DNA of 64,000 nucleotides from assembly GCA_946183145.1 (NCBI GenBank), contig CAMGZM010000002.1, positions 1 through 64,000 on the forward strand. The letters run 5' to 3'. This stretch comes from an uncultured Fretibacterium sp. (GTDB lineage Bacteria > Synergistota > Synergistia > Synergistales > Aminobacteriaceae). Both the position numbers and the translations under genes were made by a program. Below the pieces are notes generated by a model that saw nothing but the letters and a program-made list of their open reading frames with translations, did no database searches and was not told the DNA's origin. Position 1 is the stretch's first letter, and every line of letters starts with the position of its first letter. This document shows, piece after piece, positions 1-64,000 of this stretch.

Positions 1-63
1 CAAGCGGTCAAGCGGTCAAGCGGTCAAGCGGTCAAGCGGTCAAGCGGTCAAGCGGTCAAGCGG
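1..63. repeat. Tandem octamer repeat (CAAGCGGT), about 7.9 copies
   Basis: Seven perfect copies of the 8-base unit CAAGCGGT run from the first base to 56, followed by a partial copy ending at 63 where the next base is G instead of T. The array continues beyond the left edge, so the true copy number is unknown. All three forward frames through the array are open and encode the same circular eight-residue peptide. Because 8 is not a multiple of three, gain or loss of one unit would shift the frame of any gene reading through it, as in simple-sequence contingency loci. Confidence 0.9.
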
Positions 64-893
64 GGTATATTGACTCTGAGTTGCCAGAAAATATAAATTC
101 CTTCCGTGAGTTTTGCTCTTTATGCGAGAAAATAATCGATAAATTTCCTTCCCTTGAAAATCAGCGCGTATATTTCTACATGCACTCATTGAGGCTCTAT
201 AACTCATTCAGATTCGTGAAAAAAATCACAGATTCCAGAAAAAATTTAACGCTTCTTGCTCCCGGTGCGGGGCCTGCGTTTGTTGAGTTGTGCCTGTCGA
301 AATTCATGGGCTTCAAGTGTACTGTTGTTGACCTTCCGAATGTCGTCGAGAGAAATAAAGCATATTATGACTGGGCAGGATTTGAGAGCATCGGGGAAAA
401 CATAGAGTCATACATTCAGGGGAGCGGGAAAGTTTTTGACGTTGTAATGAGCCTTGAGAATATCGAGCATATACCCGCCGCGCCGTCAAACTATATAGCA
501 AAGTTCGTGAATGCGATTACGGACGGAGGATATTTCGTGATCTCAACGCCTAACATGGGGTCAATCGCTCATCTTGCGAGGATTGCTATGATGCTTCCGA
601 CTCTGCCTGTTCCTGAGCTTACGTTTAACATGAAGAGCTACGTGCATTACCGCGAGTACATGCCCTGCGAAATCATAGAGGCTTACGGGAAAAACGGATT
701 GAGATACAAGGCACGGGCATACACGAATGAGAGTCCCGCGTTCAGGAAATATTCTGTTTCACGGCCTTCAATGCACCATGTGAAGAATCCTGTAATGAAA
801 TCTCTTTTGCGATGGAGCATACAGCCTTGTATGTCTTTGTTCGGGATAATTCCGCGCTTCAGGTACACAATGATTTTAGCAGCGCAAAAGTAA
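3..893 (+). CDS. Class I SAM-dependent methyltransferase, 5'-partial
   Basis: The protein has a Rossmann-type methyltransferase core: a glycine-rich SAM loop (LLAPGAGPAF), an acidic residue at the end of strand 2 (VVDLPNV), a motif with FDVVMSLENIEHI and then GGYFVISTPN. This layout is typical of enzymes methylating small molecules or surface glycans; the substrate cannot be read from sequence. The frame is open leftward through the octamer repeat to the window edge, with no stop and no good ribosome site. The TTG at 81 is the first possible internal start, but the gene may begin outside the window. It converges on the LysR gene with a 16-base gap. Confidence 0.7.
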   Translation, partial: SGQAVKRSSGQAVKRSSGQAGYIDSELPENINSFREFCSLCEKIIDKFPSLENQRVYFYMHSLRLYNSFRFVKKITDSRKNLTLLAPGAGPAFVELCLSKFMGFKCTVVDLPNVVERNKAYYDWAGFESIGENIESYIQGSGKVFDVVMSLENIEHIPAAPSNYIAKFVNAITDGGYFVISTPNMGSIAHLARIAMMLPTLPVPELTFNMKSYVHYREYMPCEIIEAYGKNGLRYKARAYTNESPAFRKYSVSRPSMHHVKNPVMKSLLRWSIQPCMSLFGIIPRFRYTMILAAQK

Positions 894-909
894 TTCTTTC
901 GTCCGGGGT

Positions 910-1797
910 TTATGCCTGAAATCCCGGGTTGTTCCTGTAAATTTCCTGCAACAACTCTACAAAGTCTTTCACGCTTTCACGCTTATCACCCGAATGTGTG
1001 CATAATACGCAGCAAATTTTCTCCGGGCAGTCAAAAAGAGTCCATGCAAATTCGCCGTTATGATCGTTCAGGAATCCCGGAGCAAGGCAAATCCCCCTGT
1101 GAGCTTTTATGTTCGTGAGTGTTGTCTCTCTGTCGCTGCTGTTGAAGTAATCCACGTGAATCGACTCTATGATTCTCTGCTGTACTGCTTTAAGCTCAGG
1201 AGGAGAACCGCCCCCGACCATTAACACGCGTCCGCGCAAATCCTCAGCGTGAACAATATTTTCCCCGGCTAATTCGTCATCCTTCAGCGTAATCAAGTAT
1301 ATTCTGCTGTCGAAAAGAAAATGAAGCCTTATCCCCGGAATGTGCTTAACGTCATTGCGTCTTGCGAACAAAATATCCTCCTCGCCTTTCAGGAATGACG
1401 CTGAGTCGTAAAGTGTCAGGAAATGCGGAGTAACAGAGACTCCCTTATGCGATTTGCTGAATGTCTCTATAGCTTCAGGAAGGAAATATATTGCTGACCT
1501 CATAGGAAGTCCGATTGTGATATTCGCCCTGTAATGTGTGCCGTAATTCTGCCCCTGCTCGACTGCGCGTTTAAGTTCGTCGCGAATGTTCCTGAGAGTC
1601 ACGCAGAACTGTTCACCCGCCGGAGTCAGCACCGCTCCTTTTGGCGAGCGTTCAAAGAGTGAGAATCGTATTTCCTCTTCAACCTGCTTAATCTGGTACG
1701 TTAGAGCCGGCTGTGAAATGAAAAGTTTTTCGGCGGCCCTGTTGAAATTTTTTGTCTTTGCAAGCTCAAGAATGTAATCAATCTGCTTAGTGTCCAT
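910..1797 (-). CDS. LysR-family transcriptional regulator
   Basis: About 295 residues, normal for LysR proteins. The N-terminus (from MDTKQIDYI) is a winged helix-turn-helix with the family pattern FNRAAEKLFISQPALTYQI, followed by the linker helix and a two-lobed effector domain. I chose the ATG at 1797 because it gives the canonical LysR N-terminus; a start at 1872 would add 25 residues without family resemblance. It is divergent from the hydrolase/oxidoreductase run beginning at 1899, so it is the likely regulator of those genes. The inducer is unknown. Confidence 0.9.
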   Translation of the reverse strand: MDTKQIDYILELAKTKNFNRAAEKLFISQPALTYQIKQVEEEIRFSLFERSPKGAVLTPAGEQFCVTLRNIRDELKRAVEQGQNYGTHYRANITIGLPMRSAIYFLPEAIETFSKSHKGVSVTPHFLTLYDSASFLKGEEDILFARRNDVKHIPGIRLHFLFDSRIYLITLKDDELAGENIVHAEDLRGRVLMVGGGSPPELKAVQQRIIESIHVDYFNSSDRETTLTNIKAHRGICLAPGFLNDHNGEFAWTLFDCPEKICCVLCTHSGDKRESVKDFVELLQEIYRNNPGFQA

Positions 1798-1898
1798 AAA
1801 AATTTTCCGGCAATGATAAAAATTTGTGATTTGAATATTATATCGCCTCTGATTTAGGATTAGCCCGTCCAAAAATTTTAGTGCAGGAGGTTTAGAGA
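1798..1898. promoter_or_regulatory. Divergent promoter/operator region between LysR gene and hydrolase operon
   Basis: This 101-base AT-rich stretch separates divergent genes, the usual place for a LysR operator (T-N11-A type). It contains an AT-rich short dyad, ATATTATAT, around 1838-1846. A strong ribosome site, AGGAGG at 1885-1890, lies eight bases before the GTG at 1899. I see no convincing -35/-10 pair, so promoter positions are not assigned. Confidence 0.4.
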
Positions 1899-1908
1899 GT
1901 GAGAAAAA

Positions 1909-2955
1909 TTGTTCTTTGTCTCGCGCTTTTGTTATATTGCGGTGAATGCCTCAGAGCCGATTATGCTTCAGAAGCAGGGCAGCTTCACAGCAGGAGGAAA
2001 GACTCTCAAAAACAGCGGTGAATTTGTTTTCTCTGACTTATGGAATCAATCGGGGCAGACTGCTTACGGTGATAATGCTTTTGTCCGCTATCAGATTCCC
2101 GTGAACGCAAAGAAGTTTCCGCTTGTGTTTCTTCACGGGGGCGGCCAGTCAATGAAAACGTGGGAGACGACTCCCGATGGCCGTGAAGGATTCGCGAATA
2201 TATTTTTACGGCGGGGCTTCAGCGTTTATCTTGTCGATCAGCCGAGAAGGGGAGATGCAGGTTTCACGCTTTCTTCAGGGGACGCAATCACACCGATGTA
2301 TTACGACCGCACAATGTTCACGCTGTTCAGGCTCGGACGATGGCCGGATTTTTACCCTGATACGCAGTTCCCGAAAGCCCCGGAGAGCCTCGAAAATTTT
2401 TACCGTCAGGGTACTCCCAACACAGGCCCGCTTGATTTCGGCGTAATCTCTGATGCAATGTCCGCTGTGTTGTCGAAAACTGGCCCGGCGATTCTCGTTA
2501 CGCATTCGCAGGGAGGCGGCGCAGGTTGGTACACTGCTCTGAAGTCTGAGAACATCCGCGCAATCGTGGCATACGAACCCGGAGGAAGTCCGCGACTCTT
2601 TCCTGAAGGCGAGGTGCCTGACGCAATACCGACATCATTCGGATTAATCGAGGGTACAGCGATTCCCCTTGAGGATTTCAGGAAGTTCACGCGATTCCCA
2701 ATCGTCATATTTTACGGAGATCATATAGCCGACAAACCGACAGACAATTACGGCGCGGATCAATGGCGCGGAGAATTGGCAATGGGGCGTGAGTTTGCGC
2801 GACTCGTCAACAAATACGGCGGGGACTGCAAAGTGATTCACCTTCCCGAAATCGGCATAAAGGGAAATACTCACTTCATGTTTGCAGACCTGAATAATGT
2901 TGAAATTGCTGACCTTCTGTCAAAATGGCTCAAAGAGAAAGGACTTGACGAATAA
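1909..2955 (+). CDS. Alpha/beta-fold hydrolase with frameshifted signal peptide
   Basis: The body is an alpha/beta hydrolase: HGGG oxyanion region near residue 76-79, nucleophile elbow THSQGG with Ser about 200, and a C-terminal catalytic His candidate in KGNTHFMF (about 322). The open frame begins at TTG 1909, which lacks its own ribosome site. The AGGAGG site at 1885-1890 instead serves the GTG at 1899, which encodes a good signal peptide start (MRKIVLCLALLLY) in another frame that stops after about 40 codons. A one-base shift around 1903-1938 would join this leader to the mature part (VNASEPIML). The gene is thus frameshifted or the sequence has an indel error. The stop overlaps the next ATG (TAATG). 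Confidence 0.75.
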   Translation: MFFVSRFCYIAVNASEPIMLQKQGSFTAGGKTLKNSGEFVFSDLWNQSGQTAYGDNAFVRYQIPVNAKKFPLVFLHGGGQSMKTWETTPDGREGFANIFLRRGFSVYLVDQPRRGDAGFTLSSGDAITPMYYDRTMFTLFRLGRWPDFYPDTQFPKAPESLENFYRQGTPNTGPLDFGVISDAMSAVLSKTGPAILVTHSQGGGAGWYTALKSENIRAIVAYEPGGSPRLFPEGEVPDAIPTSFGLIEGTAIPLEDFRKFTRFPIVIFYGDHIADKPTDNYGADQWRGELAMGREFARLVNKYGGDCKVIHLPEIGIKGNTHFMFADLNNVEIADLLSKWLKEKGLDE

Positions 2956-4721
2956 TGAGAGAAATTATCACAGCGGTATTAATCATCATGGCATTCACGG
3001 CGGTGTCATTCGCGCAGGAAGTGAAGTATATTGACGCTCCGAAATTCGCGGGAGAAATATATCTTTACGGCCAGCCCTCAAAGGAAGATGTAGACTTCGA
3101 GCAATGGTACGAGATTCCCGGGCGCGGTCAGTTCGTGCGGAATGTGAAAGTCCCGACTCTGATCCCGTATCTCCCTTCCCCGGAAAACTCTAACGGTGCT
3201 GCAATCATCATCGCGCCGGGCGGAGCGTTTCTTCATCACACATTCGGGAGCGGAGGCTATGAGGCTGCGGAGTGGTTCAAGGCTCAGGGCTTCGCGACAT
3301 TCATACTCAAGTACAGACTCGAGATTACCCCGCGAGAGGAGTCAGAGTATCAAGCGTATGTTGCGAAAATGATGGAGGGTTACAGGGCTGGAGGCAGAAG
3401 CGGAAATTACGCCCCTGCGACTCCTGATTACGCATACGAGGACATTAACGCGGCTGTGAAATTGATCCGTGAACGCGCGAATGAGTTTCACATCATGCCG
3501 GACAAAATCGGAATCGTAGGATTTTCGGCGGGCGCATTAATGGCGGTCTACAATGCAGAGTGCGCGCCGTCAGAGTCAAAAGCTGACTTCATAGCGTCAA
3601 TTTACGGTCAGTTAGTCCTGCGTGAGATGAGCGGGAAACTTCCTCCGATGTTCGCGGCCATGTCATCAGATGATGAATTATCCGGGCAGAGCGGATTCGA
3701 GGTAATACAGGCGTGGCAGAAGCGCGGAATCGTTGAGCTACATTTGTACGGTCAGGGCGGGCATAATTTCGGCATGGGTCATAAGCCATTCACTAATTAC
3801 TTGTGGCCGACAGAATTTCTTGCGTGGCTCCGAATGCTGAAGATCATCAACGAGCCGACATCATCCGCAAAAATTCACCTCAACAACGGACTCGACATTC
3901 CGCAGTTCGGGATAGGCACATTCCGCTCAGACGTTCAGCAGGCACATGACGCAGTTGTTACGGCATTGCGGGCGGGCTATCGTCATATTGACACGGCGCA
4001 CGCATACCAGAACGAGCGCGGAGTCGGTGCGGGCGTGAAAGACTCAGGAATCCCGCGCGGTGAAATCTGGATAACGAGCAAATTATGGCCTACTGATTAC
4101 AATTCCGGCAACGTTGAAGAGTCCATCAACAAAATGTTACAGCGACTCAGAACGGATTATATTGACCTCGTATATTTGCATCAGCCTGTGGGCAATTACA
4201 TGGCCGGGTATCGCGGACTTGAAGCAGCTGTGAAGGCGGGAAAAGTCCGGGCTATAGGTCTGTCGAATTTTGACCTCAACGAGAAATTATTTGATGACGT
4301 TCTCGCAAAGGCCGAAATAAAGCCGACGATAGTTCAGATTGAATTGCACCCTTACGCGCAGAGAAAAGCATTCCGCAAAAAGTGCGCCGAACATAACATA
4401 GCGGTTGAAGGCTGGTATCCTCTCGGAGGGACTCACGGCGGAAATAACGTACTCTTTGCTGACCCTGTAATTAATGAGATTGCCGGGCGTTACGGGAAGA
4501 CTCCTGCTGAAATAATTTTGCGCTGGCACGTTCAGGAAGGCTTCAGCACGATTCCCGGTTCACGAAACGAGAATCACATACGGCAGAATATCACGGTGCT
4601 TGATTTCGAGCTGTCAGAAGATGACATGAACAGGATACGCGCTCTTGACGGTGAAAAGAGATTTTACACGGGAACATTTGAGTCCTCACAGAGATTCTTA
4701 GACTGGACTCCAGAAGACTAA
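2955..4721 (+). CDS. Fusion of secreted esterase/lipase-like hydrolase and aldo/keto reductase
   Basis: This 588-residue protein has a signal peptide (residues 1-20, cleavage expected after VSFA), then a hydrolase of the BD-FAE/esterase-lipase type (about 25-295) with APGGAF oxyanion motif, GFSAG elbow (Ser191), Asp239/240 and His270. A complete aldo/keto reductase follows (about 303-588) with the tetrad Asp346, Tyr351, Lys376 and His409 and the late motif IPGSRNENHIRQN. The frame is continuous across the junction (LRMLKIINEPTSSAKIHL). Aldo/keto reductases need NAD(P)H, so one behind a signal peptide is unexpected. ATG at 2955 overlaps the preceding stop, indicating an operon. Confidence 0.85.
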   Translation: MREIITAVLIIMAFTAVSFAQEVKYIDAPKFAGEIYLYGQPSKEDVDFEQWYEIPGRGQFVRNVKVPTLIPYLPSPENSNGAAIIIAPGGAFLHHTFGSGGYEAAEWFKAQGFATFILKYRLEITPREESEYQAYVAKMMEGYRAGGRSGNYAPATPDYAYEDINAAVKLIRERANEFHIMPDKIGIVGFSAGALMAVYNAECAPSESKADFIASIYGQLVLREMSGKLPPMFAAMSSDDELSGQSGFEVIQAWQKRGIVELHLYGQGGHNFGMGHKPFTNYLWPTEFLAWLRMLKIINEPTSSAKIHLNNGLDIPQFGIGTFRSDVQQAHDAVVTALRAGYRHIDTAHAYQNERGVGAGVKDSGIPRGEIWITSKLWPTDYNSGNVEESINKMLQRLRTDYIDLVYLHQPVGNYMAGYRGLEAAVKAGKVRAIGLSNFDLNEKLFDDVLAKAEIKPTIVQIELHPYAQRKAFRKKCAEHNIAVEGWYPLGGTHGGNNVLFADPVINEIAGRYGKTPAEIILRWHVQEGFSTIPGSRNENHIRQNITVLDFELSEDDMNRIRALDGEKRFYTGTFESSQRFLDWTPED

Positions 4722-4727
4722 TATTTG

Positions 4728-4760
4728 TTCCCCCTTCATGTGAAAGCGTGAGGGGGAATT
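4728..4760. terminator. Hairpin element between the fusion gene and the aldo/keto reductase gene
   Basis: TTCCCCCTTCA pairs with TGAGGGGGAA (one bulged T), followed by a weak T-rich stretch on the plus strand. Its reverse complement shares the stem and the loop core CACGCTTTCA with the hairpin at 7279-7310, so both appear to be copies of one dispersed element in opposite orientation. It may attenuate transcription rather than stop it, since same-direction genes follow. Confidence 0.6.
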
Positions 4761-4859
4761 TATTTTGCCGATTGTTCATTAAAGACTTCAATTTGAGAAA
4801 TTAATCTTATCCCGTTATCATTAATTCCATTCCACAAAGCAAAGGAGAATGACGAATCA

Positions 4860-5855
4860 ATGAAGTATGTGAAACTCGGCAATTCAGGCGTTGATGTGTC
4901 GCGTATATGTTTGGGAATGATGAGCTTCGGCAAACCCGGAACAGAGAACGGCGTTTTTCCGTGGGCAATGGAATTTGAAGACGCAAAGCCAATCTTCCGC
5001 AAAGCAATCGAGTCGGGCATAAACTTTTTCGACACAGCAAATGTATACCAGCTCGGAAGCAGTGAGACAATCACCGGGAAATTGATTCGCGAGTTCGGAC
5101 TCAGCCGTGATGAGATTGTTGTTGCGACAAAAGTAAACTTTGAGATGAGAGCAGGAAAACCCAACGGCGGAGGATCTTCACGCAAAAACATCATGGCCGA
5201 AATAGATCACAGCCTCGAAAGACTCGGACTCGATTACGTAGACCTATACCAGATTCACAGGCTTGACGCATTCACGCCGATGGAGGAAATATTAGAGGCA
5301 CTTCACGATGTCGTAAAAAGCGGTAAGGCTCGTTACATCGGGGCTTGCACAATGGACGCGTGGCAGTTTGAGAGAATGCAGAATCTTGCGGAGCGTCATA
5401 ACTGGACGAAATTCATCACGATGCAGAATCAGTACAACCTGATTTACAGGGAAGAAGAACACGAAATGATGCCTTTGTGCCTTGACCGCAAAGTCGGCGT
5501 AAACCCTTGGAGTCCTCTTGCGGGCGGAAGGTGCGCTCATCCTTGGGGGACTGTAACAGCACGCACGAAAATTGATGCAGTTTCCCCGGCGGTTTGGACG
5601 GAGAAGACAGCAGCACAGGATAAAGCAGTAGTCGATAACCTCGAACGTGTAGCGCGTGAACATGGCCGGACTATGGCGCAGGAGTCTTTAGCGTGGATGT
5701 TGAGCAAGCCTTTCATTTGCTCGCCCGTCGTGGGTACTACAAGCGTAAAGCACGTTGAAGAAGCCGTTTCAGCGGTTGACATTGAGATTACGCCGGAAGA
5801 AATTGCAGCCCTCGAAGCTCCGTACACAGCTCACACTAAGCAGCACGCATTTTAG
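4860..5855 (+). CDS. Aldo/keto reductase
   Basis: A 331-residue NAD(P)H-dependent oxidoreductase of the TIM-barrel aldo/keto reductase superfamily. The catalytic tetrad is visible as Asp58 and Tyr63 (FFDTANVY), Lys91 (VATKVNF) and His133 (YQIHRLD). The pattern resembles the YajO/Gcy-like branch more than the branch represented in the preceding fusion protein. AAAGGAG about twelve bases before ATG 4860 supports the start. It lacks a signal peptide, so it is cytoplasmic. It shares a strand with flanking hydrolase, acetyltransferase and SDR genes, suggesting one pathway handling an esterified or acylated carbonyl compound; this is inference. Confidence 0.88.
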   Translation: MKYVKLGNSGVDVSRICLGMMSFGKPGTENGVFPWAMEFEDAKPIFRKAIESGINFFDTANVYQLGSSETITGKLIREFGLSRDEIVVATKVNFEMRAGKPNGGGSSRKNIMAEIDHSLERLGLDYVDLYQIHRLDAFTPMEEILEALHDVVKSGKARYIGACTMDAWQFERMQNLAERHNWTKFITMQNQYNLIYREEEHEMMPLCLDRKVGVNPWSPLAGGRCAHPWGTVTARTKIDAVSPAVWTEKTAAQDKAVVDNLERVAREHGRTMAQESLAWMLSKPFICSPVVGTTSVKHVEEAVSAVDIEITPEEIAALEAPYTAHTKQHAF

Positions 5856-5858
5856 GCC

Positions 5859-6432
5859 ATGAGTGTTTTTGACGACCTGCGGAACGGAATCCCTTACGAC
5901 ATTAGAGACCCGGAATATTTGCGCGAAGCTCACGGGGAAATGAGCCGGTGCCGTAATCTTTGCTGGCGAATCAACAGCACTAACCCTGACGAAAGAGACT
6001 CAATCCTCACACTTGAGAGGGAATTATTCTGCGGACTCCCTGAAGGCACATTCATCACACCGCCTTTTCAGGTTGATATAGGCTGCTTCTTTCATCTCGG
6101 CAAAAACGTTTTCGCGAATCACGGATTAACCGCAATGTCTATCGGAACAATCACGATTGAAGACGGCGTAATGTTAGGGCCTGAAATGCCTTGCGGCGCA
6201 CTACGTAGCAGGATTGTTCACGGTGAATCATGAGCCTCATAATATCCGCGTGATAATGACGAAAGAGATTCACATCAAGAAAAATGTGTGGATAGGCGCG
6301 AGGGTCAATATACTTCTGGGCGTTACGATCGGTGAAAATGCGATAATCGGAACAGGGTCAACAGTAACTCATGACATCCCGGATAACTGCGCTGCTGTTG
6401 GAGTCCTTGCGAGAATCATAAAGGAAGTGTGA
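5859..6432 (+). pseudogene. Sugar O-acetyltransferase of the LacA/Maa/NodL type, frameshifted
   Basis: The first part (5859-6233) has the maltose-acetyltransferase N-terminal region and the first hexapeptide turns, ending in HLGKNVFANHG and IEDGVMLGPE. It then runs into an unrelated tail and TGA at 6231. The second part, in another frame up to 6432, resumes exactly where the family does: TVNHEPHN, IKKNVWIGARVNILLGVTIG and the C-terminal VGVLARIIKEV. Compared with the family, about 22 extra bases lie between GPE and TVNHEP (6186-6219), which shifts the frame. The 574-base span is otherwise full length (about 190 codons). Either the gene is dead or the local sequence is wrong. ATG lies three bases after the preceding stop. 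Confidence 0.8.
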
Positions 6433-6435
6433 TTA

Positions 6436-7272
6436 ATGGCAAAAGATGTATGCGTGCTTTTGGGCACCGGGTCAATAGGACAGGCGATAATACGCAGAAT
6501 AGGCGCGGGAAAACATGTAGTGCTTGCTGATTTGAGGATTGAGAACGCAGAGAAGGCCGCAAAGATTCTTGATGACGCAGGATTTGAGACTAGCGCAATC
6601 TCCGTAAATCTCGGCTCGCGTGATGACATTCTGAGACTCATTGAGCATTCGCATAAATTCGGAGCTGTGAAATATCTCGTGAACGCCGCGGGAGTCTCAC
6701 CGTCTCAAGCGTCAGTGAAAGATATTTTGCGTGTTGACCTTTACGGCACTGCGGTATTGCTTGAGGAGTTTGGGAAAATTATTGCTGACGGGGGATCGGG
6801 AGTCGTAATTTCCTCGCAGTCAGGACACAGATTAGGCGCATTGACTGAGGAGCAGAATACGCAGCTCGCGACATCACCAACTGAAGAATTACTGACGCTC
6901 CCATTCATCACGGCGATAACAGACACGCTCAAAGCATACCAGTACTCCAAACGCTGCAATGTATTAAGGGTAATGTATGAGGCTGCACGCTGGGGCAAAC
7001 GCGGCGCAACAATAAACTCAATCAGCCCGGGAATAATCATCACTCCTCTTGCGAATGACGAGCTTCACGGGCCGAGGGGTGAAGGCTACCGCAAAATGTT
7101 GAGTCTTTGTCCTGCGAAAAGAGCGGGGACTCCTGATGAAGTCGGCGACATGGCCGCGTTCCTGATGGGTGATAAAGGGCGGTGGATTTCGGGAAGTGAT
7201 TTCCTGATTGACGGAGGCACTACAGCTTCTTACTGGTACGGTGATCTTCAGTATCTCAAAGCCTCGCACTAA
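6436..7272 (+). CDS. Short-chain dehydrogenase/reductase (SDR)
   Basis: A 278-residue classical SDR. It has the nucleotide loop LLGTGSIGQ near residue 8-16, the NAAG structural motif at 83-86, catalytic Ser around 127-129 (VVISSQSG) and the YxxxK pair Tyr168/Lys172. The C-terminus carries the usual SPGIIITP and FLIDGG segments. It is the last gene of the run starting at 1899, placed three bases after the broken acetyltransferase, and is followed by a strong terminator. Substrate unknown; the neighbouring aldo/keto reductases suggest carbonyl/alcohol interconversion. Confidence 0.9.
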   Translation: MAKDVCVLLGTGSIGQAIIRRIGAGKHVVLADLRIENAEKAAKILDDAGFETSAISVNLGSRDDILRLIEHSHKFGAVKYLVNAAGVSPSQASVKDILRVDLYGTAVLLEEFGKIIADGGSGVVISSQSGHRLGALTEEQNTQLATSPTEELLTLPFITAITDTLKAYQYSKRCNVLRVMYEAARWGKRGATINSISPGIIITPLANDELHGPRGEGYRKMLSLCPAKRAGTPDEVGDMAAFLMGDKGRWISGSDFLIDGGTTASYWYGDLQYLKASH

Positions 7273-7278
7273 AAATTT

Positions 7279-7310
7279 TCCCCCTTCACGCTTTCATGAG
7301 GGGGGATTTT
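7279..7310. terminator. Rho-independent terminator, probably bidirectional
   Basis: TCCCCCTTCA pairs over ten bases (one G-U) with TGAGGGGGGA around an eight-base loop. A T-rich tail follows on the plus strand (ATTTTCTTT) and a run of T on the minus strand. It lies between the convergent SDR and ftsB-like genes and can serve both. Confidence 0.85.
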
Positions 7311-7317
7311 CTTTGCG

Positions 7318-7611
7318 TTAATATTCTATTTCTTGGTCGGGACTCTTCAGCAGTATGACTCTCTCGCCTTTTCCGACTAGGTTATACTGTTCACGCGCAA
7401 GATGTTCGACTCCTTCCTGCGTCTTGTAGAACTCTACTTTCTCCTTATAGTCCCGTACTAACTCGCGCTTTTCCTTCAATACGGCCTCGCTTTTCTCTAT
7501 CTGGACGCGAATCTCCGCTATCCTGTCAAGCTCAAAACGGTAATAGCTCCATGTTATAGCAAGCCCGACAAGAATCAGCGCAAAGAATATCAACTGCTTT
7601 AATGACGGCAT
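7318..7611 (-). CDS. ftsB: FtsB/DivIC-family septum formation initiator
   Basis: A 97-residue protein with one N-terminal membrane segment (about residues 8-24), then a coiled coil rich in E, K and R (about 30-70) and the short conserved C-terminal element with AREQYNLVGKGERVILL. This is the layout of FtsB/DivIC, a bitopic divisome protein acting with FtsL and FtsQ/DivIB. It starts two bases after the argS stop, so it is co-transcribed with argS and the genes upstream of it. FtsB and DivIC cannot be told apart from sequence alone. Confidence 0.8.
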   Translation of the reverse strand: MPSLKQLIFFALILVGLAITWSYYRFELDRIAEIRVQIEKSEAVLKEKRELVRDYKEKVEFYKTQEGVEHLAREQYNLVGKGERVILLKSPDQEIEY

Positions 7612-7612
7612 A

Positions 7613-9286
7613 TTACATTCTCTCCGGGGCGTTTACTCCCAGAAGCCCAAGGCATGAAGCGATAACAATTTTTGCGGCTCTCACAAGATTTATTCTCCCT
7701 TCTTTTATGGCTGAGTCTGACTCGTCAATAATCCTGTTTGTGTTGTAGAAGGAGTGAAAAATTCCCGCGAGGTTTAACACATATCCCGTCAAAACTTGCG
7801 GTGCTAATTCCTCTGATGCCTCACGAACTGTATCAGGCCAGCGCGATAATGAGTCGGCTAACTCTCTTGCGTCCTTGCTGTCAAAAATTTCTGCGGGGAT
7901 TCTCTCGGCTGAAAGTGAGTCAAGATTTCCGCCCCTGTTGATGTACTCGCGGATTATCCCGGAGATTCTTGCGTGCGCGTACTGGACGTAATACACGGGG
8001 TTTTCATTGCCCTGCTTCTTTGCGAGGTCAAGATCAAAATCAAGCTGTGAGTCGCTCCGTCTCATCAGGAAAAAGAATCGTGAAGCGTCGACTCCTACTT
8101 CATCAAGAACTTCACGCAAGGTGATAAATTCTCCGGATCTTGTTGACATTGTTACGATTTTTCCGTCACGCAAAAGATTCACAAGCTGTATCAACAACAC
8201 AATAAACTCATCGGGATTTTTCCCCATCGCCTTAATCGCAGCTTTCATCCTCGCAATATATCCGTGATGATCCGCGCCCCATACATCAATTACGCGCTCA
8301 AAGTTTCGTGTGATGAATTTGTCCCGGTGATATGCAATGTCGGAAGCGTAGTAAGTCGGAATGCCGTTCGCACGGATTAACACTCTGTCTTTGTCGTCGC
8401 CGATTGTTGACTCTGTCCTGAACCATAATGCGCCGTCCTGTTCGTAAGCATAGCCGTTAGCTTTAAGCTCATTCATTGCTGACTGAACAAGCCCGTTTTT
8501 GTGCAAATATCCTTCCGGGAAAAAGTTATCAAAGCTCACGCAGAATAATTCAAGGTCATCACGAATCCCGGCCATGATTTTTTCAGCGGCGTATTTCTTG
8601 AAGTACTCTAAGCTGTCATCTAAAGGAACGTCAAGAAATTTATCGCCCTCAATGCTGATGATTTCCCGCGCAATGTCGTAAAGATACGCGCCCTTGTAGC
8701 CGTTTTCGGGGAATGGGACATCACTTTTTCCGAGAAGCTCAAAGTAACGCGCCTGTGTCGATTTTCCCAAGTTCGTAATCTGGAGTCCTGAGTCATTCAC
8801 GTAATATTCTCTCTGAACGTCCCAGCCCGTGAACTTCAGAATCCTCGCAACAGAATCACCGACAGCCGCGCCCCGGCCATGTCCTATATGAAGCGGCCCT
8901 GTAGGATTCGCGCTGACAAATTCAACCTGAACACGCCGGTTTTTTCCGACATTAACGCCGCCGTAAGATTCGCCCTGCCTGAGAATATCCGCAACTGAAT
9001 CCGCGTAAAATTTTCCTGAGAGAAACACATTCAGGAAGCCCGGCCCGGCAATTTCTGTTTTTGTGATTACGTCAGACTTCAGAGCATCCGCGATTCTCTG
9101 CGCTATATCACGTGGATTAGCCTTCAGAGTTTTTGCGAGCCTCATTGCGATATTTGCCGCCCTGTCGCCCTGGCCTTCATGCTTTGGACGCTCAAATTCC
9201 GCCGCAACATCATTAACGCCGAGCGACTTCACTGCGTCATTTAGTGCCTCATTGAGTTTCAAGACTGCTGAATTTTCTCCTGTCAT
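7613..9286 (-). CDS. argS: Arginyl-tRNA synthetase
   Basis: Class I aminoacyl-tRNA synthetase that charges tRNA-Arg. The signature NPTGPLHIGHGRGAAVGD (HIGH motif) is present. The KMSKS-equivalent loop is VTMSTRSGEF, matching the MSTR form usual in ArgRS. The C-terminal DALR-type anticodon domain includes the VQYAHARI region. I place the start at 9286 (MTGENSAVL), preceded by GAGGCGA; a start at 9352 would overlap the upstream gene by more than 50 bases. The result is 557 residues, normal for the family. Confidence 0.95.
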   Translation of the reverse strand: MTGENSAVLKLNEALNDAVKSLGVNDVAAEFERPKHEGQGDRAANIAMRLAKTLKANPRDIAQRIADALKSDVITKTEIAGPGFLNVFLSGKFYADSVADILRQGESYGGVNVGKNRRVQVEFVSANPTGPLHIGHGRGAAVGDSVARILKFTGWDVQREYYVNDSGLQITNLGKSTQARYFELLGKSDVPFPENGYKGAYLYDIAREIISIEGDKFLDVPLDDSLEYFKKYAAEKIMAGIRDDLELFCVSFDNFFPEGYLHKNGLVQSAMNELKANGYAYEQDGALWFRTESTIGDDKDRVLIRANGIPTYYASDIAYHRDKFITRNFERVIDVWGADHHGYIARMKAAIKAMGKNPDEFIVLLIQLVNLLRDGKIVTMSTRSGEFITLREVLDEVGVDASRFFFLMRRSDSQLDFDLDLAKKQGNENPVYYVQYAHARISGIIREYINRGGNLDSLSAERIPAEIFDSKDARELADSLSRWPDTVREASEELAPQVLTGYVLNLAGIFHSFYNTNRIIDESDSAIKEGRINLVRAAKIVIASCLGLLGVNAPERM

Positions 9287-9300
9287 AATTTCGCCTCTAT

Positions 9301-11163
9301 CTATCTTATAGGTATATGTTTCGATGAGAATATGCGCCAGTTTTCGAGACAACGCCGGAGCAATGACATATTACCAGCCGTTACGCTTGTCATGTTAAGC
9401 TCAAAGCGTGACTCCGCCTCTAACCTGTGCCGCCTGTTCTGGTATTTGTCGCTGTAATTTATCTTGTCTGGATTCTTTGTGTTTTTTCCTGAGACTAAAG
9501 CCTCGCTTGCGTTTTTCGGGAATGCAAGAGTTATATTCTGTTCGATTATGAACGGGAATTTTATTTCAACAGGAGGCTCAGAAAGTCCCAGCTTCCTCAC
9601 AAAAACAGGCTCAAAAAATGGAAGTATCGCCAAAATCCCCCGGCCTGTTCCGCCTATACCCGGCTTGCTGTCAATCTCAAAATTTATCTCAGGGACTCCC
9701 TTCGTGACTCTCTGCTTAACGTCCTTGTAGTTAGTCAGCCCCGGAAAAAGTGAAAGCACTGCCCCTCTTGCTGTTCCGTCAGAGGGATTTTTGCCGAGAA
9801 GGAAATCACCCCATGCCCCCCGGAGAATCAGAGATATTTTCCCGCTCATTATTCCGTGTTCAGTGAGACTCAAATCCATAACCGCGCTCAATCTGTTTTC
9901 CGCTGATTTTGACGACGGTATACGGCGCGCATAGAGAGTCCCTTTGTCGTCGAGCGCAAAAATTTTTGTGCCTCCGAGTAATTCCGGGCTTCTCATGTCG
10001 TGGAACGTTACCCCGCGAATCTCCTGAACGTCAAGAACAGGACTCGCAAACATGGCCGGGCAAATCGGAGTCCTTTCGTCAGCGTCAAAAGGCATTTTCC
10101 ACGCAAGAGACGCATTAACATTCTGTGAGACAAGCCACGATTTAGCGAGGAGTATTTTCTCTCGTTGCGTCCATTCTCCTGAAGAAGGAATTTTGCGGGG
10201 AGTCCCTTCCGCTAATGTGATTTCCGGCTGATTCATTAACCATTCTATGAGCCTCTGAGTCCCTGCGTCATTCGAGCGTTTGAAGCCCGACAAAGCCTCA
10301 ACAGGCGCAGGAATATTCCCGGTGCTGTCAACCTCTTTCATCATGGCTTGAAGGTTTGAATTTCCCTGCTTCACACTGAATGCGACTCCTGAACGCTGTA
10401 CCCTCGAAATCTCATACGAATCATTATACGGGTCAACATTAATACGCCGCCACGTGTAAATTATCTCTTCACGCAAATCATCAACCGTCGGACTCAACAA
10501 CGCCGGGAATGTCCTGTACGATAATTTTTGCGGTGAATGAATCTCAACGACAGACTCCCATACCCGCAAATCTTCCTGAAACCACGAAAGCCCCTCGAAA
10601 CTCAGCATATCCGGCAATGTCTCACGCCACGAAACCACAAGGATAAACGTATCAGGAAGTCCGAGAAATCTCACCTGCTTTATTCCCGCTATAACATTTT
10701 CTTCACGGGTCGCGCTGTTGATCCTCGCCAAATTCCTGAAGTCGTAAACACTTGCGTCAAGAATTTCCGTGCTTCCTTTTTCGGGAGTCTGAATGTTCCA
10801 CGTAAGCCACTTTGACGAGAGTCCACGCCGCCCTAGTATCACGTAAAGCCGTGTTATGTCCATTCCGCCCGACTCACTGCGAGTGTATGAGACTTTTTTC
10901 TGCCAGATTATTCCGTTTGCTTCCGGGTATGTCGTAAAGTCCGGGTTCATCTGCTTCATTCTTCTGAGATTGTAATCGCTGTCATCAGGCTCAATGAATA
11001 CTCCCGTCCCCGTGTAATTCTGCATGATTGTTCCCATGCTCATGTCGTCAGTGTCGGGAATATGAATTTTTGAGCGGTCAATGAGACTCCCTGCATATGA
11101 CGATGAAGCCGCAACGAGAATCGCAAATATTGGGCAAAAAAGCAAAAATTTTCTCGCCATCAT
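9301..11163 (-). CDS. Secreted protein of unknown function, DUF3857-like
   Basis: About 620 residues with a signal peptide (MARKFLLFCPIFAILV up to SSYA|GS), so it is exported. The central region resembles DUF3857-type proteins of diderm bacteria in pattern, but I see no transglutaminase catalytic triad and the assignment is tentative. The ATG at 11163 overlaps the secA stop (TAATG) and is preceded by AGAGGG; the ATG at 11160 is equally possible. Coupling to secA and argS suggests housekeeping expression. No motif identifies an activity. Confidence 0.55.
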   Translation of the reverse strand: MMARKFLLFCPIFAILVAASSSYAGSLIDRSKIHIPDTDDMSMGTIMQNYTGTGVFIEPDDSDYNLRRMKQMNPDFTTYPEANGIIWQKKVSYTRSESGGMDITRLYVILGRRGLSSKWLTWNIQTPEKGSTEILDASVYDFRNLARINSATREENVIAGIKQVRFLGLPDTFILVVSWRETLPDMLSFEGLSWFQEDLRVWESVVEIHSPQKLSYRTFPALLSPTVDDLREEIIYTWRRINVDPYNDSYEISRVQRSGVAFSVKQGNSNLQAMMKEVDSTGNIPAPVEALSGFKRSNDAGTQRLIEWLMNQPEITLAEGTPRKIPSSGEWTQREKILLAKSWLVSQNVNASLAWKMPFDADERTPICPAMFASPVLDVQEIRGVTFHDMRSPELLGGTKIFALDDKGTLYARRIPSSKSAENRLSAVMDLSLTEHGIMSGKISLILRGAWGDFLLGKNPSDGTARGAVLSLFPGLTNYKDVKQRVTKGVPEINFEIDSKPGIGGTGRGILAILPFFEPVFVRKLGLSEPPVEIKFPFIIEQNITLAFPKNASEALVSGKNTKNPDKINYSDKYQNRRHRLEAESRFELNMTSVTAGNMSLLRRCLENWRIFSSKHIPIR

Positions 11164-13817
11164 TACAGCCCTCTTCCATGACAGTACTTGTACTTTTTGC
11201 CGGATCCGCAGGGGCATGGGTCATTACGTCCGATTTTCGCGGCTTTCTTTATCGGTTCACGCGGTGAGTCGCCTCCTCCTGACATCTGAAACTCTTTCTT
11301 CTCAAGATTCATTTTGCGCTCGCGTTTTGCTGACTCGCTCATGATTCGTATCCTGAATATCTGACTCGTGAACGTATCTTTTACCCTGTCCATCATGTCG
11401 GTGAAAAGGTTGTACGACTCGAACTGGTACTCTATCAGCGGATCTTTCTGGCCTATTGCGCGGAGTCCTATTCCCCTGCGCAACTCGTCCATTCCCGTCA
11501 AATGTTCGCGCCACGCTGAGTCTAAAGTCTCAAGCAGTATATAGCGTATGATTGAGCCTGCAATGTTCGCGCCTTCCTGATTCGCGTTAAGCTCGGTGAT
11601 TTTCGCGTCATAACGTGATTTCACGCCGTCAAGTATCTCGTCCCTCATTCCCTCCATGTCAAGACGTGTGTCAACCTCTGCGACTCTACCTTCTGCACCC
11701 TCGCCGAAAAGAGAACGTAATCTTGACGCGGCTCTTTGGGGGTCTGGCTCTGTTTCGTGGCTGTCAGGAAAATATTTGTCGAGAATGTCATTGACGACTC
11801 CGCGTATTACTTCCCATCCGTATTCGGGCATATCGTCATCAGGAGTTGAGAGAATTTCACCGCGCTCGGAATATACCGCTTCACGCTGCTGATTCATAAC
11901 GTTGTCGTAAGCGAGCAATTGTTTTCTGATGTCAAAATGTAACTCCTCAACTTTTTTCTGTGAGTTCTCTATGATACGGCTTAACATTGACGACTCTATA
12001 GCCTCGCCATCTTTGAGTCCTAATTTCCCCATCAAAGGCTGAATCTTTTCTGACCCGAACAGGCGCAAAAGGTTATCTTCAAGCGACAAATAGAATCTCG
12101 ATGTACCCGGATCACCCTGACGGCCTGAACGCCCCCGCAACTGGTTATCGATTCGGCGTGATTCATGTCGTTCTGTTCCGATTATCGCGAGTCCCCCGGC
12201 TTTTACGACTCTTTCGTGCTCACTCCTGCATGTGTCTGTAAACTCTTTGAGGAGTCGTGAATATTCGTCGGGATTGTCGTTTGCTTTGTCCTTTGCGAGA
12301 AATTCGGGGTTTCCTCCGAGCATAATATCCGTTCCGCGTCCGGCCATGTTCGTTGCGACTGTTACGGCTCCTTCGCGTCCTGCCTGCGCGACTATGTAGG
12401 CTTCTTTCTCGTGATACTTTGCGTTGAGTACCTGATGAGGAATCTTGCGGGCTTTGAGGAGTTTGCTTACACGTTCAGAGTTTTCTATTGACGTTGTGCC
12501 GACTAAAACGGGCTGGCCTTCCTTGTGCCTGTCTGCAACTTCATCCGCAACCGCGCTGAATTTCTCATGCTCCGTAGCGTAAATCACATCGGGGTTATCA
12601 GTCCTGATCATCGGCCTGTGTGTCGGAATGCTCACAACTTCAAGGCCGTAAATCTCTTTGAACTCTTCAGCCTCTGTTGCCGCTGTTCCTGTCATGCCCG
12701 CGAGTTTGTGATACATTCTGAAATAGTTTTGCAGGGTAATTGTTGCGAGAGTCTGTGATTCCCTTCCGACTTTCACGCGCTCTTTTGCCTCGATTGCCTG
12801 ATGGAGTCCGTCTGAATACCGCCGCCCTATCATGAGTCGCCCTGTGAACTCGTCAACAATAATCACTTCTCCGTCCTTCACAACATAATCCGTGTCGCGC
12901 TTGTAGAGCCTGTGAGCCTTCAGAGCCTGTACGATTCTGTGTGCTAAATCGGAATGCGCCGCGTCAGAAAAGAGTCCGGGCATTTTCAGGAAGTCTTCAC
13001 ACTTCTGTATACCCGCTTCAGTCATTGATATGCTGCGTTCCTTTTCGTCTTTCTCATAGTCTGGGCCTTCTGTGAGATTCCGCGCTGCTGAGTCTGCCTT
13101 CACGTACAAACCTGCGTCATCATCACTGGGGCCGGAAATGATTAACGGCGTTCGTGCCTCGTCAATGAGTATAGAGTCAACCTCGTCAACAATGCAGAAG
13201 TTATGTCCCCTCTGAACCATCTCAGAAAGACTCATTGCCATGTTGTCGCGCAGGTAATCGAACCCGAACTCCGCGTTTGTCCCGTAAGTTATATCTGCTT
13301 TGTACGCTGAAATTCTCTCGTCATTCGGCATATAGGGATAAATCACGCCAGCTGTGAGTCCCAAAAAGTTGTAGACAGGAGACATCCATTCCGCGTCGCG
13401 TTTTGCGAGGTAATCATTCACCGTAACGAGATGGACTCCCTGACCGTTCATAGCGTTCAAGACTATTGCGAGGGGGGCAACGAGAGTCTTACCTTCTCCC
13501 GTTTTCATCTCAGCGATTCGGCCGTCATGAAGCGACATTCCCCCGATCAGCTGAACGTCATAATGCCGCAAGCCTATTGTGCGCTCGCTTACTTCCCGGA
13601 CAATCGCAAAGACTTCCGGGAGTACGTCATCAAAATCCGCTCCGTTGTCGTTGAGCTGAGTCCGTAATTCGCTGAAACGTGATTTGATTTCGGAGTCTGT
13701 TGCCGCGTGAATGTCATCTGAATATGAATTTACGATCTCAACGAGGCCGGAATATTTTTGCAATGCCCGTTCGTTAGGGTCAAGCCCAAGAAACTTTTTT
13801 ATGCTGTCAAAAAACAT
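11163..13817 (-). CDS. secA: Preprotein translocase ATPase SecA
   Basis: The motor of Sec-dependent export, about 884 residues. Visible motifs are Walker A in MKTGEGKTLVAP, the DEVDSILIDEARTPL segment, TNMAGRGTDI of motor domain 2, and the C-terminal zinc-binding SEC-C motif (RNDPCPCGSGKKYKYCHG). The ATG at 13817 is preceded by AAAGGAG; the open frame extends 49 codons further upstream without a family match. It is the first gene of a minus-strand operon with the secreted protein gene, argS and ftsB, and is divergent from the secreted protein at 13983. Confidence 0.97.
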   Translation of the reverse strand: MFFDSIKKFLGLDPNERALQKYSGLVEIVNSYSDDIHAATDSEIKSRFSELRTQLNDNGADFDDVLPEVFAIVREVSERTIGLRHYDVQLIGGMSLHDGRIAEMKTGEGKTLVAPLAIVLNAMNGQGVHLVTVNDYLAKRDAEWMSPVYNFLGLTAGVIYPYMPNDERISAYKADITYGTNAEFGFDYLRDNMAMSLSEMVQRGHNFCIVDEVDSILIDEARTPLIISGPSDDDAGLYVKADSAARNLTEGPDYEKDEKERSISMTEAGIQKCEDFLKMPGLFSDAAHSDLAHRIVQALKAHRLYKRDTDYVVKDGEVIIVDEFTGRLMIGRRYSDGLHQAIEAKERVKVGRESQTLATITLQNYFRMYHKLAGMTGTAATEAEEFKEIYGLEVVSIPTHRPMIRTDNPDVIYATEHEKFSAVADEVADRHKEGQPVLVGTTSIENSERVSKLLKARKIPHQVLNAKYHEKEAYIVAQAGREGAVTVATNMAGRGTDIMLGGNPEFLAKDKANDNPDEYSRLLKEFTDTCRSEHERVVKAGGLAIIGTERHESRRIDNQLRGRSGRQGDPGTSRFYLSLEDNLLRLFGSEKIQPLMGKLGLKDGEAIESSMLSRIIENSQKKVEELHFDIRKQLLAYDNVMNQQREAVYSERGEILSTPDDDMPEYGWEVIRGVVNDILDKYFPDSHETEPDPQRAASRLRSLFGEGAEGRVAEVDTRLDMEGMRDEILDGVKSRYDAKITELNANQEGANIAGSIIRYILLETLDSAWREHLTGMDELRRGIGLRAIGQKDPLIEYQFESYNLFTDMMDRVKDTFTSQIFRIRIMSESAKRERKMNLEKKEFQMSGGGDSPREPIKKAAKIGRNDPCPCGSGKKYKYCHGRGL

Positions 13818-13982
13818 GAATAACTCCTTTTTGTGAGATGTAAAAAGATTATCACGAATCGAATCACGCCACAACAAAAATTTGACCGTTTGCTTCTGTT
13901 GCTTCCGTAAATGCTGAAAATTTTTTTGAAATGTGAAATAATTTGCGCGAAAAAATTTCAACAAAGAAAGGACTGTTTTTCA

Positions 13983-15710
13983 ATGAAGAGAATTAATCTT
14001 CAAAGAAATTTTATCCCTCTTCATTTTACAAAACTTCTCGCGTTGACTCTCATTCTCTGTATGATGTCCTGCGTAACGGCACAAGCTGAAGATGTAACGT
14101 ACGTTGACGAAGACGGCAATTCGCATACCGCAAACGCAACTGCAATTACCAGCGATACAAAAGAGCTTTCTGAAGGCTGGTACGTTGTGAATGGCACCCC
14201 AGCAACACAAGGATTAACGATTGCCGAAAATGCTGACGTGCGTATCATCCTCGCTAATGGCGGAACGCTGACAATCACGGCTTCAGGCAGGGGAATCGAA
14301 CGCGTTGACAGCGGGCCTGGTTCTCTGTACATTTACGGCGTGGGAAGCAACTCAGGAACGCTCAACATCAACTCATCAGGCACTGGCATTAATGTAAAGA
14401 ACTACACGCAGAACGGCGGAACGGTCAGCATCAACGCAACAGGCGAAAACGCACTCGGTATTTCTGCGGCTGAAAATGTGAACATCAACGGCGGAACTCT
14501 CAAAATCACCAGCGGGGGAGATTCTATTTTCGCGGGCGATAATACTATCGGAGATGCAGGGAGTATCACAATCACAAACGGACAAATTGAAGCTGACAAT
14601 GAATTTGTTGCAGGGTCTTTAGATGGTTCCAACTATGTAGGAACGATAACTCTCGGCCTTAAGGACAGCAACGGCTATATCAAGGCGGGCGGCTATACAG
14701 CAAAAACGGTGAAGGTTGCGGACAATCAGACTCTCTTTAATGAAGATCGCACTGAAAGTTACTCAGGGACTCTCACGTCAGACCAGATTGCCGACAAGAA
14801 ACTTATCAAGGGCAAACTCGGAATTGTACAGCACTCGATGATTCTCGGAAGCCAGATTGTTGTCATGTTCTATGTATATTTCCCTGATACCTATACACCT
14901 GCGGACTACACAATGAGTTTTGACGTTAGCGGCGACATCTCAGAGAACCCGAAACGGATTGCGTCCACTGAGTCAATCACGGAAGGCAGCGATACGCTTT
15001 ACGGTTATCCGTGCTATGTGAACTCGGTGCAGATGGCCGATACGATTCACGCGGCACTTTACGACAAGGACGGCAAAGCTATTGTGACTGAGAATTACAC
15101 AGCGAAAACTTATCTTGACAGGGTGATAGCTTCTGCTGATGAGTTCACTACTGAGACTGTGAATCTCTGCAAGGCCATCAAGGATTACGGCCATTATGTG
15201 CAGATTCCTCTTGCGGCTGAAAACGGCTGGGAAATCGGCAAGAAACACAAGGAAATGGACGCTGCTAACACATACAATGCTAGTGATGTTTCCTCAGCGA
15301 AAGAGGGCGCGGCGGCTTATGCTCTGACAAAAGAGAATGCGCCGACATTCACTTACGCGCTTTACCTCGACAGCAAGACGACTCTGCAAGTCATATTAGA
15401 GCCTGAAGACGGCAATACAATCACAGATCTTGCGTGTACGTATTCTGACGGCAGCGCAATAGGCGATTCACTTTCAATTGACGAGGCAACCAACACAGTA
15501 ACAATCGCAGACATATCAGCGCACGAACTCGGCAACAAGTACAAAATCACAGGCACAGCAACATCAGACTTCACAATAATAATTTCTCCGCTGTCATACG
15601 TTCACGGCGTACTCGATGACAATAAAGATGAAAACGGAATCAAGTACGGTGTAACTTCCCTGTACAATTACTACGACAAGACAATGACATACAGAAAGAC
15701 GAATCCATAA
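13983..15710 (+). CDS. Secreted beta-solenoid protein with Cthe_2159-like carbohydrate-binding domain
   Basis: About 575 residues. A signal peptide (hydrophobic LLALTLILCMMSCV, cleavage near AQA|ED) is followed by glycine/asparagine/threonine-rich right-handed beta-helix turns (about residues 60-200) such as GGTLTITASGRGI and NGGTVSINATGENAL. These resemble Cthe_2159-type calcium- and pectin-binding parallel beta-helix domains. The remaining two thirds is unassigned, with repeated beta-rich segments. ATG 13983 has AAAGGA about fourteen bases upstream. It stands alone between secA and a terminator. Surface attachment or polysaccharide binding is inferred. Confidence 0.6.
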   Translation: MKRINLQRNFIPLHFTKLLALTLILCMMSCVTAQAEDVTYVDEDGNSHTANATAITSDTKELSEGWYVVNGTPATQGLTIAENADVRIILANGGTLTITASGRGIERVDSGPGSLYIYGVGSNSGTLNINSSGTGINVKNYTQNGGTVSINATGENALGISAAENVNINGGTLKITSGGDSIFAGDNTIGDAGSITITNGQIEADNEFVAGSLDGSNYVGTITLGLKDSNGYIKAGGYTAKTVKVADNQTLFNEDRTESYSGTLTSDQIADKKLIKGKLGIVQHSMILGSQIVVMFYVYFPDTYTPADYTMSFDVSGDISENPKRIASTESITEGSDTLYGYPCYVNSVQMADTIHAALYDKDGKAIVTENYTAKTYLDRVIASADEFTTETVNLCKAIKDYGHYVQIPLAAENGWEIGKKHKEMDAANTYNASDVSSAKEGAAAYALTKENAPTFTYALYLDSKTTLQVILEPEDGNTITDLACTYSDGSAIGDSLSIDEATNTVTIADISAHELGNKYKITGTATSDFTIIISPLSYVHGVLDDNKDENGIKYGVTSLYNYYDKTMTYRKTNP

Positions 15711-15739
15711 GACTCAAGTTATTTCACGCAGATAACAAA

Positions 15740-15778
15740 AAGGGCAAGAGATCCAAAAATCCCCTGTCCTGTTTTTTT
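15740..15778 (+). terminator. Rho-independent terminator after the beta-solenoid gene
   Basis: AGGGCA at the 5' side pairs with TGTCCT, with an inner GAT/ATC pairing, and is followed by seven T residues at 15772-15778. It lies 30 bases after the stop of the secreted protein gene. Confidence 0.7.
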
Positions 15779-15798
15779 GCCGTAAAAGTGAGTCGCTG

Positions 15799-16131
15799 TT
15801 AGAGTGCTTCTCTGTTCTCCCAGATTGCTCCGCCTGCCTGACATGCCGGGCAAATGCAGTACTTGTTTCCCTGAGCTTTTGACTTCTTCGCGGCTTCTGC
15901 CATTCCTGCGGCCTTCTCAGCTCCGAAAAATTTCGCGCCTGCTTCCGACTCGCAAAGCCCTATGAGTTCGTCCACAGAGCAAACGTCAGCTTCAAGTGCT
16001 TTAACGAGTTTTGCGGCTGAGTCTTTGTCCTGCGATTTCACGTAAGACTCTGCGGCTGATTTTATGCCCGCGCATACGGACGGAGCGGCTATAAGTTCGT
16101 TGACTTTCGCGAGAATTTCCTGCTTTGTCAT
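15799..16131 (-). CDS. Small cytoplasmic protein with C-terminal CxxC, function unknown
   Basis: About 110 residues, starting MTKQEILAKVNELIAAPS. It is helical and alanine-rich, with scattered cysteines and a C-terminal CICPAC motif that could bind a metal or form a disulfide. Similar small proteins in anaerobic Firmicutes are often labelled Hsp90-like in databases, but nothing here resembles the Hsp90 ATPase fold, so I give no function. ATG 16131 fits the family N-terminus; an in-frame ATG at 16140 is also possible. The gene stands alone, divergent from the Gfo/Idh/MocA gene. Confidence 0.65.
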   Translation of the reverse strand: MTKQEILAKVNELIAAPSVCAGIKSAAESYVKSQDKDSAAKLVKALEADVCSVDELIGLCESEAGAKFFGAEKAAGMAEAAKKSKAQGNKYCICPACQAGGAIWENREAL

Positions 16132-16185
16132 AATTATCACGCTTTCTTGTTTGGGATTTTCTGTAATGATACCACACTAAAGAAT

Positions 16186-16214
16186 TTGCACACTCTTTGA
16201 AGAAATAATATAAT
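16186..16214 (+). promoter_or_regulatory. Sigma70-type promoter for the Gfo/Idh/MocA gene
   Basis: TTGCAC at 16186-16191 and TATAAT at 16209-16214 are separated by 17 bases, a near-consensus promoter reading toward the gene at 16299. Transcription should start near 16221, just before the dyad at 16228. Confidence 0.75.
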
Positions 16215-16227
16215 CTCTGAAAATTCA

Positions 16228-16255
16228 TACCACAAAAATTACGTATTATGTGGTA
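16228..16255. promoter_or_regulatory. Candidate operator: inverted repeat TACCACA / TGTGGTA
   Basis: A perfect seven-base inverted repeat (TACCACA at 16228-16234, TGTGGTA at 16249-16255, 14-base spacer) lies just downstream of the predicted transcription start. A third copy of TACCACA occurs at 16170-16176, upstream of the -35 box. Three half-sites around one promoter suggest a repressor site; the protein is unknown. The dyad could also fold as an RNA hairpin in the leader. Confidence 0.55.
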
Positions 16256-16298
16256 AGTAACAATAAAGATATTTCACAAGGGGAAAGGATTCACAATC

Positions 16299-17264
16299 AT
16301 GACGAAGAAAGTTGCAGTTATAGGCGTGGGGCATTTGGGCCAGCATCACGCGAGAATTTACACGGAGCTTCCCGATGCCCAGCTTGTGGGAGTTGCAGAC
16401 AGCGACATAGAGCGTGCGAGGTTCATCGGTGAACATCTTGGTGTGCCTGCTTACGGTTCATTTGAGGAGCTAATCAGCCGCAAATCTCCTGACGCAATAT
16501 CTGTAGTTGTGCCCACGAGCCAGCATTACGAGATCGCAAAGAAAGCACTTGAGGCGGGAATACACGTACTTGTTGAGAAGCCTGTAACTGTGAATCCTTC
16601 AGAGGCCGGAGAACTCTTAGAGATTGCCGACAAAAATAACCTTGTGCTTCAGGTAGGACATATTGAACGCTTCAACAGCGCGATACGTTACATGACGCAA
16701 ATAAACTGCCGCCCCGTTTACCTTGACGCTAGAAGAACAGCACCATTCACGCCGCGTATTAATGACGTTGGAGTCGTTCTTGACCTGATGATTCACGACA
16801 TCGATATAGTTATGTCCCTTGTGCCGTCAAAAATCACGAAAATAGCCGCGACTGGTGCGTGTGTTTTCACGGATCATGAAGACATTGCCGACGCTCATAT
16901 AACATTCGAGGACGGGACATTAGCGCATATACTCACATCGAGGTGCGCTCAGAAGAAATGCAGACAGCTTGAAGTTGTAGAGCGTGAGAGGCAAATTACG
17001 GTGAACTATGAGCTTCAGACGGTGCAAATTTCCCGCTGCGTGAATAACCCTGAAGGACAAGTAGAGATTCGCGAGACTCCAGTTTTCCCGAAAAGCGAGC
17101 CTCTGAAGTTAGAGCTTGCCGATTTCGTTCGGTGCGTGAGGGAACATCGTCCGCCTGTTGTCGGTGGCGGGGACGGGAAGAAAGCCCTTGAAGTTGCTGT
17201 AGAGATTCTCAGGCAGATACACGGCGGTGAATCGCAGGGGGTTGCATTTCCGGCGGCAATTTGA
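16299..17264 (+). CDS. Gfo/Idh/MocA-family NAD(P)-dependent oxidoreductase
   Basis: A 321-residue enzyme with N-terminal dinucleotide-binding loop GVGHLGQHHAR, the EKP motif (VLVEKPVTV) and the catalytic-region DLMIHDIDI. The sequence resembles the sub-group acting on UDP-GlcNAc in GlcN3N-type lipid A synthesis (GnnA-like), but no gnnB or lpx neighbour is present, so the substrate is open. AAGGGGAAAGGA precedes the ATG at 16299. A good promoter, a candidate operator and a downstream terminator make it a single-gene unit. Confidence 0.82.
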   Translation: MTKKVAVIGVGHLGQHHARIYTELPDAQLVGVADSDIERARFIGEHLGVPAYGSFEELISRKSPDAISVVVPTSQHYEIAKKALEAGIHVLVEKPVTVNPSEAGELLEIADKNNLVLQVGHIERFNSAIRYMTQINCRPVYLDARRTAPFTPRINDVGVVLDLMIHDIDIVMSLVPSKITKIAATGACVFTDHEDIADAHITFEDGTLAHILTSRCAQKKCRQLEVVERERQITVNYELQTVQISRCVNNPEGQVEIRETPVFPKSEPLKLELADFVRCVREHRPPVVGGGDGKKALEVAVEILRQIHGGESQGVAFPAAI

Positions 17265-17304
17265 CGAATGAATATCACGTAACAAAATCTGCGTTGTATT
17301 TTTG

Positions 17305-17346
17305 GCAGGGATTAGCTTCTGAGTGTAGGAGCATCCCTGCTTTTTT
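17305..17346 (+). terminator. Rho-independent terminator
   Basis: GCAGGGAT (17305-17312) pairs perfectly with ATCCCTGC (17333-17340), followed by six T. The T-run abuts the stop codon of the convergent LysR gene. Confidence 0.9.
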
Positions 17347-18242
17347 CATGCGTATAACTTCCCGGCCTCGTCAATAAAATATCTCGCATACGCAGGAATA
17401 TAGCTTCCTTTTCTCATGGCCGCAACAAAATCACTGTATACCCCGTTTTCCCCAAAACTGTACGTATCAATTTCAGGCTTCGGAGAATGCCAGCGCAAAT
17501 GACTCTCAAAGATGAATGACACGCCCCAGCCCTGTTCAGTGAGTGAGATTACGGCGGGCATGTTGTTTGTTGTGATTGAGTTCGTGAGGTCTATTCCTGC
17601 TTCTTTCAGGTAATGCCGGGAGATTTGCCCTGTCCTTTGTTCAGGTGAAAGGAGGATTAAACGCTCGTCCCGGATTGCTGCGAGGTCTAATTTTCCGTCA
17701 GCAGAAGAATCTTTCACTCGGTGATTTCGGCATGTGCATATCAATAACTCTTCAGGCGCGAGAGTCTCATACACTAAATGCGGGTTAAGCTCGTGAGGCT
17801 TGCTGTAGAACGCTAAATCTATATCGCCGTCGATTAATTTCTCGTCAATCATTGAGCTTGTTCCCTCAAAAATATTCACTTTCACATTAGGGTATTTCCT
17901 GCTGAAAACTGGAAGCGTTTTAGGGAGCATGAAAGCACACCGCATATTAGGCAGGCCGATATTCAGGACTCCTATATCGCGTTTTATGATGTCGGAAAGT
18001 TCAGCGTCAAGGCTCGATTTCATGTCAAGAATTTTCCGCGCGTATTCAACATAACGTTTGCCCGCGTAAGTGAGAATATATTTCTTGTCGGCACGGTCAA
18101 AAAGTTTCAGACCTAAATCGCTTTCGAGTCCCGATAAAAATTTGCTCAAGTTCGGCTGGCTGATGTAGAGCGATTCTGCTGCCCTTGTTAAATTCTGGTG
18201 CTTTGCGATTGCAGTTATGTATGACAGTTCCCGGAAATCCAT
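17346..18242 (-). CDS. LysR-family transcriptional regulator
   Basis: A 298-residue LysR protein. The N-terminal winged helix has the pattern LTRAAESLYISQPNLSKFL, followed by LGLKLFDRADKKYILTYAG and a periplasmic-binding-like effector domain. It is divergent from prpF, with a well-formed dyad in the shared 142-base intergenic region, so it very likely controls the prpF/MatC carrier pair, probably in response to a di- or tricarboxylate (inference). Confidence 0.9.
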   Translation of the reverse strand: MDFRELSYITAIAKHQNLTRAAESLYISQPNLSKFLSGLESDLGLKLFDRADKKYILTYAGKRYVEYARKILDMKSSLDAELSDIIKRDIGVLNIGLPNMRCAFMLPKTLPVFSRKYPNVKVNIFEGTSSMIDEKLIDGDIDLAFYSKPHELNPHLVYETLAPEELLICTCRNHRVKDSSADGKLDLAAIRDERLILLSPEQRTGQISRHYLKEAGIDLTNSITTNNMPAVISLTEQGWGVSFIFESHLRWHSPKPEIDTYSFGENGVYSDFVAAMRKGSYIPAYARYFIDEAGKLYA

Positions 18243-18301
18243 TATCTTTTCACCGCTTAAAATAATTCCTTCCGTTTATGGACTTGATGAATAAAACATA
18301 T

Positions 18302-18321
18302 TTCACATCGTGATTTGTGAA
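18302..18321. promoter_or_regulatory. Candidate LysR operator between the LysR gene and prpF
   Basis: TTCACA (18302-18307) and TGTGAA (18316-18321) form a perfect inverted repeat with an eight-base spacer, consistent with the T-N11-A rule. It lies 63 bases before the prpF start in a divergent intergenic region, the classical position for a LysR recognition site. Confidence 0.6.
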
Positions 18322-18384
18322 TGATATTCTTTGCGCATCAATTCCACAATACACAAAAAACATAAAGCAGGAGGATCAAATCCA

Positions 18385-19536
18385 ATGTCAGACAGCGTAA
18401 AGAAGCTGCCAGTAACTATTATGCGCGGCGGAACAAGCAAAGGCGTGTACATTCTTGAAGACGACATGCCCGCAAATCATGACGAGTGGGAGTCGTTGTT
18501 ATTGAGGCTGATGGGAAGCCCGGACTCAAAGCAGATTGACGGACTCGGAGGCTCATATTCAGTAACAAGCAAAGTCGCAATCATCAAGAAATCCTCAAAC
18601 CCGGAAGCCGATGTAGATTACACGTTCGCGCAGGTAAGCGTAGACAAGCCGTTAGTCAGCTACAAAGGGAACTGCGGGAATATCTCATCAGGAGTCGGGC
18701 CTTTTGCGATTGAGCGCGGACTCGTTGAGGCAAAAGACGGAGTTACGAGCGTTCGTATCTTCAACACAAACACAAACAAGATAATCATTGCTGACGTTCA
18801 GACACCCGGCGGGGAAGTAACATATTCAGGAGATTTTGCGATCGCGGGAGTACCCGGCACAGCATCGCCCGTAAAGCTGAAATTTGTGCGTCCTTCCGGC
18901 ACATTAGGGAAGGGATTATTACCTACGGGGAATGTGATTGATACGCTTGATGTTCCGGGATTCGGAAAAGTTGATGTGTCTATTGTTGACGCTGCAAATC
19001 CGTTAGTGTTCGTTAAGGCTCATGATATAGGCTTGACGGGTAAAGAGCTTCCCGATGATTTGAACGCAAAGCCCGAAATGCTTGACCTTCTCGAAAAGAT
19101 TAGAGGCCTCGCCGCGCAAAGACTTGGCCTCATTGACGACTACACAAAATCAGCGTGGGAAACTCCAGGAATCCCGAAAATGACATTTGTAGCCAGTCCC
19201 GAAAATTATACGACATCAGACGGAAAATCAATCGCAAAAGGAGATATTGACCTTCTCTCGCGCATGATGTCAATGCAGAAGCCTCACCCGTCTTACGCAA
19301 TGACGGGAGCAATGTGCACAGCAGCAGCAGCAGTAACGCCCGGTTCAGTTGTGAATCAGGTTTTAGCCCCGAACGCTGACACGCAGTTTATACGCATAGG
19401 ACATCCCGCCGGGATTCTCGAATGCGGAGCGGATTTCACGATTCCTGAAGGCGCAAAAGTCCCCGAAATTGATGACACATTCGGCTTCAGAACAGCGAAT
19501 TTCATCATGGACGGAACAGCACGCATAAGGCTCTAA
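18385..19536 (+). CDS. prpF: PrpF-family isomerase (aconitate/oxalomesaconate/methylitaconate type)
   Basis: About 383 residues with the PrpF N-terminus MRGGTSKGVYI and the catalytic-loop motif GNCGNISSGVGPFAIE (Cys about 97, Lys about 19). PrpF proteins have a diaminopimelate-epimerase fold and move a double bond in unsaturated tricarboxylates, for example methylaconitate, 4-oxalomesaconate or 3-methylitaconate; which one cannot be told here. The ATG at 18385 follows AGGAGG; an upstream ATG at 18331 has no ribosome site. The organic-acid carrier gene 22 bases downstream suggests catabolism of an imported acid. Confidence 0.88.
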   Translation: MSDSVKKLPVTIMRGGTSKGVYILEDDMPANHDEWESLLLRLMGSPDSKQIDGLGGSYSVTSKVAIIKKSSNPEADVDYTFAQVSVDKPLVSYKGNCGNISSGVGPFAIERGLVEAKDGVTSVRIFNTNTNKIIIADVQTPGGEVTYSGDFAIAGVPGTASPVKLKFVRPSGTLGKGLLPTGNVIDTLDVPGFGKVDVSIVDAANPLVFVKAHDIGLTGKELPDDLNAKPEMLDLLEKIRGLAAQRLGLIDDYTKSAWETPGIPKMTFVASPENYTTSDGKSIAKGDIDLLSRMMSMQKPHPSYAMTGAMCTAAAAVTPGSVVNQVLAPNADTQFIRIGHPAGILECGADFTIPEGAKVPEIDDTFGFRTANFIMDGTARIRL

Positions 19537-19558
19537 CACACAAAGGGGGTAAATCACA

Positions 19559-20824
19559 ATGCAGGAATATTTGCCGGTAATATCTCTTCTCGTTCTGGCT
19601 GTCGTTGTTGCAATAGGCTTCATCAAGAAAATCAATCTCGGATTCTTTGCACTCGGCGCGGCGTTCGTATTGGGTACTGTCGGAGGAATGAAGGCATCAC
19701 AAATCACAGCGGGATTCAGCTCGTCAATGTTCGTGACTCTTGTCGGTGTTACGTTCATGTTCGGAATGGCTTCGCAGAATGGAACGCTTGAATTGTTCTC
19801 GAAAAAAGTTGTCGCCCTTGTCGGAAAACATACGGTGCTGATCCCGATTCTTATGTTCGTATTGTCGGCTTTCATTTCAGCGATCGGTCCGGGACATATT
19901 GCGGCGGGAATCTTAATGACAACTTTTGCGATGTACCTTGCGTTTGAGATGGACATTAACCCGATGGCTACATCACTTTACGCGAAGCTCGGAGCTAACG
20001 CGGGGTGCGCTTCTACTTTGTCGATAACGGGAATTTTAGCGGCTCAATTGTCGAATCCTATGGGCTATTCGGGATTCGGGCTTCATCTGTTCTTGTCGAC
20101 TCTCCTTTCGGGATTCGTTTTCACGCTGATTGTGTACATACTCTACAAGGGCTATGCTGTTAAGGCTGATAACCCGCTGAAGTGGTCAGAGATTCCGAAA
20201 TTCAACCGCGAGCAGAAAATCACCGTTGCAGTAATCGTTGTAGTAGTTGTATGCTGCATAGGCTTCAAGCTAGACACAGGATTATTCGCGTTCCTCGCCG
20301 CAAGCGTATTGATTCTCACGGGCTGCGCTGACGAAAAGAAAGCCATAAAGGGAATCCCTTGGGGGACTCTCGTGTTCATCTGCGGAGTCGGCGCATTGGT
20401 CAACGTCATAAACAAGCTCGGAGGCATAAAACTTGTGTCGGATTATCTCTCTACGTTAATGACAACAAACACAGCGGTCCCGATAATGTCCGCAACGTCA
20501 GGTATACTTTCATGGGTAAGTTCGACAACTGGAGTCGTTATGCCGGCATTGCTCCCGATTGCTGACAACGTAGCGAGGACTTTCGGAGTCAGTTACATCG
20601 AATTGATGTCAGGGATAATTGCAACGTCATTCGCGGCGGCGATAAGTCCCCTTTCAACGGGAGGAGCTATCATAATGTCGTCATACAGCGCGAGCAAAGA
20701 GACAACGACAGAAGAAATGAATAACATGTTTAAGACTCTTTTCCTTCTTTCAGTTGCGAACGTCTTAATCAACGTATTAATGTCATGGCTTGGAGTCTTT
20801 AATCTCGGTCATCTGTTCTACTAG
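19559..20824 (+). CDS. SLC13/MatC-type carboxylate carrier
   Basis: A 421-residue membrane protein with about 11-12 hydrophobic segments, the first at residues 5-22. Segments with GPGHIAAGILM and GGAIIMSSYSAS sit where ion-transporter-superfamily carriers have their conserved hairpin motifs. The N-terminal half resembles the MatC dicarboxylate carrier domain. It probably exchanges or takes up the di- or tricarboxylate handled by PrpF. Short spacing (22 bases, GGGGGT ribosome site) indicates a two-gene operon, closed by a terminator. Confidence 0.82.
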   Translation: MQEYLPVISLLVLAVVVAIGFIKKINLGFFALGAAFVLGTVGGMKASQITAGFSSSMFVTLVGVTFMFGMASQNGTLELFSKKVVALVGKHTVLIPILMFVLSAFISAIGPGHIAAGILMTTFAMYLAFEMDINPMATSLYAKLGANAGCASTLSITGILAAQLSNPMGYSGFGLHLFLSTLLSGFVFTLIVYILYKGYAVKADNPLKWSEIPKFNREQKITVAVIVVVVVCCIGFKLDTGLFAFLAASVLILTGCADEKKAIKGIPWGTLVFICGVGALVNVINKLGGIKLVSDYLSTLMTTNTAVPIMSATSGILSWVSSTTGVVMPALLPIADNVARTFGVSYIELMSGIIATSFAAAISPLSTGGAIIMSSYSASKETTTEEMNNMFKTLFLLSVANVLINVLMSWLGVFNLGHLFY

Positions 20825-20848
20825 TTAATACTCCTCATATAAAAATTT

Positions 20849-20882
20849 TCCCTCTGGTCTTTCATGGCCGGGGGGATTTTTT
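20849..20882 (+). terminator. Rho-independent terminator of the prpF operon
   Basis: TCCCTCTGG pairs over nine bases (two G-U) with CCGGGGGGA, followed by six T at 20877-20882. A copy of the enriched octamer CATGGCCG (20863-20870) forms the loop and part of the 3' stem arm. Confidence 0.88.
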
Positions 20883-20908
20883 GTGAGTTTTTTGCACCGT
20901 GATATTAT
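20881..20908 (+). promoter_or_regulatory. Promoter for lepA-hemW
   Basis: TTGTGA at 20881-20886 and TATTAT at 20903-20908 have a 16-base spacer. The -35 box overlaps the preceding terminator's T-run. The ribosome site GAGGTG lies shortly before the lepA ATG. Confidence 0.6.
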
Positions 20909-20925
20909 TTCCGTGAGGTGAAATC

Positions 20926-22728
20926 ATGAACAATATCCGAAACTTTTGCATAATAGCTCACATCGATCACGGAAAATCTACATTAGCCGACAGACTTTTA
21001 GAATCAACCGGGACAATCTCATCACGCGAAATGAAAGCTCAGGTTCTCGACTCGTTAGCACTTGAACGCGAAAGAGGAATCACAATTAAGCTCGTTCCAG
21101 TGCGAATGGATTACACAGCCGATGACGGGCAGAAATATATCCTCAACCTGATAGACACTCCAGGCCATGTAGATTTTGCGTATGAAGTCTCGCGCTCACT
21201 TGCGGCATGTGAAGGAGCATTGCTGGTTGTTGACGCAACACAGGGAGTCGAGGCTCAGACAGTCGCAAACGCATATCAGGCTATAGATCAGGGACTCGAA
21301 ATTCTCCCCGTAATCAACAAGATAGATCTTCCGTCAGCAAGACCAGACAACGCAAAGCAGGAAATCTCCGACGTTGTAGGACTCGACGCTTCAGACGCAG
21401 TTTTGACGAGCGCGAAAACAGGAGAAGGAGTCCATGACATATTAGAACGAATCGTGAAAGAAATTCCATCACCATCAGGAGACCCTCAAGCACCTCTTCA
21501 AGCGTTGATATTCGACTCAGTTTACGACAATTACAGGGGCGTGATTTGCTACGTCCGAGTCATGAACGGGACAATAAAGGCCGGGCAAAATATTATGTTC
21601 ATGCAAAACGGAATCACTTACCCCGTGAACGAGGCGGGAGTCTTCAAGCCGGGCTTCACACCCGTAAACGAACTCAAAGCGGGGGAAGTCGGCTACATCA
21701 CTGCGAGCATTAAGACACTTGCAGAAGCTCAAGTAGGCGACACGATTACGGACGCGAACAACCCGGCAAAATCTCCGCTGCCAGGCTACAAGAAGGTGAA
21801 GAGCGTTGTGTTCTGCGGATTCTACCCTGTAGAGCGCGACAATTACCCGCAATTACGCGACGCGCTGGAGAAATTATGCCTCAATGACTCCGCCGTTACG
21901 TATGAGCCGGAAAGCTCCGAGGCATTAGGATTCGGATTCAGATGCGGTTTTCTCGGACTGCTTCACATGGACGTTGTACGCGAAAGACTCAGGGAGGAAT
22001 ACGGAGTCGAACTCGTAGCAACCGCGCCGAACGTAATATATGAAGTCGTCAAAAGCAACGGTGATGTGATAGAAGCTCATCGGCCTTCAGATTTCCCGGA
22101 TGCGTCAGAGATTGCCGAAATTCGCGAGCCGTATATCAAGCTGTCTGTGTTCATGCCCTCAGAATTTACCGGGCGCGTTATGCAGTTAGTACAGGACAAA
22201 CGAGGAACGTATAAATCAATGGACTATATCACGCCGGAACGTGTGAGACTGGTTTACGAGATGCCATTGTCAGAATTTATTGTAGACTTTCATGACAAAC
22301 TGAAATCACAGACAAGGGGATATGCTTCACTCGACTATGAATTAATAGGGCTGAAGGCAAGCGACTTAGTGAGGGTTGATATTCTTGTGAACGGTGAGGC
22401 GGCTGACGCGTTTTCATTCATCTGCCACAAAGACCAGGCATATAACCGCGGCCATGCTGTAGTAACAAAGCTCAAAGAGTTAATACCGTCGCAACTTTTC
22501 GAGATTCCCATTCAGGCATCAATCGGAAGAAGGGTAATCGTACGCGTAAATGTCCGTGCGCTGAGAAAAGATGTATTAGCGAAATGTTACGGAGGAGATA
22601 TTACGAGGAAGCGCAAATTACTGGAGAAACAGAAAGAGGGCAAAAAGCGAATGAAGCAGATCGGCAAAGTCTCAATTCCTCAAGAGGCATTCTTAGCTTT
22701 CATGCAGGTTGATACGGGTGAAAAGTGA
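20926..22728 (+). CDS. lepA: Elongation factor 4 (LepA), ribosome-dependent GTPase
   Basis: Exactly 600 residues, the normal LepA length. G1 is [11 protein letters not shown]3 is DTPGH and G4 is NKID. The body shows EF-G-like domains II, III and V, and the LepA-specific C-terminal domain includes [20 protein letters not shown]. LepA acts on stalled or tense ribosomes during elongation or assembly. The stop overlaps the hemW start (GTGA), so the two are translationally coupled, an arrangement seen in many bacteria. Confidence 0.98.
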
Positions 22729-23828
22729 TTAGGGACTTCACACTTCACACTAAACACTGCTCACTGTATATTCATGTTCCGTTCTGCGAGAGGAAATGCG
22801 GTTATTGCTCCTTCTATAGCATAACCGACAAACGCGGCGTTAATTCGTGGCTTGAGGCTGTGAAACGCGAGGCAGAGTCATATTCACGTCATGGCCGTAT
22901 CAATCTTTCGACGCTGTACATCGGCGGAGGGACTCCCACAGTTTTGACTCTCTCAGAATGGGAGTCTCTGATGTCGATAATCCGCGATAATTTCGACACG
23001 TCATCAATCACTGAAGCAACGACAGAAGCAAATCCCAATTCCCTAACGCCTGAGTATATAGCATTCTTTCAGGACAATAATTTTACGCGCATAAGTCTCG
23101 GAGTACAGAGCATGAATGACACGGAGCTTTTGACATTGGGACGCATTCACGATTCTGAATCAGCAAGAAACGCAATGAGTCTCGTGAAATCTTCCGGCTT
23201 GAATCTTAGCTGTGATTTGATTTTCGCGATACCCGGCCAGACTCTAAGGTCATGGGATTATTCGCTGCGTTCAGTGATGGATTATGCTAATCATATTTCG
23301 TGCTATCAGCTGACGTTAGAGCCTGACGCGCCAATGTTTGAGAAATACGGCGGTGATGACCTGAACGGAGTCGGCTATAAGTTCTACCGTTACGCGCAGT
23401 ATATTCTTCCCCGTCATAATTTCACGCAGTACGAGATTTCGAACTTTGCGGCTTCCGGCCATGAATGCAAACACAATTTAGCGTACTGGAATCATTCGGA
23501 CGTTATAGTACTTGGGCCTTCTGCTGTGAGTTATGTTGACGGAGTGAGATACACGAATCCTAAAACGCTTGCGGAATATTCAGCAGGCATTGAGCCAGTG
23601 AGGGAAAAATTATCGCCGAGGGAGTCAGAAATTGAGCTTGCTATATTATCTTTGCGGACGAGATTCGGAGTCTTGCGGAAAAATCTGCTTCCTGAGATTG
23701 AACGCGCTGTATCAGAAATGCCCCCGGATTTGTTCGTGATTACTCCTGAGAGAATCGCATTATCTCCACGGGGCATGAGATTGGGAAATTATATCTGGTC
23801 GGAAATTATGTTATACGCTGAGAGTTAA
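22725..23828 (+). CDS. hemW: HemW-type radical SAM protein (coproporphyrinogen oxidase-like)
   Basis: A 367-residue radical SAM protein. The [4Fe-4S] motif [10 protein letters not shown] (CxxxCxxC) follows YIHVPFC, and GGGTPT and the C-terminal HemW domain are present. HemW proteins act as haem chaperones rather than true oxygen-independent coproporphyrinogen oxidases; the CxxC-x-F form supports HemW. Start is GTG at 22725, overlapping the lepA stop. Its 3' end overlaps the convergent coiled-coil gene by four bases. Confidence 0.9.
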
Positions 23829-24490
23829 GCCCTGATTTTCGCGCTGTTCTCGGCTATTGCTTCAGCGATTAAGCGTTTGACATCTTCAAGCGTTACTGCT
23901 GGTGTACGATGTTCCTTGTGAAAATCCCAGTACTTGTTGATAAGCGGAACAGCTAACATTACTCCTAAAAGAACAAGTATCAAGTAAAGAAAATTATGTG
24001 TGTCATCAATCCGTTTGTTGACTCCGCTCAAGCCTTCATCAATACGCTTGTTGACTGCGCTCAAGCCTTCATCAATACGCTTGTTAACTGCGCTCAAGCC
24101 TTCATCAATACGCTTGTTAACTGCGCTCAAACCTTCATCAATACGCTTGTCCATTACGTCCATACGTTTTTCTACTCCCTCAAATCGAGCGTCCATCTTT
24201 TTTTCCAGCCCGTTAATACGTTCTGACAATGATTTTTCCACGCCGTCAATCTTTTTGTCAAGACCGTTAATACGTTCCGACAATGATTTTTCCACGCCGT
24301 CAATCTTCTTGTCCAGCCCGTCAATACGTTCCGACAATGAGTCAATCTTGCCTTCAATCCTCGTCAAAAGCAGCTCCATTTTTGCGTCAAAAACATCCTT
24401 CCTCACATAAACGCTCATATCTTCAGACGCTCCCAATGACACCGAACACATAACGCACGTCATCAATACCGCGCAAAATATTTTCTTCAT
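23825..24490 (-). CDS. Repeat-rich coiled-coil protein with signal sequence and C-terminal membrane anchor
   Basis: 221 residues. The N-terminus is a signal peptide (MKKIFCAVLMTCVMCSVSLG|AS). Residues about 45-160 form a continuous coiled coil made of two repeat families: an 18-residue unit (SERINGLDKKIDGVEKSL) and four copies of an 11-residue unit (KRIDEGLSAVN). A hydrophobic segment (NFLYLILVLLGVMLAVPLI) is followed by a charged tail. The topology suggests a periplasmic coiled coil tethered to the inner membrane. I recognise no named family. The 11-residue period is a hendecad, favouring straight rather than supercoiled helices. Confidence 0.75.
   Translation of the reverse strand: MKKIFCAVLMTCVMCSVSLGASEDMSVYVRKDVFDAKMELLLTRIEGKIDSLSERIDGLDKKIDGVEKSLSERINGLDKKIDGVEKSLSERINGLEKKMDARFEGVEKRMDVMDKRIDEGLSAVNKRIDEGLSAVNKRIDEGLSAVNKRIDEGLSGVNKRIDDTHNFLYLILVLLGVMLAVPLINKYWDFHKEHRTPAVTLEDVKRLIAEAIAENSAKIRA
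24008..24139. repeat. 33-bp tandem repeat, four copies, within the coiled-coil gene
   Basis: Four direct copies of a 33-base unit (24008-24040, 24041-24073, 24074-24106, 24107-24139) differ at only a few bases and encode the 11-residue coiled-coil repeat. Near identity suggests recent expansion by slippage or unequal recombination; the unit is a multiple of three, so the frame is kept. Confidence 0.9.
24205..24345. repeat. 54-bp tandem repeat, about 2.6 copies, within the coiled-coil gene
   Basis: A 54-base unit encoding 18 residues is repeated between about 24205 and 24345 with only a few substitutions. Together with the adjacent 33-bp array it makes the gene a candidate length-variable locus. 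Confidence 0.8.
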
Positions 24491-24552
24491 GGCCGCAAAC
24501 CTCCCTGTGATTTCTTGTTCGTATTCTCTTGCAATGTGGTAGAATATTCAAG

Positions 24553-24647
24553 TCCGGCTCAATGCGGCGGAAACCTGCGAACCGTGTCAGATCGGGAACG
24601 AAGCAGCACTAAGCAGAATTTTCCGGGTGCCATTGAATACCGGGCAA
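24553..24647 (+). ncRNA. ffs: Signal recognition particle RNA, small bacterial (4.5S) type
   Basis: The conserved apical loop is present as GTCAGATCGGGAACGAAGCA, matching the SRP RNA consensus. The usual C-G pair closing the GGAA loop is replaced by G-C, a compensatory change. Outer pairings also fit: CCGG with CCGG at the ends, CAATG with CATTG, GGC with GCC, CTGC with GCAG. A run of seven T (24648-24654) ends it. It is the RNA scaffold that binds Ffh. An upstream TAGAAT at 24539-24544 could be its -10 box. Confidence 0.92.
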
Positions 24648-24653
24648 TTTTTT

Positions 24654-25694
24654 TCACTCCCAAAAGCGTCCCTTACTCCTGAAATACGACTCCAAAACTT
24701 TATCCGCGAGGTTAGGCGAGATTCTTTTCAGCAGCTTGTAGACTGTGTGTTTCCGTTTGCTGATTAGAGTCCTGAATAATTCCGGGCGGCTTAATTTTTG
24801 CGCGTTAGATTCTGATTCACGTATGATTTTGCAGGCCGATAAATAGCGGTTCGACTCTCTCAACGCCCATTCACGGCAGATTCTTATAGCGTCAATCCTC
24901 GATGAGTATATATCGCCGTCAATAATCTCATGTATCTTTGCGATTGAGCCTTTCACATCATCAACATCAATCACCTCAAGCCCGCGTTTGTCCGGGACGT
25001 GATTCAGAATCTCAGGGTCTCCGAAATACACCGGCAATGACCATCCCGCCCAAGCGTCTGTGAGTTTCTCCGTCCAGTAATTTTTGTGCCGTGAGTTTTC
25101 GATCGCAACATGATACTTGTACGGTGCTATTGCTGTGAGTTTGTCATCAACTGGATTATATTCCCGCCCGTAGCAGTCAATTATTCCCGGAAATTCTTTC
25201 TGCAACGCCTGAATAAATTTTACGCGCTTCCTGTGATACTCGGTGCTGTGTCTTAATGATGTTACTGTTGATATTATTCGAGTCTTTTCGGGGATTGGGT
25301 AATTCATTGCCTTTGTGAATGAGTCCATTTCTCCCGATATTCCCGCCGTCCAGCCTAATTTAGGATTTGAGATTATGACTCGCCCGTTGAAGCCGGGAAT
25401 TTCCGACATTGATACGATTGTCCCAAATTGCTGAAGATAGTACATGTACGCGGAATAATCGCGAATCTCCGGGGGCTCACCGAAAAATAGTATTCTCCGT
25501 TCTCTGGGAATGTCCGTGTAAAAGCATGAGTGAGAGCTGTCGCAAACTATGAGCCAGTCAGAACCGTACCAGCTTCCTTTTTGTGATGTGAAGAAATATT
25601 CCCCGCTTAACATTCTGCCTTCTCCGTTATCGCTGAGGAATGACGACGATTTGAAGTTATCATGATATGGCGCGTCAAAAATTTTCATGCTCAT
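24654..25694 (-). CDS. Family 10 glycosyltransferase (alpha-fucosyltransferase-like)
   Basis: A 346-residue protein with the GT10 donor-binding signature YKYHVAIENSRHKNYWTEKL followed by GWSLPVYFGDPEI, the part of alpha-1,3/4-fucosyltransferases that binds GDP-fucose. The C-terminal tail is basic (SKRKHTVYKLLKRISP), as in bacterial GT10 enzymes that sit on the membrane. It probably decorates an outer-membrane glycan with fucose. ATG 25694 overlaps the stop of the upstream GT2 gene (TAATG); an in-frame ATG at 25688 is an alternative. Confidence 0.85.
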   Translation of the reverse strand: MSMKIFDAPYHDNFKSSSFLSDNGEGRMLSGEYFFTSQKGSWYGSDWLIVCDSSHSCFYTDIPRERRILFFGEPPEIRDYSAYMYYLQQFGTIVSMSEIPGFNGRVIISNPKLGWTAGISGEMDSFTKAMNYPIPEKTRIISTVTSLRHSTEYHRKRVKFIQALQKEFPGIIDCYGREYNPVDDKLTAIAPYKYHVAIENSRHKNYWTEKLTDAWAGWSLPVYFGDPEILNHVPDKRGLEVIDVDDVKGSIAKIHEIIDGDIYSSRIDAIRICREWALRESNRYLSACKIIRESESNAQKLSRPELFRTLISKRKHTVYKLLKRISPNLADKVLESYFRSKGRFWE

Positions 25695-26677
25695 TATTCC
25701 GCCCTCATTCTGTAATATATTCCCGGCATTGTCATAATCATCAATGCTTTCATGAAGACTTCTGATTTTTTCCTGAGAGTATAGAGACAGAGCGAACGCC
25801 GCAAAATTTTCATGGCCGACTCACTTTTGCGAATCGAGTCATATTCCGCACGGTCATTTTTCATTGCCGCGAGATTCAAACGCCTGATTACGTTTTGGGG
25901 CATTAAGATTTTTCCGGCTAATTCTTTTACGCGCTGTGAATCTGAATGTGTGATGAGATATTCCGCCGTTCTGATTTGCGCCTGCGTGTTATGCTCGTAA
26001 CGGAGTATTCTCTTTTCGCGTGTGTCATTGTCGCGCAGAGATCCCATCTCTGAATGGTGCATGTATATATACGGGCATTCGTCAGAGAATGAGACTCTCC
26101 CGGCCATGCAGAACGCCATCATCTGAAACTCTACGTCCTCGCCTGAGCTGCACCCGTCATGAAACTTCAGGCCGTATTCATTCAGGAAGTCAGAAGAGTA
26201 CATACAGCACATGAACGGAGGAACAGAATCATTCATGATGACATTTTCCCCCTTGCAGCCCCGTGATAATCCGTGCGTGAAGGTCATTGCTGCGTCATTA
26301 CGCCCGTCCGTGAATCTGTCAGTCAATCCGCAAAAAGCAATGTCGCATTCTCCCTTTGAGATTACAGCGTGAAGGCACGACACAAAATTTTCACGCAATA
26401 CATCATCAGCATCAACAAAGCAGATATATTTTCCGTGAGAAGCATAAAGCCCGGTGTTTCTTGCTGACGATACGCCCTCATTATGTCCGTGAGTTATGAG
26501 CGTGTAATTTCTGCATGAGGCTGAAAGAATCCCGCGCGCAATTTTCCCCGTGTCATCACATGAAGCGTCATCAACTAGGATTATTTCAATGTCATCATAA
26601 TTCTGTGCAATAACGCTCTCAAGGCATAATGCGATTCTTGACGAGGCATTATACGCGGGAATGATTACGCTAATCAT
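25694..26677 (-). CDS. Family 2 glycosyltransferase
   Basis: A 327-residue GT-A enzyme. The N-terminus has SVIIPAYNASSRIALCLESV, the acidic pair in ILVDDAS and the metal-binding DADD of CFVDADDVL. The middle SCSSGEDVEFQMM-type region is typical of enzymes adding single sugars to surface polysaccharides. It overlaps the upstream GT2 gene by eight bases and the downstream GT10 gene by one, so the three form a translationally coupled cluster for one glycan. Confidence 0.9.
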   Translation of the reverse strand: MISVIIPAYNASSRIALCLESVIAQNYDDIEIILVDDASCDDTGKIARGILSASCRNYTLITHGHNEGVSSARNTGLYASHGKYICFVDADDVLRENFVSCLHAVISKGECDIAFCGLTDRFTDGRNDAAMTFTHGLSRGCKGENVIMNDSVPPFMCCMYSSDFLNEYGLKFHDGCSSGEDVEFQMMAFCMAGRVSFSDECPYIYMHHSEMGSLRDNDTREKRILRYEHNTQAQIRTAEYLITHSDSQRVKELAGKILMPQNVIRRLNLAAMKNDRAEYDSIRKSESAMKILRRSLCLYTLRKKSEVFMKALMIMTMPGIYYRMRAE

Positions 26678-27419
26678 AATCCTTGTGGTAATGCTCGTAG
26701 AATTTCGCGAACTTCATGAAACGCAGGAACGAAATATTAGCGCAGTGAATGAATCCCCACCATCCGAGAAGAAAATATCTGTGAAGAACGTAATACTTCA
26801 GGAACTCAAGAGTTGAACACCCCACAAGCCGCCACGGTGAATAATTCTTCTGCTGAAGCACGGCGCGTTCTGCAAGTTTGTCGGACTCTCCGTTGTATTT
26901 GTCGACAACGTGATGAACTGACAAGAAAGAGTAATGCTCCATGAGATTTTTGCACGTTCCGAATGTTGCATTTTGCCGGGCTTTTACGACATCATCATGG
27001 CCGTGTTCGCCGCTCATTGTCCAGGCTTTGCGGTTATAGAGGCGTATTGTGTTGTACGTCTTCACCCATCTGTTTGCGCGCTTCATTCCCGGGTAGACTT
27101 CACCGCGTGGGAGAATGTATGCGTCCTTCGTGCCATTGCGTTTTATCCCGGAAATTTCTTCTGCGAGTGCGGGCGGGATAACTTCATCAGCGTCAAGCCT
27201 CATTACCCATTCATGAGAGCAATTATCTTCCGCAATTTTGACCTGATGACCGCTCGACTGCCATTCGTGAAACAAAAATTTTGCCCCGTAAGAACGCGCA
27301 ATTTCTTCCGTTTTGTCTGTGCTTCCTGAGTCGACAATCACAATTTCATCAACAAGACTCTTAACCGACTCAAGCATACGGGGGAGTCTTTTTTCCTCGT
27401 TTAACGTAATTACATACAA
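26670..27419 (-). CDS. Family 2 glycosyltransferase, WaaE/KdtX-like (LPS core type)
   Basis: A 249-residue GT2 enzyme: VITLNEEKRLPRMLESV, IVDSGSTDKTEEIA, LDADEV and a C-terminal hydrophobic stretch near HCANISF. This resembles WaaE-type LPS core glucosyltransferases. The first in-frame start by rule is TTG at 27419, 29 bases from the only good ribosome site (AGGAGG at 27449-27454). An in-frame ACG at 27440, eight bases after that site, would give the family-like N-terminus (M)HIEKLSLYVITLNEE. The true start may therefore be a non-canonical ACG, or a mutated or misread ATG. Confidence 0.85.
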   Translation of the reverse strand: MYVITLNEEKRLPRMLESVKSLVDEIVIVDSGSTDKTEEIARSYGAKFLFHEWQSSGHQVKIAEDNCSHEWVMRLDADEVIPPALAEEISGIKRNGTKDAYILPRGEVYPGMKRANRWVKTYNTIRLYNRKAWTMSGEHGHDDVVKARQNATFGTCKNLMEHYSFLSVHHVVDKYNGESDKLAERAVLQQKNYSPWRLVGCSTLEFLKYYVLHRYFLLGWWGFIHCANISFLRFMKFAKFYEHYHKDYD

Positions 27420-27493
27420 TGATAATTTTTCGATGTGCGTGAATGATTCCTCCTTAGCCGGAATTTATTTATTCCAGTTATCCAACGCAAAAA

Positions 27494-27502
27494 ATTATAG
27501 CA
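27494..27502 (-). promoter_or_regulatory. Extended -10 promoter for the glycosyltransferase cluster
   Basis: On the minus strand the sequence reads TGCTATAAT, an extended -10 element, about 40 bases before the AGGAGG ribosome site. The -35 region is poor, as expected for extended -10 promoters. The rest of the 27420-27610 spacer shows only a weak AGCT/AGCT hairpin near 27580-27600 and no gene. Confidence 0.6.
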
Positions 27503-27610
27503 TTCTTCACTTTGCTAAAAACGTTGCGCCGTATTCTTTCAGCTGAGAAAATATTTGCTGATTCAGGTAAACAGGCGTGCAGCTACAAGCATGAAGCTGT
27601 CTTTTCATTC

Positions 27611-29794
27611 TCATGCAGATATTCTCTCAAGCCTGAACGTGAAGGACTCGTAATCACCTTTAGGAATCTCAAGCGGAAAACCTGAGTCCATGATTGCGTC
27701 TGAGGGATAAATTTTCCCGCTGTCAATATCACAGTAGAATGTTCCGGGCGTGAGTCCTTTCGGAGTAACGTAAACAGGCGGGTTATTTCCGTGATTGTTG
27801 GGGATTACGGCGTTGATTAGTGCCTTGCTTCCGTCAGCAGAAATATATTCCCACGCAAAATAGTTATCACTCTCAAGATCATTCAGCCTGTAATAGAGTC
27901 CTTCTGTGATAATTTCCCGGTCAATTCTGTACTGCTGAATCTGTTTTGAGATTTCGAGTCTCTCGTCGTCATTCAGCTTTAACGGGTCAAGCTCATAGCC
28001 GAATGCGCCCGTCATTGATACGGTGAAACGAGTCTTGAGCGGGGTAATTCGTCCTGTCTGATGATTGGGACATGTCGATACGTGAGCAGAAATTACGCTC
28101 ATCGGGAATGCGAATGATGTCCCGTAATGTATGCTCATGCGGTCAAGTGCGTCTGTGTTGTCGCTGCACCAAATCTGCGGAGTGTAGAATAACATTCCAG
28201 CGTCAAATCTTCCTCCGCCCCCCGCGCAGCCCTCGATTAACACATCGGGATATTTCGCCGTCAAGCGTCCGAGAATCTCATACAGTCCCAAAATATATTT
28301 GTACGATAATTTTCCGTTGCTGCCTGAACGTGAATACATTTCGGAGATTGAGCGGTTATAGTCCCATTTGAAATATGATATTCCCGCGTCAATGATTTCG
28401 CATATGGCCGTGATGATATACTCTCTTACGTCTTTTCGCGACAAGTCAAGCACAAGCTGATTGCGTCCTAAAACGGGATTTTCTCTAGGGATCGTCATTG
28501 CCCAGTCTTTATGAGCGCGGTATAGTTCGCTGTCCTCGCTTATCATTTCAGGCTCAACCCATATCCCGAAATCGAGTCCCATCGCTTTAACCCGTCTCAC
28601 TAATTCAGGAAGTGAACAGCCTAATTTTGACTCGTCCGCTGTCCAGTCGCCTAATGCTTGAGAGTCAGTATTGCGCTTCATGAACCAGCCGTCATCAAGT
28701 ACAAGCATATCAACTCCGAGAGCCTTTGCGCTTTCCGCAACGTCAAGAATCTTTTTGCCGTCAAAATCAAGGTACAGTGCCTCCCACGTGTTAAGCACAA
28801 CAGGACGAGAGGAATTACGGAACTTTCCCCGGCAGATGTTCTCACGTATGCAGGCGTGAAAGTTATGACTCAATTTTTCGAGTCCCTCACTGCTGAACGT
28901 CATAATCACTTCAGGCCCGGTAATCTCTTCACCCGGTGAAAGCTCATACGAAAATTTTTCCTGAGAGAGTCCCATCGTGATTCGTGTCTGATTGTACTGG
29001 TCATATTCGGCTTCAGCAAAGAATCCCCCGCTGTAAACGAAATTCATTCCCCAGCATCGGCCATGTGATTCAGTTGTGTCATGGTCAGCAAGAATCATCA
29101 CAGGGCTGTACTGATGTGATGACATTCCGCGCCTGCTTCCGACTGAGTACGAGCCGTGATTGAGTCTCTGACGCTGATAATTTCTCTCCATAGCATGACG
29201 GCCGTAAAACGTAATTGCGTCAAAATTTCCGTGCGTAAAGTCCAGGCATGACGAGCCTAATTTTTCGAGCGTAAAAGGATTATTCCCATTGTTGCGGATA
29301 ATTACGCTCCGTGTGATTATGTCCTTGCCGGGAATAACGCCGTAAAGCAATTCAGCGGTGAGGCCTAATCGTTTGTTGGTGAGAGTGATTGATAGAGTCT
29401 GAGACTCCTCGCCGGGATTCGCGTAAACCGCCGGGAGTCCTGAGAGTGAATATTTGCCGTCCCGAATCTCATGGCCGGAATAACGCAGATCAGCTCCGTA
29501 TGTCCCCTCCGAATCTCTCACGACAAGAAGCGGACTACGATAATCACCCGTGCCCTGTGCCGGAAATTCCTGCGGCAATGCGTCAAGCGAGTACGTGCGA
29601 TCTTTCCCCGCGTCATATGGATTCCCAGAAAATCCCCGGTCCGCGAACGTCAGAGTCCAATCCGTGAAGCCTTGAGTCTTTGCCCCGTAATAGAGATGAA
29701 GCAGATAACCGAAGCTATCTGCCATCATCTGGTATGTTGTGCTGTGTGTGTTAATTGTGAAAATTTTTGTGCCTTTGTCGAATGTTATCGGCAT
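27611..29794 (-). CDS. Alpha-galactosidase, glycoside hydrolase family 36
   Basis: A 727-residue GH36 enzyme without signal peptide, so cytoplasmic. N-terminal beta-supersandwich, catalytic TIM barrel and C-terminal beta domain follow in order. The nucleophile is Asp478 in YFKWDYNRS and the acid/base is Asp545 in CSDNTDALDR; VLDDGWF and WVEPEM are also family motifs. It hydrolyses alpha-galactosides such as melibiose or raffinose. It is the last gene of the ABC importer operon, so sugars are imported intact and cleaved inside. Confidence 0.95.
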   Translation of the reverse strand: MPITFDKGTKIFTINTHSTTYQMMADSFGYLLHLYYGAKTQGFTDWTLTFADRGFSGNPYDAGKDRTYSLDALPQEFPAQGTGDYRSPLLVVRDSEGTYGADLRYSGHEIRDGKYSLSGLPAVYANPGEESQTLSITLTNKRLGLTAELLYGVIPGKDIITRSVIIRNNGNNPFTLEKLGSSCLDFTHGNFDAITFYGRHAMERNYQRQRLNHGSYSVGSRRGMSSHQYSPVMILADHDTTESHGRCWGMNFVYSGGFFAEAEYDQYNQTRITMGLSQEKFSYELSPGEEITGPEVIMTFSSEGLEKLSHNFHACIRENICRGKFRNSSRPVVLNTWEALYLDFDGKKILDVAESAKALGVDMLVLDDGWFMKRNTDSQALGDWTADESKLGCSLPELVRRVKAMGLDFGIWVEPEMISEDSELYRAHKDWAMTIPRENPVLGRNQLVLDLSRKDVREYIITAICEIIDAGISYFKWDYNRSISEMYSRSGSNGKLSYKYILGLYEILGRLTAKYPDVLIEGCAGGGGRFDAGMLFYTPQIWCSDNTDALDRMSIHYGTSFAFPMSVISAHVSTCPNHQTGRITPLKTRFTVSMTGAFGYELDPLKLNDDERLEISKQIQQYRIDREIITEGLYYRLNDLESDNYFAWEYISADGSKALINAVIPNNHGNNPPVYVTPKGLTPGTFYCDIDSGKIYPSDAIMDSGFPLEIPKGDYESFTFRLERISA

Positions 29795-29828
29795 AAATTT
29801 TTTGTCCTCGTGTGAAATTTTTTGACGA

Positions 29829-30680
29829 CTATTTTACAGCACCGTTGATTACTCCGTTGATGATTTGTTTCTGCGCGACCAAGTAGAATATCAGCATGGG
29901 CAGTAACGCGAGAAGGTACGAGGCAAAAGCGAGGTTGTAATTTGTCCCGAACTGAGTCTGAAAGTTAAGCTGCGCAAGAGGCAACGTATTAACGCCGCTT
30001 CCTGACATGATCACAAGGGGAGTCATTACGTCGTTCCACGTCCCTAACGCCGTAAGTACTGCTACAGTTGCGTGCATCGGCCACATCAGCGGGAATATGA
30101 TCTTCCAGTACGTTACCCACGTAGAAGCCCCGTCAACATGTGCTGCTTCCTCAAGCGCAATCGGAATATTTTTGAGATACCCGGCGTAAAGCAACACATT
30201 CATGGGCATGTAGAACACAACGTAAAGCACAATTACCCCGAACATGTTATCAATGTGAAGCTGTGCTGTCTGTTTAACGAGGGGCATCATCAGAATCGCA
30301 AAGGGTACGAACATTCCGCTCACAACGTAGAAATAACTGAAGCGGTAAAATTTGCTCGTGTTCATGTTGCGTGCTACTGCATATCCCATCAGCGAATGAA
30401 TGACGATAGCACACACCATTGTTACGGCGGTAATCAAGAAGCTGTTGAACAATGACCGCCAAAAATCCGTAACTCTCATTGCCTCGCGGAAATTCTCAAG
30501 ACTCCACGACTCCGGGAAAGACAGAAGGCTAATCACATCATTTGTCATCTCGCTGGGCTGCTTGAAGGCTATTATCACCGTCATGTACAGAGGGAACAAT
30601 ACGGTGAACAGTCCGAGCAACAACAGAATTGTTACAGGCCAGTTGAATTTTTCGCGGGCGATTATTGATTCGTTTGCCAT
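29829..30680 (-). CDS. ABC sugar transporter permease (MalG/CUT1 type)
   Basis: A 283-residue inner-membrane permease with six hydrophobic segments and the cytoplasmic EAA loop (EEAAHVDGASTWVTYWKI) that contacts the ATPase. It belongs to the CUT1 family for oligosaccharides. It follows the MalF-type gene by two bases and precedes the alpha-galactosidase gene, fitting alpha-galactoside uptake. Confidence 0.93.
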   Translation of the reverse strand: MANESIIAREKFNWPVTILLLLGLFTVLFPLYMTVIIAFKQPSEMTNDVISLLSFPESWSLENFREAMRVTDFWRSLFNSFLITAVTMVCAIVIHSLMGYAVARNMNTSKFYRFSYFYVVSGMFVPFAILMMPLVKQTAQLHIDNMFGVIVLYVVFYMPMNVLLYAGYLKNIPIALEEAAHVDGASTWVTYWKIIFPLMWPMHATVAVLTALGTWNDVMTPLVIMSGSGVNTLPLAQLNFQTQFGTNYNLAFASYLLALLPMLIFYLVAQKQIINGVINGAVK

Positions 30681-30682
30681 GA

Positions 30683-31534
30683 TTATAACTGTTCCTCCTT
30701 CTTGTTGAGATACTTCAATTGCAGGACGGAAATTATCACGATGACGATGAAGAATATTACGGCGTTCGCGCTCTGGAAACCGAATTGTCCGCCGTTCATG
30801 CCGTTGTTGTAGATGAGGAATGATATTGACTCGGTGCTTTGAGCAGGGCCTCCCTTAGTCAACGCCATAATCTGATCGAACACCATCAAATTATTCTTCA
30901 TGCACAGAACCATATTTATCGTGAAGAACGGCATAATCAGCGGGAATGTGATATAGCGGAAACGGTTCCAGCCTGTTGCGCCGTCAAGTGCTGCTGCCTC
31001 GTAGACATCTTCCGGGACTGTCTGCAAACCCGAAATGTATATCAGCGTGTTCATTGCGATTGACTGCCACGCGCAAACGATAACGATCGCAAGCCATGCC
31101 CAAGTCTGACTCGCTAACATGCTCGCGGCGTGTGTGATTGCCGGAAGTATGTACGTGAATATGTAGCTGAATATGTAGCCGACAACCAACGCGCCCAAAA
31201 TATTCGGGATGAAGTACATTCCGCGCAGAAAACTCTTGAAGCGTATCTTGCTGTTGAGCGCGAGAGCCATAATCAGACTCAGAATGTTTATGAGTATTGT
31301 TGCGACTAATGCAAGTTTGAACGTGAACCAGTAGGAATTTCCGACTCTCGTATCTGTGAAGAGGTCAATATAATTCCGCCAGCCTACCCAGTCAAATTTA
31401 CCGTAGCCACGGAAGTTCGTGAAGCTGTATATGAATCCCCGTATCAATGGCACTGTGTTGAAGCAGAAGAATAATAACAGTATCGGTACTGCTATCATCA
31501 TGAACGTACGCTTTCTTTCGTTCTGGCTCTTCAT
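30683..31534 (-). CDS. ABC sugar transporter permease (MalF/CUT1 type)
   Basis: A 283-residue partner permease with six membrane spans and EAA loop (YEAAALDGATGWNRFRYI). The first span follows a short basic cytoplasmic N-terminus (MKSQNERKRTF). It starts 15 bases after the binding-protein gene. Length and motif arrangement are standard for CUT1 systems. Confidence 0.93.
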   Translation of the reverse strand: MKSQNERKRTFMMIAVPILLLFFCFNTVPLIRGFIYSFTNFRGYGKFDWVGWRNYIDLFTDTRVGNSYWFTFKLALVATILINILSLIMALALNSKIRFKSFLRGMYFIPNILGALVVGYIFSYIFTYILPAITHAASMLASQTWAWLAIVIVCAWQSIAMNTLIYISGLQTVPEDVYEAAALDGATGWNRFRYITFPLIMPFFTINMVLCMKNNLMVFDQIMALTKGGPAQSTESISFLIYNNGMNGGQFGFQSANAVIFFIVIVIISVLQLKYLNKKEEQL

Positions 31535-31549
31535 GGGTAAATCCCTCCT

Positions 31550-32788
31550 TTAGTGTTCAGCCATGTACTTTTTGAGCTTGGCGATGATGTCCCTGTTGTA
31601 GCGAATCCAATCCGTGTCGAATTTAGCGAGGAATGCTTTTGCGTCCCCGTGTATTAAGTACGTCTGAATCTGAGCGTCAACGGCCATTTCTGACGGGTAA
31701 TGATGATCGTGATAATCTGCCATTTTACCAGCGTCAATATATTTCCTCATTCCGTCAAGCATAGGAGTCAGCTTGAAGTTTCCTGTCTGGCACGGAACAG
31801 AATTTTGCTCGTCAACATAAGCCTGTATATTCTCAGGGTCAAGAAGGAAATCAAGAACCTCATACGCGGCTTCCTTGTTCGGGCATGAGTCCATCACGCA
31901 GAACATAATATCAACGCCAGAATTCAGCGTGTGATTAGTGTCATCTCTTCCGGGCATTGTGAACGAGTCAATGTTGAGTTTCGGATTGACGGATAATATC
32001 TGCGGGATTGCGTAATTCCCGATAACATACATGGCCGCTTCTCCCCTCGCAAAGGCTGTGCAAGCGTCATTGTAGCTGTAAGCGAACGGGCCTTCCTCAG
32101 CGTATTTCAGGAGGGCAAAAGTTTTGTCTGCTACTTCTTTGTACTCCTTGCTGAATGTCGTCTCGCCGAGATTAACGCGCTGGCACACATCAGCGGGAGC
32201 AATGTCAACGGCTAATGCGTTCCACGGGGCTAATGTCGTCCACGTGTCTTTGTACCCGAAAAACATCGGGCGAATCCCTGCGGCTTTTATGTCCTCGCAA
32301 AGTTTCATGAACTCCGGCCATGACTCCGGGATTTTCCATCCGTGAGCGTCAAATATATCCTTATTGTAGAGGACTCCGGCGGCATTGGCCATGTAGGGGA
32401 CTCCGAAAACTCCCGGCACAGGTACGAACTTCAAGCCGTCTATGATGTCGAGATATGCTTTCTTGATGTTCGCGAGTCCTTTGTAGTCTGAGATGTCCGC
32501 AAGCAATTCCGCGTCCTGAAAGTTTGAGTAGTTCACATCTCCGCCAATCCCTATAATGTCCGGGTAATTCTCACGGATAAAACGAGTTTTGAGAATCGTA
32601 ATCGGCTCATTAGGTGATGAGATTGTGAGGTGAATATTCGGGTGTGTCTTGTTGAATTTCTCTGCGAGCGCGTCAAATGTCCTGAAGGCTTCCGGCTTGT
32701 ACTGCACTAACTCAATCTCAACAGGCGCGGCCATTGCTGACACACAGAGGCACAGCACTAACGCCAGTCCCAATAATATGCGTCTCAT
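31550..32788 (-). CDS. Extracellular sugar-binding protein of the ABC importer
   Basis: About 412 residues with a signal peptide (MRRILLGLALVLCLCVSAMA|AP) and a class I solute-binding fold; ends in WIRYNRDIIAKLKK. No lipobox, so it is probably a free periplasmic protein, consistent with a diderm host. ATG 32788 has AGGAGG just upstream; the longer frame to 32863 would overlap the ATPase gene. It should capture alpha-galactosides, judged from the neighbouring GH36 gene. Confidence 0.92.
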   Translation of the reverse strand: MRRILLGLALVLCLCVSAMAAPVEIELVQYKPEAFRTFDALAEKFNKTHPNIHLTISSPNEPITILKTRFIRENYPDIIGIGGDVNYSNFQDAELLADISDYKGLANIKKAYLDIIDGLKFVPVPGVFGVPYMANAAGVLYNKDIFDAHGWKIPESWPEFMKLCEDIKAAGIRPMFFGYKDTWTTLAPWNALAVDIAPADVCQRVNLGETTFSKEYKEVADKTFALLKYAEEGPFAYSYNDACTAFARGEAAMYVIGNYAIPQILSVNPKLNIDSFTMPGRDDTNHTLNSGVDIMFCVMDSCPNKEAAYEVLDFLLDPENIQAYVDEQNSVPCQTGNFKLTPMLDGMRKYIDAGKMADYHDHHYPSEMAVDAQIQTYLIHGDAKAFLAKFDTDWIRYNRDIIAKLKKYMAEH

Positions 32789-32798
32789 TTCCGGCCTC

Positions 32799-33899
32799 CT
32801 AATGAATAATTGCCTGCTCGGTCTCTTTGTCGAACACGTGAATCTTGTCCGTGTCAAACGCAAAACTCATAACATCACCGACAGAAGCCCGGCTTGACTG
32901 ACCGACTTTCGCCGACATTGAAGCACCCGCGAAATCAAAATACAGCTGCACTTCTGATCCGAGAAGCTCAAACACGGTTATTTTCGCGTCAAACGGAGCT
33001 GTGAGCTTGCAGAGTGATTCGGCTTTTGCGTCATAAACATTCTCAGGACGGACTCCCATTATGACGGTCTTGCCTGTGTAGCCTTTCTCGCGTAACACGT
33101 CAACTTTCTCTGTTGGAATCTCGAAACTTGTACCGCCCGCTATGAGGTCGTTGCCGTCAAACCTCGCGTTGATGAAATTCATCTGAGGCGATCCGATGAA
33201 CCCCGCAACGAAAATATTATCCGGCTTGTTGTACAGTACTGTAGGCGAGGCGACCTGCTGAACGATTCCGTCCTTCATGACAACAATACGAGTACCGAGA
33301 GTCATTGCTTCCGTCTGGTCGTGCGTAACGTAAATTATTGTCGCGCCGAGTCTGTCATGCAGCTTTGCGATTTCGGCTCTCATTTGCACGCGTAATTTTG
33401 CGTCAAGGTTGCTCAATGGCTCATCCATCAGGAAGACTTGCGGATTACGTACGATTGCGCGCCCCATTGCGACTCTCTGTCTCTGGCCTCCTGATAATTG
33501 CGACGGGCGGCGGTCTAAAACTTTCTCAAGCTCCAAGATTCTCGCGGCTTCTTTTACGGCTTTGTCGATCTCGTCTTTCGGTGTCTTCTTGAGCATGAGA
33601 GCGAACGCCATATTATCGTACACCGTCATGTGAGGATACAGCGCGTAATTCTGGAACACCATCGCTATATCCCTGTCTTTTGACTCAACGTCATTCACGA
33701 CTCTGTCGCCGATTTTGAGAGTCCCTGATGATATGTCCTCAAGCCCGGCGATCATTCGCAATGTTGTTGACTTCCCGCAGCCCGAAGGCCCGACGAAAAT
33801 CACAAACTCTTTGTCATCAATTTCGAGGTTGAAATCTTTGACAGCCTCATAACCGTTAGGATACTTCTTCCAGATATGCTGAAGCGATAATCCTGCCAT
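32799..33899 (-). CDS. ABC transporter ATPase, MsmK/UgpC/MalK type
   Basis: A 366-residue ATPase: Walker A GPSGCGKST, signature LSGGQRQRVAMGRAI, Walker B VFLMDEPLSNLDA and the switch His in VTHDQTEA. The C-terminal OB-type regulatory domain (TOBE) is present, as in ATPases of CUT1 systems. It is the first gene of the operon, unusual since such ATPases are often last or unlinked; it may also serve other sugar importers in this cell. Divergent from the AraC regulator. Confidence 0.95.
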   Translation of the reverse strand: MAGLSLQHIWKKYPNGYEAVKDFNLEIDDKEFVIFVGPSGCGKSTTLRMIAGLEDISSGTLKIGDRVVNDVESKDRDIAMVFQNYALYPHMTVYDNMAFALMLKKTPKDEIDKAVKEAARILELEKVLDRRPSQLSGGQRQRVAMGRAIVRNPQVFLMDEPLSNLDAKLRVQMRAEIAKLHDRLGATIIYVTHDQTEAMTLGTRIVVMKDGIVQQVASPTVLYNKPDNIFVAGFIGSPQMNFINARFDGNDLIAGGTSFEIPTEKVDVLREKGYTGKTVIMGVRPENVYDAKAESLCKLTAPFDAKITVFELLGSEVQLYFDFAGASMSAKVGQSSRASVGDVMSFAFDTDKIHVFDKETEQAIIH

Positions 33900-34064
33900 G
33901 TGTATGCAGACTCCTTCACGTATAAATTTTTGATGTTTTTGGGAATTTTGTTGACTGTGATTTTATGACGGGATTATCTTTTCACGAATGGCCGAATATC
34001 TGCTATTATTTGCCTTAATGCTTGCATATCATCTTAAATTTTATGTATATTCGGAGCGTTTACA

Positions 34065-34916
34065 GTGCATAAAGTTAAATTCTCAATCTTCCCTAATCAC
34101 AGCTTTGTTGACTTGGGACTCTATCAGTACGGACTCGAAGCGTGCGAACCCGGTCATTCATTCGGCCCGGCAAGAAGGAATCATTACTTGTTTCATTACG
34201 TCATCAACGGGCGCGGGACTCTTTATTCCGATGACGTTCAAGGCCACACGAGGACATTCAGAATCAGCGCGGGTGAAGGCTTCCTCATTTACCCGGAGCA
34301 GGTCAACATGTACGTTGCTGACATCAATAATCCCTGGGAATATACTTGGCTTGAGTTTGACGGCTTGAGGGTGAAACAGGCACTAGAGTCCGCCGGATTC
34401 ACTCATGAAGAACCCGTATACAGGACTCATTTCCCGGACTTGAGAGAGAAACTGCGCGATGAAATGCTATGTATTGTTGACAGCGACAACGCATCACAGT
34501 TTGAGCTTATCGGACACCTGTATATGTTCGTTGACATTCTCACACGTTCAGCAGAAAACGCCGGAAGAGTCATCACAAGCAGGCTGCGGGATTTCTACAT
34601 GCGCGAGGCAGTCTCATACATTGAGAGCAATTATCAGCGTGATGTTACTGTCGAGGAAATAGCCGGGGCATTGAGGCTTAACAGGAGTTATTTCGGAAAA
34701 ATTTTCAGGCAGTCAACCGGAAAATCACCGCAAAGATTCCTGATGAATTACAGAATGATAAAGGCCGCCGAAATGTTAGCGTCAACAGAAAAGCCCGTGA
34801 ACGAAATTGGCGCGTCAGTAGGATATGAGAACCCTATGCACTTTTCGAGGGCGTTCAAGAATATTTACGGAGTCTCGCCGCGTGAATGGAGGAACAATCA
34901 CAAACTTTCAGATTGA
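34065..34916 (+). CDS. AraC-family regulator, MsmR/RafR-like
   Basis: A 283-residue protein with an N-terminal cupin-type sugar-sensing domain (about 15-150: NHYLFHYVINGRGTL, FLIYPEQVN) and a C-terminal double helix-turn-helix (about 185-280) ending GYENPMHFSRAFKNIYGVSP. Such regulators activate alpha-galactoside and multiple-sugar genes. The start is GTG at 34065 with GGAGCG upstream. It is divergent from the ABC/GH36 operon across 165 bases that should hold its binding sites; I could not define them. Confidence 0.9.
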   Translation: MHKVKFSIFPNHSFVDLGLYQYGLEACEPGHSFGPARRNHYLFHYVINGRGTLYSDDVQGHTRTFRISAGEGFLIYPEQVNMYVADINNPWEYTWLEFDGLRVKQALESAGFTHEEPVYRTHFPDLREKLRDEMLCIVDSDNASQFELIGHLYMFVDILTRSAENAGRVITSRLRDFYMREAVSYIESNYQRDVTVEEIAGALRLNRSYFGKIFRQSTGKSPQRFLMNYRMIKAAEMLASTEKPVNEIGASVGYENPMHFSRAFKNIYGVSPREWRNNHKLSD

Positions 34917-34945
34917 TAAAAAGTGTCTATCTTGCCATAAAGAAA

Positions 34946-34976
34946 ACTCCCACATATGGAAGCGGGAGTCCTTTTG
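34946..34976. terminator. Terminator between the AraC and tartrate dehydratase genes
   Basis: ACTCCC (34946-34951) pairs with GGGAGT (34964-34969), followed by CCTTTTG on the plus strand and preceded by an A-rich stretch that gives T residues on the minus strand. It lies between convergent genes and may act both ways. Confidence 0.7.
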
Positions 34977-35003
34977 TATATTTTGATTTCTTGCTGAGTT
35001 TTT

Positions 35004-35639
35004 CTACTTGATGAATTTTACCTGCTCGCTGATTTTTGCTACCTGCTCATCTTTCTTCTTGTTGTATTCGACTTTCTTCTCCTCGAAATAATTTCTTCCC
35101 TGAGCGTCAATCGACACAATAAGCGGCCCGAACTCTTTTACGCGGCAGTTCCACAAAGTCTCAGGCATTCCCAGATCGCGCCATTCAGCTTTTACGATCT
35201 CCTCGACACATACGGCAGCAACAACAGCATTTCCGGCGGGGATTACACAGTGAATGCAGCCGAAATCCTTGCAGGCGTTGGCGGTGTTCTCCTTCATTCC
35301 GCCTTTGCCGACGATTACGCGGACTCCTGTGATTTTCACAAACTCGTACTCGAACTTCTCCATACGCATTGACGTTGTAGGCCCGACTGAAACCATCTCG
35401 AACTTGCCATTATCGGAGTCAATCGGACGGATTATCGGCCCGGCGTGAAGTATTGCGTTGTTGCGTACGTCAACGGGAATCTCTCTGCCCTCTTCCACGA
35501 CTCTCCTGTGCGCTACGTCCCGGCATGTTGTGAGGCTTCCTGACAAGTACACTATATCGCCTATCTTTATGTCTTTGAGGTCTTCCGCGCTTATGGGTGT
35601 TACGAGAATTTTCTTGCCGTCTCTGATTTCCACTGACAT
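35004..35639 (-). CDS. ttdB: L(+)-tartrate dehydratase / class I fumarase, beta subunit
   Basis: A 211-residue protein. The swivelling domain of Fe-S hydro-lyases is recognisable by GDIVYLSGSLTTCRDVAHRR, HAGPIIRP, VSVGPTTSMRM and VGKGGM, ending in CRVKEFGPLIVSIDAQG. It closely follows the pattern of E. coli TtdB. It forms the catalytic unit with the alpha subunit, dehydrating tartrate to oxaloacetate or, if fumarase, hydrating fumarate. ATG overlaps the alpha-subunit stop by one base. Confidence 0.88.
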   Translation of the reverse strand: MSVEIRDGKKILVTPISAEDLKDIKIGDIVYLSGSLTTCRDVAHRRVVEEGREIPVDVRNNAILHAGPIIRPIDSDNGKFEMVSVGPTTSMRMEKFEYEFVKITGVRVIVGKGGMKENTANACKDFGCIHCVIPAGNAVVAAVCVEEIVKAEWRDLGMPETLWNCRVKEFGPLIVSIDAQGRNYFEEKKVEYNKKKDEQVAKISEQVKFIK

Positions 35640-36529
35640 TAGAACTTCACCCCCGAATGTGATAACACTTCAACATTGAGATCTTTGTCGAATATGATAT
35701 GCCCTCTTCTGTGGCTCCAGCATCCTACGTTCACGGCGACTCCGATTGCTGACGGATGGCGGGCAGTGTTCTCGATATTCACGCCCATAACCGCATAATT
35801 TCCGCCCATACCCTGAGGGCCGAGTCCGATTGCGTTAATTCCGTCCTCTAACAGCTTCTCCATTTTCGCGGCTCTTTCGTTGGGATTGTGCGAGCCTATC
35901 GGGCGCATTAATGCTTTTTTCGACAGGAGCGCGGCTGTTTCTACTGACGTTGCTACACCGACTCCCACAAGAAGCGGCGGGCAGGCGTTAAGTCCGTAAG
36001 TTGTCATGCGGTCAAGAACGAATTTTGTGACTCCCTCGTAGCCTTCTCCCGGCATGAGAACCATTGCATGACCCGGCAGTGTGCATCCGCCCCCGGCCAT
36101 GTACGTGTAAATCTCGCACTTGTCGGAATGTGGCACTATATCCCAAAACACTGTGGGAGTACCTTTGCCGACATTTTTCCCGGTGTTGTACTCGTCAAAA
36201 GTTTCAACCGAGTTATGACGGAGAGGAGTCTCAAACGTCGCTTTGATTACGGCCTCTTTCAACAACGCTTCAAGGTCATCAATCAGCGGGAATTTTGTTC
36301 CGCATTTCACCCAGAACTGAAGAACGCCTGTATCCTGGCATGAAGGGCGGTCAAGTTTCACGGCTAACTCCTGATTCCTGAACATCGTATCGTAGATTAC
36401 TTTTGCCATAGGGCTGTCTTCTTTTGCGCGGAGTTCCTGAAGTTTCGCGATTACGTCATCAGGCAATTTCTTTGCGGTATGTCCGACAAACTTTGCGATT
36501 ATGTCGGTCATCTTTTCGACCTGTGTCAT
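35639..36529 (-). CDS. ttdA: L(+)-tartrate dehydratase / class I fumarase, alpha subunit
   Basis: A 296-residue oxygen-sensitive [4Fe-4S] subunit. Cluster-ligand cysteines are visible in RPSCQDTGV, AGGGCTLPG and VGCWSHRRG. The sequence matches the E. coli TtdA pattern closely (NTGKN, PLRHNSVE, RPIGSHNPN), so tartrate dehydratase is favoured over fumarase, but the two overlap in specificity. It is followed by ttdB and preceded by an SLC13 carrier, parallel to the E. coli ttdA-ttdB-ttdT set. Confidence 0.88.
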   Translation of the reverse strand: MTQVEKMTDIIAKFVGHTAKKLPDDVIAKLQELRAKEDSPMAKVIYDTMFRNQELAVKLDRPSCQDTGVLQFWVKCGTKFPLIDDLEALLKEAVIKATFETPLRHNSVETFDEYNTGKNVGKGTPTVFWDIVPHSDKCEIYTYMAGGGCTLPGHAMVLMPGEGYEGVTKFVLDRMTTYGLNACPPLLVGVGVATSVETAALLSKKALMRPIGSHNPNERAAKMEKLLEDGINAIGLGPQGMGGNYAVMGVNIENTARHPSAIGVAVNVGCWSHRRGHIIFDKDLNVEVLSHSGVKF

Positions 36530-36559
36530 AAAATTTTTACCCCCTTGTGAAAATTTATA

Positions 36560-37687
36560 TTATGCCGCCGGGAAAAACGGGAAGGCCATCGGCAGTAATA
36601 TCATGCTTACTATTGTTGCGATTATGATTAACGGCAGTCCTGCTTTCACGTAATCCATGAACCTGTAATCCCCTGCTCCGACTACCATTGTGTTTGCGGG
36701 CATTCCGATAGGAGTCGCATAAGCGCATGAGCCGCCGATAACGCACGCCATCAATACGGCTCTCGGGTCAGCGTTCATTCCCTGAGCGATTGAGAGGCAT
36801 ATCGGAGCCATGAGAGCGGTTGTCGCTGTGTTGCTCATGAAGTTTGTCATCACACAGCAGAGTATGAACACAACGAACGTGAACATTGTCGGAGAAGGAT
36901 TCTCACCTAACGCGCCTATTACGGTCTCAGCGATTAATTTCCCCGCTCCTGTTTTGTCGAGGGCAGTAGCAAGTGAGAGAGTCCCGCCGAAAAGGAATAT
37001 CGTTTTGAGGTCAATGGATTTCAGCGCGTCTTCTTCTGAGATTACGTTGAAGACGATTAAAAGTATTGCGCCTATACAGCCGGTGATGCTGAGTGAGATA
37101 TGAATCTGTTTCTCGAATATCATACCGAGAAGAGTCAGAACGAGAATTATCAGCGATAAATTTTTCTTCCACTGAGGGACTGCGGAAAAATCTTTCTGTT
37201 TGTCAAATACTCCCTCGCCTTTAGGGTCATGATTCGGGAGAAGGTAGAAGCCTATTGTAGCGTAGAAAAGTATTCCCACAGCAAGAATCGGAAGTCCCAC
37301 AATCGCGTACTCAAAGAAGCCGAATCCCTCAAGCCCTGCTTTTGTCAGCGTTGACTGTGCTATGAGATTTCCGGGCGCGCCTATCATTGAGAGATTTCCG
37401 CCCATAGCCGCCGCGAATACGAGAGGCATCAACAGCCGCGAACGTTTGAAGCCCGATTTTGCCGCAATGCCAATCACGACAGGAATCAATACCGCCGCCG
37501 TTCCTGTGTTCGACAAAACACCGCTCATCAATCCGACAATTGTCATAATCGCGACGATTAACATTCTCTCAGAGCTTGCGAATTTCGTTACAATTCCGCC
37601 GATCTCGTTCGCCATTCCCGTCTCAAACAACGCGCCGCCAACGATGAACATTGCGACAAAGAGAATCACATTGCTGTCAGTGAAGCA
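36560..37687 (-). pseudogene. SLC13/DASS dicarboxylate carrier, N-terminally truncated
   Basis: The frame encodes about 370 residues of an SLC13-type carrier: NTGTAAVLIP, GNLSMIGAPGNLIA and the second signature SNTATTALMAPI. Family members have roughly 60-100 more residues at the N-terminus. Going upstream the family match runs to FTDSNVILF and then meets an in-frame TAA at 37688-37690. The first start (GTG at 37669) lies inside this conserved segment and has no ribosome site. The adjacent bases read FLAFAIVML in another frame, like a carrier's first membrane segment, suggesting an internal deletion. Probably non-functional. By context it imported tartrate or another C4 acid for TtdAB. Confidence 0.72.
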
Positions 37688-37739
37688 TTACGATTGCAAA
37701 CGCGAGGAAACACAAAGATAAATATTAATCCTCAAAATG

Positions 37740-38930
37740 TCAAGGATACTTCACGGGAAAATTTTGCTGTCTTTCAGATTCCAATTTTGGTCGCACCTTT
37801 CCTGTGAGAAGATCATTCATTGCGCCGTCTCGTATGCTTGAGATTTTTGCGCGTTCGGTTTCGAGTGATGATATTTCTTTGTCGAGTGCTGAGAGTGTAT
37901 CAGCGATTGCTATTTGTTCGTCGAGGGGCGGAAGGGGGATTGAGTATGCTGTAATTATTTTTTTTGAAATATGAGATAATCCCCCACCTAATGATAGACC
38001 TTGAATTTCTTTGCGTCTGTAAAGTAAAGAATAAAATATAAATTTGTTGTAAACTCCATCATACACTTCACAAGCACAACAATTTTGATTTGTAGTTGCA
38101 GGCACGTCTAATATAGATAACTTACCTACTGTTTCTCCACAATACATAGCTATTAGAATAGTACCGGGATTTTTTATCCTTAAGAAGTTTTCCCTTAACG
38201 CTTTTTCTGTAATTTTTTCTTCCGTACTTTTCAAAATACCATCGTTGAGGTCTGTATTCTTTACCCAAGAAATATTACCATTCACATAATACTCAGGATT
38301 ATTCCTTGAAGGTGTTGAACCTGATTCCCATTTGCCAATCTCCCCTAATGTTCTCACCTCCCAATCACCGCAGAACCCTTCAAGCCGAGTCCGCCCGGTC
38401 ATAAGCTCATCAAGTGCGCCGTCCCGGATTGCTTTCTTCTTGGTGATTAGCTCCGTGAGATTCGTTATGTGCGTGTCGAATGCCGCGAGAGTTTCGGCTA
38501 TTGCTGTTTGTTCTTTGAGCATTGGCAGGGGGATTAGAAGGTTGCGTAAATCATGCCCGGTTAATTTTGGAATGTTACCGTGAATCAGCTCGGATATATT
38601 AATTGTCTGAAGGTAGTAGAAGAGATAACGTAAAGAAGTTCCCTCCTTTTCTGCGATGACATGAGCATGATTATTTACCCATATTTTTCCTTCAGCCCAA
38701 GTTACAACAGGATTGCCATTAGGAGTTATAACGCTTCCATCTTCACCGACTAATACATATGTCCCATCAAAAATATAACTAGACACATAATCAAGAATCC
38801 CATTCGCACCATAATAAGGATATTTGCCAGCTACACGCGCTGAACTGCTAACAGGCTTTCTTTTGTTGTCCAGAATCACGCAACACTCTTCAAGTTTTTT
38901 GACCTCCCAATCACCCGGATATATCACCAT
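37740..38930 (-). CDS. hsdS: Type I restriction-modification specificity subunit (HsdS), orphan
   Basis: A 396-residue HsdS with the usual two target-recognition domains (about 1-130 and 190-325), each followed by a conserved helical spacer (EQTAIAETLAAFDTHI and EQIAIADTLSALDKEI, then IRDGAxxxLxTG). Both halves start GDWEV. No hsdM or hsdR lies nearby: lysA is upstream and the damaged carrier downstream. The target-recognition regions (about 37950-38330 and 38590-38850) are visibly AT-richer than their neighbours, pointing to transfer. It may be a donor cassette for a type I system elsewhere. GAGGGGGAT upstream of ATG 38930 could be a ribosome site. Confidence 0.88.
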   Translation of the reverse strand: MVIYPGDWEVKKLEECCVILDNKRKPVSSSARVAGKYPYYGANGILDYVSSYIFDGTYVLVGEDGSVITPNGNPVVTWAEGKIWVNNHAHVIAEKEGTSLRYLFYYLQTINISELIHGNIPKLTGHDLRNLLIPLPMLKEQTAIAETLAAFDTHITNLTELITKKKAIRDGALDELMTGRTRLEGFCGDWEVRTLGEIGKWESGSTPSRNNPEYYVNGNISWVKNTDLNDGILKSTEEKITEKALRENFLRIKNPGTILIAMYCGETVGKLSILDVPATTNQNCCACEVYDGVYNKFIFYSLLYRRKEIQGLSLGGGLSHISKKIITAYSIPLPPLDEQIAIADTLSALDKEISSLETERAKISSIRDGAMNDLLTGKVRPKLESERQQNFPVKYP

Positions 38931-38986
38931 ACGTAACCCATCCCCCTCAAAGCATTATGCACACGCCAACGCTCAAAACTCACGAT

Positions 38987-40273
38987 TTACTCCGCCTGAC
39001 CCCGCACAATATCTTCAAGGCTCTGACGCTCAGCAACGACTCTCGCTTCTCCGTTCTCCGCAAAAATCACAGCAGGCCTCGGAAGACAGTTATACGTGCT
39101 GGACATGCTGAAGGTGTATGCGCCAGTGTTGAACAGCGCAATGACATCACCGGGCTTCACTCTCTGAATTTCTGCGTCATCAATGAGAATATCACCAGAC
39201 TCGCAGCACTTTCCGACGATTGAGACTTTTCCGCCGTTCTTGGGACGGTAGATTTCTCCGTCAGCGTCATCAACTTTCACAGCGTTGTACTCTGCCTGAT
39301 AGAGCGCGTAACGTGGGTTGTCTGACATTCCGCCGTTCACAGCAATGTATGTGATTTCGGGAAGCTCGCGGACATTCTCGACAGTGTAGAGCGTTATACC
39401 TGACTCGGAAATTATCCAGCGTCCAGGCTCAAGAATCGCGCAGGGAACTTCAAGCCCGAAATTTTTGCACCCGTCGTAAAGAGTCTTCATCATAGGCTCA
39501 GTGTAAAATTCTGACTTCATGGCCGGGACTGAAGGATTTATCACAGCTCCGAATCCCCCGCCCATGTTAAGCTCGCGGGTCGTGAAATTGAGATTGTCTT
39601 TCAGGTCTTTCATCAAACGCAAAATTACTTCAAGCGATTTCGTGTAGTCGCCAGTGTCAAAAAGCTGTGAGCCTACATGAAAGTGTAATCCGGTCATGTC
39701 GATATGCTGACATTCACGCGCGAATTTTATCGCCTCCGTAAGCATTGAGCCTTCACGGGAATCGGCCGGAACTCCGAACTTTGAGTCAGTGCTTCCTGTC
39801 GCAATGTACTTGTGTGTATGCGCGTCAACTCCCGGCGCGACTCGAATCATTACCTTCTGGACTCTTCCTGCTTTTGCGGCAAATTCCTCGATAGTCTTCA
39901 GCTCATCAGGGTGATCCACGATTATGCGCCCGACTCCTGACTCTACTGCGTACTGAATCTCGCGGCGGCTTTTTGCGTTCCCGTTCATCTCTATATCTTC
40001 AGGAGGAAATCCCGCGCTTAATGCTGTGTACAGTTCACCCTCCGAAACAACATCGAGTCCGATTCCTTCCTTGTGAATCAATCTCGCCATCGCACGAATC
40101 AGGAATGCTTTTCCCGCGTAACGGACTTTCGTATTTGGCCAGCGGTTAAAGAATGTATCACGCAATTCCTTGCAGCGCGAACGGATTATCCCCGTGTCAA
40201 AAACATATAACGGAGTCCCGAATCTTTTCGCTAATTCCTGGCAGTCAATCCCGCCCCATGTTAAACGCAGCAT
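38987..40273 (-). CDS. lysA: Diaminopimelate decarboxylase
   Basis: A 428-residue PLP enzyme of fold type III making L-lysine from meso-diaminopimelate. The PLP lysine sits in VRYAGKAFL, with GLDVVSEGEL, HFHVGSQ, NMGGGFG, EPGRWI and the late CESGDIL segment. No lysine riboswitch-like leader was seen upstream. The upstream sequence is the divergent intergenic region shared with the PAS-dynamin gene. Confidence 0.95.
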   Translation of the reverse strand: MLRLTWGGIDCQELAKRFGTPLYVFDTGIIRSRCKELRDTFFNRWPNTKVRYAGKAFLIRAMARLIHKEGIGLDVVSEGELYTALSAGFPPEDIEMNGNAKSRREIQYAVESGVGRIIVDHPDELKTIEEFAAKAGRVQKVMIRVAPGVDAHTHKYIATGSTDSKFGVPADSREGSMLTEAIKFARECQHIDMTGLHFHVGSQLFDTGDYTKSLEVILRLMKDLKDNLNFTTRELNMGGGFGAVINPSVPAMKSEFYTEPMMKTLYDGCKNFGLEVPCAILEPGRWIISESGITLYTVENVRELPEITYIAVNGGMSDNPRYALYQAEYNAVKVDDADGEIYRPKNGGKVSIVGKCCESGDILIDDAEIQRVKPGDVIALFNTGAYTFSMSSTYNCLPRPAVIFAENGEARVVAERQSLEDIVRGQAE

Positions 40274-40353
40274 AAATTGAAATCCCCTTTTTGTGTCATG
40301 ATATTATTGATTAGAGATTATATAAAATTTTCTGAAAAGGTTATCACGCTATT

Positions 40354-42576
40354 ATGATTCGACTCACTGAATGGGAACGCGATAATTTCACAAATAATTC
40401 TCCTCACATCACCGTAATATTTCCGTCGAGGGAGATATATTTTTCGCCTGCAATCTTGAACGCAATGAGGCTCGACTCTTCAACATGCCCGAAAACTTTA
40501 GACCAATGGTATGAATTGTGCCACCCTGAAGATCACATGAAGCTGGCAAAACTTGAAGCGGCGATTTACGGCCATGAAGACGAGATCACAATCACACGCA
40601 AACTTTACTGCGGGGACGGCTGTTACAGAAACTTCCGGCTTGACGCTCATATTCAGCGGGACAAATCAGCAAAGCCCGTAAAGCTGACGGGGAATGAGAC
40701 TCTCCCTTTAAGCGCGTGGCTTGAGAATGCGAATGACGGCGACAGAATAGAATGCTCTGAACCTGACGGGCGTGTAAAAATCCTTGAGGCTGTGAGGGTA
40801 CAAGGCGTTATGACTCTGCGTGATGTCGAACTAATTCATGACATGGAGCAGGAGAATTTGCGGTTAAGGCGTGAGATTCAGCGGAGAATTTTTGCGCGCT
40901 CGCCAGAAATGCCAATTATCCCGGAAGATTTCACAAGTGCGTCAATGATTCGCGCACAGCTTGAGGACTGTATCAACTCTGCGTTAAACGTAATGACGGG
41001 CGATAACAGATTGAAGGCTTTGCGGCGTTCGCTGAGTGAGACAAGCATAATGATAGGCATTGCGGGACTCACATCGAGCGGAAAATCATCATTCCTCAAT
41101 TCGCTTTTGGGAGAACACTTAATCCCCGAACAGACACGTGCGACAACAAATATCCCGATAATATGCCGTGAAGGTGAAACACGACTCGCAAGAGTACACT
41201 ATCAGGACGGACGCACTGAGGAAATACGCGGTGCGAATCTCACAGCGTCATTCATGAAGGATATAGCATCAGAGAGCCACAATCCCGGAAACAGATCGGG
41301 AATCTCACGGGTCGAAATCACAATACCCGGCGCAATGATTCCAGAGGGGATATGTTTTGCCGACACTCCCGGATTTGACGCGCTTGCAGGTTCAGGGGGA
41401 GCGGCATTACGCAGCATACTTCCTGAGATTGACATGATGATTTACGTTACGCCGGTAAGAGCTAGGCTCAAGGGAGCGGATTACGATTACTTGCGCTCAT
41501 TGATGAACATGAACGACAGAATCGTTTTTGTGCTGTCTCAAATTGATTTGGAGCGTGATGACTCGGAAGCCGGGCGGGTAATACATTCGGCGCATGACAA
41601 AATTTTGTCGGACATTGAGGCGATAAGGCACGACATGAGGAAATTTTACGGGCGTGATTTTGACGTTATCCCGGTGTCGGCGAAAAATGCGCTTGAGAGT
41701 TTCTACAGCAAAAAGTCTCAGGCATGGTGCGACTCGAACATTGAAGATGCTGTGAAGTACTTTGCGCCATTGGGGAATGAGTCATATACGCGCGCTTTGC
41801 TTCTGAGGACTGAACGTTCGCTGAGGATTCTTGACGGTGCAATATCACGCAGGGAAGTAAGCGGCTCTTCACGCTGGCGGTTGCAGGAGTCAGCCGGGAA
41901 ACTGCGCAAGATTCTCGCGGATTACGGGAATGTTCCTGAAATGCCGTCGGGATATTCATTCTCAGAGAGCGTAATCACTCTCAAGAGTCAGCCTCATAAT
42001 ATTTTGTCGTCGCTGATAACTTCAATGCGTGAGAGGGAATTTCGCAGACGATTCTTTTCGCTTGATGCGTTCAAGGGCAAGAAGAAAGTGTTACTGCTTG
42101 GCGCGGAACGTGAACAGGGCATGAAACTTTTTGCGCGGCTTTCTCATAATCTCATGCTTGAGACTCTCCCGGACGGAGGAATGACTCAAGGGGAATGGCT
42201 TTGCGCGGGAAATTCAGCACCGTTTGAGTGCGTCATGATTCCTGTTACGGGGATTGACACGAATATACTCATTGCGCCGTCAAACAATGATATTGCGCGT
42301 AATGTTGACTGGCATAAATTGTTCCGTGAATATGTCCCTGTAGTCAGCGTAGATTTAGCGCGTGTTGACTCCGGGCTCTCTGACCTTGTGAACTCGCCTT
42401 ATATCACCGGGCTTGCGCTGTCTGAATGGGTGCTTTCTTTCGGGAATGCGGGATTATTCGACACGAGGCAGATTGATTTAGTCTCGCAGGTGCCGAAAAG
42501 AGTCCGTGAATTTGTCGAGCTTAACGGCTTAAAGAGTCCCGAATGGTTTATCTACGAGAACTACAAGATATTTTGA
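40354..42576 (+). CDS. PAS-like domain fused to a dynamin-family GTPase
   Basis: A 740-residue protein. Residues about 17-105 look like a PAS fold: FPSREIYFSPAILNAM, WYELCHPEDH and ITITRKLYCGDGCYRNF resemble PAS_3/fold-4 domains. A helical linker (about 160-180) leads to a dynamin-type GTPase: G1 GLTSSGKS (238-245), G2 Thr in RATTNIP, G3 DTPG (337-340), G4 SQID (395-398). The C-terminal third (about 530-740) is helical, then Rossmann-like (KKKVLLLGAEREQG) without a P-loop. No membrane segment. It stands alone. Dynamin-like proteins remodel membranes; sensory control by PAS would be unusual. Ribosome site is weak (AAAAGG, distant). Confidence 0.72.
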   Translation: MIRLTEWERDNFTNNSPHITVIFPSREIYFSPAILNAMRLDSSTCPKTLDQWYELCHPEDHMKLAKLEAAIYGHEDEITITRKLYCGDGCYRNFRLDAHIQRDKSAKPVKLTGNETLPLSAWLENANDGDRIECSEPDGRVKILEAVRVQGVMTLRDVELIHDMEQENLRLRREIQRRIFARSPEMPIIPEDFTSASMIRAQLEDCINSALNVMTGDNRLKALRRSLSETSIMIGIAGLTSSGKSSFLNSLLGEHLIPEQTRATTNIPIICREGETRLARVHYQDGRTEEIRGANLTASFMKDIASESHNPGNRSGISRVEITIPGAMIPEGICFADTPGFDALAGSGGAALRSILPEIDMMIYVTPVRARLKGADYDYLRSLMNMNDRIVFVLSQIDLERDDSEAGRVIHSAHDKILSDIEAIRHDMRKFYGRDFDVIPVSAKNALESFYSKKSQAWCDSNIEDAVKYFAPLGNESYTRALLLRTERSLRILDGAISRREVSGSSRWRLQESAGKLRKILADYGNVPEMPSGYSFSESVITLKSQPHNILSSLITSMREREFRRRFFSLDAFKGKKKVLLLGAEREQGMKLFARLSHNLMLETLPDGGMTQGEWLCAGNSAPFECVMIPVTGIDTNILIAPSNNDIARNVDWHKLFREYVPVVSVDLARVDSGLSDLVNSPYITGLALSEWVLSFGNAGLFDTRQIDLVSQVPKRVREFVELNGLKSPEWFIYENYKIF

Positions 42577-43325
42577 TGTTCGTCAAGAAATTTATCGATG
42601 AGCTTGCGCGCTATGCTGGCTTTGTCGGGGATATTCATCTTTCGGATCTCTTCAGCCTCAAAGAATCCCGCACGCAGAATTTCATTTCCGTCAGGCATGA
42701 CCTCGCCCGATTCATATTCCGCCGTAAATCCTAACATTAAGCTGTTCGGGAATGGCCATGTCTGACTCCCGAAATACTTTATGCCCTTGACGCTGATATT
42801 CACTTCCTCGCGTATTTCCCTCTTCACGGCCTCTTCAAGCCTTTCACCAGGCTCAACGAACCCCGCAATAATGCTGTAGCGGTCATCATTCCACGCTGAA
42901 TTATGAGCGAGCAATAATTTTCCGTCCTTCTCGACAGCCGTAATCACTGCCGGCGATATTGGCGCGTAAAACACAGCCCCGCATGACTCACACTCGCGCC
43001 CGTAATCGTTATCGTGAGGGAGAATTTTCCCCCCGCACCGTGAGCAGTAATTCGCATTCCTGAACCACGCACAGAACTGCAAAGCCCCCGATGCCCCGCT
43101 GAATGCCTTATCCCCGGCCATGTGCCACAAATCCCGCAAGCCTACGAGCCTTTCACCGTCAGAAAGATTCACAGGCTCTTCAACGTCAATCCATGCAGGA
43201 AGATTACGCCAAACGCCCGGAAGAGTCCGAGAGTCATGAATCACGCTTAACGACTCGCAGTCAGCATCATCAAAATCATATTGCCCGTTACAAGTCAGAA
43301 TCTTATTGCCGCAAAATATCATCAT
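42561..43325 (-). CDS. nudC: NADH pyrophosphatase / NAD-cap hydrolase (Nudix)
   Basis: A 254-residue NudC: zinc-ribbon cysteines CSRCG and CESCG, Nudix box GFVEPGERLEEAVKREIREE, and the NADH-pyrophosphatase signature form GSQTWPFPNSLM. NudC hydrolyses NADH and removes NAD caps from RNA. Its 3' end overlaps the convergent dynamin gene by 16 bases. ATG at 43325 or 43322 both fit. Confidence 0.93.
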   Translation of the reverse strand: MMIFCGNKILTCNGQYDFDDADCESLSVIHDSRTLPGVWRNLPAWIDVEEPVNLSDGERLVGLRDLWHMAGDKAFSGASGALQFCAWFRNANYCSRCGGKILPHDNDYGRECESCGAVFYAPISPAVITAVEKDGKLLLAHNSAWNDDRYSIIAGFVEPGERLEEAVKREIREEVNISVKGIKYFGSQTWPFPNSLMLGFTAEYESGEVMPDGNEILRAGFFEAEEIRKMNIPDKASIARKLIDKFLDEHQNIL

Positions 43326-43350
43326 GAATTAATCAGCTCCCTTTGTGCCG

Positions 43351-43356
43351 TATAAT
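43351..43356 (+). promoter_or_regulatory. Probable -10 box (TATAAT) for yedF-hpt
   Basis: A perfect TATAAT lies 28 bases before the yedF ATG, in the short gap between divergent nudC and yedF. The -35 region is poor. Confidence 0.45.
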
Positions 43357-43383
43357 ATACAGCAAAAAATTTCAGGTGATTAT

Positions 43384-43971
43384 ATGCTCACTGTAACAAC
43401 CGCCGGAAAATCTCCGAATGACGCAGTAAATATCGTGAAAAATGCCGTGAACAGCTCGCCGGATGAATCTTTGAAGATAGAAATCGACAGCCCAGCGCAG
43501 GCCGAAAATGTGAAGAAGTTTCTTGACGCTCAGGGATTCACAGTAGTTCCTGAAGATGACGACGGGACTCTGTATCTCACAGCCTCAAAAATTCCCGTTA
43601 GGACTCTCAAGAAAGTTTCACCCGCAAATCCTCAGCCGCAGGAATCACAAAGCACTTTAGGAGTCATTATCTCAATGCGCAACAAGGAATTAACATCTTC
43701 ATTCCTCAAAAAATTTCTCTTCTCGCTCCTCAAAGTTAAGAGCAAGCCGAATGTAATTGCACTTTTGGACTCAGCCGTGAAAATTTCCGCGTACAATTCG
43801 CCCCTGTGCGTGATTCTGAAGAAACTTGAGACTGACGGCGTGCAGATTCTTATCTCGGAATCATGCGCTGACAGGCTCGGAATCACTGAAGCCGTAGGAG
43901 CTGGAGTCGTTGCTGACATGGCCGAAATTCTTGACGAAATATTTTCATGCAGTAAGATTGTCAGCATTTGA
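43384..43971 (+). CDS. yedF: YedF-like protein (TusA-like plus DsrE-like domain)
   Basis: About 195 residues. The N-terminal part (1-70) has the TusA size and layout, but the CPxP sulfur-carrier cysteine is replaced by Ser in AGKSPNDAV. The C-terminal part is DsrE-like with ISESCADRLGITEAV, matching the cysteine-bearing segment of YedF proteins. YedF genes usually accompany selenium metabolism; no selD or other selenium gene is in the window. ATG 43384 with AGGTGA upstream gives the family N-terminus; the upstream ATG at 43345 lacks support. The loss of the N-terminal cysteine suggests altered activity. Confidence 0.7.
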   Translation: MLTVTTAGKSPNDAVNIVKNAVNSSPDESLKIEIDSPAQAENVKKFLDAQGFTVVPEDDDGTLYLTASKIPVRTLKKVSPANPQPQESQSTLGVIISMRNKELTSSFLKKFLFSLLKVKSKPNVIALLDSAVKISAYNSPLCVILKKLETDGVQILISESCADRLGITEAVGAGVVADMAEILDEIFSCSKIVSI

Positions 43972-43989
43972 ACGAAAGGGGATTTATGA

Positions 43990-44526
43990 TTGTCCTACAA
44001 ATTAGGAGACGTATTAATCTCGCGTGAGGAAATAGCAAAGAGAGTGAAGGCAGTTGCGGCAGAAATTGCGTGTGATGCTGAGAGGGACAAGCCGCTTGTG
44101 ATTGTCGGAATTTTGACGGGCGCGGCGTTTTTCCTGACGGATCTTGTTCGTGAGCTTCCGGAGGAGTTAGACGTGAGAGTCGATTTCATGTCAGTAGCTT
44201 CTTACGGGGACAGCACAAAGACGAGCGGAGTTGTGAGAATCTTCCATGACCTGAAGACTAACATCGAGGGGAAAAATGTTATTGTCGTTGAGGATATTAT
44301 TGACTCCGGCTTAACGTTGTCGCATTTGCTCGGACTCCTTAAGGGAAGGAATCCTGCGAGCCTGAAAGTGTGCGTTCTTCTCGACAAAAAGGAACGCAGA
44401 CAGGTTGAAGTCAGCGTAGATTACTGCGGGTTCAGCATCCCGGATAAATTTGTAGTTGGTTACGGGCTTGACTGCGCGGGAATGTGGCGGCATCTCAAAG
44501 ATATAAAGTACGTGATCGAAGAGTAA
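43990..44526 (+). CDS. hpt: Hypoxanthine phosphoribosyltransferase
   Basis: A 178-residue purine salvage enzyme. The PRPP-binding motif is VIVVEDIIDSGLTL; the N-terminal VGILTGAAFFLTDLVREL and the C-terminal PDKFVVGYGLD are typical of HPRT. It converts hypoxanthine and guanine to IMP and GMP. The start is TTG at 43990 after AAAGGGG; an out-of-frame ATG at 43986 is nearer but would stop early. It is 18 bases downstream of yedF. Confidence 0.92.
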   Translation: MSYKLGDVLISREEIAKRVKAVAAEIACDAERDKPLVIVGILTGAAFFLTDLVRELPEELDVRVDFMSVASYGDSTKTSGVVRIFHDLKTNIEGKNVIVVEDIIDSGLTLSHLLGLLKGRNPASLKVCVLLDKKERRQVEVSVDYCGFSIPDKFVVGYGLDCAGMWRHLKDIKYVIEE

Positions 44527-44538
44527 GAGAGGAAATAT

Positions 44539-44576
44539 TTTCCCGGTCTTTTTCTGAGTAGGCCGGGAATTCTTTT
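44539..44576 (+). terminator. Rho-independent terminator after hpt
   Basis: TTCCCGG (44540-44546) pairs with CCGGGAA (44563-44569), followed by TTCTTTT. It lies directly after the hpt stop. Confidence 0.8.
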
Positions 44577-44652
44577 ATGCGCTCATTTCTGCAAAGTCTC
44601 AATTTTCTTCAAGCGGTATAATCTACAAAACTTAAATCGGAGGTCATATCTA

Positions 44653-46047
44653 ATGTCAGAAACAAAGCGCGAAACATTAGCAAGCCGGCTCGGATTCATA
44701 TTCCTTTCAGCGGGATGCGCGATCGGACTCGGAAATGTGTGGCGTTTTCCGTTCATCACAGGACAGTACGGGGGCGCGGCGTTCGTCCTCATGTACATAA
44801 TCTTCCTGCTGATTCTCGCAATGCCCATAATGGTTATGGAGTTCTCAGTAGGTCGCGCATCGGGTCAGAGCGTCGCACAGTCATTCACGGTGTTATGTCC
44901 CAAGCATAAAATCTGGTCATTATGGGGCTATATCGCGTGGGCGGGTAACTATATCCTGATGATGTTCTACACTGTCGTAAACGGCTGGATGATTGCTTAC
45001 ACATATTACTCATACACGGGGAAACTTGACGGCCTTAACCCTGAAGCAGTAGGCTCATTTTTCGGCGGACTCCTCGCGAATCCCTATGAGCTTACGTTCT
45101 GGATGGCTGTAGTAATAATATTCGGCGCGTTAGTCTGCTGGGCAGGACTTCAGAGCGGAGTCGAGAGCATAACGAAAATCATGATGTGCGGACTCTTGCT
45201 GCTCATGATAATTCTTGCTGTACGCTCCGTAACTCTTGAAGGCTCAGGCGCGGGACTCGAATTTTACCTCAAGCCCGATTTCAGCAAATTGTTTGTTGAT
45301 GATGCCGGCAATCCTTCATACGCGAGATTAGGCGAGACAATGTACGCGGCATTAGGGCAGGCATTCTTCACGCTGAGTATAGGTATCGGATCAATGGCGA
45401 TTTTCGGGAGTTATCTCAAGCGCGACCGTACATTATTCGGCGAGAGCATAATTATCACGGGGCTTGATACGTTTGTCGCTCTTGTTGCGGGATTGATTAT
45501 TTTCCCTGCGTGCTTTGCTTTCGGGATTAAGCCTGACGCAGGGCCGGGGTTGATTTTCGTAACGCTTCCCAACATGTTCAACCAGATGCCGGACGGACAA
45601 ATCTGGGGCGCAATGTTCTTCCTGTTCCTGAGCTTTGCGGCATTGTCGACAGTTGTAGCAGTGTTTGAGAATATTGTCGCGTGCTACATGGACACGTTCA
45701 AGATTTCGCGTCATAAAGCTGTTCTTGCGATGGCGGGTACTATGATTGTGCTGTCGATTCCGTGCGCTTTGGGCTTCAACGTGTGGTCAGACTTCCAGCC
45801 ATTAGGGCCGGGAACGGGCGTTCTTGACCTTGAGGACTTCATAGTGAGCAATAACCTTCTTCCTATTGGCGCGCTGGTGTACCTTCTCTTCTGCGTAACA
45901 AAATACGGCTGGGGCTGGGACAACTTCATAGCGGAGGCTGACACAGGAAGAGGCGTAAAGTTCCCGAAATTCCTGCGCTGGTATTTCACGCTCGTAGTGC
46001 CTGTGATAATTCTCGTGATTCTCTACTATCAGACATTCGGCAAGTAA
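44653..46047 (+). CDS. Sodium-dependent transporter, NSS (SNF) family
   Basis: A 464-residue carrier with 11-12 membrane segments. The N-terminal signature SRLGFIFLSAGCAIGLGNVWRFPF is nearly invariant in the family (unwound TM1 substrate/Na+ site). Bacterial members (LeuT, MhsT, TnaT) import amino acids with Na+. The TM6 region includes FFTLSIGIGSMAIFGSY. ATG 44653 has CGGAGGT upstream and a TATAAT at 44617-44622. Amino-acid uptake fits a fermentative anaerobe; the exact substrate is not readable. Confidence 0.93.
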   Translation: MSETKRETLASRLGFIFLSAGCAIGLGNVWRFPFITGQYGGAAFVLMYIIFLLILAMPIMVMEFSVGRASGQSVAQSFTVLCPKHKIWSLWGYIAWAGNYILMMFYTVVNGWMIAYTYYSYTGKLDGLNPEAVGSFFGGLLANPYELTFWMAVVIIFGALVCWAGLQSGVESITKIMMCGLLLLMIILAVRSVTLEGSGAGLEFYLKPDFSKLFVDDAGNPSYARLGETMYAALGQAFFTLSIGIGSMAIFGSYLKRDRTLFGESIIITGLDTFVALVAGLIIFPACFAFGIKPDAGPGLIFVTLPNMFNQMPDGQIWGAMFFLFLSFAALSTVVAVFENIVACYMDTFKISRHKAVLAMAGTMIVLSIPCALGFNVWSDFQPLGPGTGVLDLEDFIVSNNLLPIGALVYLLFCVTKYGWGWDNFIAEADTGRGVKFPKFLRWYFTLVVPVIILVILYYQTFGK

Positions 46048-46052
46048 CTGTA

Positions 46053-46061
46053 TGCTATAAT
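46053..46061 (+). promoter_or_regulatory. Extended -10 promoter for rubredoxin
   Basis: TGCTATAAT (TGC at 46053-46055, TATAAT at 46056-46061) begins six bases after the transporter stop and 33 bases before the rubredoxin ATG. The -35 region is weak, as in extended -10 promoters. Confidence 0.6.
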
Positions 46062-46093
46062 TAGCGCAAATTCAAAGAGGGAGGAAAATAACA

Positions 46094-46252
46094 ATGACAA
46101 AGTATGTCTGCACGGTATGCGGATATGTTTACGACCCGGAAGCAGGAGACCCTGACAACGGAATCGCAGCCGGAACGAAATGGGAAGATGTCCCTGAAGA
46201 TTGGGTTTGCCCGCTGTGCGGTGTGGGAAAGGATATGTTCGAGGCTCAGTAG
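46094..46252 (+). CDS. Rubredoxin
   Basis: A 52-residue protein with all hallmarks of rubredoxin: [19 protein letters not shown], then [20 protein letters not shown] and a final FEAQ. The four cysteines (6, 9, 39, 42) bind one iron. It carries electrons in anaerobes, often to oxygen-detoxifying enzymes. GGGAGGA lies upstream of the ATG. A promoter before it and a terminator after it make it a single-gene unit. Confidence 0.96.
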
Positions 46253-46278
46253 AGTCTGCGCGCTGAAAGAGTATAACG

Positions 46279-46306
46279 CCCCCGGTGAGAAATTGCCGGG
46301 GGTTTT
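46279..46306. terminator. Rho-independent terminator after rubredoxin
   Basis: CCCCCGG (46279-46285) pairs with CCGGGGG (46296-46302) around a short loop, followed by TTTT. It separates rubredoxin from the convergent PIG-L gene. Confidence 0.85.
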
Positions 46307-46308
46307 CG

Positions 46309-48090
46309 TTACCTGTGAAGTTTTTTCTTTATTCGCCTGATGATTTTTCCTCCGACATCGTTAAACATATACAGAGGCCCTTTCTTTATCATCATGCTGA
46401 CATACCTTTTCACCCTGTCGGTGTACACATGCCAAAACGCAGCAAGCCTGAAACGCCTCTTGTCATTCGCCCGCTTCTTTCTCAGTGTCATGATCTCTTC
46501 ATCGCTCACAGCATGAAATACAGATTTGCAGAACAATCCGCCCTCAGTATACGCGCTGAGAATGACATCATCATTTTTCCCGGACTCAAACGTGAGACTC
46601 TTGCCGTCAAAACTCGCAGGCCCTTCAACTTTGTAGCTTATCGGCGAATCTGTGCGGTATGAATAAATTTCGACAGGTATAACAAGCTCTTCATGTTTGC
46701 GCGGGTAAACGTAAACGAAATTTCCGCCCGTCATGATCTGTATGAAAGGCTTTACGACTGGCGGCTGTTCATTCTCCGAAAATATTTCGACTTCAGCAAG
46801 CCCGGACTCTTTGCTTCCCTGAGAAATTATTTTCACCCTGCATTCTGTCGCTTGAGATTCTCCGGGAAGATTTATTGTCATTGGCAGACCGTTTTCAGGA
46901 AGAGGGCCAAATTCAGATTCATAGCCGCTGTTTGTTGTGATTAATACGCGCTGAAGGGGTATTCCGTCGACATTGCCCCAAAGTTTTATCACTGAGATTT
47001 TCTGCGGGGATTTCCATGTGAAAACGAGTTCTTTCGCCTCGTCATTTTCAGCAGGAATCCACAAGTAATTTTCCCATGACGGCGAGTCAACATCGACATT
47101 CGCGACATTAAGAAGCCGGAAATCATGAACATATCCGGGATTGCCTGAAGAGGCTGTAACATCTGCGCTGAAAGTGATACTGTCAGTCCTTCTCCGCCAT
47201 GATACTTCATCCGAGTTGATGACATTTTCCGCGTGAGTCTGCGCGCTCTGTGATATGTGCTGCCTGAGTGCCTCTGCGATTATGTTACGTTCGTAAGGCT
47301 CTCTGCTCTCTTCAGGGACTGGGAGTCTGACTCGCTCCGGCCATGAGTAACAAGACGTGTCAATAATCATCTTTTCATATCCCGGCTTTGGCTTTGCTGT
47401 CGACAGAATGAAATCGGAGTCGAATAAATCAGGCTCATTCATCCATCCCACAGAATAAGCGAATCTCCTGAAGACTTCCGGAAAATAATCATTTCCGGGA
47501 CGCGATAATATTTCACCCATCGCAATGTCAAACGAAAGCGATAACATTCTGTGATCCGAATGAACGTCAAAATCTGTAGCGATGATAATATCAGCCTTCA
47601 CTTTCAGGATTAATTCTCTCAGGTCGCGGATATAATTATTCCTGCAATATGTGCTGTGTACTCCGTGTTCTGTGAAACCGAAATCCTGAAGCCCGCAAGC
47701 CCCGTAAGTCTCTGTATGTCCGCTTGATGATTTTATGGGATTGTCTGCTGTGTAGAATATGTGCTGAACTGCGGCGTTGTTGAAACTTTCACCGTAACCG
47801 AGTATGAATACGTGCGAACGTTCAACGCCTAGAATTTTCAGCGAGTTCAGAGCCTCATTCATTCTCATGTCGAAGCTGCAATTACTGTAATAATCTCCCG
47901 TGTTCGCGAACATCACATAGACATCCGCGCCGGCCTTAGTGAAAATCTGTATTGCGTTTCCTGCTGTGTTTATTTCATCGTCCTGATGTGGAACTAGGAT
48001 AAGTACTTTCTTGCCTGAATATGACTCGTGAAAAAATGAAGAATCATAGCGGTCTGGTCTAGTCTGGTTAATTATGGCGCGATTTTGCAT
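46309..48090 (-). CDS. PIG-L family deacetylase with discoidin-like C-terminal region
   Basis: About 593 residues. The first 250 are a PIG-L (LmbE-like) zinc deacetylase: LILVPHQDDEINTAG carries the metal-binding HxxDE, and ATDFDVHSDHRM the second histidine site. The next part (about 330-460) looks like a beta-sandwich of the F5/8 (discoidin) type (NVANVDVDSPSWENYLWIPA, ISVIKLWG), then an unassigned domain and a basic C-terminus (KIIRRIKKKLHR). No signal peptide. PIG-L enzymes remove N-acetyl groups from sugars. ATG 48090 with AAAGGG upstream was preferred over 48126. Role in surface glycan trimming is inference. Confidence 0.78.
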   Translation of the reverse strand: MQNRAIINQTRPDRYDSSFFHESYSGKKVLILVPHQDDEINTAGNAIQIFTKAGADVYVMFANTGDYYSNCSFDMRMNEALNSLKILGVERSHVFILGYGESFNNAAVQHIFYTADNPIKSSSGHTETYGACGLQDFGFTEHGVHSTYCRNNYIRDLRELILKVKADIIIATDFDVHSDHRMLSLSFDIAMGEILSRPGNDYFPEVFRRFAYSVGWMNEPDLFDSDFILSTAKPKPGYEKMIIDTSCYSWPERVRLPVPEESREPYERNIIAEALRQHISQSAQTHAENVINSDEVSWRRRTDSITFSADVTASSGNPGYVHDFRLLNVANVDVDSPSWENYLWIPAENDEAKELVFTWKSPQKISVIKLWGNVDGIPLQRVLITTNSGYESEFGPLPENGLPMTINLPGESQATECRVKIISQGSKESGLAEVEIFSENEQPPVVKPFIQIMTGGNFVYVYPRKHEELVIPVEIYSYRTDSPISYKVEGPASFDGKSLTFESGKNDDVILSAYTEGGLFCKSVFHAVSDEEIMTLRKKRANDKRRFRLAAFWHVYTDRVKRYVSMMIKKGPLYMFNDVGGKIIRRIKKKLHR

Positions 48091-48154
48091 TTTGTCAACC
48101 CTTTCTGCAAAAAATTTCCCCGCCATATTTCAGACGGGGATTAGTTTCTGTGTG

Positions 48155-50005
48155 CTACATTTCCGCGAGTACCCACAGGAAGCCATAAGGCTCAAGCGTA
48201 ATTGTACCGTCAGGATTTCCCGTAAATTTTTCGCCCGTGAGCATGTTGTGATAGTCGAAAATTTCCGTGAGATTCTCATTTGTACCGAAAGTCTGAGATT
48301 TCCCGCTGAAGTTGAAGAACGCGAGCATCTTCTCTTTCTTTGTCTTCGAGCCTTCATAGCGTCCGATTCCGAGAACCTGATTATTTCCCGTCTCAACAAG
48401 CCACGTGTCAGCGTCATTCGCAAAAACTGAATGATTATCGCGCAATGTTACGAGCTGATGTACTGCCCTGAAGATTTTTCCCTGAGTTGTGTTCGTGTCA
48501 TTGCGTTTTTCTGCATCATCCCAGTGGAAAGCCCCGCGGTGTACATATCTGCTGTCGGCGGCTCTGTCAGGGTCATCGCTGTTGTGATAGCTGTAATCGT
48601 TGAGCTGGCCGATTTCGTCCCCGCTGTAAAGCACAGGAATACCGCTCTGTGTCAGCAGGAACGCGTGAAGCATAATGTCGAGTTTCACGGCTGAGTCCTT
48701 GTCGGCTGATTCGAGTCCGCAAAGTGATGCAGTTGTGCCGCACATTCTCGCGTCGCCTAATTCGGGAGCGTCGTTGTACGTCTCGCCTTTTGACGGAGAC
48801 CCGGCGAAATCTCCCTTGAAGTAGTCATTGAGATATTTCTTGTGCGCAACTTCATCAATGCCGAATGAGCGCAAAAAGTCATAATCCAGTCCCCAGCCTA
48901 TATCGTCATGGCAGCGTAAATAGTTCAGAAATACATACTGCTTGGGAAGTGAGAAAACGCTTTCGAGCTGGTGCTTCATGAGTCTTGTGTCTTGTGTTGC
49001 TACTGTGTGCCAGGTGCTAGCCATTGTCGTAACGTTGTAGAGCATGTTGCATTCGGGCTTCTCGACTGTGCCGAAATAGGGTACGACTTTCGACGGCTCC
49101 ATTACGACTTCACCGAGCAATAACGTTCCGGGGCATACGATTTCAGCGGCCATTCTCATAATGCGCACGAGCGTGTGAACCTGAGGGAGATTGCGGCAGT
49201 TTGTTCCGAGTGTCTTCCAGATGTACGGAACAGCGTCAAGCCTTATGATGTCGATTCCCTGATTGCACAAGTACAGCATATTTTCTGTCATGTCGTTGAA
49301 CACAACGGGGTTGCGGTAATTGAGATCCCATTGATACGGGTAAAAAGTTGTCATAACGACTTTGCCGGACTCGTTGTCATACGTGAAATTTCCGGGTGCT
49401 GTTGTCGGGAAAACTTCCGGTAAATTCTGCTCAAACTGGCGGGGAATTTCCCAGTTGTCGAAGAAGAAATATCTGTCCTGAAACTCTTTCTCGCCATGCC
49501 TTGCGCGTTTTGCCCATTCGTGATCCTCGCTAGTGTGATTCATGACAAAATCAAGGCATACGCTGATTCCGCGTGAATGGCATTCTCTCGACAAGTCAGC
49601 AAGGTCTTCCATTGTGCCAAGATCCGGCCTGACTTTGCGGAAGTCTGAGACTGCATAGCCTCCGTCGCTTTTTCCTTTGGGAGTGTCAAGAAGGGGCATG
49701 AGGTGCAAATATGTTATGCCGCATTCCTGAATGTAATCGAGGTGTGATTTTACGCCCTGAAGGTTTTTCGCGAAGCACTCCGTATACATCATCATTCCGA
49801 GAATGTCATTTCCTGCGTACCAGTCCGGGACAACCGCGCGCGCCTCGTCAATGTCATGTTTCAGGTAATCGGGGCGGTTATTCCAGCACTTACGGAGCAT
49901 GTAGCAGAAGTAATCGAATGCCTGTTTGTCCTGCCCGTAAAGCTCATAGTAAAGCCATTTCAGCTCGTCATAGTGAAAACCGAGCCTGTTATCAAAATCG
50001 CTCAT
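48155..50005 (-). CDS. GH13 family enzyme, amylosucrase/sucrose-hydrolase-like
   Basis: About 616 residues with GH13 regions I-IV: DFVMNHTSEDHEW, DIIRLDAVPYIWK (nucleophile Asp), GEVVM (acid Glu) and NYLRCHDDIGWG. The long N-terminal helical region and GGYAVSDFRKVRPDLGTMEDL resemble subfamily 4 (amylosucrase, sucrose hydrolase). It lacks a signal peptide. The start is uncertain: ATG 50005 follows AAAGGA at a long 13-base distance; GTG 50017 is too close to it. Natural substrate likely sucrose or alpha-glucan, not proven. Confidence 0.85.
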   Translation of the reverse strand: MSDFDNRLGFHYDELKWLYYELYGQDKQAFDYFCYMLRKCWNNRPDYLKHDIDEARAVVPDWYAGNDILGMMMYTECFAKNLQGVKSHLDYIQECGITYLHLMPLLDTPKGKSDGGYAVSDFRKVRPDLGTMEDLADLSRECHSRGISVCLDFVMNHTSEDHEWAKRARHGEKEFQDRYFFFDNWEIPRQFEQNLPEVFPTTAPGNFTYDNESGKVVMTTFYPYQWDLNYRNPVVFNDMTENMLYLCNQGIDIIRLDAVPYIWKTLGTNCRNLPQVHTLVRIMRMAAEIVCPGTLLLGEVVMEPSKVVPYFGTVEKPECNMLYNVTTMASTWHTVATQDTRLMKHQLESVFSLPKQYVFLNYLRCHDDIGWGLDYDFLRSFGIDEVAHKKYLNDYFKGDFAGSPSKGETYNDAPELGDARMCGTTASLCGLESADKDSAVKLDIMLHAFLLTQSGIPVLYSGDEIGQLNDYSYHNSDDPDRAADSRYVHRGAFHWDDAEKRNDTNTTQGKIFRAVHQLVTLRDNHSVFANDADTWLVETGNNQVLGIGRYEGSKTKKEKMLAFFNFSGKSQTFGTNENLTEIFDYHNMLTGEKFTGNPDGTITLEPYGFLWVLAEM

Positions 50006-50083
50006 GCAAAAATACACATCCTTTGCGTCGAAAAATTTTATGGAGTGCAGATATTATATCTTAAGGCGTGAAAGTATGAAGGC

Positions 50084-50115
50084 AAAAAAAATCCCCCTCC
50101 TGAAAACGGAAGGGG
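50084..50115 (-). terminator. Rho-independent terminator of the flagellar operon (minus strand)
   Basis: Read on the minus strand, CCCCTTCC pairs with GGAGGGG (one mismatch/bulge) and is followed by A then eight T. It lies 30 bases after the flgE stop and should end the long flagellar transcript. Confidence 0.82.
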
Positions 50116-50145
50116 AAAAATTTTCTGTGAATGTTATCGTGCTGA

Positions 50146-52728
50146 TTATCTCTTCAAGTTCACGACTTCTTCAAGTATCTGGTCGCTTACCGTAACGACT
50201 CGTGTATTTGCCTGGAAGCCTCTCTGAGCGATTATGAGGTGAGTAAATTCCTCTGTCAAATCGACGTTCGACATTTCGACGTACTGACCCATGATTGAGC
50301 CTTTTCCGTTTGAGCCTGCGCCGTCAATGTTAGCTGTGCCGGAGTTTACAGAAGCCTGGAACATAGTATTGCCGACTTTTTCGAGTCCCTGCTCATTCGC
50401 GAAAGTTGCGAGCGCGACGCGGTAAAGAGGAATGCTGACTCCGTTTGAGTATGAGCCTGTGATTGTTCCGTTTGCGGCGACGGAGTAATTTTTGAGGATA
50501 CCCATTGTGTAGCCGTCCTGATAAACGGGCTTTGTTGTTGTCTCTGAAGCGAACTGAGTTACGCCGAGAAGAGCGTCCCCGCTTCCGCCGAAATTGAGTA
50601 CTATATCGCTGTTAGGCTGTCCGTTGAGGCTGAAAGGAACGGTGATTGTTACTTCTGCGTTCTCTGTGCTTCTGAGTGAGCCGTCAGCTATTGCGTTGCT
50701 GATTTTCCCGGAGCCGTCAAATTCGATTTCGCCTGAGCGCGGTTCGGGCATCACGTTCGACATAATATCGTTGCCGTTTTCGTCCTGCTCAACTATGAAC
50801 GCTTCCCATCTCCAGCGGTTTTCTGTAACTTTCTTGTACGTAACTTCAAGCGTGTGTGTGTTTCCGGCATCGTCATAGATTGTTGCCTTTGTCGCGTGAT
50901 AGCCGCCCTGAGATGTTGTGCCGAGTGTTGTCCATGAGCCGAGCTGATCCACCGAGGCGGGGCTGTCGAGAGTCTGAGCTACCATGAAGTTCAGCGCGTC
51001 AGATTTCGTGCTTGCGGAGCTTGCTGTTGCTGCTGTGATCTGGAAGTTAGGCCCGACTCCGCCTTCAGATATGACGCGGAATCCGAGAGGCGCATTGTCA
51101 TTTGTTGTTTCGTTCCAGTCAACGCGGTCAAATGAGCCGTCAGCGTTGAAGAATACGTTTGCTTCAAGTTTGTGCATAGTCTTGGGTAAATTTGGAACTG
51201 TTCCGTCCTGTATCTGCGTTGCTGTAGCTGTTGCGGTTGTAGCTTTGTCTGCGTTGCTGTAGCCGTAATACCACAAGACCATTTTTGACACGGTTTTGCC
51301 CAAGTCTGAAGGGTCGCTTGCGGTCATATTGCTTTCTTCAAACTCTGCTATGAAGTTGAACTCCTGCTGTACTCTTTCTGAATCTCCTTCTGTTGCAGAT
51401 GATGTTTGAATTGTGGGTGCGCCTGAAAGCGTGAAGTTCGCATAGTCCATTTTGCTTTTCACATTGTAGTTGAAGACTGTGCTGTCAACTTTGAGATGTG
51501 TTGCGTTGGCCTGCTCGCCTGTATCGCTGTCAAGATCTGCCCGAAGACCGGCGGCAGTTGTAGCTACCTCGTTATTATCAGCATCAGCAAGAGTTACTGT
51601 GCGAATCTGTAGAACACCAGAGTCATCATCATAGTTTGCTGTGAAATACTTGGGGGGAACCTGACCGGGAAATCTATACACGGGCTTATAGTATGCGTCA
51701 ATATCCGCCTGTGTAGGAGTTACAGCACTGCCTTCCTTATCGATCATTGCCTCAAGCCCTGTCCCCTGAACAGTAACAAGGTTATTATTCTGGTCGAGCC
51801 ATCCCACGAGATTGTTATCACCAGTAGTTGTCGTTGAGTTTGTAGTGGCTGTTGCGGTGTATGTTGTGCCTTCAACAGCTATTGACGGAAGCCGCAGGTT
51901 GGGAAGCCCCGTTGTGCTGTCTATGTTAGTCATGTCAAATGTGAGTGCTGTATTTTCTCCGCCGTTTGCCAGTGAGAATGAAAGATAGTTTACGCCTCTT
52001 GTTGTCGCGTCAGTTGCAGTTGCAGGAGTAAGATTTGCTGTTGCTGCAAAACTTGTTGAGAAGCTCATATCATACTCAACGCCGTTCATTGGTACTTTTG
52101 CTTTTCCCGCATTCAGTCCGTCAGCACCCGCCACAGCGTTGAACGGCAAATCCGCAAATCCGTACTTCAGGAAATTTCCCTGTCTTGAGTCAAGGTTGCA
52201 CTGATAATCGACTCTCGTTGTCTTCTTGGCTTCCATCTTCTGCCCCAGCGGTATATTTATCGTTGAAAGTTCTGCCGCCTGCTGGAATCCCTCAAGCGCA
52301 GTTTCTTCCATCTTGTAGCCCTGAAGTTTGTAGCCTGAGCCGGACTGAACGAGATCAGAATTTCCGTCAAGAGTGCACGCGCCCGAACGGCTGAAAAGCT
52401 GGTTAGTACCGTCAGTGTACACGAAAAATCCCCTGTCCTGAATCATCATGTCTGACGCATTCCCCGTGTATGAGCTTGAACCCTGTGTGTGTATCGTCTC
52501 TATTGCCGCAACGCTCACGCCTAAACCTACCTGCGCGGGGTTACTTCCTCCCCTGCTGCCGTCCGCGCTTGATGCGTACTTGCTCGCCTGATACATTAAG
52601 TCCGCGAAAAGCGTATTGTCCTTCTTGAAGCCTGTTGTGTTTGCGTTGGATATGTTATTGCCCGTTACGTCGAGCATGGTCTGGTGAGCGCGAACACCCG
52701 TTACCGCTGTCATCAATGATCTTAACAT
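50146..52728 (-). CDS. flgE: Flagellar hook protein FlgE
   Basis: An 860-residue rod/hook-family protein. The N-terminus has MLRSLMTAVTGVRAHQTML and the motif NNISNANTTGFKKDNTLF; the C-terminus has LTEEFTHLIIAQRGFQANTR, which together form the D0 coiled coil. The large variable middle (about 600 residues, Thr/Ala/Asn-rich) exceeds the roughly 400 residues of enteric FlgE. It polymerises into the hook after export. It is last in the operon, 105 bases after flgD; that gap holds no other gene. Confidence 0.92.
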   Translation of the reverse strand: MLRSLMTAVTGVRAHQTMLDVTGNNISNANTTGFKKDNTLFADLMYQASKYASSADGSRGGSNPAQVGLGVSVAAIETIHTQGSSSYTGNASDMMIQDRGFFVYTDGTNQLFSRSGACTLDGNSDLVQSGSGYKLQGYKMEETALEGFQQAAELSTINIPLGQKMEAKKTTRVDYQCNLDSRQGNFLKYGFADLPFNAVAGADGLNAGKAKVPMNGVEYDMSFSTSFAATANLTPATATDATTRGVNYLSFSLANGGENTALTFDMTNIDSTTGLPNLRLPSIAVEGTTYTATATTNSTTTTGDNNLVGWLDQNNNLVTVQGTGLEAMIDKEGSAVTPTQADIDAYYKPVYRFPGQVPPKYFTANYDDDSGVLQIRTVTLADADNNEVATTAAGLRADLDSDTGEQANATHLKVDSTVFNYNVKSKMDYANFTLSGAPTIQTSSATEGDSERVQQEFNFIAEFEESNMTASDPSDLGKTVSKMVLWYYGYSNADKATTATATATQIQDGTVPNLPKTMHKLEANVFFNADGSFDRVDWNETTNDNAPLGFRVISEGGVGPNFQITAATASSASTKSDALNFMVAQTLDSPASVDQLGSWTTLGTTSQGGYHATKATIYDDAGNTHTLEVTYKKVTENRWRWEAFIVEQDENGNDIMSNVMPEPRSGEIEFDGSGKISNAIADGSLRSTENAEVTITVPFSLNGQPNSDIVLNFGGSGDALLGVTQFASETTTKPVYQDGYTMGILKNYSVAANGTITGSYSNGVSIPLYRVALATFANEQGLEKVGNTMFQASVNSGTANIDGAGSNGKGSIMGQYVEMSNVDLTEEFTHLIIAQRGFQANTRVVTVSDQILEEVVNLKR

Positions 52729-52833
52729 GTCGTGCGATTTCCCTCCTGCTGTGATTTTTTCTGTGATTTATGCCTTTATTGCTATGGGCGTGCGTCCTTC
52801 CTGCCGTGTCTCGTCCATGAGAGCAATTTTATT

Positions 52834-53292
52834 CTAGCTTATTACCGAAACGCCTTCAACTTTTTCAAGCGGCACTTCACCTTCTGTAGTGTCAAGTATT
52901 GTGCCTTCTTTCGGGTCAAACCATACATGATTCACAACCGCTACTTTCTGCACCGCTTCTTCTCCGTCCCCTGCTGTGAATGCTATAGCCTTGCCGATGT
53001 ACTGCACTGCGTTGAACTTGTTAGCCTCTGACATTCCGGTTAATGTGTTGTTCATGTTCTGCATCTGCTCAAGGCTTGAGAACGTTGCCATCTGCGAGAT
53101 AAATTCCCTGTCCTCCATAGGATTTAGGGGATCCTGGTTCGACAGTTCAGCGACTAACAGCTTCAAGAATGCGTCCTTTCCGAGCGCGTCATTTGTTGCT
53201 GTTGTTACTGATGATGTACTGTTCGTGCTTGTTGTCTGAGTAGTGTTTATGTTCGCTAAGTTTGAGTAATTGTTTACGTCTGTTACGGGCAT
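52834..53292 (-). CDS. flgD: Flagellar hook-capping protein FlgD
   Basis: A 152-residue FlgD with the conserved core LGKDAFLKLLVAELSNQDPLNPMEDREFISQMA at residues 37-70 (given here only by its key words LGKDAF, QDPL, FISQMA). It caps the growing hook and is needed for FlgE assembly. It is shorter than enteric FlgD (about 230), ending soon after a small beta-rich part, so the Fn3/Tudor-like C-terminal domain is reduced. It starts 15 bases after fliK. Confidence 0.9.
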   Translation of the reverse strand: MPVTDVNNYSNLANINTTQTTSTNSTSSVTTATNDALGKDAFLKLLVAELSNQDPLNPMEDREFISQMATFSSLEQMQNMNNTLTGMSEANKFNAVQYIGKAIAFTAGDGEEAVQKVAVVNHVWFDPKEGTILDTTEGEVPLEKVEGVSVIS

Positions 53293-53307
53293 TTTTTCAT
53301 CTCCCCT

Positions 53308-56300
53308 TTATGCTATCCAGTATAACAGCCCTTCTTCAAGATCAGCTCTGAAATTTTCCGTGTCATCGTCATCTTCTGAAGGTGTGAACGTGTAATTTTC
53401 TCTCTGGTTGCGTTCCCCTGAGTCCTGACCCTGCCGGCTGCTGTCCTGCTGAACATCTACCGTAAACTCTGACACCTGGACTCCCTGCTGCAATAAGTTA
53501 TCCCTGAGCTGTGTGAATTGTTCCTGCACTATTTGTCGGATTTGCTCATTTGCTACTTTAACGGACGCTTCTACGCCTGAACTTGACGACGTAAGCTCAA
53601 CGGAAATTCTTCCGAGCGCAGGAGGATCAACAATAATGTTTGCTTTTCTCACACCGTCGGCGCGAATGAATAGCACAGTGTTCACAATTCCGTTGCGTAA
53701 TGTACGTGATTGGGACTGAACGCCGTTTGACTCGTAAGTTCCTGTTCTGAGACTCAAAGGCCGGGTGCTGACTCGTGCTGAAGATCTGCGAGTCCTCATT
53801 GCGCTGTCAAAAAATGTCTGGAAATCATTAAGCGCGTCAATCCTTCGTGAGTCCGTGCGAGGCTCATTGCGTGATTCTGTGTGTGCTGCTGTGCGTGAAA
53901 TTCTTGCGTGAGGAGTCTGGACTTCCGGTGCTGAAAACTCTTTGCCGTCTTGAGACTCTGAAGGCTGATGCACTTTTGAGTCTGTGATTTCTTCATGGCC
54001 GATTTGATTCTGAGTCATGCGTGATTGAGTTGTTCGTGATGATTCAGATTTTACGGCATACGAATCTTCTTCAGGGATTGAGTCTGTAATTTCGTCATGA
54101 GGTCTGTTAATGCGAGTTTGAGTCTTCCGCTGTGTATGAGGGCGTGAAATTTCAGGTGCATCTGTGATTTCGGGAGCTTCTGAGATTTCACGAGGCTGTG
54201 AGATTTCATGAGACTGTGAGATTTCATGAGACGTTGAGACTTCATGAGGCTGTGAAACTTCATGAGGCTGTGAAACTTCATGAGGCTGTGAAACTTCAGC
54301 GGCATTAACGATTATCTGAGACTCTGAGATTTCGCTGTCATTGGGGATTGTGCGAGGCTCGGAGATTTTACGGGGCTTTGATGTCTCGTGAGTGCTGCTG
54401 ATTTCGGGAGTGCTGTGCGTTTCAGGCGAATTTTCAGCGGGCTGTGTTGCTGTCGACAAACCCTGCCCTGCGGGAACGGCCATGATGATATTAGTATCTG
54501 GTATTTCAGGCTGCTTTTCGTGAGACTCTGTTTTTATCCGAGCTTCTGATTTTATGACAGGCTCAGAATTTACGGGTTTTTCAGAGCTTATTACAGTTTC
54601 GATTGCCGGGCGTTGTTTGTGAATTTCGCGCTTTGCGTGTCTTTCTGCCTTTGCGGGGATTTCCGGCTTAACGTCATTTTCATTTTCCGAGTCTGATGCG
54701 GTCTCTTGCGTTTCTGAATCGTCAGGCTTTGCGGTGATTTTATGAGTTTGAGGTCTTTCGGGAGATTCTTGCGTTTCTGCGATGACTGTCTCACGGTCAG
54801 CTTCAGGTTTTACGGAAGTCGCCGGGCTGATGTGAATCGCTTCTGAGTGCGTGCTGTCAGATTCAGGCGGAATTTCCGATTCTGCTATGATTTCCAGCCT
54901 TGCGTGTATTTCCGGCCTCGCGTAATTTTCCGGCTCTATTGGCTCTTTCGGTGATTCTGTTTCTGTGATTTCGCGTGTATCATTTTCCGACTTTTTCGCT
55001 TCTATGATTTCGTGCGTATCATTTTCCGGCTGAACGTGTGAATCATCTTTCACCGTGTGTGTCTCAGGTTTTATGCTTTCGGGCTGAATGTCTTTGTCCG
55101 CTGTAACGTCATCATGTGCAAAAATTTCGGGTGACTCTGTTTCTTGTGTGTGCTGGGAGATTTTCGGAGCTTCTGTTTCCTGCGTATCGTGAGAAATTTC
55201 CGGCTGAATCTCCTGCGTGAATGTTTGAGGCTTTTCGGCAGTCTCAGTATTACGCGCAAAGATTTCTGGAGACTCTGTTCTCTGCGAGTTGTGAGGGATT
55301 TCCGGCGAATGTTCCTGTGATACATCCGGCGTATTTTCCTGCGTGAATGCTTGAGGCTTTTCGGGCATCTCATTATCACGCGCAAAGATTTTGCTCGCAA
55401 GCGAGTCCCCTACGGGTGTCGGCGATGCTTTTTCCTGCGAGTTGTGAGGGATTTCCGGCGAATGTTCCTGTGATACATCCGGCGTATTTTCCTGCGTGAA
55501 TGCTTGAGGCTTTTCGGGCATCTCATTATCACGCGCAAAGATTTTGCTCGCAAGCGAGTCCCCTACGGGTGTCGGCGATGCTTTTTCCTGCGAGTTGTGA
55601 GGGATTTCCGGCGAATGTTCCTGTGGTACATCCTGCGTAAATTTCTGCGTGAATGCTTGAGGCTTTTCGGGCATCTCATTATCACGCGCAAAAACTTCCG
55701 GCGACTCCGTTTTCTGCGTTGTGTGAGGGATTTCGGGTGAATGTTCCTGTGATACACCCTGCGAAAATTCCTGCGTGAATGCTTGAGGCTTTTCGGGAGT
55801 CTCATTATCACGCGCAAAAACTTCCGGGGCTTCTGTTTCTTGCGAGTTGTGAGAAATTTCCGAATGAATCTCCTGCGTAAATGATTGAGGCTTTTCGGCA
55901 GTCTCAGTATTACGCGCAAAGATTTTGCTCGCAAGCGAGTCCCCTACGGGTGTCGGCGACTCTGTTTCCTGCGTTGTGTGAGAAATTTCCGGCGGATTTT
56001 CCTGCATAAATGATTGAGGCTTTTCGGGAGTCTCATCATGACGCGCAAAAATTCTCGGAGCTTCTGTTTTCTGTGAGTTGTGAGAGATTTCCGGCGAATA
56101 CTCCTGCGATACTTCCGGCGGATTTTCCTGCGAGAATGATTGAGGCTTTTCGGGAGTCTCAGTATTACGCGAAAGGATTTCCGGCGACTCTGTTCTCTGT
56201 GAGTTGTGAGAAATTTCGGGTGAATCTTCCTGTGATACTTCCTGTGAATGTTCCTGCGTGAATATCAGAGGCTCTTCACTCTCGTTATTGTTATGAGTGT

Positions 56301-56952
56301 CAGCCGCTACAACGCCATCATCAAAATCATTCTGGGGCACAAAATTTTCATGCTTCCTAAACGTAAATTCAGGATTCCTCTTAACGTCAGCAAAAAGACT
56401 CCGCCACGCATAATTTTTATCAGGCATATCACGAGTCATCACGTGCGATTCTTGTTTCACGTCCGGCGTGTCATGAGTCCTTACGGGTAATTCCTGTTTC
56501 GTTTCCTGAACGTTGCGAGTCATCACGTGCGATTCTTGTCTTGCTTCCTGTGTATCGTGAGTCATAACGGACAAATCCTGTTTTGCTTCCGTTGTGTCAT
56601 GAATATTCTGCGTGTCATGAGTCATTGCGGGCGGTTCCTGTTCATTTTCCAGCAAGTCATGAGGCTGTACGTTATCACCCTGCGTGCTTTTAGTGGCGAG
56701 AATATCTATCACTGTTCCTGAAAACGCCGCTGTGTTCGTGAAGGCTGGCTGTGATGATTCTGCCGGAAGATTCTGCGCTGTCATTTCGGGGTGAAGTGAG
56801 TCTGAATTTTTCTGGAGCGCGTATTCTGAGATCAGAGCGTCAAATATTCCCGGCATTGTCCCGGTATTTTCCTGCGTTATTATCCCCGGCAATAACTTCT
56901 GAGGCTGTGCGCTAACTTGTGTCTGAAGAAACGAAAATATTTCCGGCGACAT
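53308..56952 (-). CDS. fliK: Flagellar hook-length control protein FliK, greatly expanded by repeats
   Basis: At 1214 residues it is about three times usual FliK size. The C-terminal about 150 residues hold the FliK switch domain (VDPPALGRISVELTSSS, then EQFTQLRDNLLQQGV). The remaining 1000 residues are a low-complexity Pro/Glu/Ser/Thr/Gln region built of imperfect repeats such as ETPEKPQSFTQE, SPEIPHNSQ and HEVSQP. FliK acts as a secreted ruler measuring hook length, so a long disordered ruler may specify a long hook. Position between motE and flgD agrees with the role. Internal repeats are listed separately. Confidence 0.88.
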   Translation of the reverse strand: MSPEIFSFLQTQVSAQPQKLLPGIITQENTGTMPGIFDALISEYALQKNSDSLHPEMTAQNLPAESSQPAFTNTAAFSGTVIDILATKSTQGDNVQPHDLLENEQEPPAMTHDTQNIHDTTEAKQDLSVMTHDTQEARQESHVMTRNVQETKQELPVRTHDTPDVKQESHVMTRDMPDKNYAWRSLFADVKRNPEFTFRKHENFVPQNDFDDGVVAADTHNNNESEEPLIFTQEHSQEVSQEDSPEISHNSQRTESPEILSRNTETPEKPQSFSQENPPEVSQEYSPEISHNSQKTEAPRIFARHDETPEKPQSFMQENPPEISHTTQETESPTPVGDSLASKIFARNTETAEKPQSFTQEIHSEISHNSQETEAPEVFARDNETPEKPQAFTQEFSQGVSQEHSPEIPHTTQKTESPEVFARDNEMPEKPQAFTQKFTQDVPQEHSPEIPHNSQEKASPTPVGDSLASKIFARDNEMPEKPQAFTQENTPDVSQEHSPEIPHNSQEKASPTPVGDSLASKIFARDNEMPEKPQAFTQENTPDVSQEHSPEIPHNSQRTESPEIFARNTETAEKPQTFTQEIQPEISHDTQETEAPKISQHTQETESPEIFAHDDVTADKDIQPESIKPETHTVKDDSHVQPENDTHEIIEAKKSENDTREITETESPKEPIEPENYARPEIHARLEIIAESEIPPESDSTHSEAIHISPATSVKPEADRETVIAETQESPERPQTHKITAKPDDSETQETASDSENENDVKPEIPAKAERHAKREIHKQRPAIETVISSEKPVNSEPVIKSEARIKTESHEKQPEIPDTNIIMAVPAGQGLSTATQPAENSPETHSTPEISSTHETSKPRKISEPRTIPNDSEISESQIIVNAAEVSQPHEVSQPHEVSQPHEVSTSHEISQSHEISQPREISEAPEITDAPEISRPHTQRKTQTRINRPHDEITDSIPEEDSYAVKSESSRTTQSRMTQNQIGHEEITDSKVHQPSESQDGKEFSAPEVQTPHARISRTAAHTESRNEPRTDSRRIDALNDFQTFFDSAMRTRRSSARVSTRPLSLRTGTYESNGVQSQSRTLRNGIVNTVLFIRADGVRKANIIVDPPALGRISVELTSSSSGVEASVKVANEQIRQIVQEQFTQLRDNLLQQGVQVSEFTVDVQQDSSRQGQDSGERNQRENYTFTPSEDDDDTENFRADLEEGLLYWIA
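54181..54298. repeat. 18-bp tandem repeats within fliK
   Basis: About six copies of an 18-base unit encode (S/H)EVSQPH-type hexapeptides. Three central copies (54240-54298) are nearly identical at DNA level, indicating recent amplification. Confidence 0.8.
55282..55632. repeat. 153-bp tandem duplication within fliK, with palindrome-bearing segment
   Basis: A 153-base unit is repeated almost perfectly at 55282-55434 and 55435-55587, with a third partial copy to about 55632. It keeps the frame (51 codons). Each full unit carries a segment with the palindrome CTCGC-AA-GCGAG (55394-55405, 55547-55558); a third copy of that segment lies at 55928-55939, where it is embedded in otherwise diverged repeat. 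The segment encodes TPVGDSLASK, unlike the surrounding Pro/Glu/Gln-rich repeat. Confidence 0.85.
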
Positions 56953-56978
56953 GAAATCATACCCTTCTGTTGTGAATT

Positions 56979-57698
56979 TTATCTTGTCTGTGGACGAGCC
57001 ATTAATTCAGTTATCCTTGCTGCTTTTGTCGGCTTAATTTTGCCCATAATTGAGGCTCTTGCGTCATTGGGCAGCCTCATCAATAATTCTACGGCCATTT
57101 GATCGCGCAATTGTTCAACTACTGCGGCGGCGTTTCTTGCTGACATGTCTTGATACGTCCGCGCTACCTGATTCATCAGTTCCTGCTCCTGCTCTGTAGG
57201 TCCGCTTGATGCTGCGTCTGCTGCCTGTGTTGCTTCCTGCGCTCTGAGTCTGCGCTGCTTTCTTGAGACATCACGCGACAATTCTACGAGTTCAAGCTCT
57301 CTCTTCTCGTAAACTTCCATCCGCGCAACATCACGGCTTTCTAGTGAGCGTTCTAAAGCGTCAAGCCTTCTCTGCCATTGCTCAAGCTCAACGGCTCTCC
57401 TTTGCTCTGAAGTAAGCGCGTAAAACTCCGGCACCTGGAAAAATTCTGCGAGTCTCGGCCCGAAATAAGGCACGCGGGGTATAGTCTCCCAGAAAATTGG
57501 CCGTCCGTCCCAAATTCCGCTCAGGTGCATTCCGACGGCTGTACCGAGTCCAAGCAATAACATCCACAGGAAAAACGTGAATTTCCCCATGCCTTTCTTC
57601 TTCTTCTTTTTGCGTACTGCTGGCGCGGGGGCTTGCGCTTGTGCCTGATCTGCTGGTGCTTGCGGCTGTGGTGCTTGTGCTGGTCTTTCTTCTGCCAT
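56979..57698 (-). CDS. motE: MotE-like flagellar protein (MgtE N-terminal-like domain)
   Basis: A 239-residue protein: Ala/Pro/Gln-rich N-terminus, a run of six lysines, one membrane segment (about 39-60, FTFFLWMLLLGLGTAVGM), a periplasmic coiled coil (about 95-160) and a C-terminal helical domain (ARTYQDMSARNAAAVVEQL, LLMRLPNDARASIMGKI) of the MgtE-N type. This is the architecture of MotE/FlbB-like proteins that aid MotC/PflA-type or stator assembly. It lies between the muralytic gene and fliK, its usual context. Confidence 0.78.
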   Translation of the reverse strand: MAEERPAQAPQPQAPADQAQAQAPAPAVRKKKKKKGMGKFTFFLWMLLLGLGTAVGMHLSGIWDGRPIFWETIPRVPYFGPRLAEFFQVPEFYALTSEQRRAVELEQWQRRLDALERSLESRDVARMEVYEKRELELVELSRDVSRKQRRLRAQEATQAADAASSGPTEQEQELMNQVARTYQDMSARNAAAVVEQLRDQMAVELLMRLPNDARASIMGKIKPTKAARITELMARPQTR

Positions 57699-57699
57699 G

Positions 57700-58269
57700 T
57701 TAACCGGCCTCCCTCAATCGTCGGTATATCGACATGATATTTCGCACGTAACGTTTTGAGACTTCTGGGATATTTCCGCTGTCGACTCTCGCCGGGCCTG
57801 CGTTGTATGCCGCGAGTGCCTTCTCAATGTCGCCTCTGTATTTGTCCGTCAAGTCAGAAATGTATCTTGTTCCGCCCTCGATGTTCTGCACAGGGTCAAA
57901 AGGATCATCGACTCCAAGCATGGCCGCTGTCCGGGGCATAAGCTGCATTAATCCTTGCGCGCCTTTGTTCGACACTGCGTCAGTTGTCCAGCCTGACTCA
58001 ACCTGAATCATTGCGCGTATTAATTCCTGGTCAACGTTGTATTTCTCCGCGCACTCGTTGATTACGTCTCTGAGTTCGTCATAATTTGTTTTGCCGGAAA
58101 TATTGCTTTTGCTTCTTGCGACTCTCTTTGTTCGTTCAACGTCATTAAGAACGTCAACAAATCTGCTTTTGAGCGGCTGAGTCTGCTGGTAAGTGTCGGG
58201 CATTAACTGCCGGTTAATCTCATCAATACGAGTCAAAACTCTTGTTATGTTCGTCATGTTAGGCCCCAT
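57700..58269 (-). CDS. Lytic transglycosylase (SLT domain) of the flagellar operon
   Basis: A 189-residue protein with a C-terminal lysozyme-like SLT domain (about 72-185): catalytic Glu in AMIQVESGW, then GAQGLMQLMPRTA and AAYNAGPARV. The N-terminal 65 residues are helical and lack a signal peptide, so it is likely exported through the flagellar apparatus, as is known for rod-associated muramidases, to open the peptidoglycan for the rod. ATG 58269 or ATG 58257 (with GGGG six bases upstream) are both possible starts. It follows fliJ by three bases. Confidence 0.85.
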   Translation of the reverse strand: MGPNMTNITRVLTRIDEINRQLMPDTYQQTQPLKSRFVDVLNDVERTKRVARSKSNISGKTNYDELRDVINECAEKYNVDQELIRAMIQVESGWTTDAVSNKGAQGLMQLMPRTAAMLGVDDPFDPVQNIEGGTRYISDLTDKYRGDIEKALAAYNAGPARVDSGNIPEVSKRYVRNIMSIYRRLREAG

Positions 58270-58272
58270 TAA

Positions 58273-58722
58273 TCAATAGTCCCCTTTCCGTGAAAATTGC
58301 ATTGTCGCAACATCATCAAGTTCATTCTGTTCAATGCCTAATTGTTCGTGGAAGTCTGCTTCTTTGAGCTTGTCTATGTATGTCTCCATGATTCTTACGT
58401 CTCTATGTCTTTCAACGAGACGCGCTTCAGTTCCTGCGATTCGTGTTCTTACTTCCGCGAGTGAATCTTGTCCGCGCAAAATATCCGTGTTAATCGCATC
58501 GATAAACTGACGCTGAAACCATAAATCAGTCGCTGATACTGCTTTGCCTCCTGCCCTGCTGAAGTCAGAGATTGCCTGTTTCTTTTCGCCTTCAAGCTGT
58601 GAGATGTGCGCAATTACTTCACGTTCCTCGCTTCTTTCGGCGGCTAAAATTGCCTGCTCATTCTTGCGGCTGTCCTCGCGGATTTTCAGTATTCGGTTGA
58701 AGCGTGCTATTCTCTCGTTCAT
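58273..58722 (-). CDS. fliJ: Flagellar export chaperone FliJ
   Basis: A 149-residue, almost fully helical, highly charged protein with the FliJ pattern: N-terminal RFNRILKIREDSRKNEQAIL and a long coiled-coil hairpin. FliJ is the stalk-like component of the FliI ATPase complex. Normally fliJ directly follows fliI; here a toxin-antitoxin pair separates them, and the fliJ ATG overlaps the toxin stop by four bases (ATGA). Confidence 0.85.
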   Translation of the reverse strand: MNERIARFNRILKIREDSRKNEQAILAAERSEEREVIAHISQLEGEKKQAISDFSRAGGKAVSATDLWFQRQFIDAINTDILRGQDSLAEVRTRIAGTEARLVERHRDVRIMETYIDKLKEADFHEQLGIEQNELDDVATMQFSRKGDY

Positions 58723-59030
58723 GGCTGAAGCATTGAGTCAATATCACGCCTGCTGTAGATTATGCGCGATATGTTTACAATATGATTCTCATCATCAACG
58801 CTGTAAACAATCAGGTAATTATCGACAGAGCAAATACGTGCGCCTGTATTTTTCCTGCGGACTCTGTACATTTTCGGGAAGACAGCAAGAGTCTCCGCTG
58901 CCTTAATGATTCTGGCAACCTGCCTTTCTGCTGTATCAGGAGCATAAAATTTTCCCGCAATGTATTCATATATCTCGTCAAGGTCATATATTGCTGAAGG
59001 AGCGTAAATAATTCTATATTTCAATGCCAT
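58719..59030 (-). CDS. relE: RelE/ParE-family toxin
   Basis: A 103-residue protein of the RelE/ParE fold: LKYRIIYAPSAIYDLDEIYEYIA, the middle FPKMYRVRRKNTGARICSVDNYLIVYSVDD and the final ISRIIYSRRDIDSML. Such toxins cleave mRNA on the ribosome (RelE) or block gyrase (ParE); the Arg/Tyr-rich C-terminus cannot decide between them. It overlaps the antitoxin gene by 17 bases, the classical type II arrangement, and the fliJ start by four bases. It sits inside the flagellar operon. Confidence 0.88.
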   Translation of the reverse strand: MALKYRIIYAPSAIYDLDEIYEYIAGKFYAPDTAERQVARIIKAAETLAVFPKMYRVRRKNTGARICSVDNYLIVYSVDDENHIVNISRIIYSRRDIDSMLQP

Positions 59031-59316
59031 ATTTAGACTCCATCATACGTCTGACTTCATCCGCCGGAATACCTTTTCCCGCTTTGATTTCGTCAAAGGC
59101 TTCCTGAATCATCTTGTCAAATTCTTCCTCTGTCATATCCTCAAGGCACGGTATCGGAGGCTGCCCGAAATCTTTCGGTATTCTCTTCAGAACTGCAACA
59201 TGATTCAGCAGAAGGTTTACAGCTTTTCCCGCCGACATCCCAAGCTCCTCAAATACTGCGTCTGCTCTTCTCTTTATGTCAGAATCAACTTCAACCGTAA
59301 ACAACTCTGTACTCAT
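59014..59316 (-). CDS. relB: RelB/DinJ-family antitoxin
   Basis: A 100-residue antitoxin. The N-terminal ribbon-helix-helix (FTVEVDSDIKRRADAVFEEL, GMSAGKAVNLLLNHV) is typical of RelB/DinJ and would bind the module's own promoter; the C-terminal acidic helical part neutralises the toxin. It begins three bases after the fliI stop. No separate promoter is visible, so it may depend on flagellar transcription, unless an internal promoter lies within fliI. Confidence 0.88.
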   Translation of the reverse strand: MSTELFTVEVDSDIKRRADAVFEELGMSAGKAVNLLLNHVAVLKRIPKDFGQPPIPCLEDMTEEEFDKMIQEAFDEIKAGKGIPADEVRRMMESKYGIEI

Positions 59317-59319
59317 TTT

Positions 59320-60672
59320 CTATTCTCCTTTCGGCTGATTAGGATACGGCGCAAGCTCCAATAATCTTTTGTCGGTCTCCTCAAAGCTCGTTGGGTCTTC
59401 AACTCTCTGTGATAAGAATCCTCTCACGTTCTCCATATTCGCCAACGCCCAATCAACACGCATGTTGCTTCCGGATTTATACGCGCCTATGTTGATGAGG
59501 TCTTCTGACTCCGCATAAGTCGCAAGCAAATCGCGCACTCTTCCGGCGGCGTTGAGGTGTTCACGTGAGACAAGAGCGGGCATGACTCTGCTGACGGAAT
59601 CAAGAACGCTCACAGCAGGGTAGAAATTTCTCGCGGCAATCTTCCTCGACAAAACTATATGGCCGTCAAGAATACCCCTCACTGTGTCCGCAACTGGCTC
59701 ATTCATGTCATCACCGTCAACAAGCACCGTGTATATTCCCGTAATGCTTCCTGTTTCACCAGCTCCGGCACGTTCCAGCAATCTCGGCAGCATCTCAAAC
59801 ACTGAAGGCGTATATCCTCTTGTTGCAGGAGGCTCACCGATTGCGAGTCCTATTTCACGCTGTGCGCGGGCGACTCTTGTTACTGTGTCCATCATCAAGA
59901 GAACATCTTTTCCCTGATCCCGGAAATATTCTGCGATTGCCGTTGCTGTCATGGCCGATTTGAGTCTGATTAGCGCGGGCTGGTCTGAAGTCGCAATCAC
60001 AAGAACAGAACGCTTGAGTCCTTCAGGCCCTAAATCACGCTCGATAAATTCACGGACTTCACGGCCTCGTTCACCGACAAGCGAAATCACATTAACATCC
60101 GCAGTCGTGTAACGCGCCATCATTCCGAGCAATGTACTTTTTCCCACGCCTGAACCCGCAAAAATTCCGATTCGCTGTCCCTTGCCGAGCGTAAGCATTC
60201 CGTCAACGACTCTAACTCCTACACTTAACGGAGTATCCACCATTTTCCGCCGCAAAGGGTGAGGGGGAGTCGCGTATAACGGATAAAAGTCGCTCGCTGC
60301 TATAGGCCCTTTGTCATCAATCGGATTCCCTAAACCGTCAAGCACTCGCCCTAATAACGCCTCGCCTACAGGGACTTCAAGCGGACGATTCGTTGAAACG
60401 ACATCGCACCCCGGCCCGACTTCCTGCAACGCTCCGAGAGGCATGAGCAAAACTCTGTCACCGCGAAAACCAACTACTTCCGCGTCAAGTTCGTGCGAGC
60501 CATCGCGAAATTGTATGTGGCACAAATCACCGACTCTTACGTCAGGCCCCTGGGACTCCGCAACTAGTCCGACAACCTGAACAATACGCCCGTTGATTTT
60601 GACTAGCGGCTTCTGCAACAAGTCAACCGCAAACAACTGGAACAAGTCAACATCCTGTACATCATTCGTCAT
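59320..60672 (-). CDS. fliI: Flagellar type III export ATPase FliI
   Basis: A 450-residue hexameric ATPase related to F1-beta. Walker A is FAGSGVGKSTLLG, Walker B lies in DVLLMMDTVTRVARA, with GERGREVREF and GEPPATRGYTPSVF also present. It energises export of rod, hook and filament proteins. Its ATG overlaps the fliH stop by four bases. Length is normal. Confidence 0.96.
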   Translation of the reverse strand: MTNDVQDVDLFQLFAVDLLQKPLVKINGRIVQVVGLVAESQGPDVRVGDLCHIQFRDGSHELDAEVVGFRGDRVLLMPLGALQEVGPGCDVVSTNRPLEVPVGEALLGRVLDGLGNPIDDKGPIAASDFYPLYATPPHPLRRKMVDTPLSVGVRVVDGMLTLGKGQRIGIFAGSGVGKSTLLGMMARYTTADVNVISLVGERGREVREFIERDLGPEGLKRSVLVIATSDQPALIRLKSAMTATAIAEYFRDQGKDVLLMMDTVTRVARAQREIGLAIGEPPATRGYTPSVFEMLPRLLERAGAGETGSITGIYTVLVDGDDMNEPVADTVRGILDGHIVLSRKIAARNFYPAVSVLDSVSRVMPALVSREHLNAAGRVRDLLATYAESEDLINIGAYKSGSNMRVDWALANMENVRGFLSQRVEDPTSFEETDKRLLELAPYPNQPKGE

Positions 60673-61622
60673 TGCTTGTCTCCTTTTGCTGACTGCTGGA
60701 ATATATCATCAACAACTGACTCAACCTGCCCCATCTGAGTCTTCCACCGCGCGTCATAGACTCCGAGTCCAGTCTCAACAATACAGCTTCCGTTCTCGAT
60801 ATTCGGATCTGATTTAAGCTCAAGTTTTTTCACACCGCGAAGAGCCTCACGGAATTTTGAGTCAAGATTCCCTTCGAGCCTTTTCATGTCATCGGGCGAC
60901 ACGTAAATCAGAATTTGATTCTTGTCGCTCAAACGTGAAAGCAATTCCGCAAGAACAGAGTCTATTGTGTCGGGATTAAGTTCTACCTGCCTGTAAAGCA
61001 TCCGCCGCAGCATTTCCGTCCACACCCGCACTAATCTCGGCTGATTGAGTTTCACGAGGTCGGCAAAATCTGACTCAAGTTTCTTCCCTAAAGTCTCAAT
61101 CAATCCCGCAAGCTCTGAAAATTTCTCGAAATATTCCTGCTCAACTTCTGCGCGTGCTTTCTTGAGTCCCTCTTCATAGCCTGTTATTTGCCCCTCGCTT
61201 ATCGCCTGGGCGCGTGCTTTCTCCGCGATTCGGTCGGCGTTGTTCTTTGCTTCGGACTCTAATTGCTTTCGTCGTCTCTCATAGTCTGAACGTATGCCGC
61301 CGATTTCCGACTCTAACTTTGCTTTTGCCTCTGACAGTTCAGCGTTTGCTACTTCTGCGTTGCTCAGGCTGTTTGTGAGTGCCTTAACCTGTGCTGAAAG
61401 CTCTTCTATCTCGCGGGCATTGGGAGCGGGAGTCTTCACCTGCACTTTGGGGGACTCTGGTTTTGCCTGTGATGATTGCGGCTTGTCGGGCTTCTGTGAT
61501 TTCGGGGACTCTGGTTTTGTGCCGGACTGCTTGATTTCGCTCTCAAGGATTCCTATCTTCACAGCTTGCGGCAAAAGTCTCACAGTCCGCAATACTCTCT
61601 GATGCGCAAGGCCGTTAGACAA
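60669..61622 (-). CDS. fliH: Flagellar export regulator FliH
   Basis: A 317-residue protein: short N-terminal region, a Pro/Lys/Ser linker (about 32-68), a long coiled coil (about 75-170) and a C-terminal domain (about 180-305) with LNPDTIDSVLAELLSRL and GSCIVETGLGVYDARWKTQM, typical of FliH/V-ATPase E-type stalks. FliH anchors FliI to the C-ring and regulates it. The linker with repeated KPESPK is unusual. It overlaps fliG by eight bases. Confidence 0.9.
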   Translation of the reverse strand: MSNGLAHQRVLRTVRLLPQAVKIGILESEIKQSGTKPESPKSQKPDKPQSSQAKPESPKVQVKTPAPNAREIEELSAQVKALTNSLSNAEVANAELSEAKAKLESEIGGIRSDYERRRKQLESEAKNNADRIAEKARAQAISEGQITGYEEGLKKARAEVEQEYFEKFSELAGLIETLGKKLESDFADLVKLNQPRLVRVWTEMLRRMLYRQVELNPDTIDSVLAELLSRLSDKNQILIYVSPDDMKRLEGNLDSKFREALRGVKKLELKSDPNIENGSCIVETGLGVYDARWKTQMGQVESVVDDIFQQSAKGDKQ

Positions 61623-62652
61623 TCATGTCATCCCCTCCGCCGGATGCTATGACGATTTCGCCCTGTTCCTCAAGTCCGCGAATGATATTCACAACCTTCT
61701 GCTGTGCTTCCTCAACATCCTTCACACGTACGGGCCCCATGAAGTCCATATCCTCTTGCAGCATTTCGGCAGCGCGTTTTGACATGTTCTTGAGATATTT
61801 TGTCTTGAGATCCTCTGTTGCGCCTTTGAGCGCGAGTGAAAGCTCTTTCATGTCAACTTCACGCAATACTCTCTGCAATGAACGGTCATCGAGTCGCATT
61901 GAGTCTTCAAACACGAATAACCGCTTCTTGATTTCCTCTGCTAATTCGGGGTCGTTCTCCTCTAAGTACTCCATTATGTTGCGTTCGGTCGCCCTGTCTG
62001 TGCTGTTGACAATCGCCACAACCGCATCAATTCCGCCCGCTACGGTGAAGTCCTGACCCATTACGGTGCTAAGTTTGCGTTCTAACACTCTCTCAACCTC
62101 CCGCAAAACTTCCGGCGTAATCCTGTCCATGTTCGCAATACGTTTCGTTACGTCAGCCTGCAATACCGGGTTAAGTCCGCTGAGAATCATTGCTGCCTGC
62201 GTAGGCTCTAAGTATGAGAGTATTAACGCGATTGTCTGCGGGTGTTCGTTCTGAATGAAGCCAAGTATCTGGCCTGCGTCTGTATGTCTCATGAAATCGA
62301 AAGGCTTGACCTGCAAACTTGCCGTGATTCTCGCAAGCAGACTCTGCGCTCTCTCCGGGCCAAGAGCTTTCTCCAATACATCGCGCGCATATTCGACTCC
62401 TCCTCTTGCCATGAACTCGCGGGCCATTAATATCTCTTGCGCTTCTTTAAGCACCGTGAGTTTCACATCGGGCGTTACTTTTCTGAGATTTGCTATTTCA
62501 AGCGTGATCAGTTCTATCGTAGAGTCATCAAGTTTCTTGTAGACTTCAGGAGCTATATCACTCCCAAGAGACACCATCAAGACCGCTATTTTCTCGCGCC
62601 CTGTGAGTCCCTTTGAAGCGGCTTCAGATTTTTTGTCATTTTTCGGGGGCAT
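61615..62652 (-). CDS. fliG: Flagellar motor switch protein FliG
   Basis: A 345-residue C-ring protein. FliG_N (GREKIAVLMVSLGSDIA), FliG_M with the EHPQTIALILSYL motif and FliG_C with charged torque helix (FEDSMRLDDRSLQRVLREVD) are in order. It transmits torque from the stators. It follows fliF by a 63-base gap and overlaps fliH. Confidence 0.96.
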   Translation of the reverse strand: MPPKNDKKSEAASKGLTGREKIAVLMVSLGSDIAPEVYKKLDDSTIELITLEIANLRKVTPDVKLTVLKEAQEILMAREFMARGGVEYARDVLEKALGPERAQSLLARITASLQVKPFDFMRHTDAGQILGFIQNEHPQTIALILSYLEPTQAAMILSGLNPVLQADVTKRIANMDRITPEVLREVERVLERKLSTVMGQDFTVAGGIDAVVAIVNSTDRATERNIMEYLEENDPELAEEIKKRLFVFEDSMRLDDRSLQRVLREVDMKELSLALKGATEDLKTKYLKNMSKRAAEMLQEDMDFMGPVRVKDVEEAQQKVVNIIRGLEEQGEIVIASGGGDDMIV

Positions 62653-62715
62653 CGTCTCATCTCCTCAGAAAAAAATTACTCCCCGCAGATTTTCAGGGAG
62701 CAGATTATTTCACCG

Positions 62716-64000
62716 CTAACTGTCCATTGACAGCCATTCGTTGACCAGAGTCGCAATCTCTTCAGGATGACTCTTCGCGTAAGCCTTGAGCTGTTCCTCA
62801 AGCACCGCCATTTCACCCTGGAACGCAAGCAAATCCGGTGAAGTGAGCATTTCTTGTATCGTCGGGACTTTCTTCCCTTCAGCTTCAATCTCTTCAATCG
62901 CAAGTCTAGCGCGCTTCATCCTGACCCACGCATAAATCGCGCCGAGAACGATTAACAGCACAATTCCCGCCGCTACAGACCCGTAAATCAGCCGCCACAT
63001 TCTATCCTGCCTCAGCTGTTCAGCCATTGAGTCCGCAAATGCTGTTGAGAATCTCATTGCGCGAACCACTAAGCTGTCTCCTCTTGCCTTGTTGAAGCCG
63101 ATCGCTGAAGATATTACTTCCTGTAAAGCCTCTAATCTTTCGTCGTTAATCTCGTTGTACTTGTCATCAATCAAGACTGAGGCCGATAACCTTCTCACAC
63201 CGCCGGGCGTTACTACCTGATCTCCTTTTCGTGTCGTTATCTCGTAGTTTGTCGTTGAGTCGCTCCTGTTGTACTCGCTTTGTACCTGCGACGAGTTTAT
63301 AGCGTAGCCGGGGATGTTCGTTGTTGTTCCTGGGTTGCCGTTTACGGGATTTCCCTGGCCTGTGTAGCTTTCTTCCTGACGCTGGTTGCTGCGGGGGACT
63401 CCTGTGCCTGTTTCGGGATTAGGCGAATATTCCACGAATGAGCTTGTGCGCTTGTCGAAGTCAAGATCTATTCTCACTCTCACAACCGCAGTGCCGGGGC
63501 CGTAAACCTGCTCAAGCATAACACGCACTTTGTTTTCCAGTTCGCGCTCATGCTGGCGTTCAAGCTCACGCTGCACTGATGTTACGGAGTTCGTGCCGTC
63601 AGGGTTGTACATTATCATCGAGTCTGAAACCATGTCCGACAAGATTCGCCCGTTCGTGTCAACTACTGTTACTGCGTCAGGCTCTAATCCGTCAACCGAA
63701 TGCGCCACAAGATGAATGATAGATTTCACCTGAGTCGGGCCGATTGTCGCGCCGGGTCTGAGCCGCAATAATACGGAAGCTGTAGAGGGCTTCTGCTGTT
63801 CGAGGAAGAGTCTTTGTTCGGGGATTACTACGCTGACTCTTGCGTTCTCTACCTGCTGCATCTGTGAAATTGTACGGGCTAATTCTCCCTCTATTGCGCG
63901 GGTGTATGCGATTCTCTGCTGGAACTCGCTCATTCCCATTGCTGAGTCGTCAAATATCTCAAAGCCCGTTGTGCCTCCCTTAGGAAGTCCCATCTGTGCA
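62716..64000 (-). CDS. fliF: Flagellar MS-ring protein FliF, 5'-partial
   Basis: The last about 428 residues of FliF. Seen are GTTGFEIFDDSAMGMSEFQQ, the ring-building region with RVSVVIPEQRLFLE and KSIIHLVAHSVDGL, the variable loop with NPGTTTNIPGYA, a C-terminal membrane segment (about WRLIYGSVAAGIVLLIVLGA) and the FliG-binding tail ending VNEWLSMDS. The N-terminal membrane segment lies outside the window. FliF is the first visible gene of the minus-strand flagellar operon. Confidence 0.95.
   Translation of the reverse strand, partial: AQMGLPKGGTTGFEIFDDSAMGMSEFQQRIAYTRAIEGELARTISQMQQVENARVSVVIPEQRLFLEQQKPSTASVLLRLRPGATIGPTQVKSIIHLVAHSVDGLEPDAVTVVDTNGRILSDMVSDSMIMYNPDGTNSVTSVQRELERQHERELENKVRVMLEQVYGPGTAVVRVRIDLDFDKRTSSFVEYSPNPETGTGVPRSNQRQEESYTGQGNPVNGNPGTTTNIPGYAINSSQVQSEYNRSDSTTNYEITTRKGDQVVTPGGVRRLSASVLIDDKYNEINDERLEALQEVISSAIGFNKARGDSLVVRAMRFSTAFADSMAEQLRQDRMWRLIYGSVAAGIVLLIVLGAIYAWVRMKRARLAIEEIEAEGKKVPTIQEMLTSPDLLAFQGEMAVLEEQLKAYAKSHPEEIATLVNEWLSMDS

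Follow-up and report, generated by a model that had tools for sequence, protein, structure and literature searches.

How does a full-length Type I specificity gene, hsdS, come to stand apart from its operon, between lysA and a tartrate operon with a broken carrier gene, and could it still find a partner? We examined this arrangement in a window of 64,000 nucleotides (the whole stretch of DNA analysed) from an uncultured Fretibacterium sp., using comparisons with the rest of its genome and with other genomes of the genus. A preliminary description of the window had read the site as a recombination junction that brought in hsdS and deleted part of the carrier. The features concerned are as follows.

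35004..35639, minus strand: ttdB, L(+)-tartrate dehydratase beta subunit (NCBIfam equivalog NF006082, 351.7 bits, cut-off 264)
35639..36529, minus strand: ttdA, L(+)-tartrate dehydratase alpha subunit (NCBIfam equivalog NF006084, 545.7 bits, cut-off 365)
36560..37685, minus strand: 3' part of the carrier gene (DASS/SLC13), from codon 51 of relatives onward; no usable start seen
37686..37712, minus strand: 27-bp island, first membrane segment of the carrier (codons 9–17, FLAFAIVML), from comparison with relatives
37715..37743, minus strand: kept promoter of the carrier operon, TTGACA-17-TATCTT (10 of 12 consensus matches; relatives' upstream DNA)
37740..38930, minus strand: orphan hsdS, 396 aa, tail PKLESERQQNFPVKYP (PF01420 twice; comparison with the C9 operon)
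37762..37766, no strand: junction between the hsdR start and DNA from upstream of the carrier (the C9 match stops at 37766; carrier-type DNA follows, by eye)
37766..38963, minus strand: whole hsd piece (hsdM 3' end, hsdS, hsdR-start overlap), as matched to the C9 operon
38924..38963, minus strand: last 12 codons and stop of hsdM, VHNALRGMGYVW (within a 59-bp exact match to the C9 operon, 38963–38905)
38964..38986, minus strand: short filler after lysA, perhaps the beginning of an Rpn-like gene (AATCGTGA is common to relative G057 after the lysA stop; weak)
38987..40273, minus strand: lysA, diaminopimelate decarboxylase-type (PF02784 and PF00278)

An orphan hsdS of the C9 group

The window hsdS is a full-length open frame with both recognition domains (TRDs) and both conserved regions (CR1 and CR2); the latter two contain a direct repeat of 62 bp (76% identity). 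Two Methylase_S domains (PF01420) mark its product as a Type I HsdS, which matches the solved HsdS 1yf2 (E 4.5e-51) through two chain stretches, both aligned to query residues 181–382. The gene had been described as AT-rich, and it is: its GC content is 40.5% (34.5% in TRD2) against 47.6% for the window, and no 1,191-bp stretch of the window, sampled every 200 bp, has a lower value. It had also been described as lacking hsdM and hsdR, which is correct in that no complete copy of either adjoins it, but the last 12 hsdM codons and an overlap with the hsdR start are present.

These remnants belong with one operon, on contig C9 of the same genome, which is the sole match of the window hsdS there at 1e-15. 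The C9 operon is complete, with open frames for hsdM (777 aa), hsdS (403 aa) and hsdR (1,034 aa), and its HsdM and HsdR score over the NCBIfam cut-offs. The match to it spans from 38963, 33 bp before hsdS, to 37766, a position 8 bp past the C9-type hsdS stop and inside the hsdR start. At its 5' end the window gene keeps its C9 context, as the C-terminal residues of C9 HsdM are the same as those encoded immediately upstream of it; near its 3' end, a 1-bp difference from C9 leads into another frame and yields a tail unlike that of the three hsdS genes compared.

At the DNA level, the piece has three conserved blocks in common with C9, of 92.8%, 94.4% and 94.0% identity; the longest exact common runs measure 59, 56, 41 and 41 bp, and no DNA match to the C9 operon was found for the TRDs. 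The conserved regions of the window hsdS therefore match one resident operon while its TRDs differ. Differences from C9 in the conserved blocks come to about 4 nonsynonymous against 6 synonymous changes and 4 against 3, numbers too small to reveal selection. In the protein, CR1 has 86% identity to C9 and CR2 has 98% identity to genome G022, and 43 of the 45 residues in one CR2 block are the same as in C9. TRD1 is 93% identical to that of G044, where an open hsdS stands between open hsdM and hsdR frames, whereas none of the compared loci comes close to TRD2 (best matches, 38% over 117 residues and 32% over 148). Judged by these comparisons, the window HsdS is a mosaic, and exchange with the C9 hsdS at the common runs is possible.

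The junction between lysA and the tartrate operon

Comparison with relatives supports the earlier reading of the site as a rearrangement junction, because in none of the relatives read does lysA adjoin the carrier. A lysA match occurs in 39 of 43 genus genomes (own included), and lysA was absent from the carrier flank in all 13 relatives whose available flank was searched. Directly upstream of the carrier, nine of these 13 have a gntR-type frame (labels by eye, one Pfam-scanned); one such protein, searched against the window's own genome without a positive control, gave no match. In two relatives (loci L079 and L020), a long, divergent FeoB-like frame (label by eye) takes the place of gntR, so the upstream neighbour of the carrier operon varies. 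On the other side, none of the 38 relatives with a lysA match has an hsdS match on the lysA contig. Among the 29 relatives' loci read beyond lysA, 13 have a fliD-like and four an Rpn-like frame next, labels that rest on crude residue patterns. On the evidence of these carrier flanks and loci after lysA, an ancestral lysA–carrier adjacency was rejected.

In the closest relative, G057 (lysA, 92%), homology to the window's lysA block stops at 38980. The gene that follows lysA there is one we take to be Rpn-like, and a fliD-like frame accompanies it (names by eye), so that an hsdS at this locus of G057 was rejected; searches of that genome returned neither an hsdS at 1e-15 nor a carrier at 1e-60. 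Short nuclease-transposase-like frames, presumably Rpn-like, lie directly after lysA in several relatives, at locus L111 (13940–14212) and at L115, L118 and L120; the 90-aa frame in L111 has no NCBIfam match. The comparison with G057 further showed window positions 15799–24656 to be inverted relative to the lysA block, which makes this a much rearranged region.

The window's own genome holds what appears to be the other side of the break. Its fliD-like gene lies on contig C10, and the DNA preceding it corresponds, by eye, to the relatives' lysA–fliD spacer from the lysA stop on. The two breaks thus lie at the lysA stop and within DNA upstream of the carrier promoter, respectively. No reciprocal hsd piece was found upstream of fliD on C10, where family searches gave no HsdS, HsdM or HsdR. 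No genus genome searched combines an hsdS at this place with an intact carrier. That hsdS arrived together with the junction, as the preliminary description proposed, is likely as an inference from this arrangement.

Two deletions in the carrier gene

The carrier does lack its N-terminal region, as first described. A TAA at 37688–37690 (minus strand; TTA on the plus strand) lies in frame, right before the segment FTDSNVIL and 7 codons before a GTG at 37669, which is only an internal start of the carrier frame (36560–37669). The neighbouring-frame segment FLAFAIVML proved to be carrier codons 9–17, and the hsdS 3' end does lie about 50 bases further on, with its stop at 37740, 50 bp from the TAA. 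What remains of the carrier is 91–96% identical to 13 relatives, whose open frames encode 429–476 aa. The intact carrier was found in 22 of 42 genus relatives (13 of 24 in a first set and 9 of 18 in a further one), in every case as an open frame of at least 429 aa; the 20 in which none was found include both incomplete and nearly complete genomes.

The lesion is real but consists of two separate deletions, not one, flanking the 27-bp island. The first, of about 90 bp, removed the leader, the start and codons 1–8: from the -10 box to codon 9 there are 92–96 bp in relatives and 4 bp in the window. The second, of 98 bp, took codons 18–50, with its deletion point at about 37685/37686; codon 17 is separated from codon 51 by 99 bp in relatives and 1 bp here. 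Because 98 is not a multiple of three, the island and the remainder stand in different frames. Deletion points were read from unaligned DNA, and the length pattern fits four of the seven relatives tried; a MAFFT alignment put the window's promoter in the wrong place and was not used for them.

Both deletions lie downstream of a promoter that was kept. In relatives the upstream DNA carries TTGACA-17-TATCAT, with the same boxes and spacing, and the case for the promoter rests on this likeness, since a promoter scan alone is no evidence (the carrier promoter is the best of 6 promoter-like sites, and shuffled DNA gives 5.0). The hsdS stop codon falls within the -35 box. The border between hsd and carrier DNA is thus upstream of the promoter and the deletions are downstream of it, which excludes a simple insertion of hsdS into the carrier and leaves unsupported the proposal that the arrival of hsdS deleted part of the carrier.

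The remaining carrier frame bears no sign of relaxed selection: its mean pairwise pN/pS is 0.085 for the window against 0.088 among 22 relatives, and the ttdA control gave 0.051 against 0.050 among 17 relatives (17 of the 22 loci, the other five being incomplete or missed by the pattern). These values rule out a long-decayed carrier and indicate that the loss was probably recent. The open frame and the unraised pN/pS could also be taken to mean that translation from an internal start (GTG 37669 or ATG 37657) still yields a shortened, working carrier, which we find scarcely credible; a recent lesion accounts for the open frame, and no ribosome-binding site was seen by eye before the internal starts. 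The carrier of an intact relative aligns over its residues 12–413 to the DASS/SLC13 transporter VcINDY (PDB 4f35, 5ul7); within the first 50 residues, which the window copy lacks, it aligns with VcINDY from VcINDY residue 28 onward. The window frame scores 185.5 bits, below the TIGR00785 (DASS) cut-off of 198.6, whereas the one intact relative scanned scores 220.

We regard the carrier loss as an ordinary recent gene loss, a known kind of event. Its promoter now faces ttdAB, which may be transcribed from it, and both TtdAB subunits pass their equivalog cut-offs as L(+)-tartrate dehydratase. The earlier statement that TtdAB was left without its linked importer holds for the linked carrier, but a loss of tartrate uptake is unsupported: the loss is local, because six other CitMHS-family frames are present in the genome.

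Origin and possible role of the orphan hsdS

On balance, we think it probable that the junction was filled by a displaced hsdS of the C9 group that gives the C9 system a second recognition sequence, and that two deletions recently turned the carrier into a null allele. In this sequence of events, a rearrangement would have joined lysA to the tartrate operon (carrier–ttdA–ttdB) with a gene-sized fragment of a Type I operon between them, captured while the breaks were being joined, and the two small deletions would have nulled the carrier downstream of its promoter. The displaced gene could act by two routes. The window HsdS may join C9 HsdM (and HsdR) in trans, expressed by read-through from lysA; or the gene may serve as a donor, with recombination at the common conserved stretches passing its recognition domains to the C9 hsdS.

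The main rival is erosion of a second operon. The piece would then be the last remnant of a full hsdMSR operon, its hsdM and hsdR lost to deletions extending as far as lysA at one end and the carrier promoter at the other, and hsdS would have survived by chance or because its protein was still useful. Fragments of both hsdM and hsdR do remain, the genes flanking such operons differ among the relatives read (by eye), and the carrier deletions are evidence of DNA loss from this region. The borders, however, lie 33 bp before the start and 8 bp past the usual stop of hsdS, and so tight a fit, which capture during joining would explain, should seldom result from two random deletions when the genes measure 2.3 and 3.1 kb. 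A probable orphan in genome G017 likewise departs from its operon at the hsdR start codon, as judged against G044. We therefore consider erosion fairly unlikely. About as likely as erosion, and a substantial minority possibility, is that hsdS is dead DNA in the course of being lost, either unexpressed or without any HsdM with which it can pair. Its C-terminal tail is altered, the neighbouring carrier is already broken, and a scan found no promoter-like site on the minus strand between lysA and hsdS; yet the frame is open and full-length with all its domains, and its conserved regions retain the high identities to C9 and G022 given above. No terminator-like site was found on that strand between lysA and hsdS, in a scan that is weak (2 sites against 2.0 in shuffled DNA).

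That the junctions or the carrier deletions are assembly artefacts, and not present in the organism, we consider very improbable. The assembly is a draft of 25 contigs, and one border coincides with the 59-bp exact repeat shared with C9, at which the two hsdS genes could possibly have been swapped. Against this, the joined stretches have only a few bases in common at the junction points (by eye), the conserved blocks of the orphan and C9 differ by about 6%, and the counterpart of the lysA-stop break is present at fliD on C10.

The arrangement recurs. At the DNA level, the 3' end of this hsdS family occurs in 8 of 43 genus genomes, own included. The window's genome has a second orphan hsdS at C1:455018–456235 (L073, 3018–4235), about 12 kb from a complete hsdMSR operon at C1 440–447k (L072). 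In its two conserved blocks it has 92.1% and 93.5% identity to the operon's hsdS (C1 442k), and for its TRDs no match to that operon was found, so that an orphan per resident operon is seen twice in this genome (C2, the window's piece, with C9, and C1 455k with C1 442k). No hsdM or hsdR frames occur in the 9.7 kb read around the C1 orphan, nor any flanking match to either, and the tight borders of the window piece are accordingly no rule. In G017, contigs C267 (L181, 1–297) and C406 (L182, 1–303) start inside the same TRD2 and are identical over 141 bp; C267 continues into hsdR, whereas C406 leaves the operon sequence for another gene. C406 thus probably represents an orphan hsdS from a different species; because the contig ends on the 5' side of the gene, an hsdM–hsdS pair without hsdR is conceivable. 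Where readable, borders fall within tens of bases of the gene in two of these three orphans (C2, C1 455k and G017). Further HsdS-type and N6-methylase matches were seen in the same genome at C3 60–63k (L074) and C3 200k (L075), with no HSDR_N match at either. A genus-wide process, in which hsdS travels out of hsdMSR operons as a gene-sized cassette into unrelated junctions and forms a dispersed specificity library for resident HsdM, is a speculative and quite doubtful extension.

Published accounts offer points of comparison. Locus 6 of Moraxella catarrhalis is, like the window gene, a distal hsdS without hsdM or hsdR that belongs to the same homology group as a complete Type I locus at another site and has common repeats beside variable TRDs; movement of TRDs between loci was described there across 51 genomes, whereas we have one genome, in which the hsdM and hsdR ends and the broken-carrier junction can be seen (PMC6241649). 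In the S genes of Helicobacter pylori, domain movement (DOMO) likewise involves conserved repeats adjoining two TRDs, which would permit exchange both inside a locus and from one locus to another; here there is no allele series, and exchange is suggested by the mosaic (PMC3077401). Inverting, phase-variable Type I loci, with duplicated hsdS and inverted repeats in many species, also have two hsdS with different TRDs for one HsdM family (PMC7394358), but near hsdM; no such duplicate was found here, the second hsdS being on another contig. Not all orphan hsdS are functional, since in Staphylococcus epidermidis, where an hsdS without its own hsdM is also described, each HsdS works only with its paired HsdM (PMC6918075). 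The window hsdS differs from that case in having conserved regions close to those of C9, its candidate partner.

A distal orphan hsdS of a resident group is thus already known, from Moraxella, and it is the clarity of the borders that is unusual here. The locus presents a Type I specificity gene set apart from its operon and kept, with borders defined to the base and a candidate partner operon, C9, named. If it acts in trans, one HsdM family would mark two sequences in its own genome, and this would be relevant both to defence and to introducing DNA into such strains.

What the first reader, a model, noticed from the sequence alone, without database searches (positions are those of the whole stretch)
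58719..59316. Toxin-antitoxin module embedded in the flagellar operon between fliI and fliJ
relB begins three bases after the fliI stop, relE overlaps relB by 17 bases, and fliJ overlaps the relE stop by four bases. Since fliI and fliJ are usually adjacent, the pair is an insertion that kept translational coupling. It could tie toxin/antitoxin balance to flagellar transcription, penalise loss of the operon, or repress the downstream genes through RelB autoregulation.
Basis: partly seen in the sequence, partly recalled or inferred. Interest (0 to 1): 0.6.

Follow-up and report, generated by a model that had tools for sequence, protein, structure and literature searches.

The report
Toxin–antitoxin pair lodged in flagellar operon
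A small self-poisoning gene pair sits in the middle of a flagellum-building operon in about half the species of one bacterial genus, always at the same spot; it has been swapped, lost and re-acquired there, and the next flagellar gene now seems to depend on it for translation, which makes it a good natural case of how such "addiction" genes settle into a core operon.

Summary
Confirmed to the base: an intact RelB/DinJ-like antitoxin and ParE-fold toxin lie between fliI and fliJ. Of 43 held genomes of the genus, 20 carry both genes intact at this junction, 1 is occupied at a contig end, 4 are broken or scarred, 13 empty, 5 unscorable. The toxin profile hits nowhere else in the genus and at no fliI|fliJ junction elsewhere in the phylum. 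All junction toxins but one unresolved basal copy form one clade: one arrival, genus-restricted. Both genes are under purifying selection; broken loci lose the toxin, not the antitoxin. The allele here was replaced: against the sister species, flanks are about 90% identical in DNA, the module 50-56%. One species keeps the fossil of re-entry into an empty junction. fliJ lacks its own Shine-Dalgarno in 17 of 20 occupied loci but only 3 of 12 empty ones, so FliJ translation is probably coupled to the toxin gene. Insertion and coupling are supported; RelB repression of downstream genes and motility control are not. Best reading: an addiction module entrenched in a core operon, a new variant of the mazEF-in-relA kind. 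Toxicity and coupling remain untested.

The parts
59014..59316 (-). RelB/DinJ-like ribbon-helix-helix antitoxin, 100 aa
   Evidence: PF04221 29.8 bits; profile of 20 alleles matches DinJ and RelB structures; dN/dS 0.10-0.29 in close allele pairs
58719..59030 (-). ParE-fold toxin (RelE/ParE superfamily), 103 aa
   Evidence: PF05016 68.3 bits; AlphaFold2 model pLDDT 84, best PDB folds ParE 6x0a, 5cw7, 5ceg
59014..59030 (-). 17-base antitoxin/toxin overlap (10-20 bases in 19 of 20 alleles, 2-base gap in one)
   Evidence: sequence
58719..58722 (-). ATGA toxin stop / fliJ start overlap; fliJ has no Shine-Dalgarno of its own here
   Evidence: sequence; SD count 3/20 occupied vs 9/12 empty junctions
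59320..60672 (-). fliI, upstream flank of the insertion
   Evidence: TIGR03497 above cut-off
58273..58722 (-). fliJ, downstream flank, probably translationally coupled to the toxin gene
   Evidence: TIGR02473 above cut-off
59308..59316 (-). left break of the replaced tract relative to sister genome G030: identity is lost after the first three antitoxin codons
   Evidence: DNA alignment
58719..58745 (-). right break of the replaced tract: the last codons of the toxin are again nearly identical to G030
   Evidence: DNA alignment

Best explanation
A type II toxin-antitoxin module (RelB/DinJ-like antitoxin plus ParE-fold toxin, probably a gyrase poison) entered the fliI|fliJ junction once, near the base of this genus. 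It is read from the flagellar transcript and became wired into its translation: the antitoxin has the strong ribosome site, and fliJ now relies on coupling to the toxin's stop codon. It persists because losing it is costly in two ways, release of the toxin (addiction) and reduced FliJ translation. It leaves by toxin-first decay or internal deletion, and moves between species of the genus by recombination involving the flanking flagellar sequence, replacing the resident allele or refilling an empty junction. Shown: location, one clade, absence elsewhere, purifying selection, allele replacement, loss scars, re-entry fossil, SD correlation. Inferred: toxicity, gyrase target, cotranscription, the coupling itself, addiction as the reason for persistence, the recombination route.
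For: 43 genus genomes: toxin-profile hits only at this junction, one per genome; 19 of 20 junction toxins form one clade, 96/94 support, against 20 toxins from elsewhere in the phylum. Species tree: module in the basal pair G018/G064, nested losses such as G011 inside G034/G035 and G004 beside G028. Replacement: flanks about 90%, module 50-56% DNA identity; G000+G030 rejected as a clade for toxin (p 2e-4) and antitoxin (p 3e-5) although they are sisters by flanking genes; fourfold sites differ 0.59 in the module vs 0.28 in flanks, p 3e-4. Transfer: G030/G065 synonymous differences lower in the module than in flanks (0.22 vs 0.38, p 9e-5). Re-entry: G023 reads fliI stop, 66-nt fliJ 5' piece, 27-nt fliI 3' piece, antitoxin, toxin, fliJ; both pieces beat 300 shuffles. 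Loss: G016 and G066 keep an open antitoxin frame with the toxin deleted, G064 toxin frameshifted, G006 an 82-nt scar. Coupling: fliJ SD 3/20 vs 9/12, p 0.0017; antitoxin SD 19/20.
Against: Toxicity, cotranscription and coupling are not tested. The SD comparison does not correct for shared ancestry. Three partly decayed loci are too few to prove toxin-first decay. Empty junctions without scars (G004, G021) could be never occupied or cleanly lost. Donors of the exchanged alleles are not in the sample. In G034/G035 and G028/G065 synonymous divergence equals the flanks, so much of the divergence there is fast evolution in place, not exchange. The basal G018 toxin is not firmly in the junction clade.
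Confidence: 0.62

Rival explanations
1. The pair is a motility-linked regulator: flagellar transcription sets the toxin/antitoxin ratio and so ties growth to flagellum assembly.
For: Same position in 20+ species, coupled genes, purifying selection.
Against: 13 congeners with adjacent fliI-fliJ lack it, with at least 10 changes of occupancy on the tree; sequence turnover is far above that of the flagellar genes. Known TA pairs in relA-mazG and dinB-yafP are judged to have no functional link to their host operons (PMC7167474).
Confidence: 0.12
2. RelB binds upstream of its start and represses the downstream flagellar genes.
For: RHH antitoxins normally autoregulate (established knowledge); the antitoxin matches RelB and DinJ over its DNA-binding part.
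Against: No inverted repeat of 6 or more bases in 59270-59440; no promoter-like hexamer pair just upstream of the antitoxin start on the minus strand; 3 bases between fliI and relB here, at most 44 in 18 of 20 alleles.
Confidence: 0.08
3. The fliI|fliJ junction is an integration hot spot that has received unrelated TA pairs many times.
For: Toxins at the junction are only about 41% identical at the median.
Against: 19 of 20 junction toxins form one clade apart from the phylum's other ParE toxins (96/94), and none of those lies beside fliI.
Confidence: 0.08
4. Anti-phage or anti-plasmid function: alleles diversify at the toxin-antitoxin contact surface because invaders carry counter-antitoxins.
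For: In four of seven allele pairs examined (two of them sharing G028) amino-acid change is concentrated in the antitoxin C-end and toxin helices 1-2 (p 8e-7 to 1e-3); the antitoxin C-part tracks the toxin while its N-part does not track the toxin's N-half (partial Mantel 0.34 and 0.32 vs 0.03).
Against: Three other pairs show no such concentration; no PADLOC match; no relative found in viral contigs or plasmids, one 34% match in a phage record.
Confidence: 0.1

Closest known systems
mazEF in relA-mazG, yafNO in dinB-yafP, ccdO157 in folA-apaH of E. coli (PMC7167474)
   Same: Chromosomal type II TA pair inserted between two core genes, patchy presence among relatives, empty sites otherwise undisturbed, some copies decaying.
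   Different: Here it sits in the flagellar export operon, is essentially one clade confined to one junction across a genus, its alleles are replaced between species, and the downstream gene has lost its own ribosome site.
ParD-ParE pairs of Mesorhizobium opportunistum (6x0a, 5ceg; PMC7669267)
   Same: Closest solved toxin fold; there the antitoxin C-terminal half holds the toxin contacts, and pairs at 41-42% identity are insulated from each other, the identity range seen between alleles here.
   Different: Antitoxin here is RelB/DinJ-like, not ParD-like; those are paralogues in one genome, these are alleles at one locus in different species.
DinJ-YafQ / RelB-RelE
   Same: Antitoxin family (4ml0, 4q2u, 2k29 are among its best PDB matches), antitoxin first, overlapping genes.
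   Different: Toxin is nearer ParE than RelE or YafQ; curated RelE_StbE and RelB_DinJ models fall just below their cut-offs.

Membership tests
Type II toxin-antitoxin module | Small antitoxin gene overlapping or adjoining a small toxin gene of a known toxin family | tested here: met
   RelB PF04221 and ParE_toxin PF05016 above gathering scores, 17-base overlap
Type II toxin-antitoxin module | Toxin toxic, neutralised by the antitoxin protein | not testable with these tools
   Indirect only: partly broken loci keep the antitoxin and lose the toxin
Type II toxin-antitoxin module | Own autoregulated promoter/operator | tested here: inconclusive
   No inverted repeat or convincing promoter upstream of the antitoxin; consensus scans cannot exclude one inside fliI
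RelE toxins (TIGR02385 RelE_StbE) | Score above curated cut-off | tested here: not met
   27.7 bits against a cut-off of 27.9
ParE toxins (PF05016, ParE fold) | Pfam match and ParE as nearest fold | tested here: met
   68.3 bits, all 20 alleles match, Foldseek best hits mostly ParE, TM 0.76-0.80
ParDE systems | ParD-type antitoxin | tested here: not met
   19 of 20 antitoxins match RelB PF04221 and no ParD model
ParE toxins | Poisons DNA gyrase | not testable with these tools
   none

The most novel reading that the evidence does not exclude
The locus behaves as an allelic incompatibility system: mutually insulated TA alleles, diversified at the toxin-antitoxin contact surface, compete for one junction and travel with flagellar DNA, acting as a small gene drive or as a barrier to recombination in the flagellar operon.
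Probability: 0.18. Interest if true: 0.8.

Novelty: new variant of a known kind. Interest (0 to 1): 0.55.

Why it matters
How TA pairs move and integrate into chromosomal operons is stated to be unelucidated (PMC7167474). This genus offers occupied, empty, scarred, swapped and refilled versions of one junction in related species, plus a concrete, testable retention mechanism besides addiction: the downstream flagellar gene loses its own ribosome site and depends on the module.

Tried and rejected
A profile scan of viral contigs was not possible because the alignment has no conserved stretch; single-protein scans found nothing. Independent-insertion model: disfavoured by the toxin tree. Decay model for this copy: rejected by intact frames and dN/dS. 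A 276-nt gap in sister-genus genome G101 looked like a toxin remnant, but the profile score is not significant (E 0.06-0.4), so dating the entry before the genus split is left open. Interface diversification as a general rule: not claimed, 3 of 7 pairs do not show it. Four literature searches with flagellar terms turned up no listed paper reporting a TA pair between fliI and fliJ; only openly licensed papers were searched and most listed papers were judged by title and abstract. The antitoxin was not folded.

Full report
The observation. On the minus strand, fliI ends at 59320, an antitoxin runs 59316-59014, a toxin 59030-58719 and fliJ starts at 58722; the 3-, 17- and 4-base relations are exact. 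The antitoxin matches RelB (PF04221, 29.8 bits), the toxin ParE_toxin (PF05016, 68.3 bits), and the neighbours are FliH, FliI, FliJ and an SLT transglycosylase. Sequence profiles and a predicted structure (pLDDT 84) place the toxin nearest ParE (6x0a, 5cw7, 5ceg), while the antitoxin is nearest DinJ and RelB. It is therefore a RelB/DinJ-type antitoxin with a ParE-type toxin rather than a strict relBE.

Where it occurs. Of 43 held genomes in the genus, 20 have both genes intact between fliI and fliJ. G027 has the antitoxin start at a contig end. G064 has a frameshifted toxin, G016 and G066 keep an open antitoxin frame with most of the toxin deleted, and G006 keeps an 82-base scar containing the antitoxin start and the toxin's last codons. 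Twelve are empty with gaps of 0-35 bases; G022 is very probably empty (fliJ begins 24 bases after the FliI match ends); five cannot be scored (contig ends, or fliI and fliJ apart in G024 and G036). The toxin profile hits only this junction in the genus, once per genome. In the phylum (188 genomes) related toxins exist in other genera, but by coordinates none lies at fliI. Of 57 outgroup junctions fetched (one cut by a contig end), none holds a TA pair. G101 has an ambiguous 276-base gap.

One origin. With 20 toxins from elsewhere in the phylum, 19 of the 20 intact junction toxins form one clade (96/94); the basal G018 is on the same side of the best tree without support. On a tree of fliI+fliJ+slt DNA the module is present in the basal pair G018/G064, and empty genomes nest among occupied ones, with at least 10 changes between occupied-or-scarred and empty.

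It is kept as a working pair. In allele pairs close enough to measure, dN/dS is 0.10-0.29 for the antitoxin and 0.11-0.25 for the toxin (G000/G030, which are not orthologous alleles, give 0.40 and 0.32, and the highest-dS pairs are near saturation). 20 of 24 scorable occupied or scarred loci have both frames open. The three partly broken loci all spare the antitoxin frame and hit the toxin, as expected if the toxin is harmful, though three cases prove little.

Allele replacement. The sister genome G030 has 99% FliI and 99% FliJ identity but 43% for both module proteins. DNA identity is about 90% in the flanks and 50-56% across the module; it drops after the third antitoxin codon and returns within the last toxin codons. 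G030's allele is shared with G065 (85% and 83%). Toxin and antitoxin each reject G000+G030 as a clade (p 2e-4 and 3e-5), against 100/99 support for that clade from flanking genes. Fourfold sites differ 0.59 in the module and 0.28 in the flanks (p 3e-4), while for G030/G065 the module differs less than the flanks (same-residue codons 0.22 vs 0.38, p 9e-5). The simplest account is exchange of the whole module between species.

A re-entry fossil. In G023 (L009) the fliI stop is followed by CA, a 66-base in-frame piece of the 5' end of fliJ (1338-1403), a 27-base piece of the 3' end of fliI (1404-1430, LAQYPSQQ*), then antitoxin, toxin and complete fliJ. Both pieces score above all of 300 base shuffles (25 vs at most 15; 20 vs at most 14). 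This looks like donor DNA carrying its own fliI end entering an empty fliI|fliJ junction; a tandem duplication with loss of the first module copy is a more complex alternative, and the fliI piece is indeed most like G023's own fliI.

Wiring into the operon. A Shine-Dalgarno-like motif precedes fliJ in 3 of 20 occupied but 9 of 12 empty junctions (Fisher p 0.0017, not corrected for ancestry); one precedes the antitoxin in 19 of 20. The toxin stop lies within 20 bases of the fliJ start in all 20. FliJ translation in occupied genomes therefore probably depends on ribosomes arriving from the toxin gene. No inverted repeat or good promoter is seen at the antitoxin start, so the module probably uses the flagellar transcript. 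These two points are inference from sequence.

Where the proteins change. In G034/G035, G028/G065, G028/G030 (not independent of the previous pair) and G005/G026 amino-acid change is concentrated in the antitoxin C-end and toxin helices 1-2 (p 8e-7, 6e-6, 1e-5, 1e-3); in G033/G061, G023/G061 and G030/G065 it is not. Across 18 alleles the antitoxin C-part tracks the toxin (partial Mantel 0.34 and 0.32, p 0.001, FliJ distance controlled) while its N-part does not track the toxin's N-half (0.03, p 0.37). In ParD the C-terminal half holds all toxin contacts, and ParDE pairs at 41-42% identity do not cross-react (PMC7669267). Which segments are the interface here is assumed by analogy. Where synonymous divergence equals the flanks (G034/G035, G028/G065), this is fast protein change in place rather than exchange of the whole module.

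What it is like. TA pairs inside core operons with patchy presence are known (mazEF in relA-mazG, yafNO in dinB-yafP, ccdO157 in folA-apaH), and how they insert is called unelucidated (PMC7167474). Not described there, and as far as the searches here went not elsewhere, are the flagellar setting, confinement of one clade to one junction across a genus, replacement and refilling at that junction, and the lost fliJ ribosome site. I therefore call it a new variant of a known kind. The phylum is not named by the tools; operon layout suggests Synergistota, from memory and untested.

Noticed in passing
53308-56952 (-): FliK-position protein of 1214 aa with long tandem repeats (153-, 126-, 84- and 18-base units, up to 98% identical), poorly alignable with the sister genome.
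   Followed up: partly
L030 and L051 (G024, G036): Two related genomes have fliI and fliJ in different places; fliI is followed by unrelated sequence, so the flagellar operon has been broken apart there.
   Followed up: no
L009:1336-1460 (G023): Fused fragments of the 5' end of fliJ and the 3' end of fliI in front of the antitoxin, an insertion fossil.
   Followed up: yes
L110 (G101), between fliI and fliJ: 276-base gap in the sister genus with a weak, non-significant resemblance to the toxin's middle part.
   Followed up: partly
genus genomes, e.g. G009 contigs C18, C82, C110, C116, C136: Several weak RelB-like antitoxin matches elsewhere (nine matches in all in G009, one of them the junction copy), apparently other TA families.
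   Followed up: no
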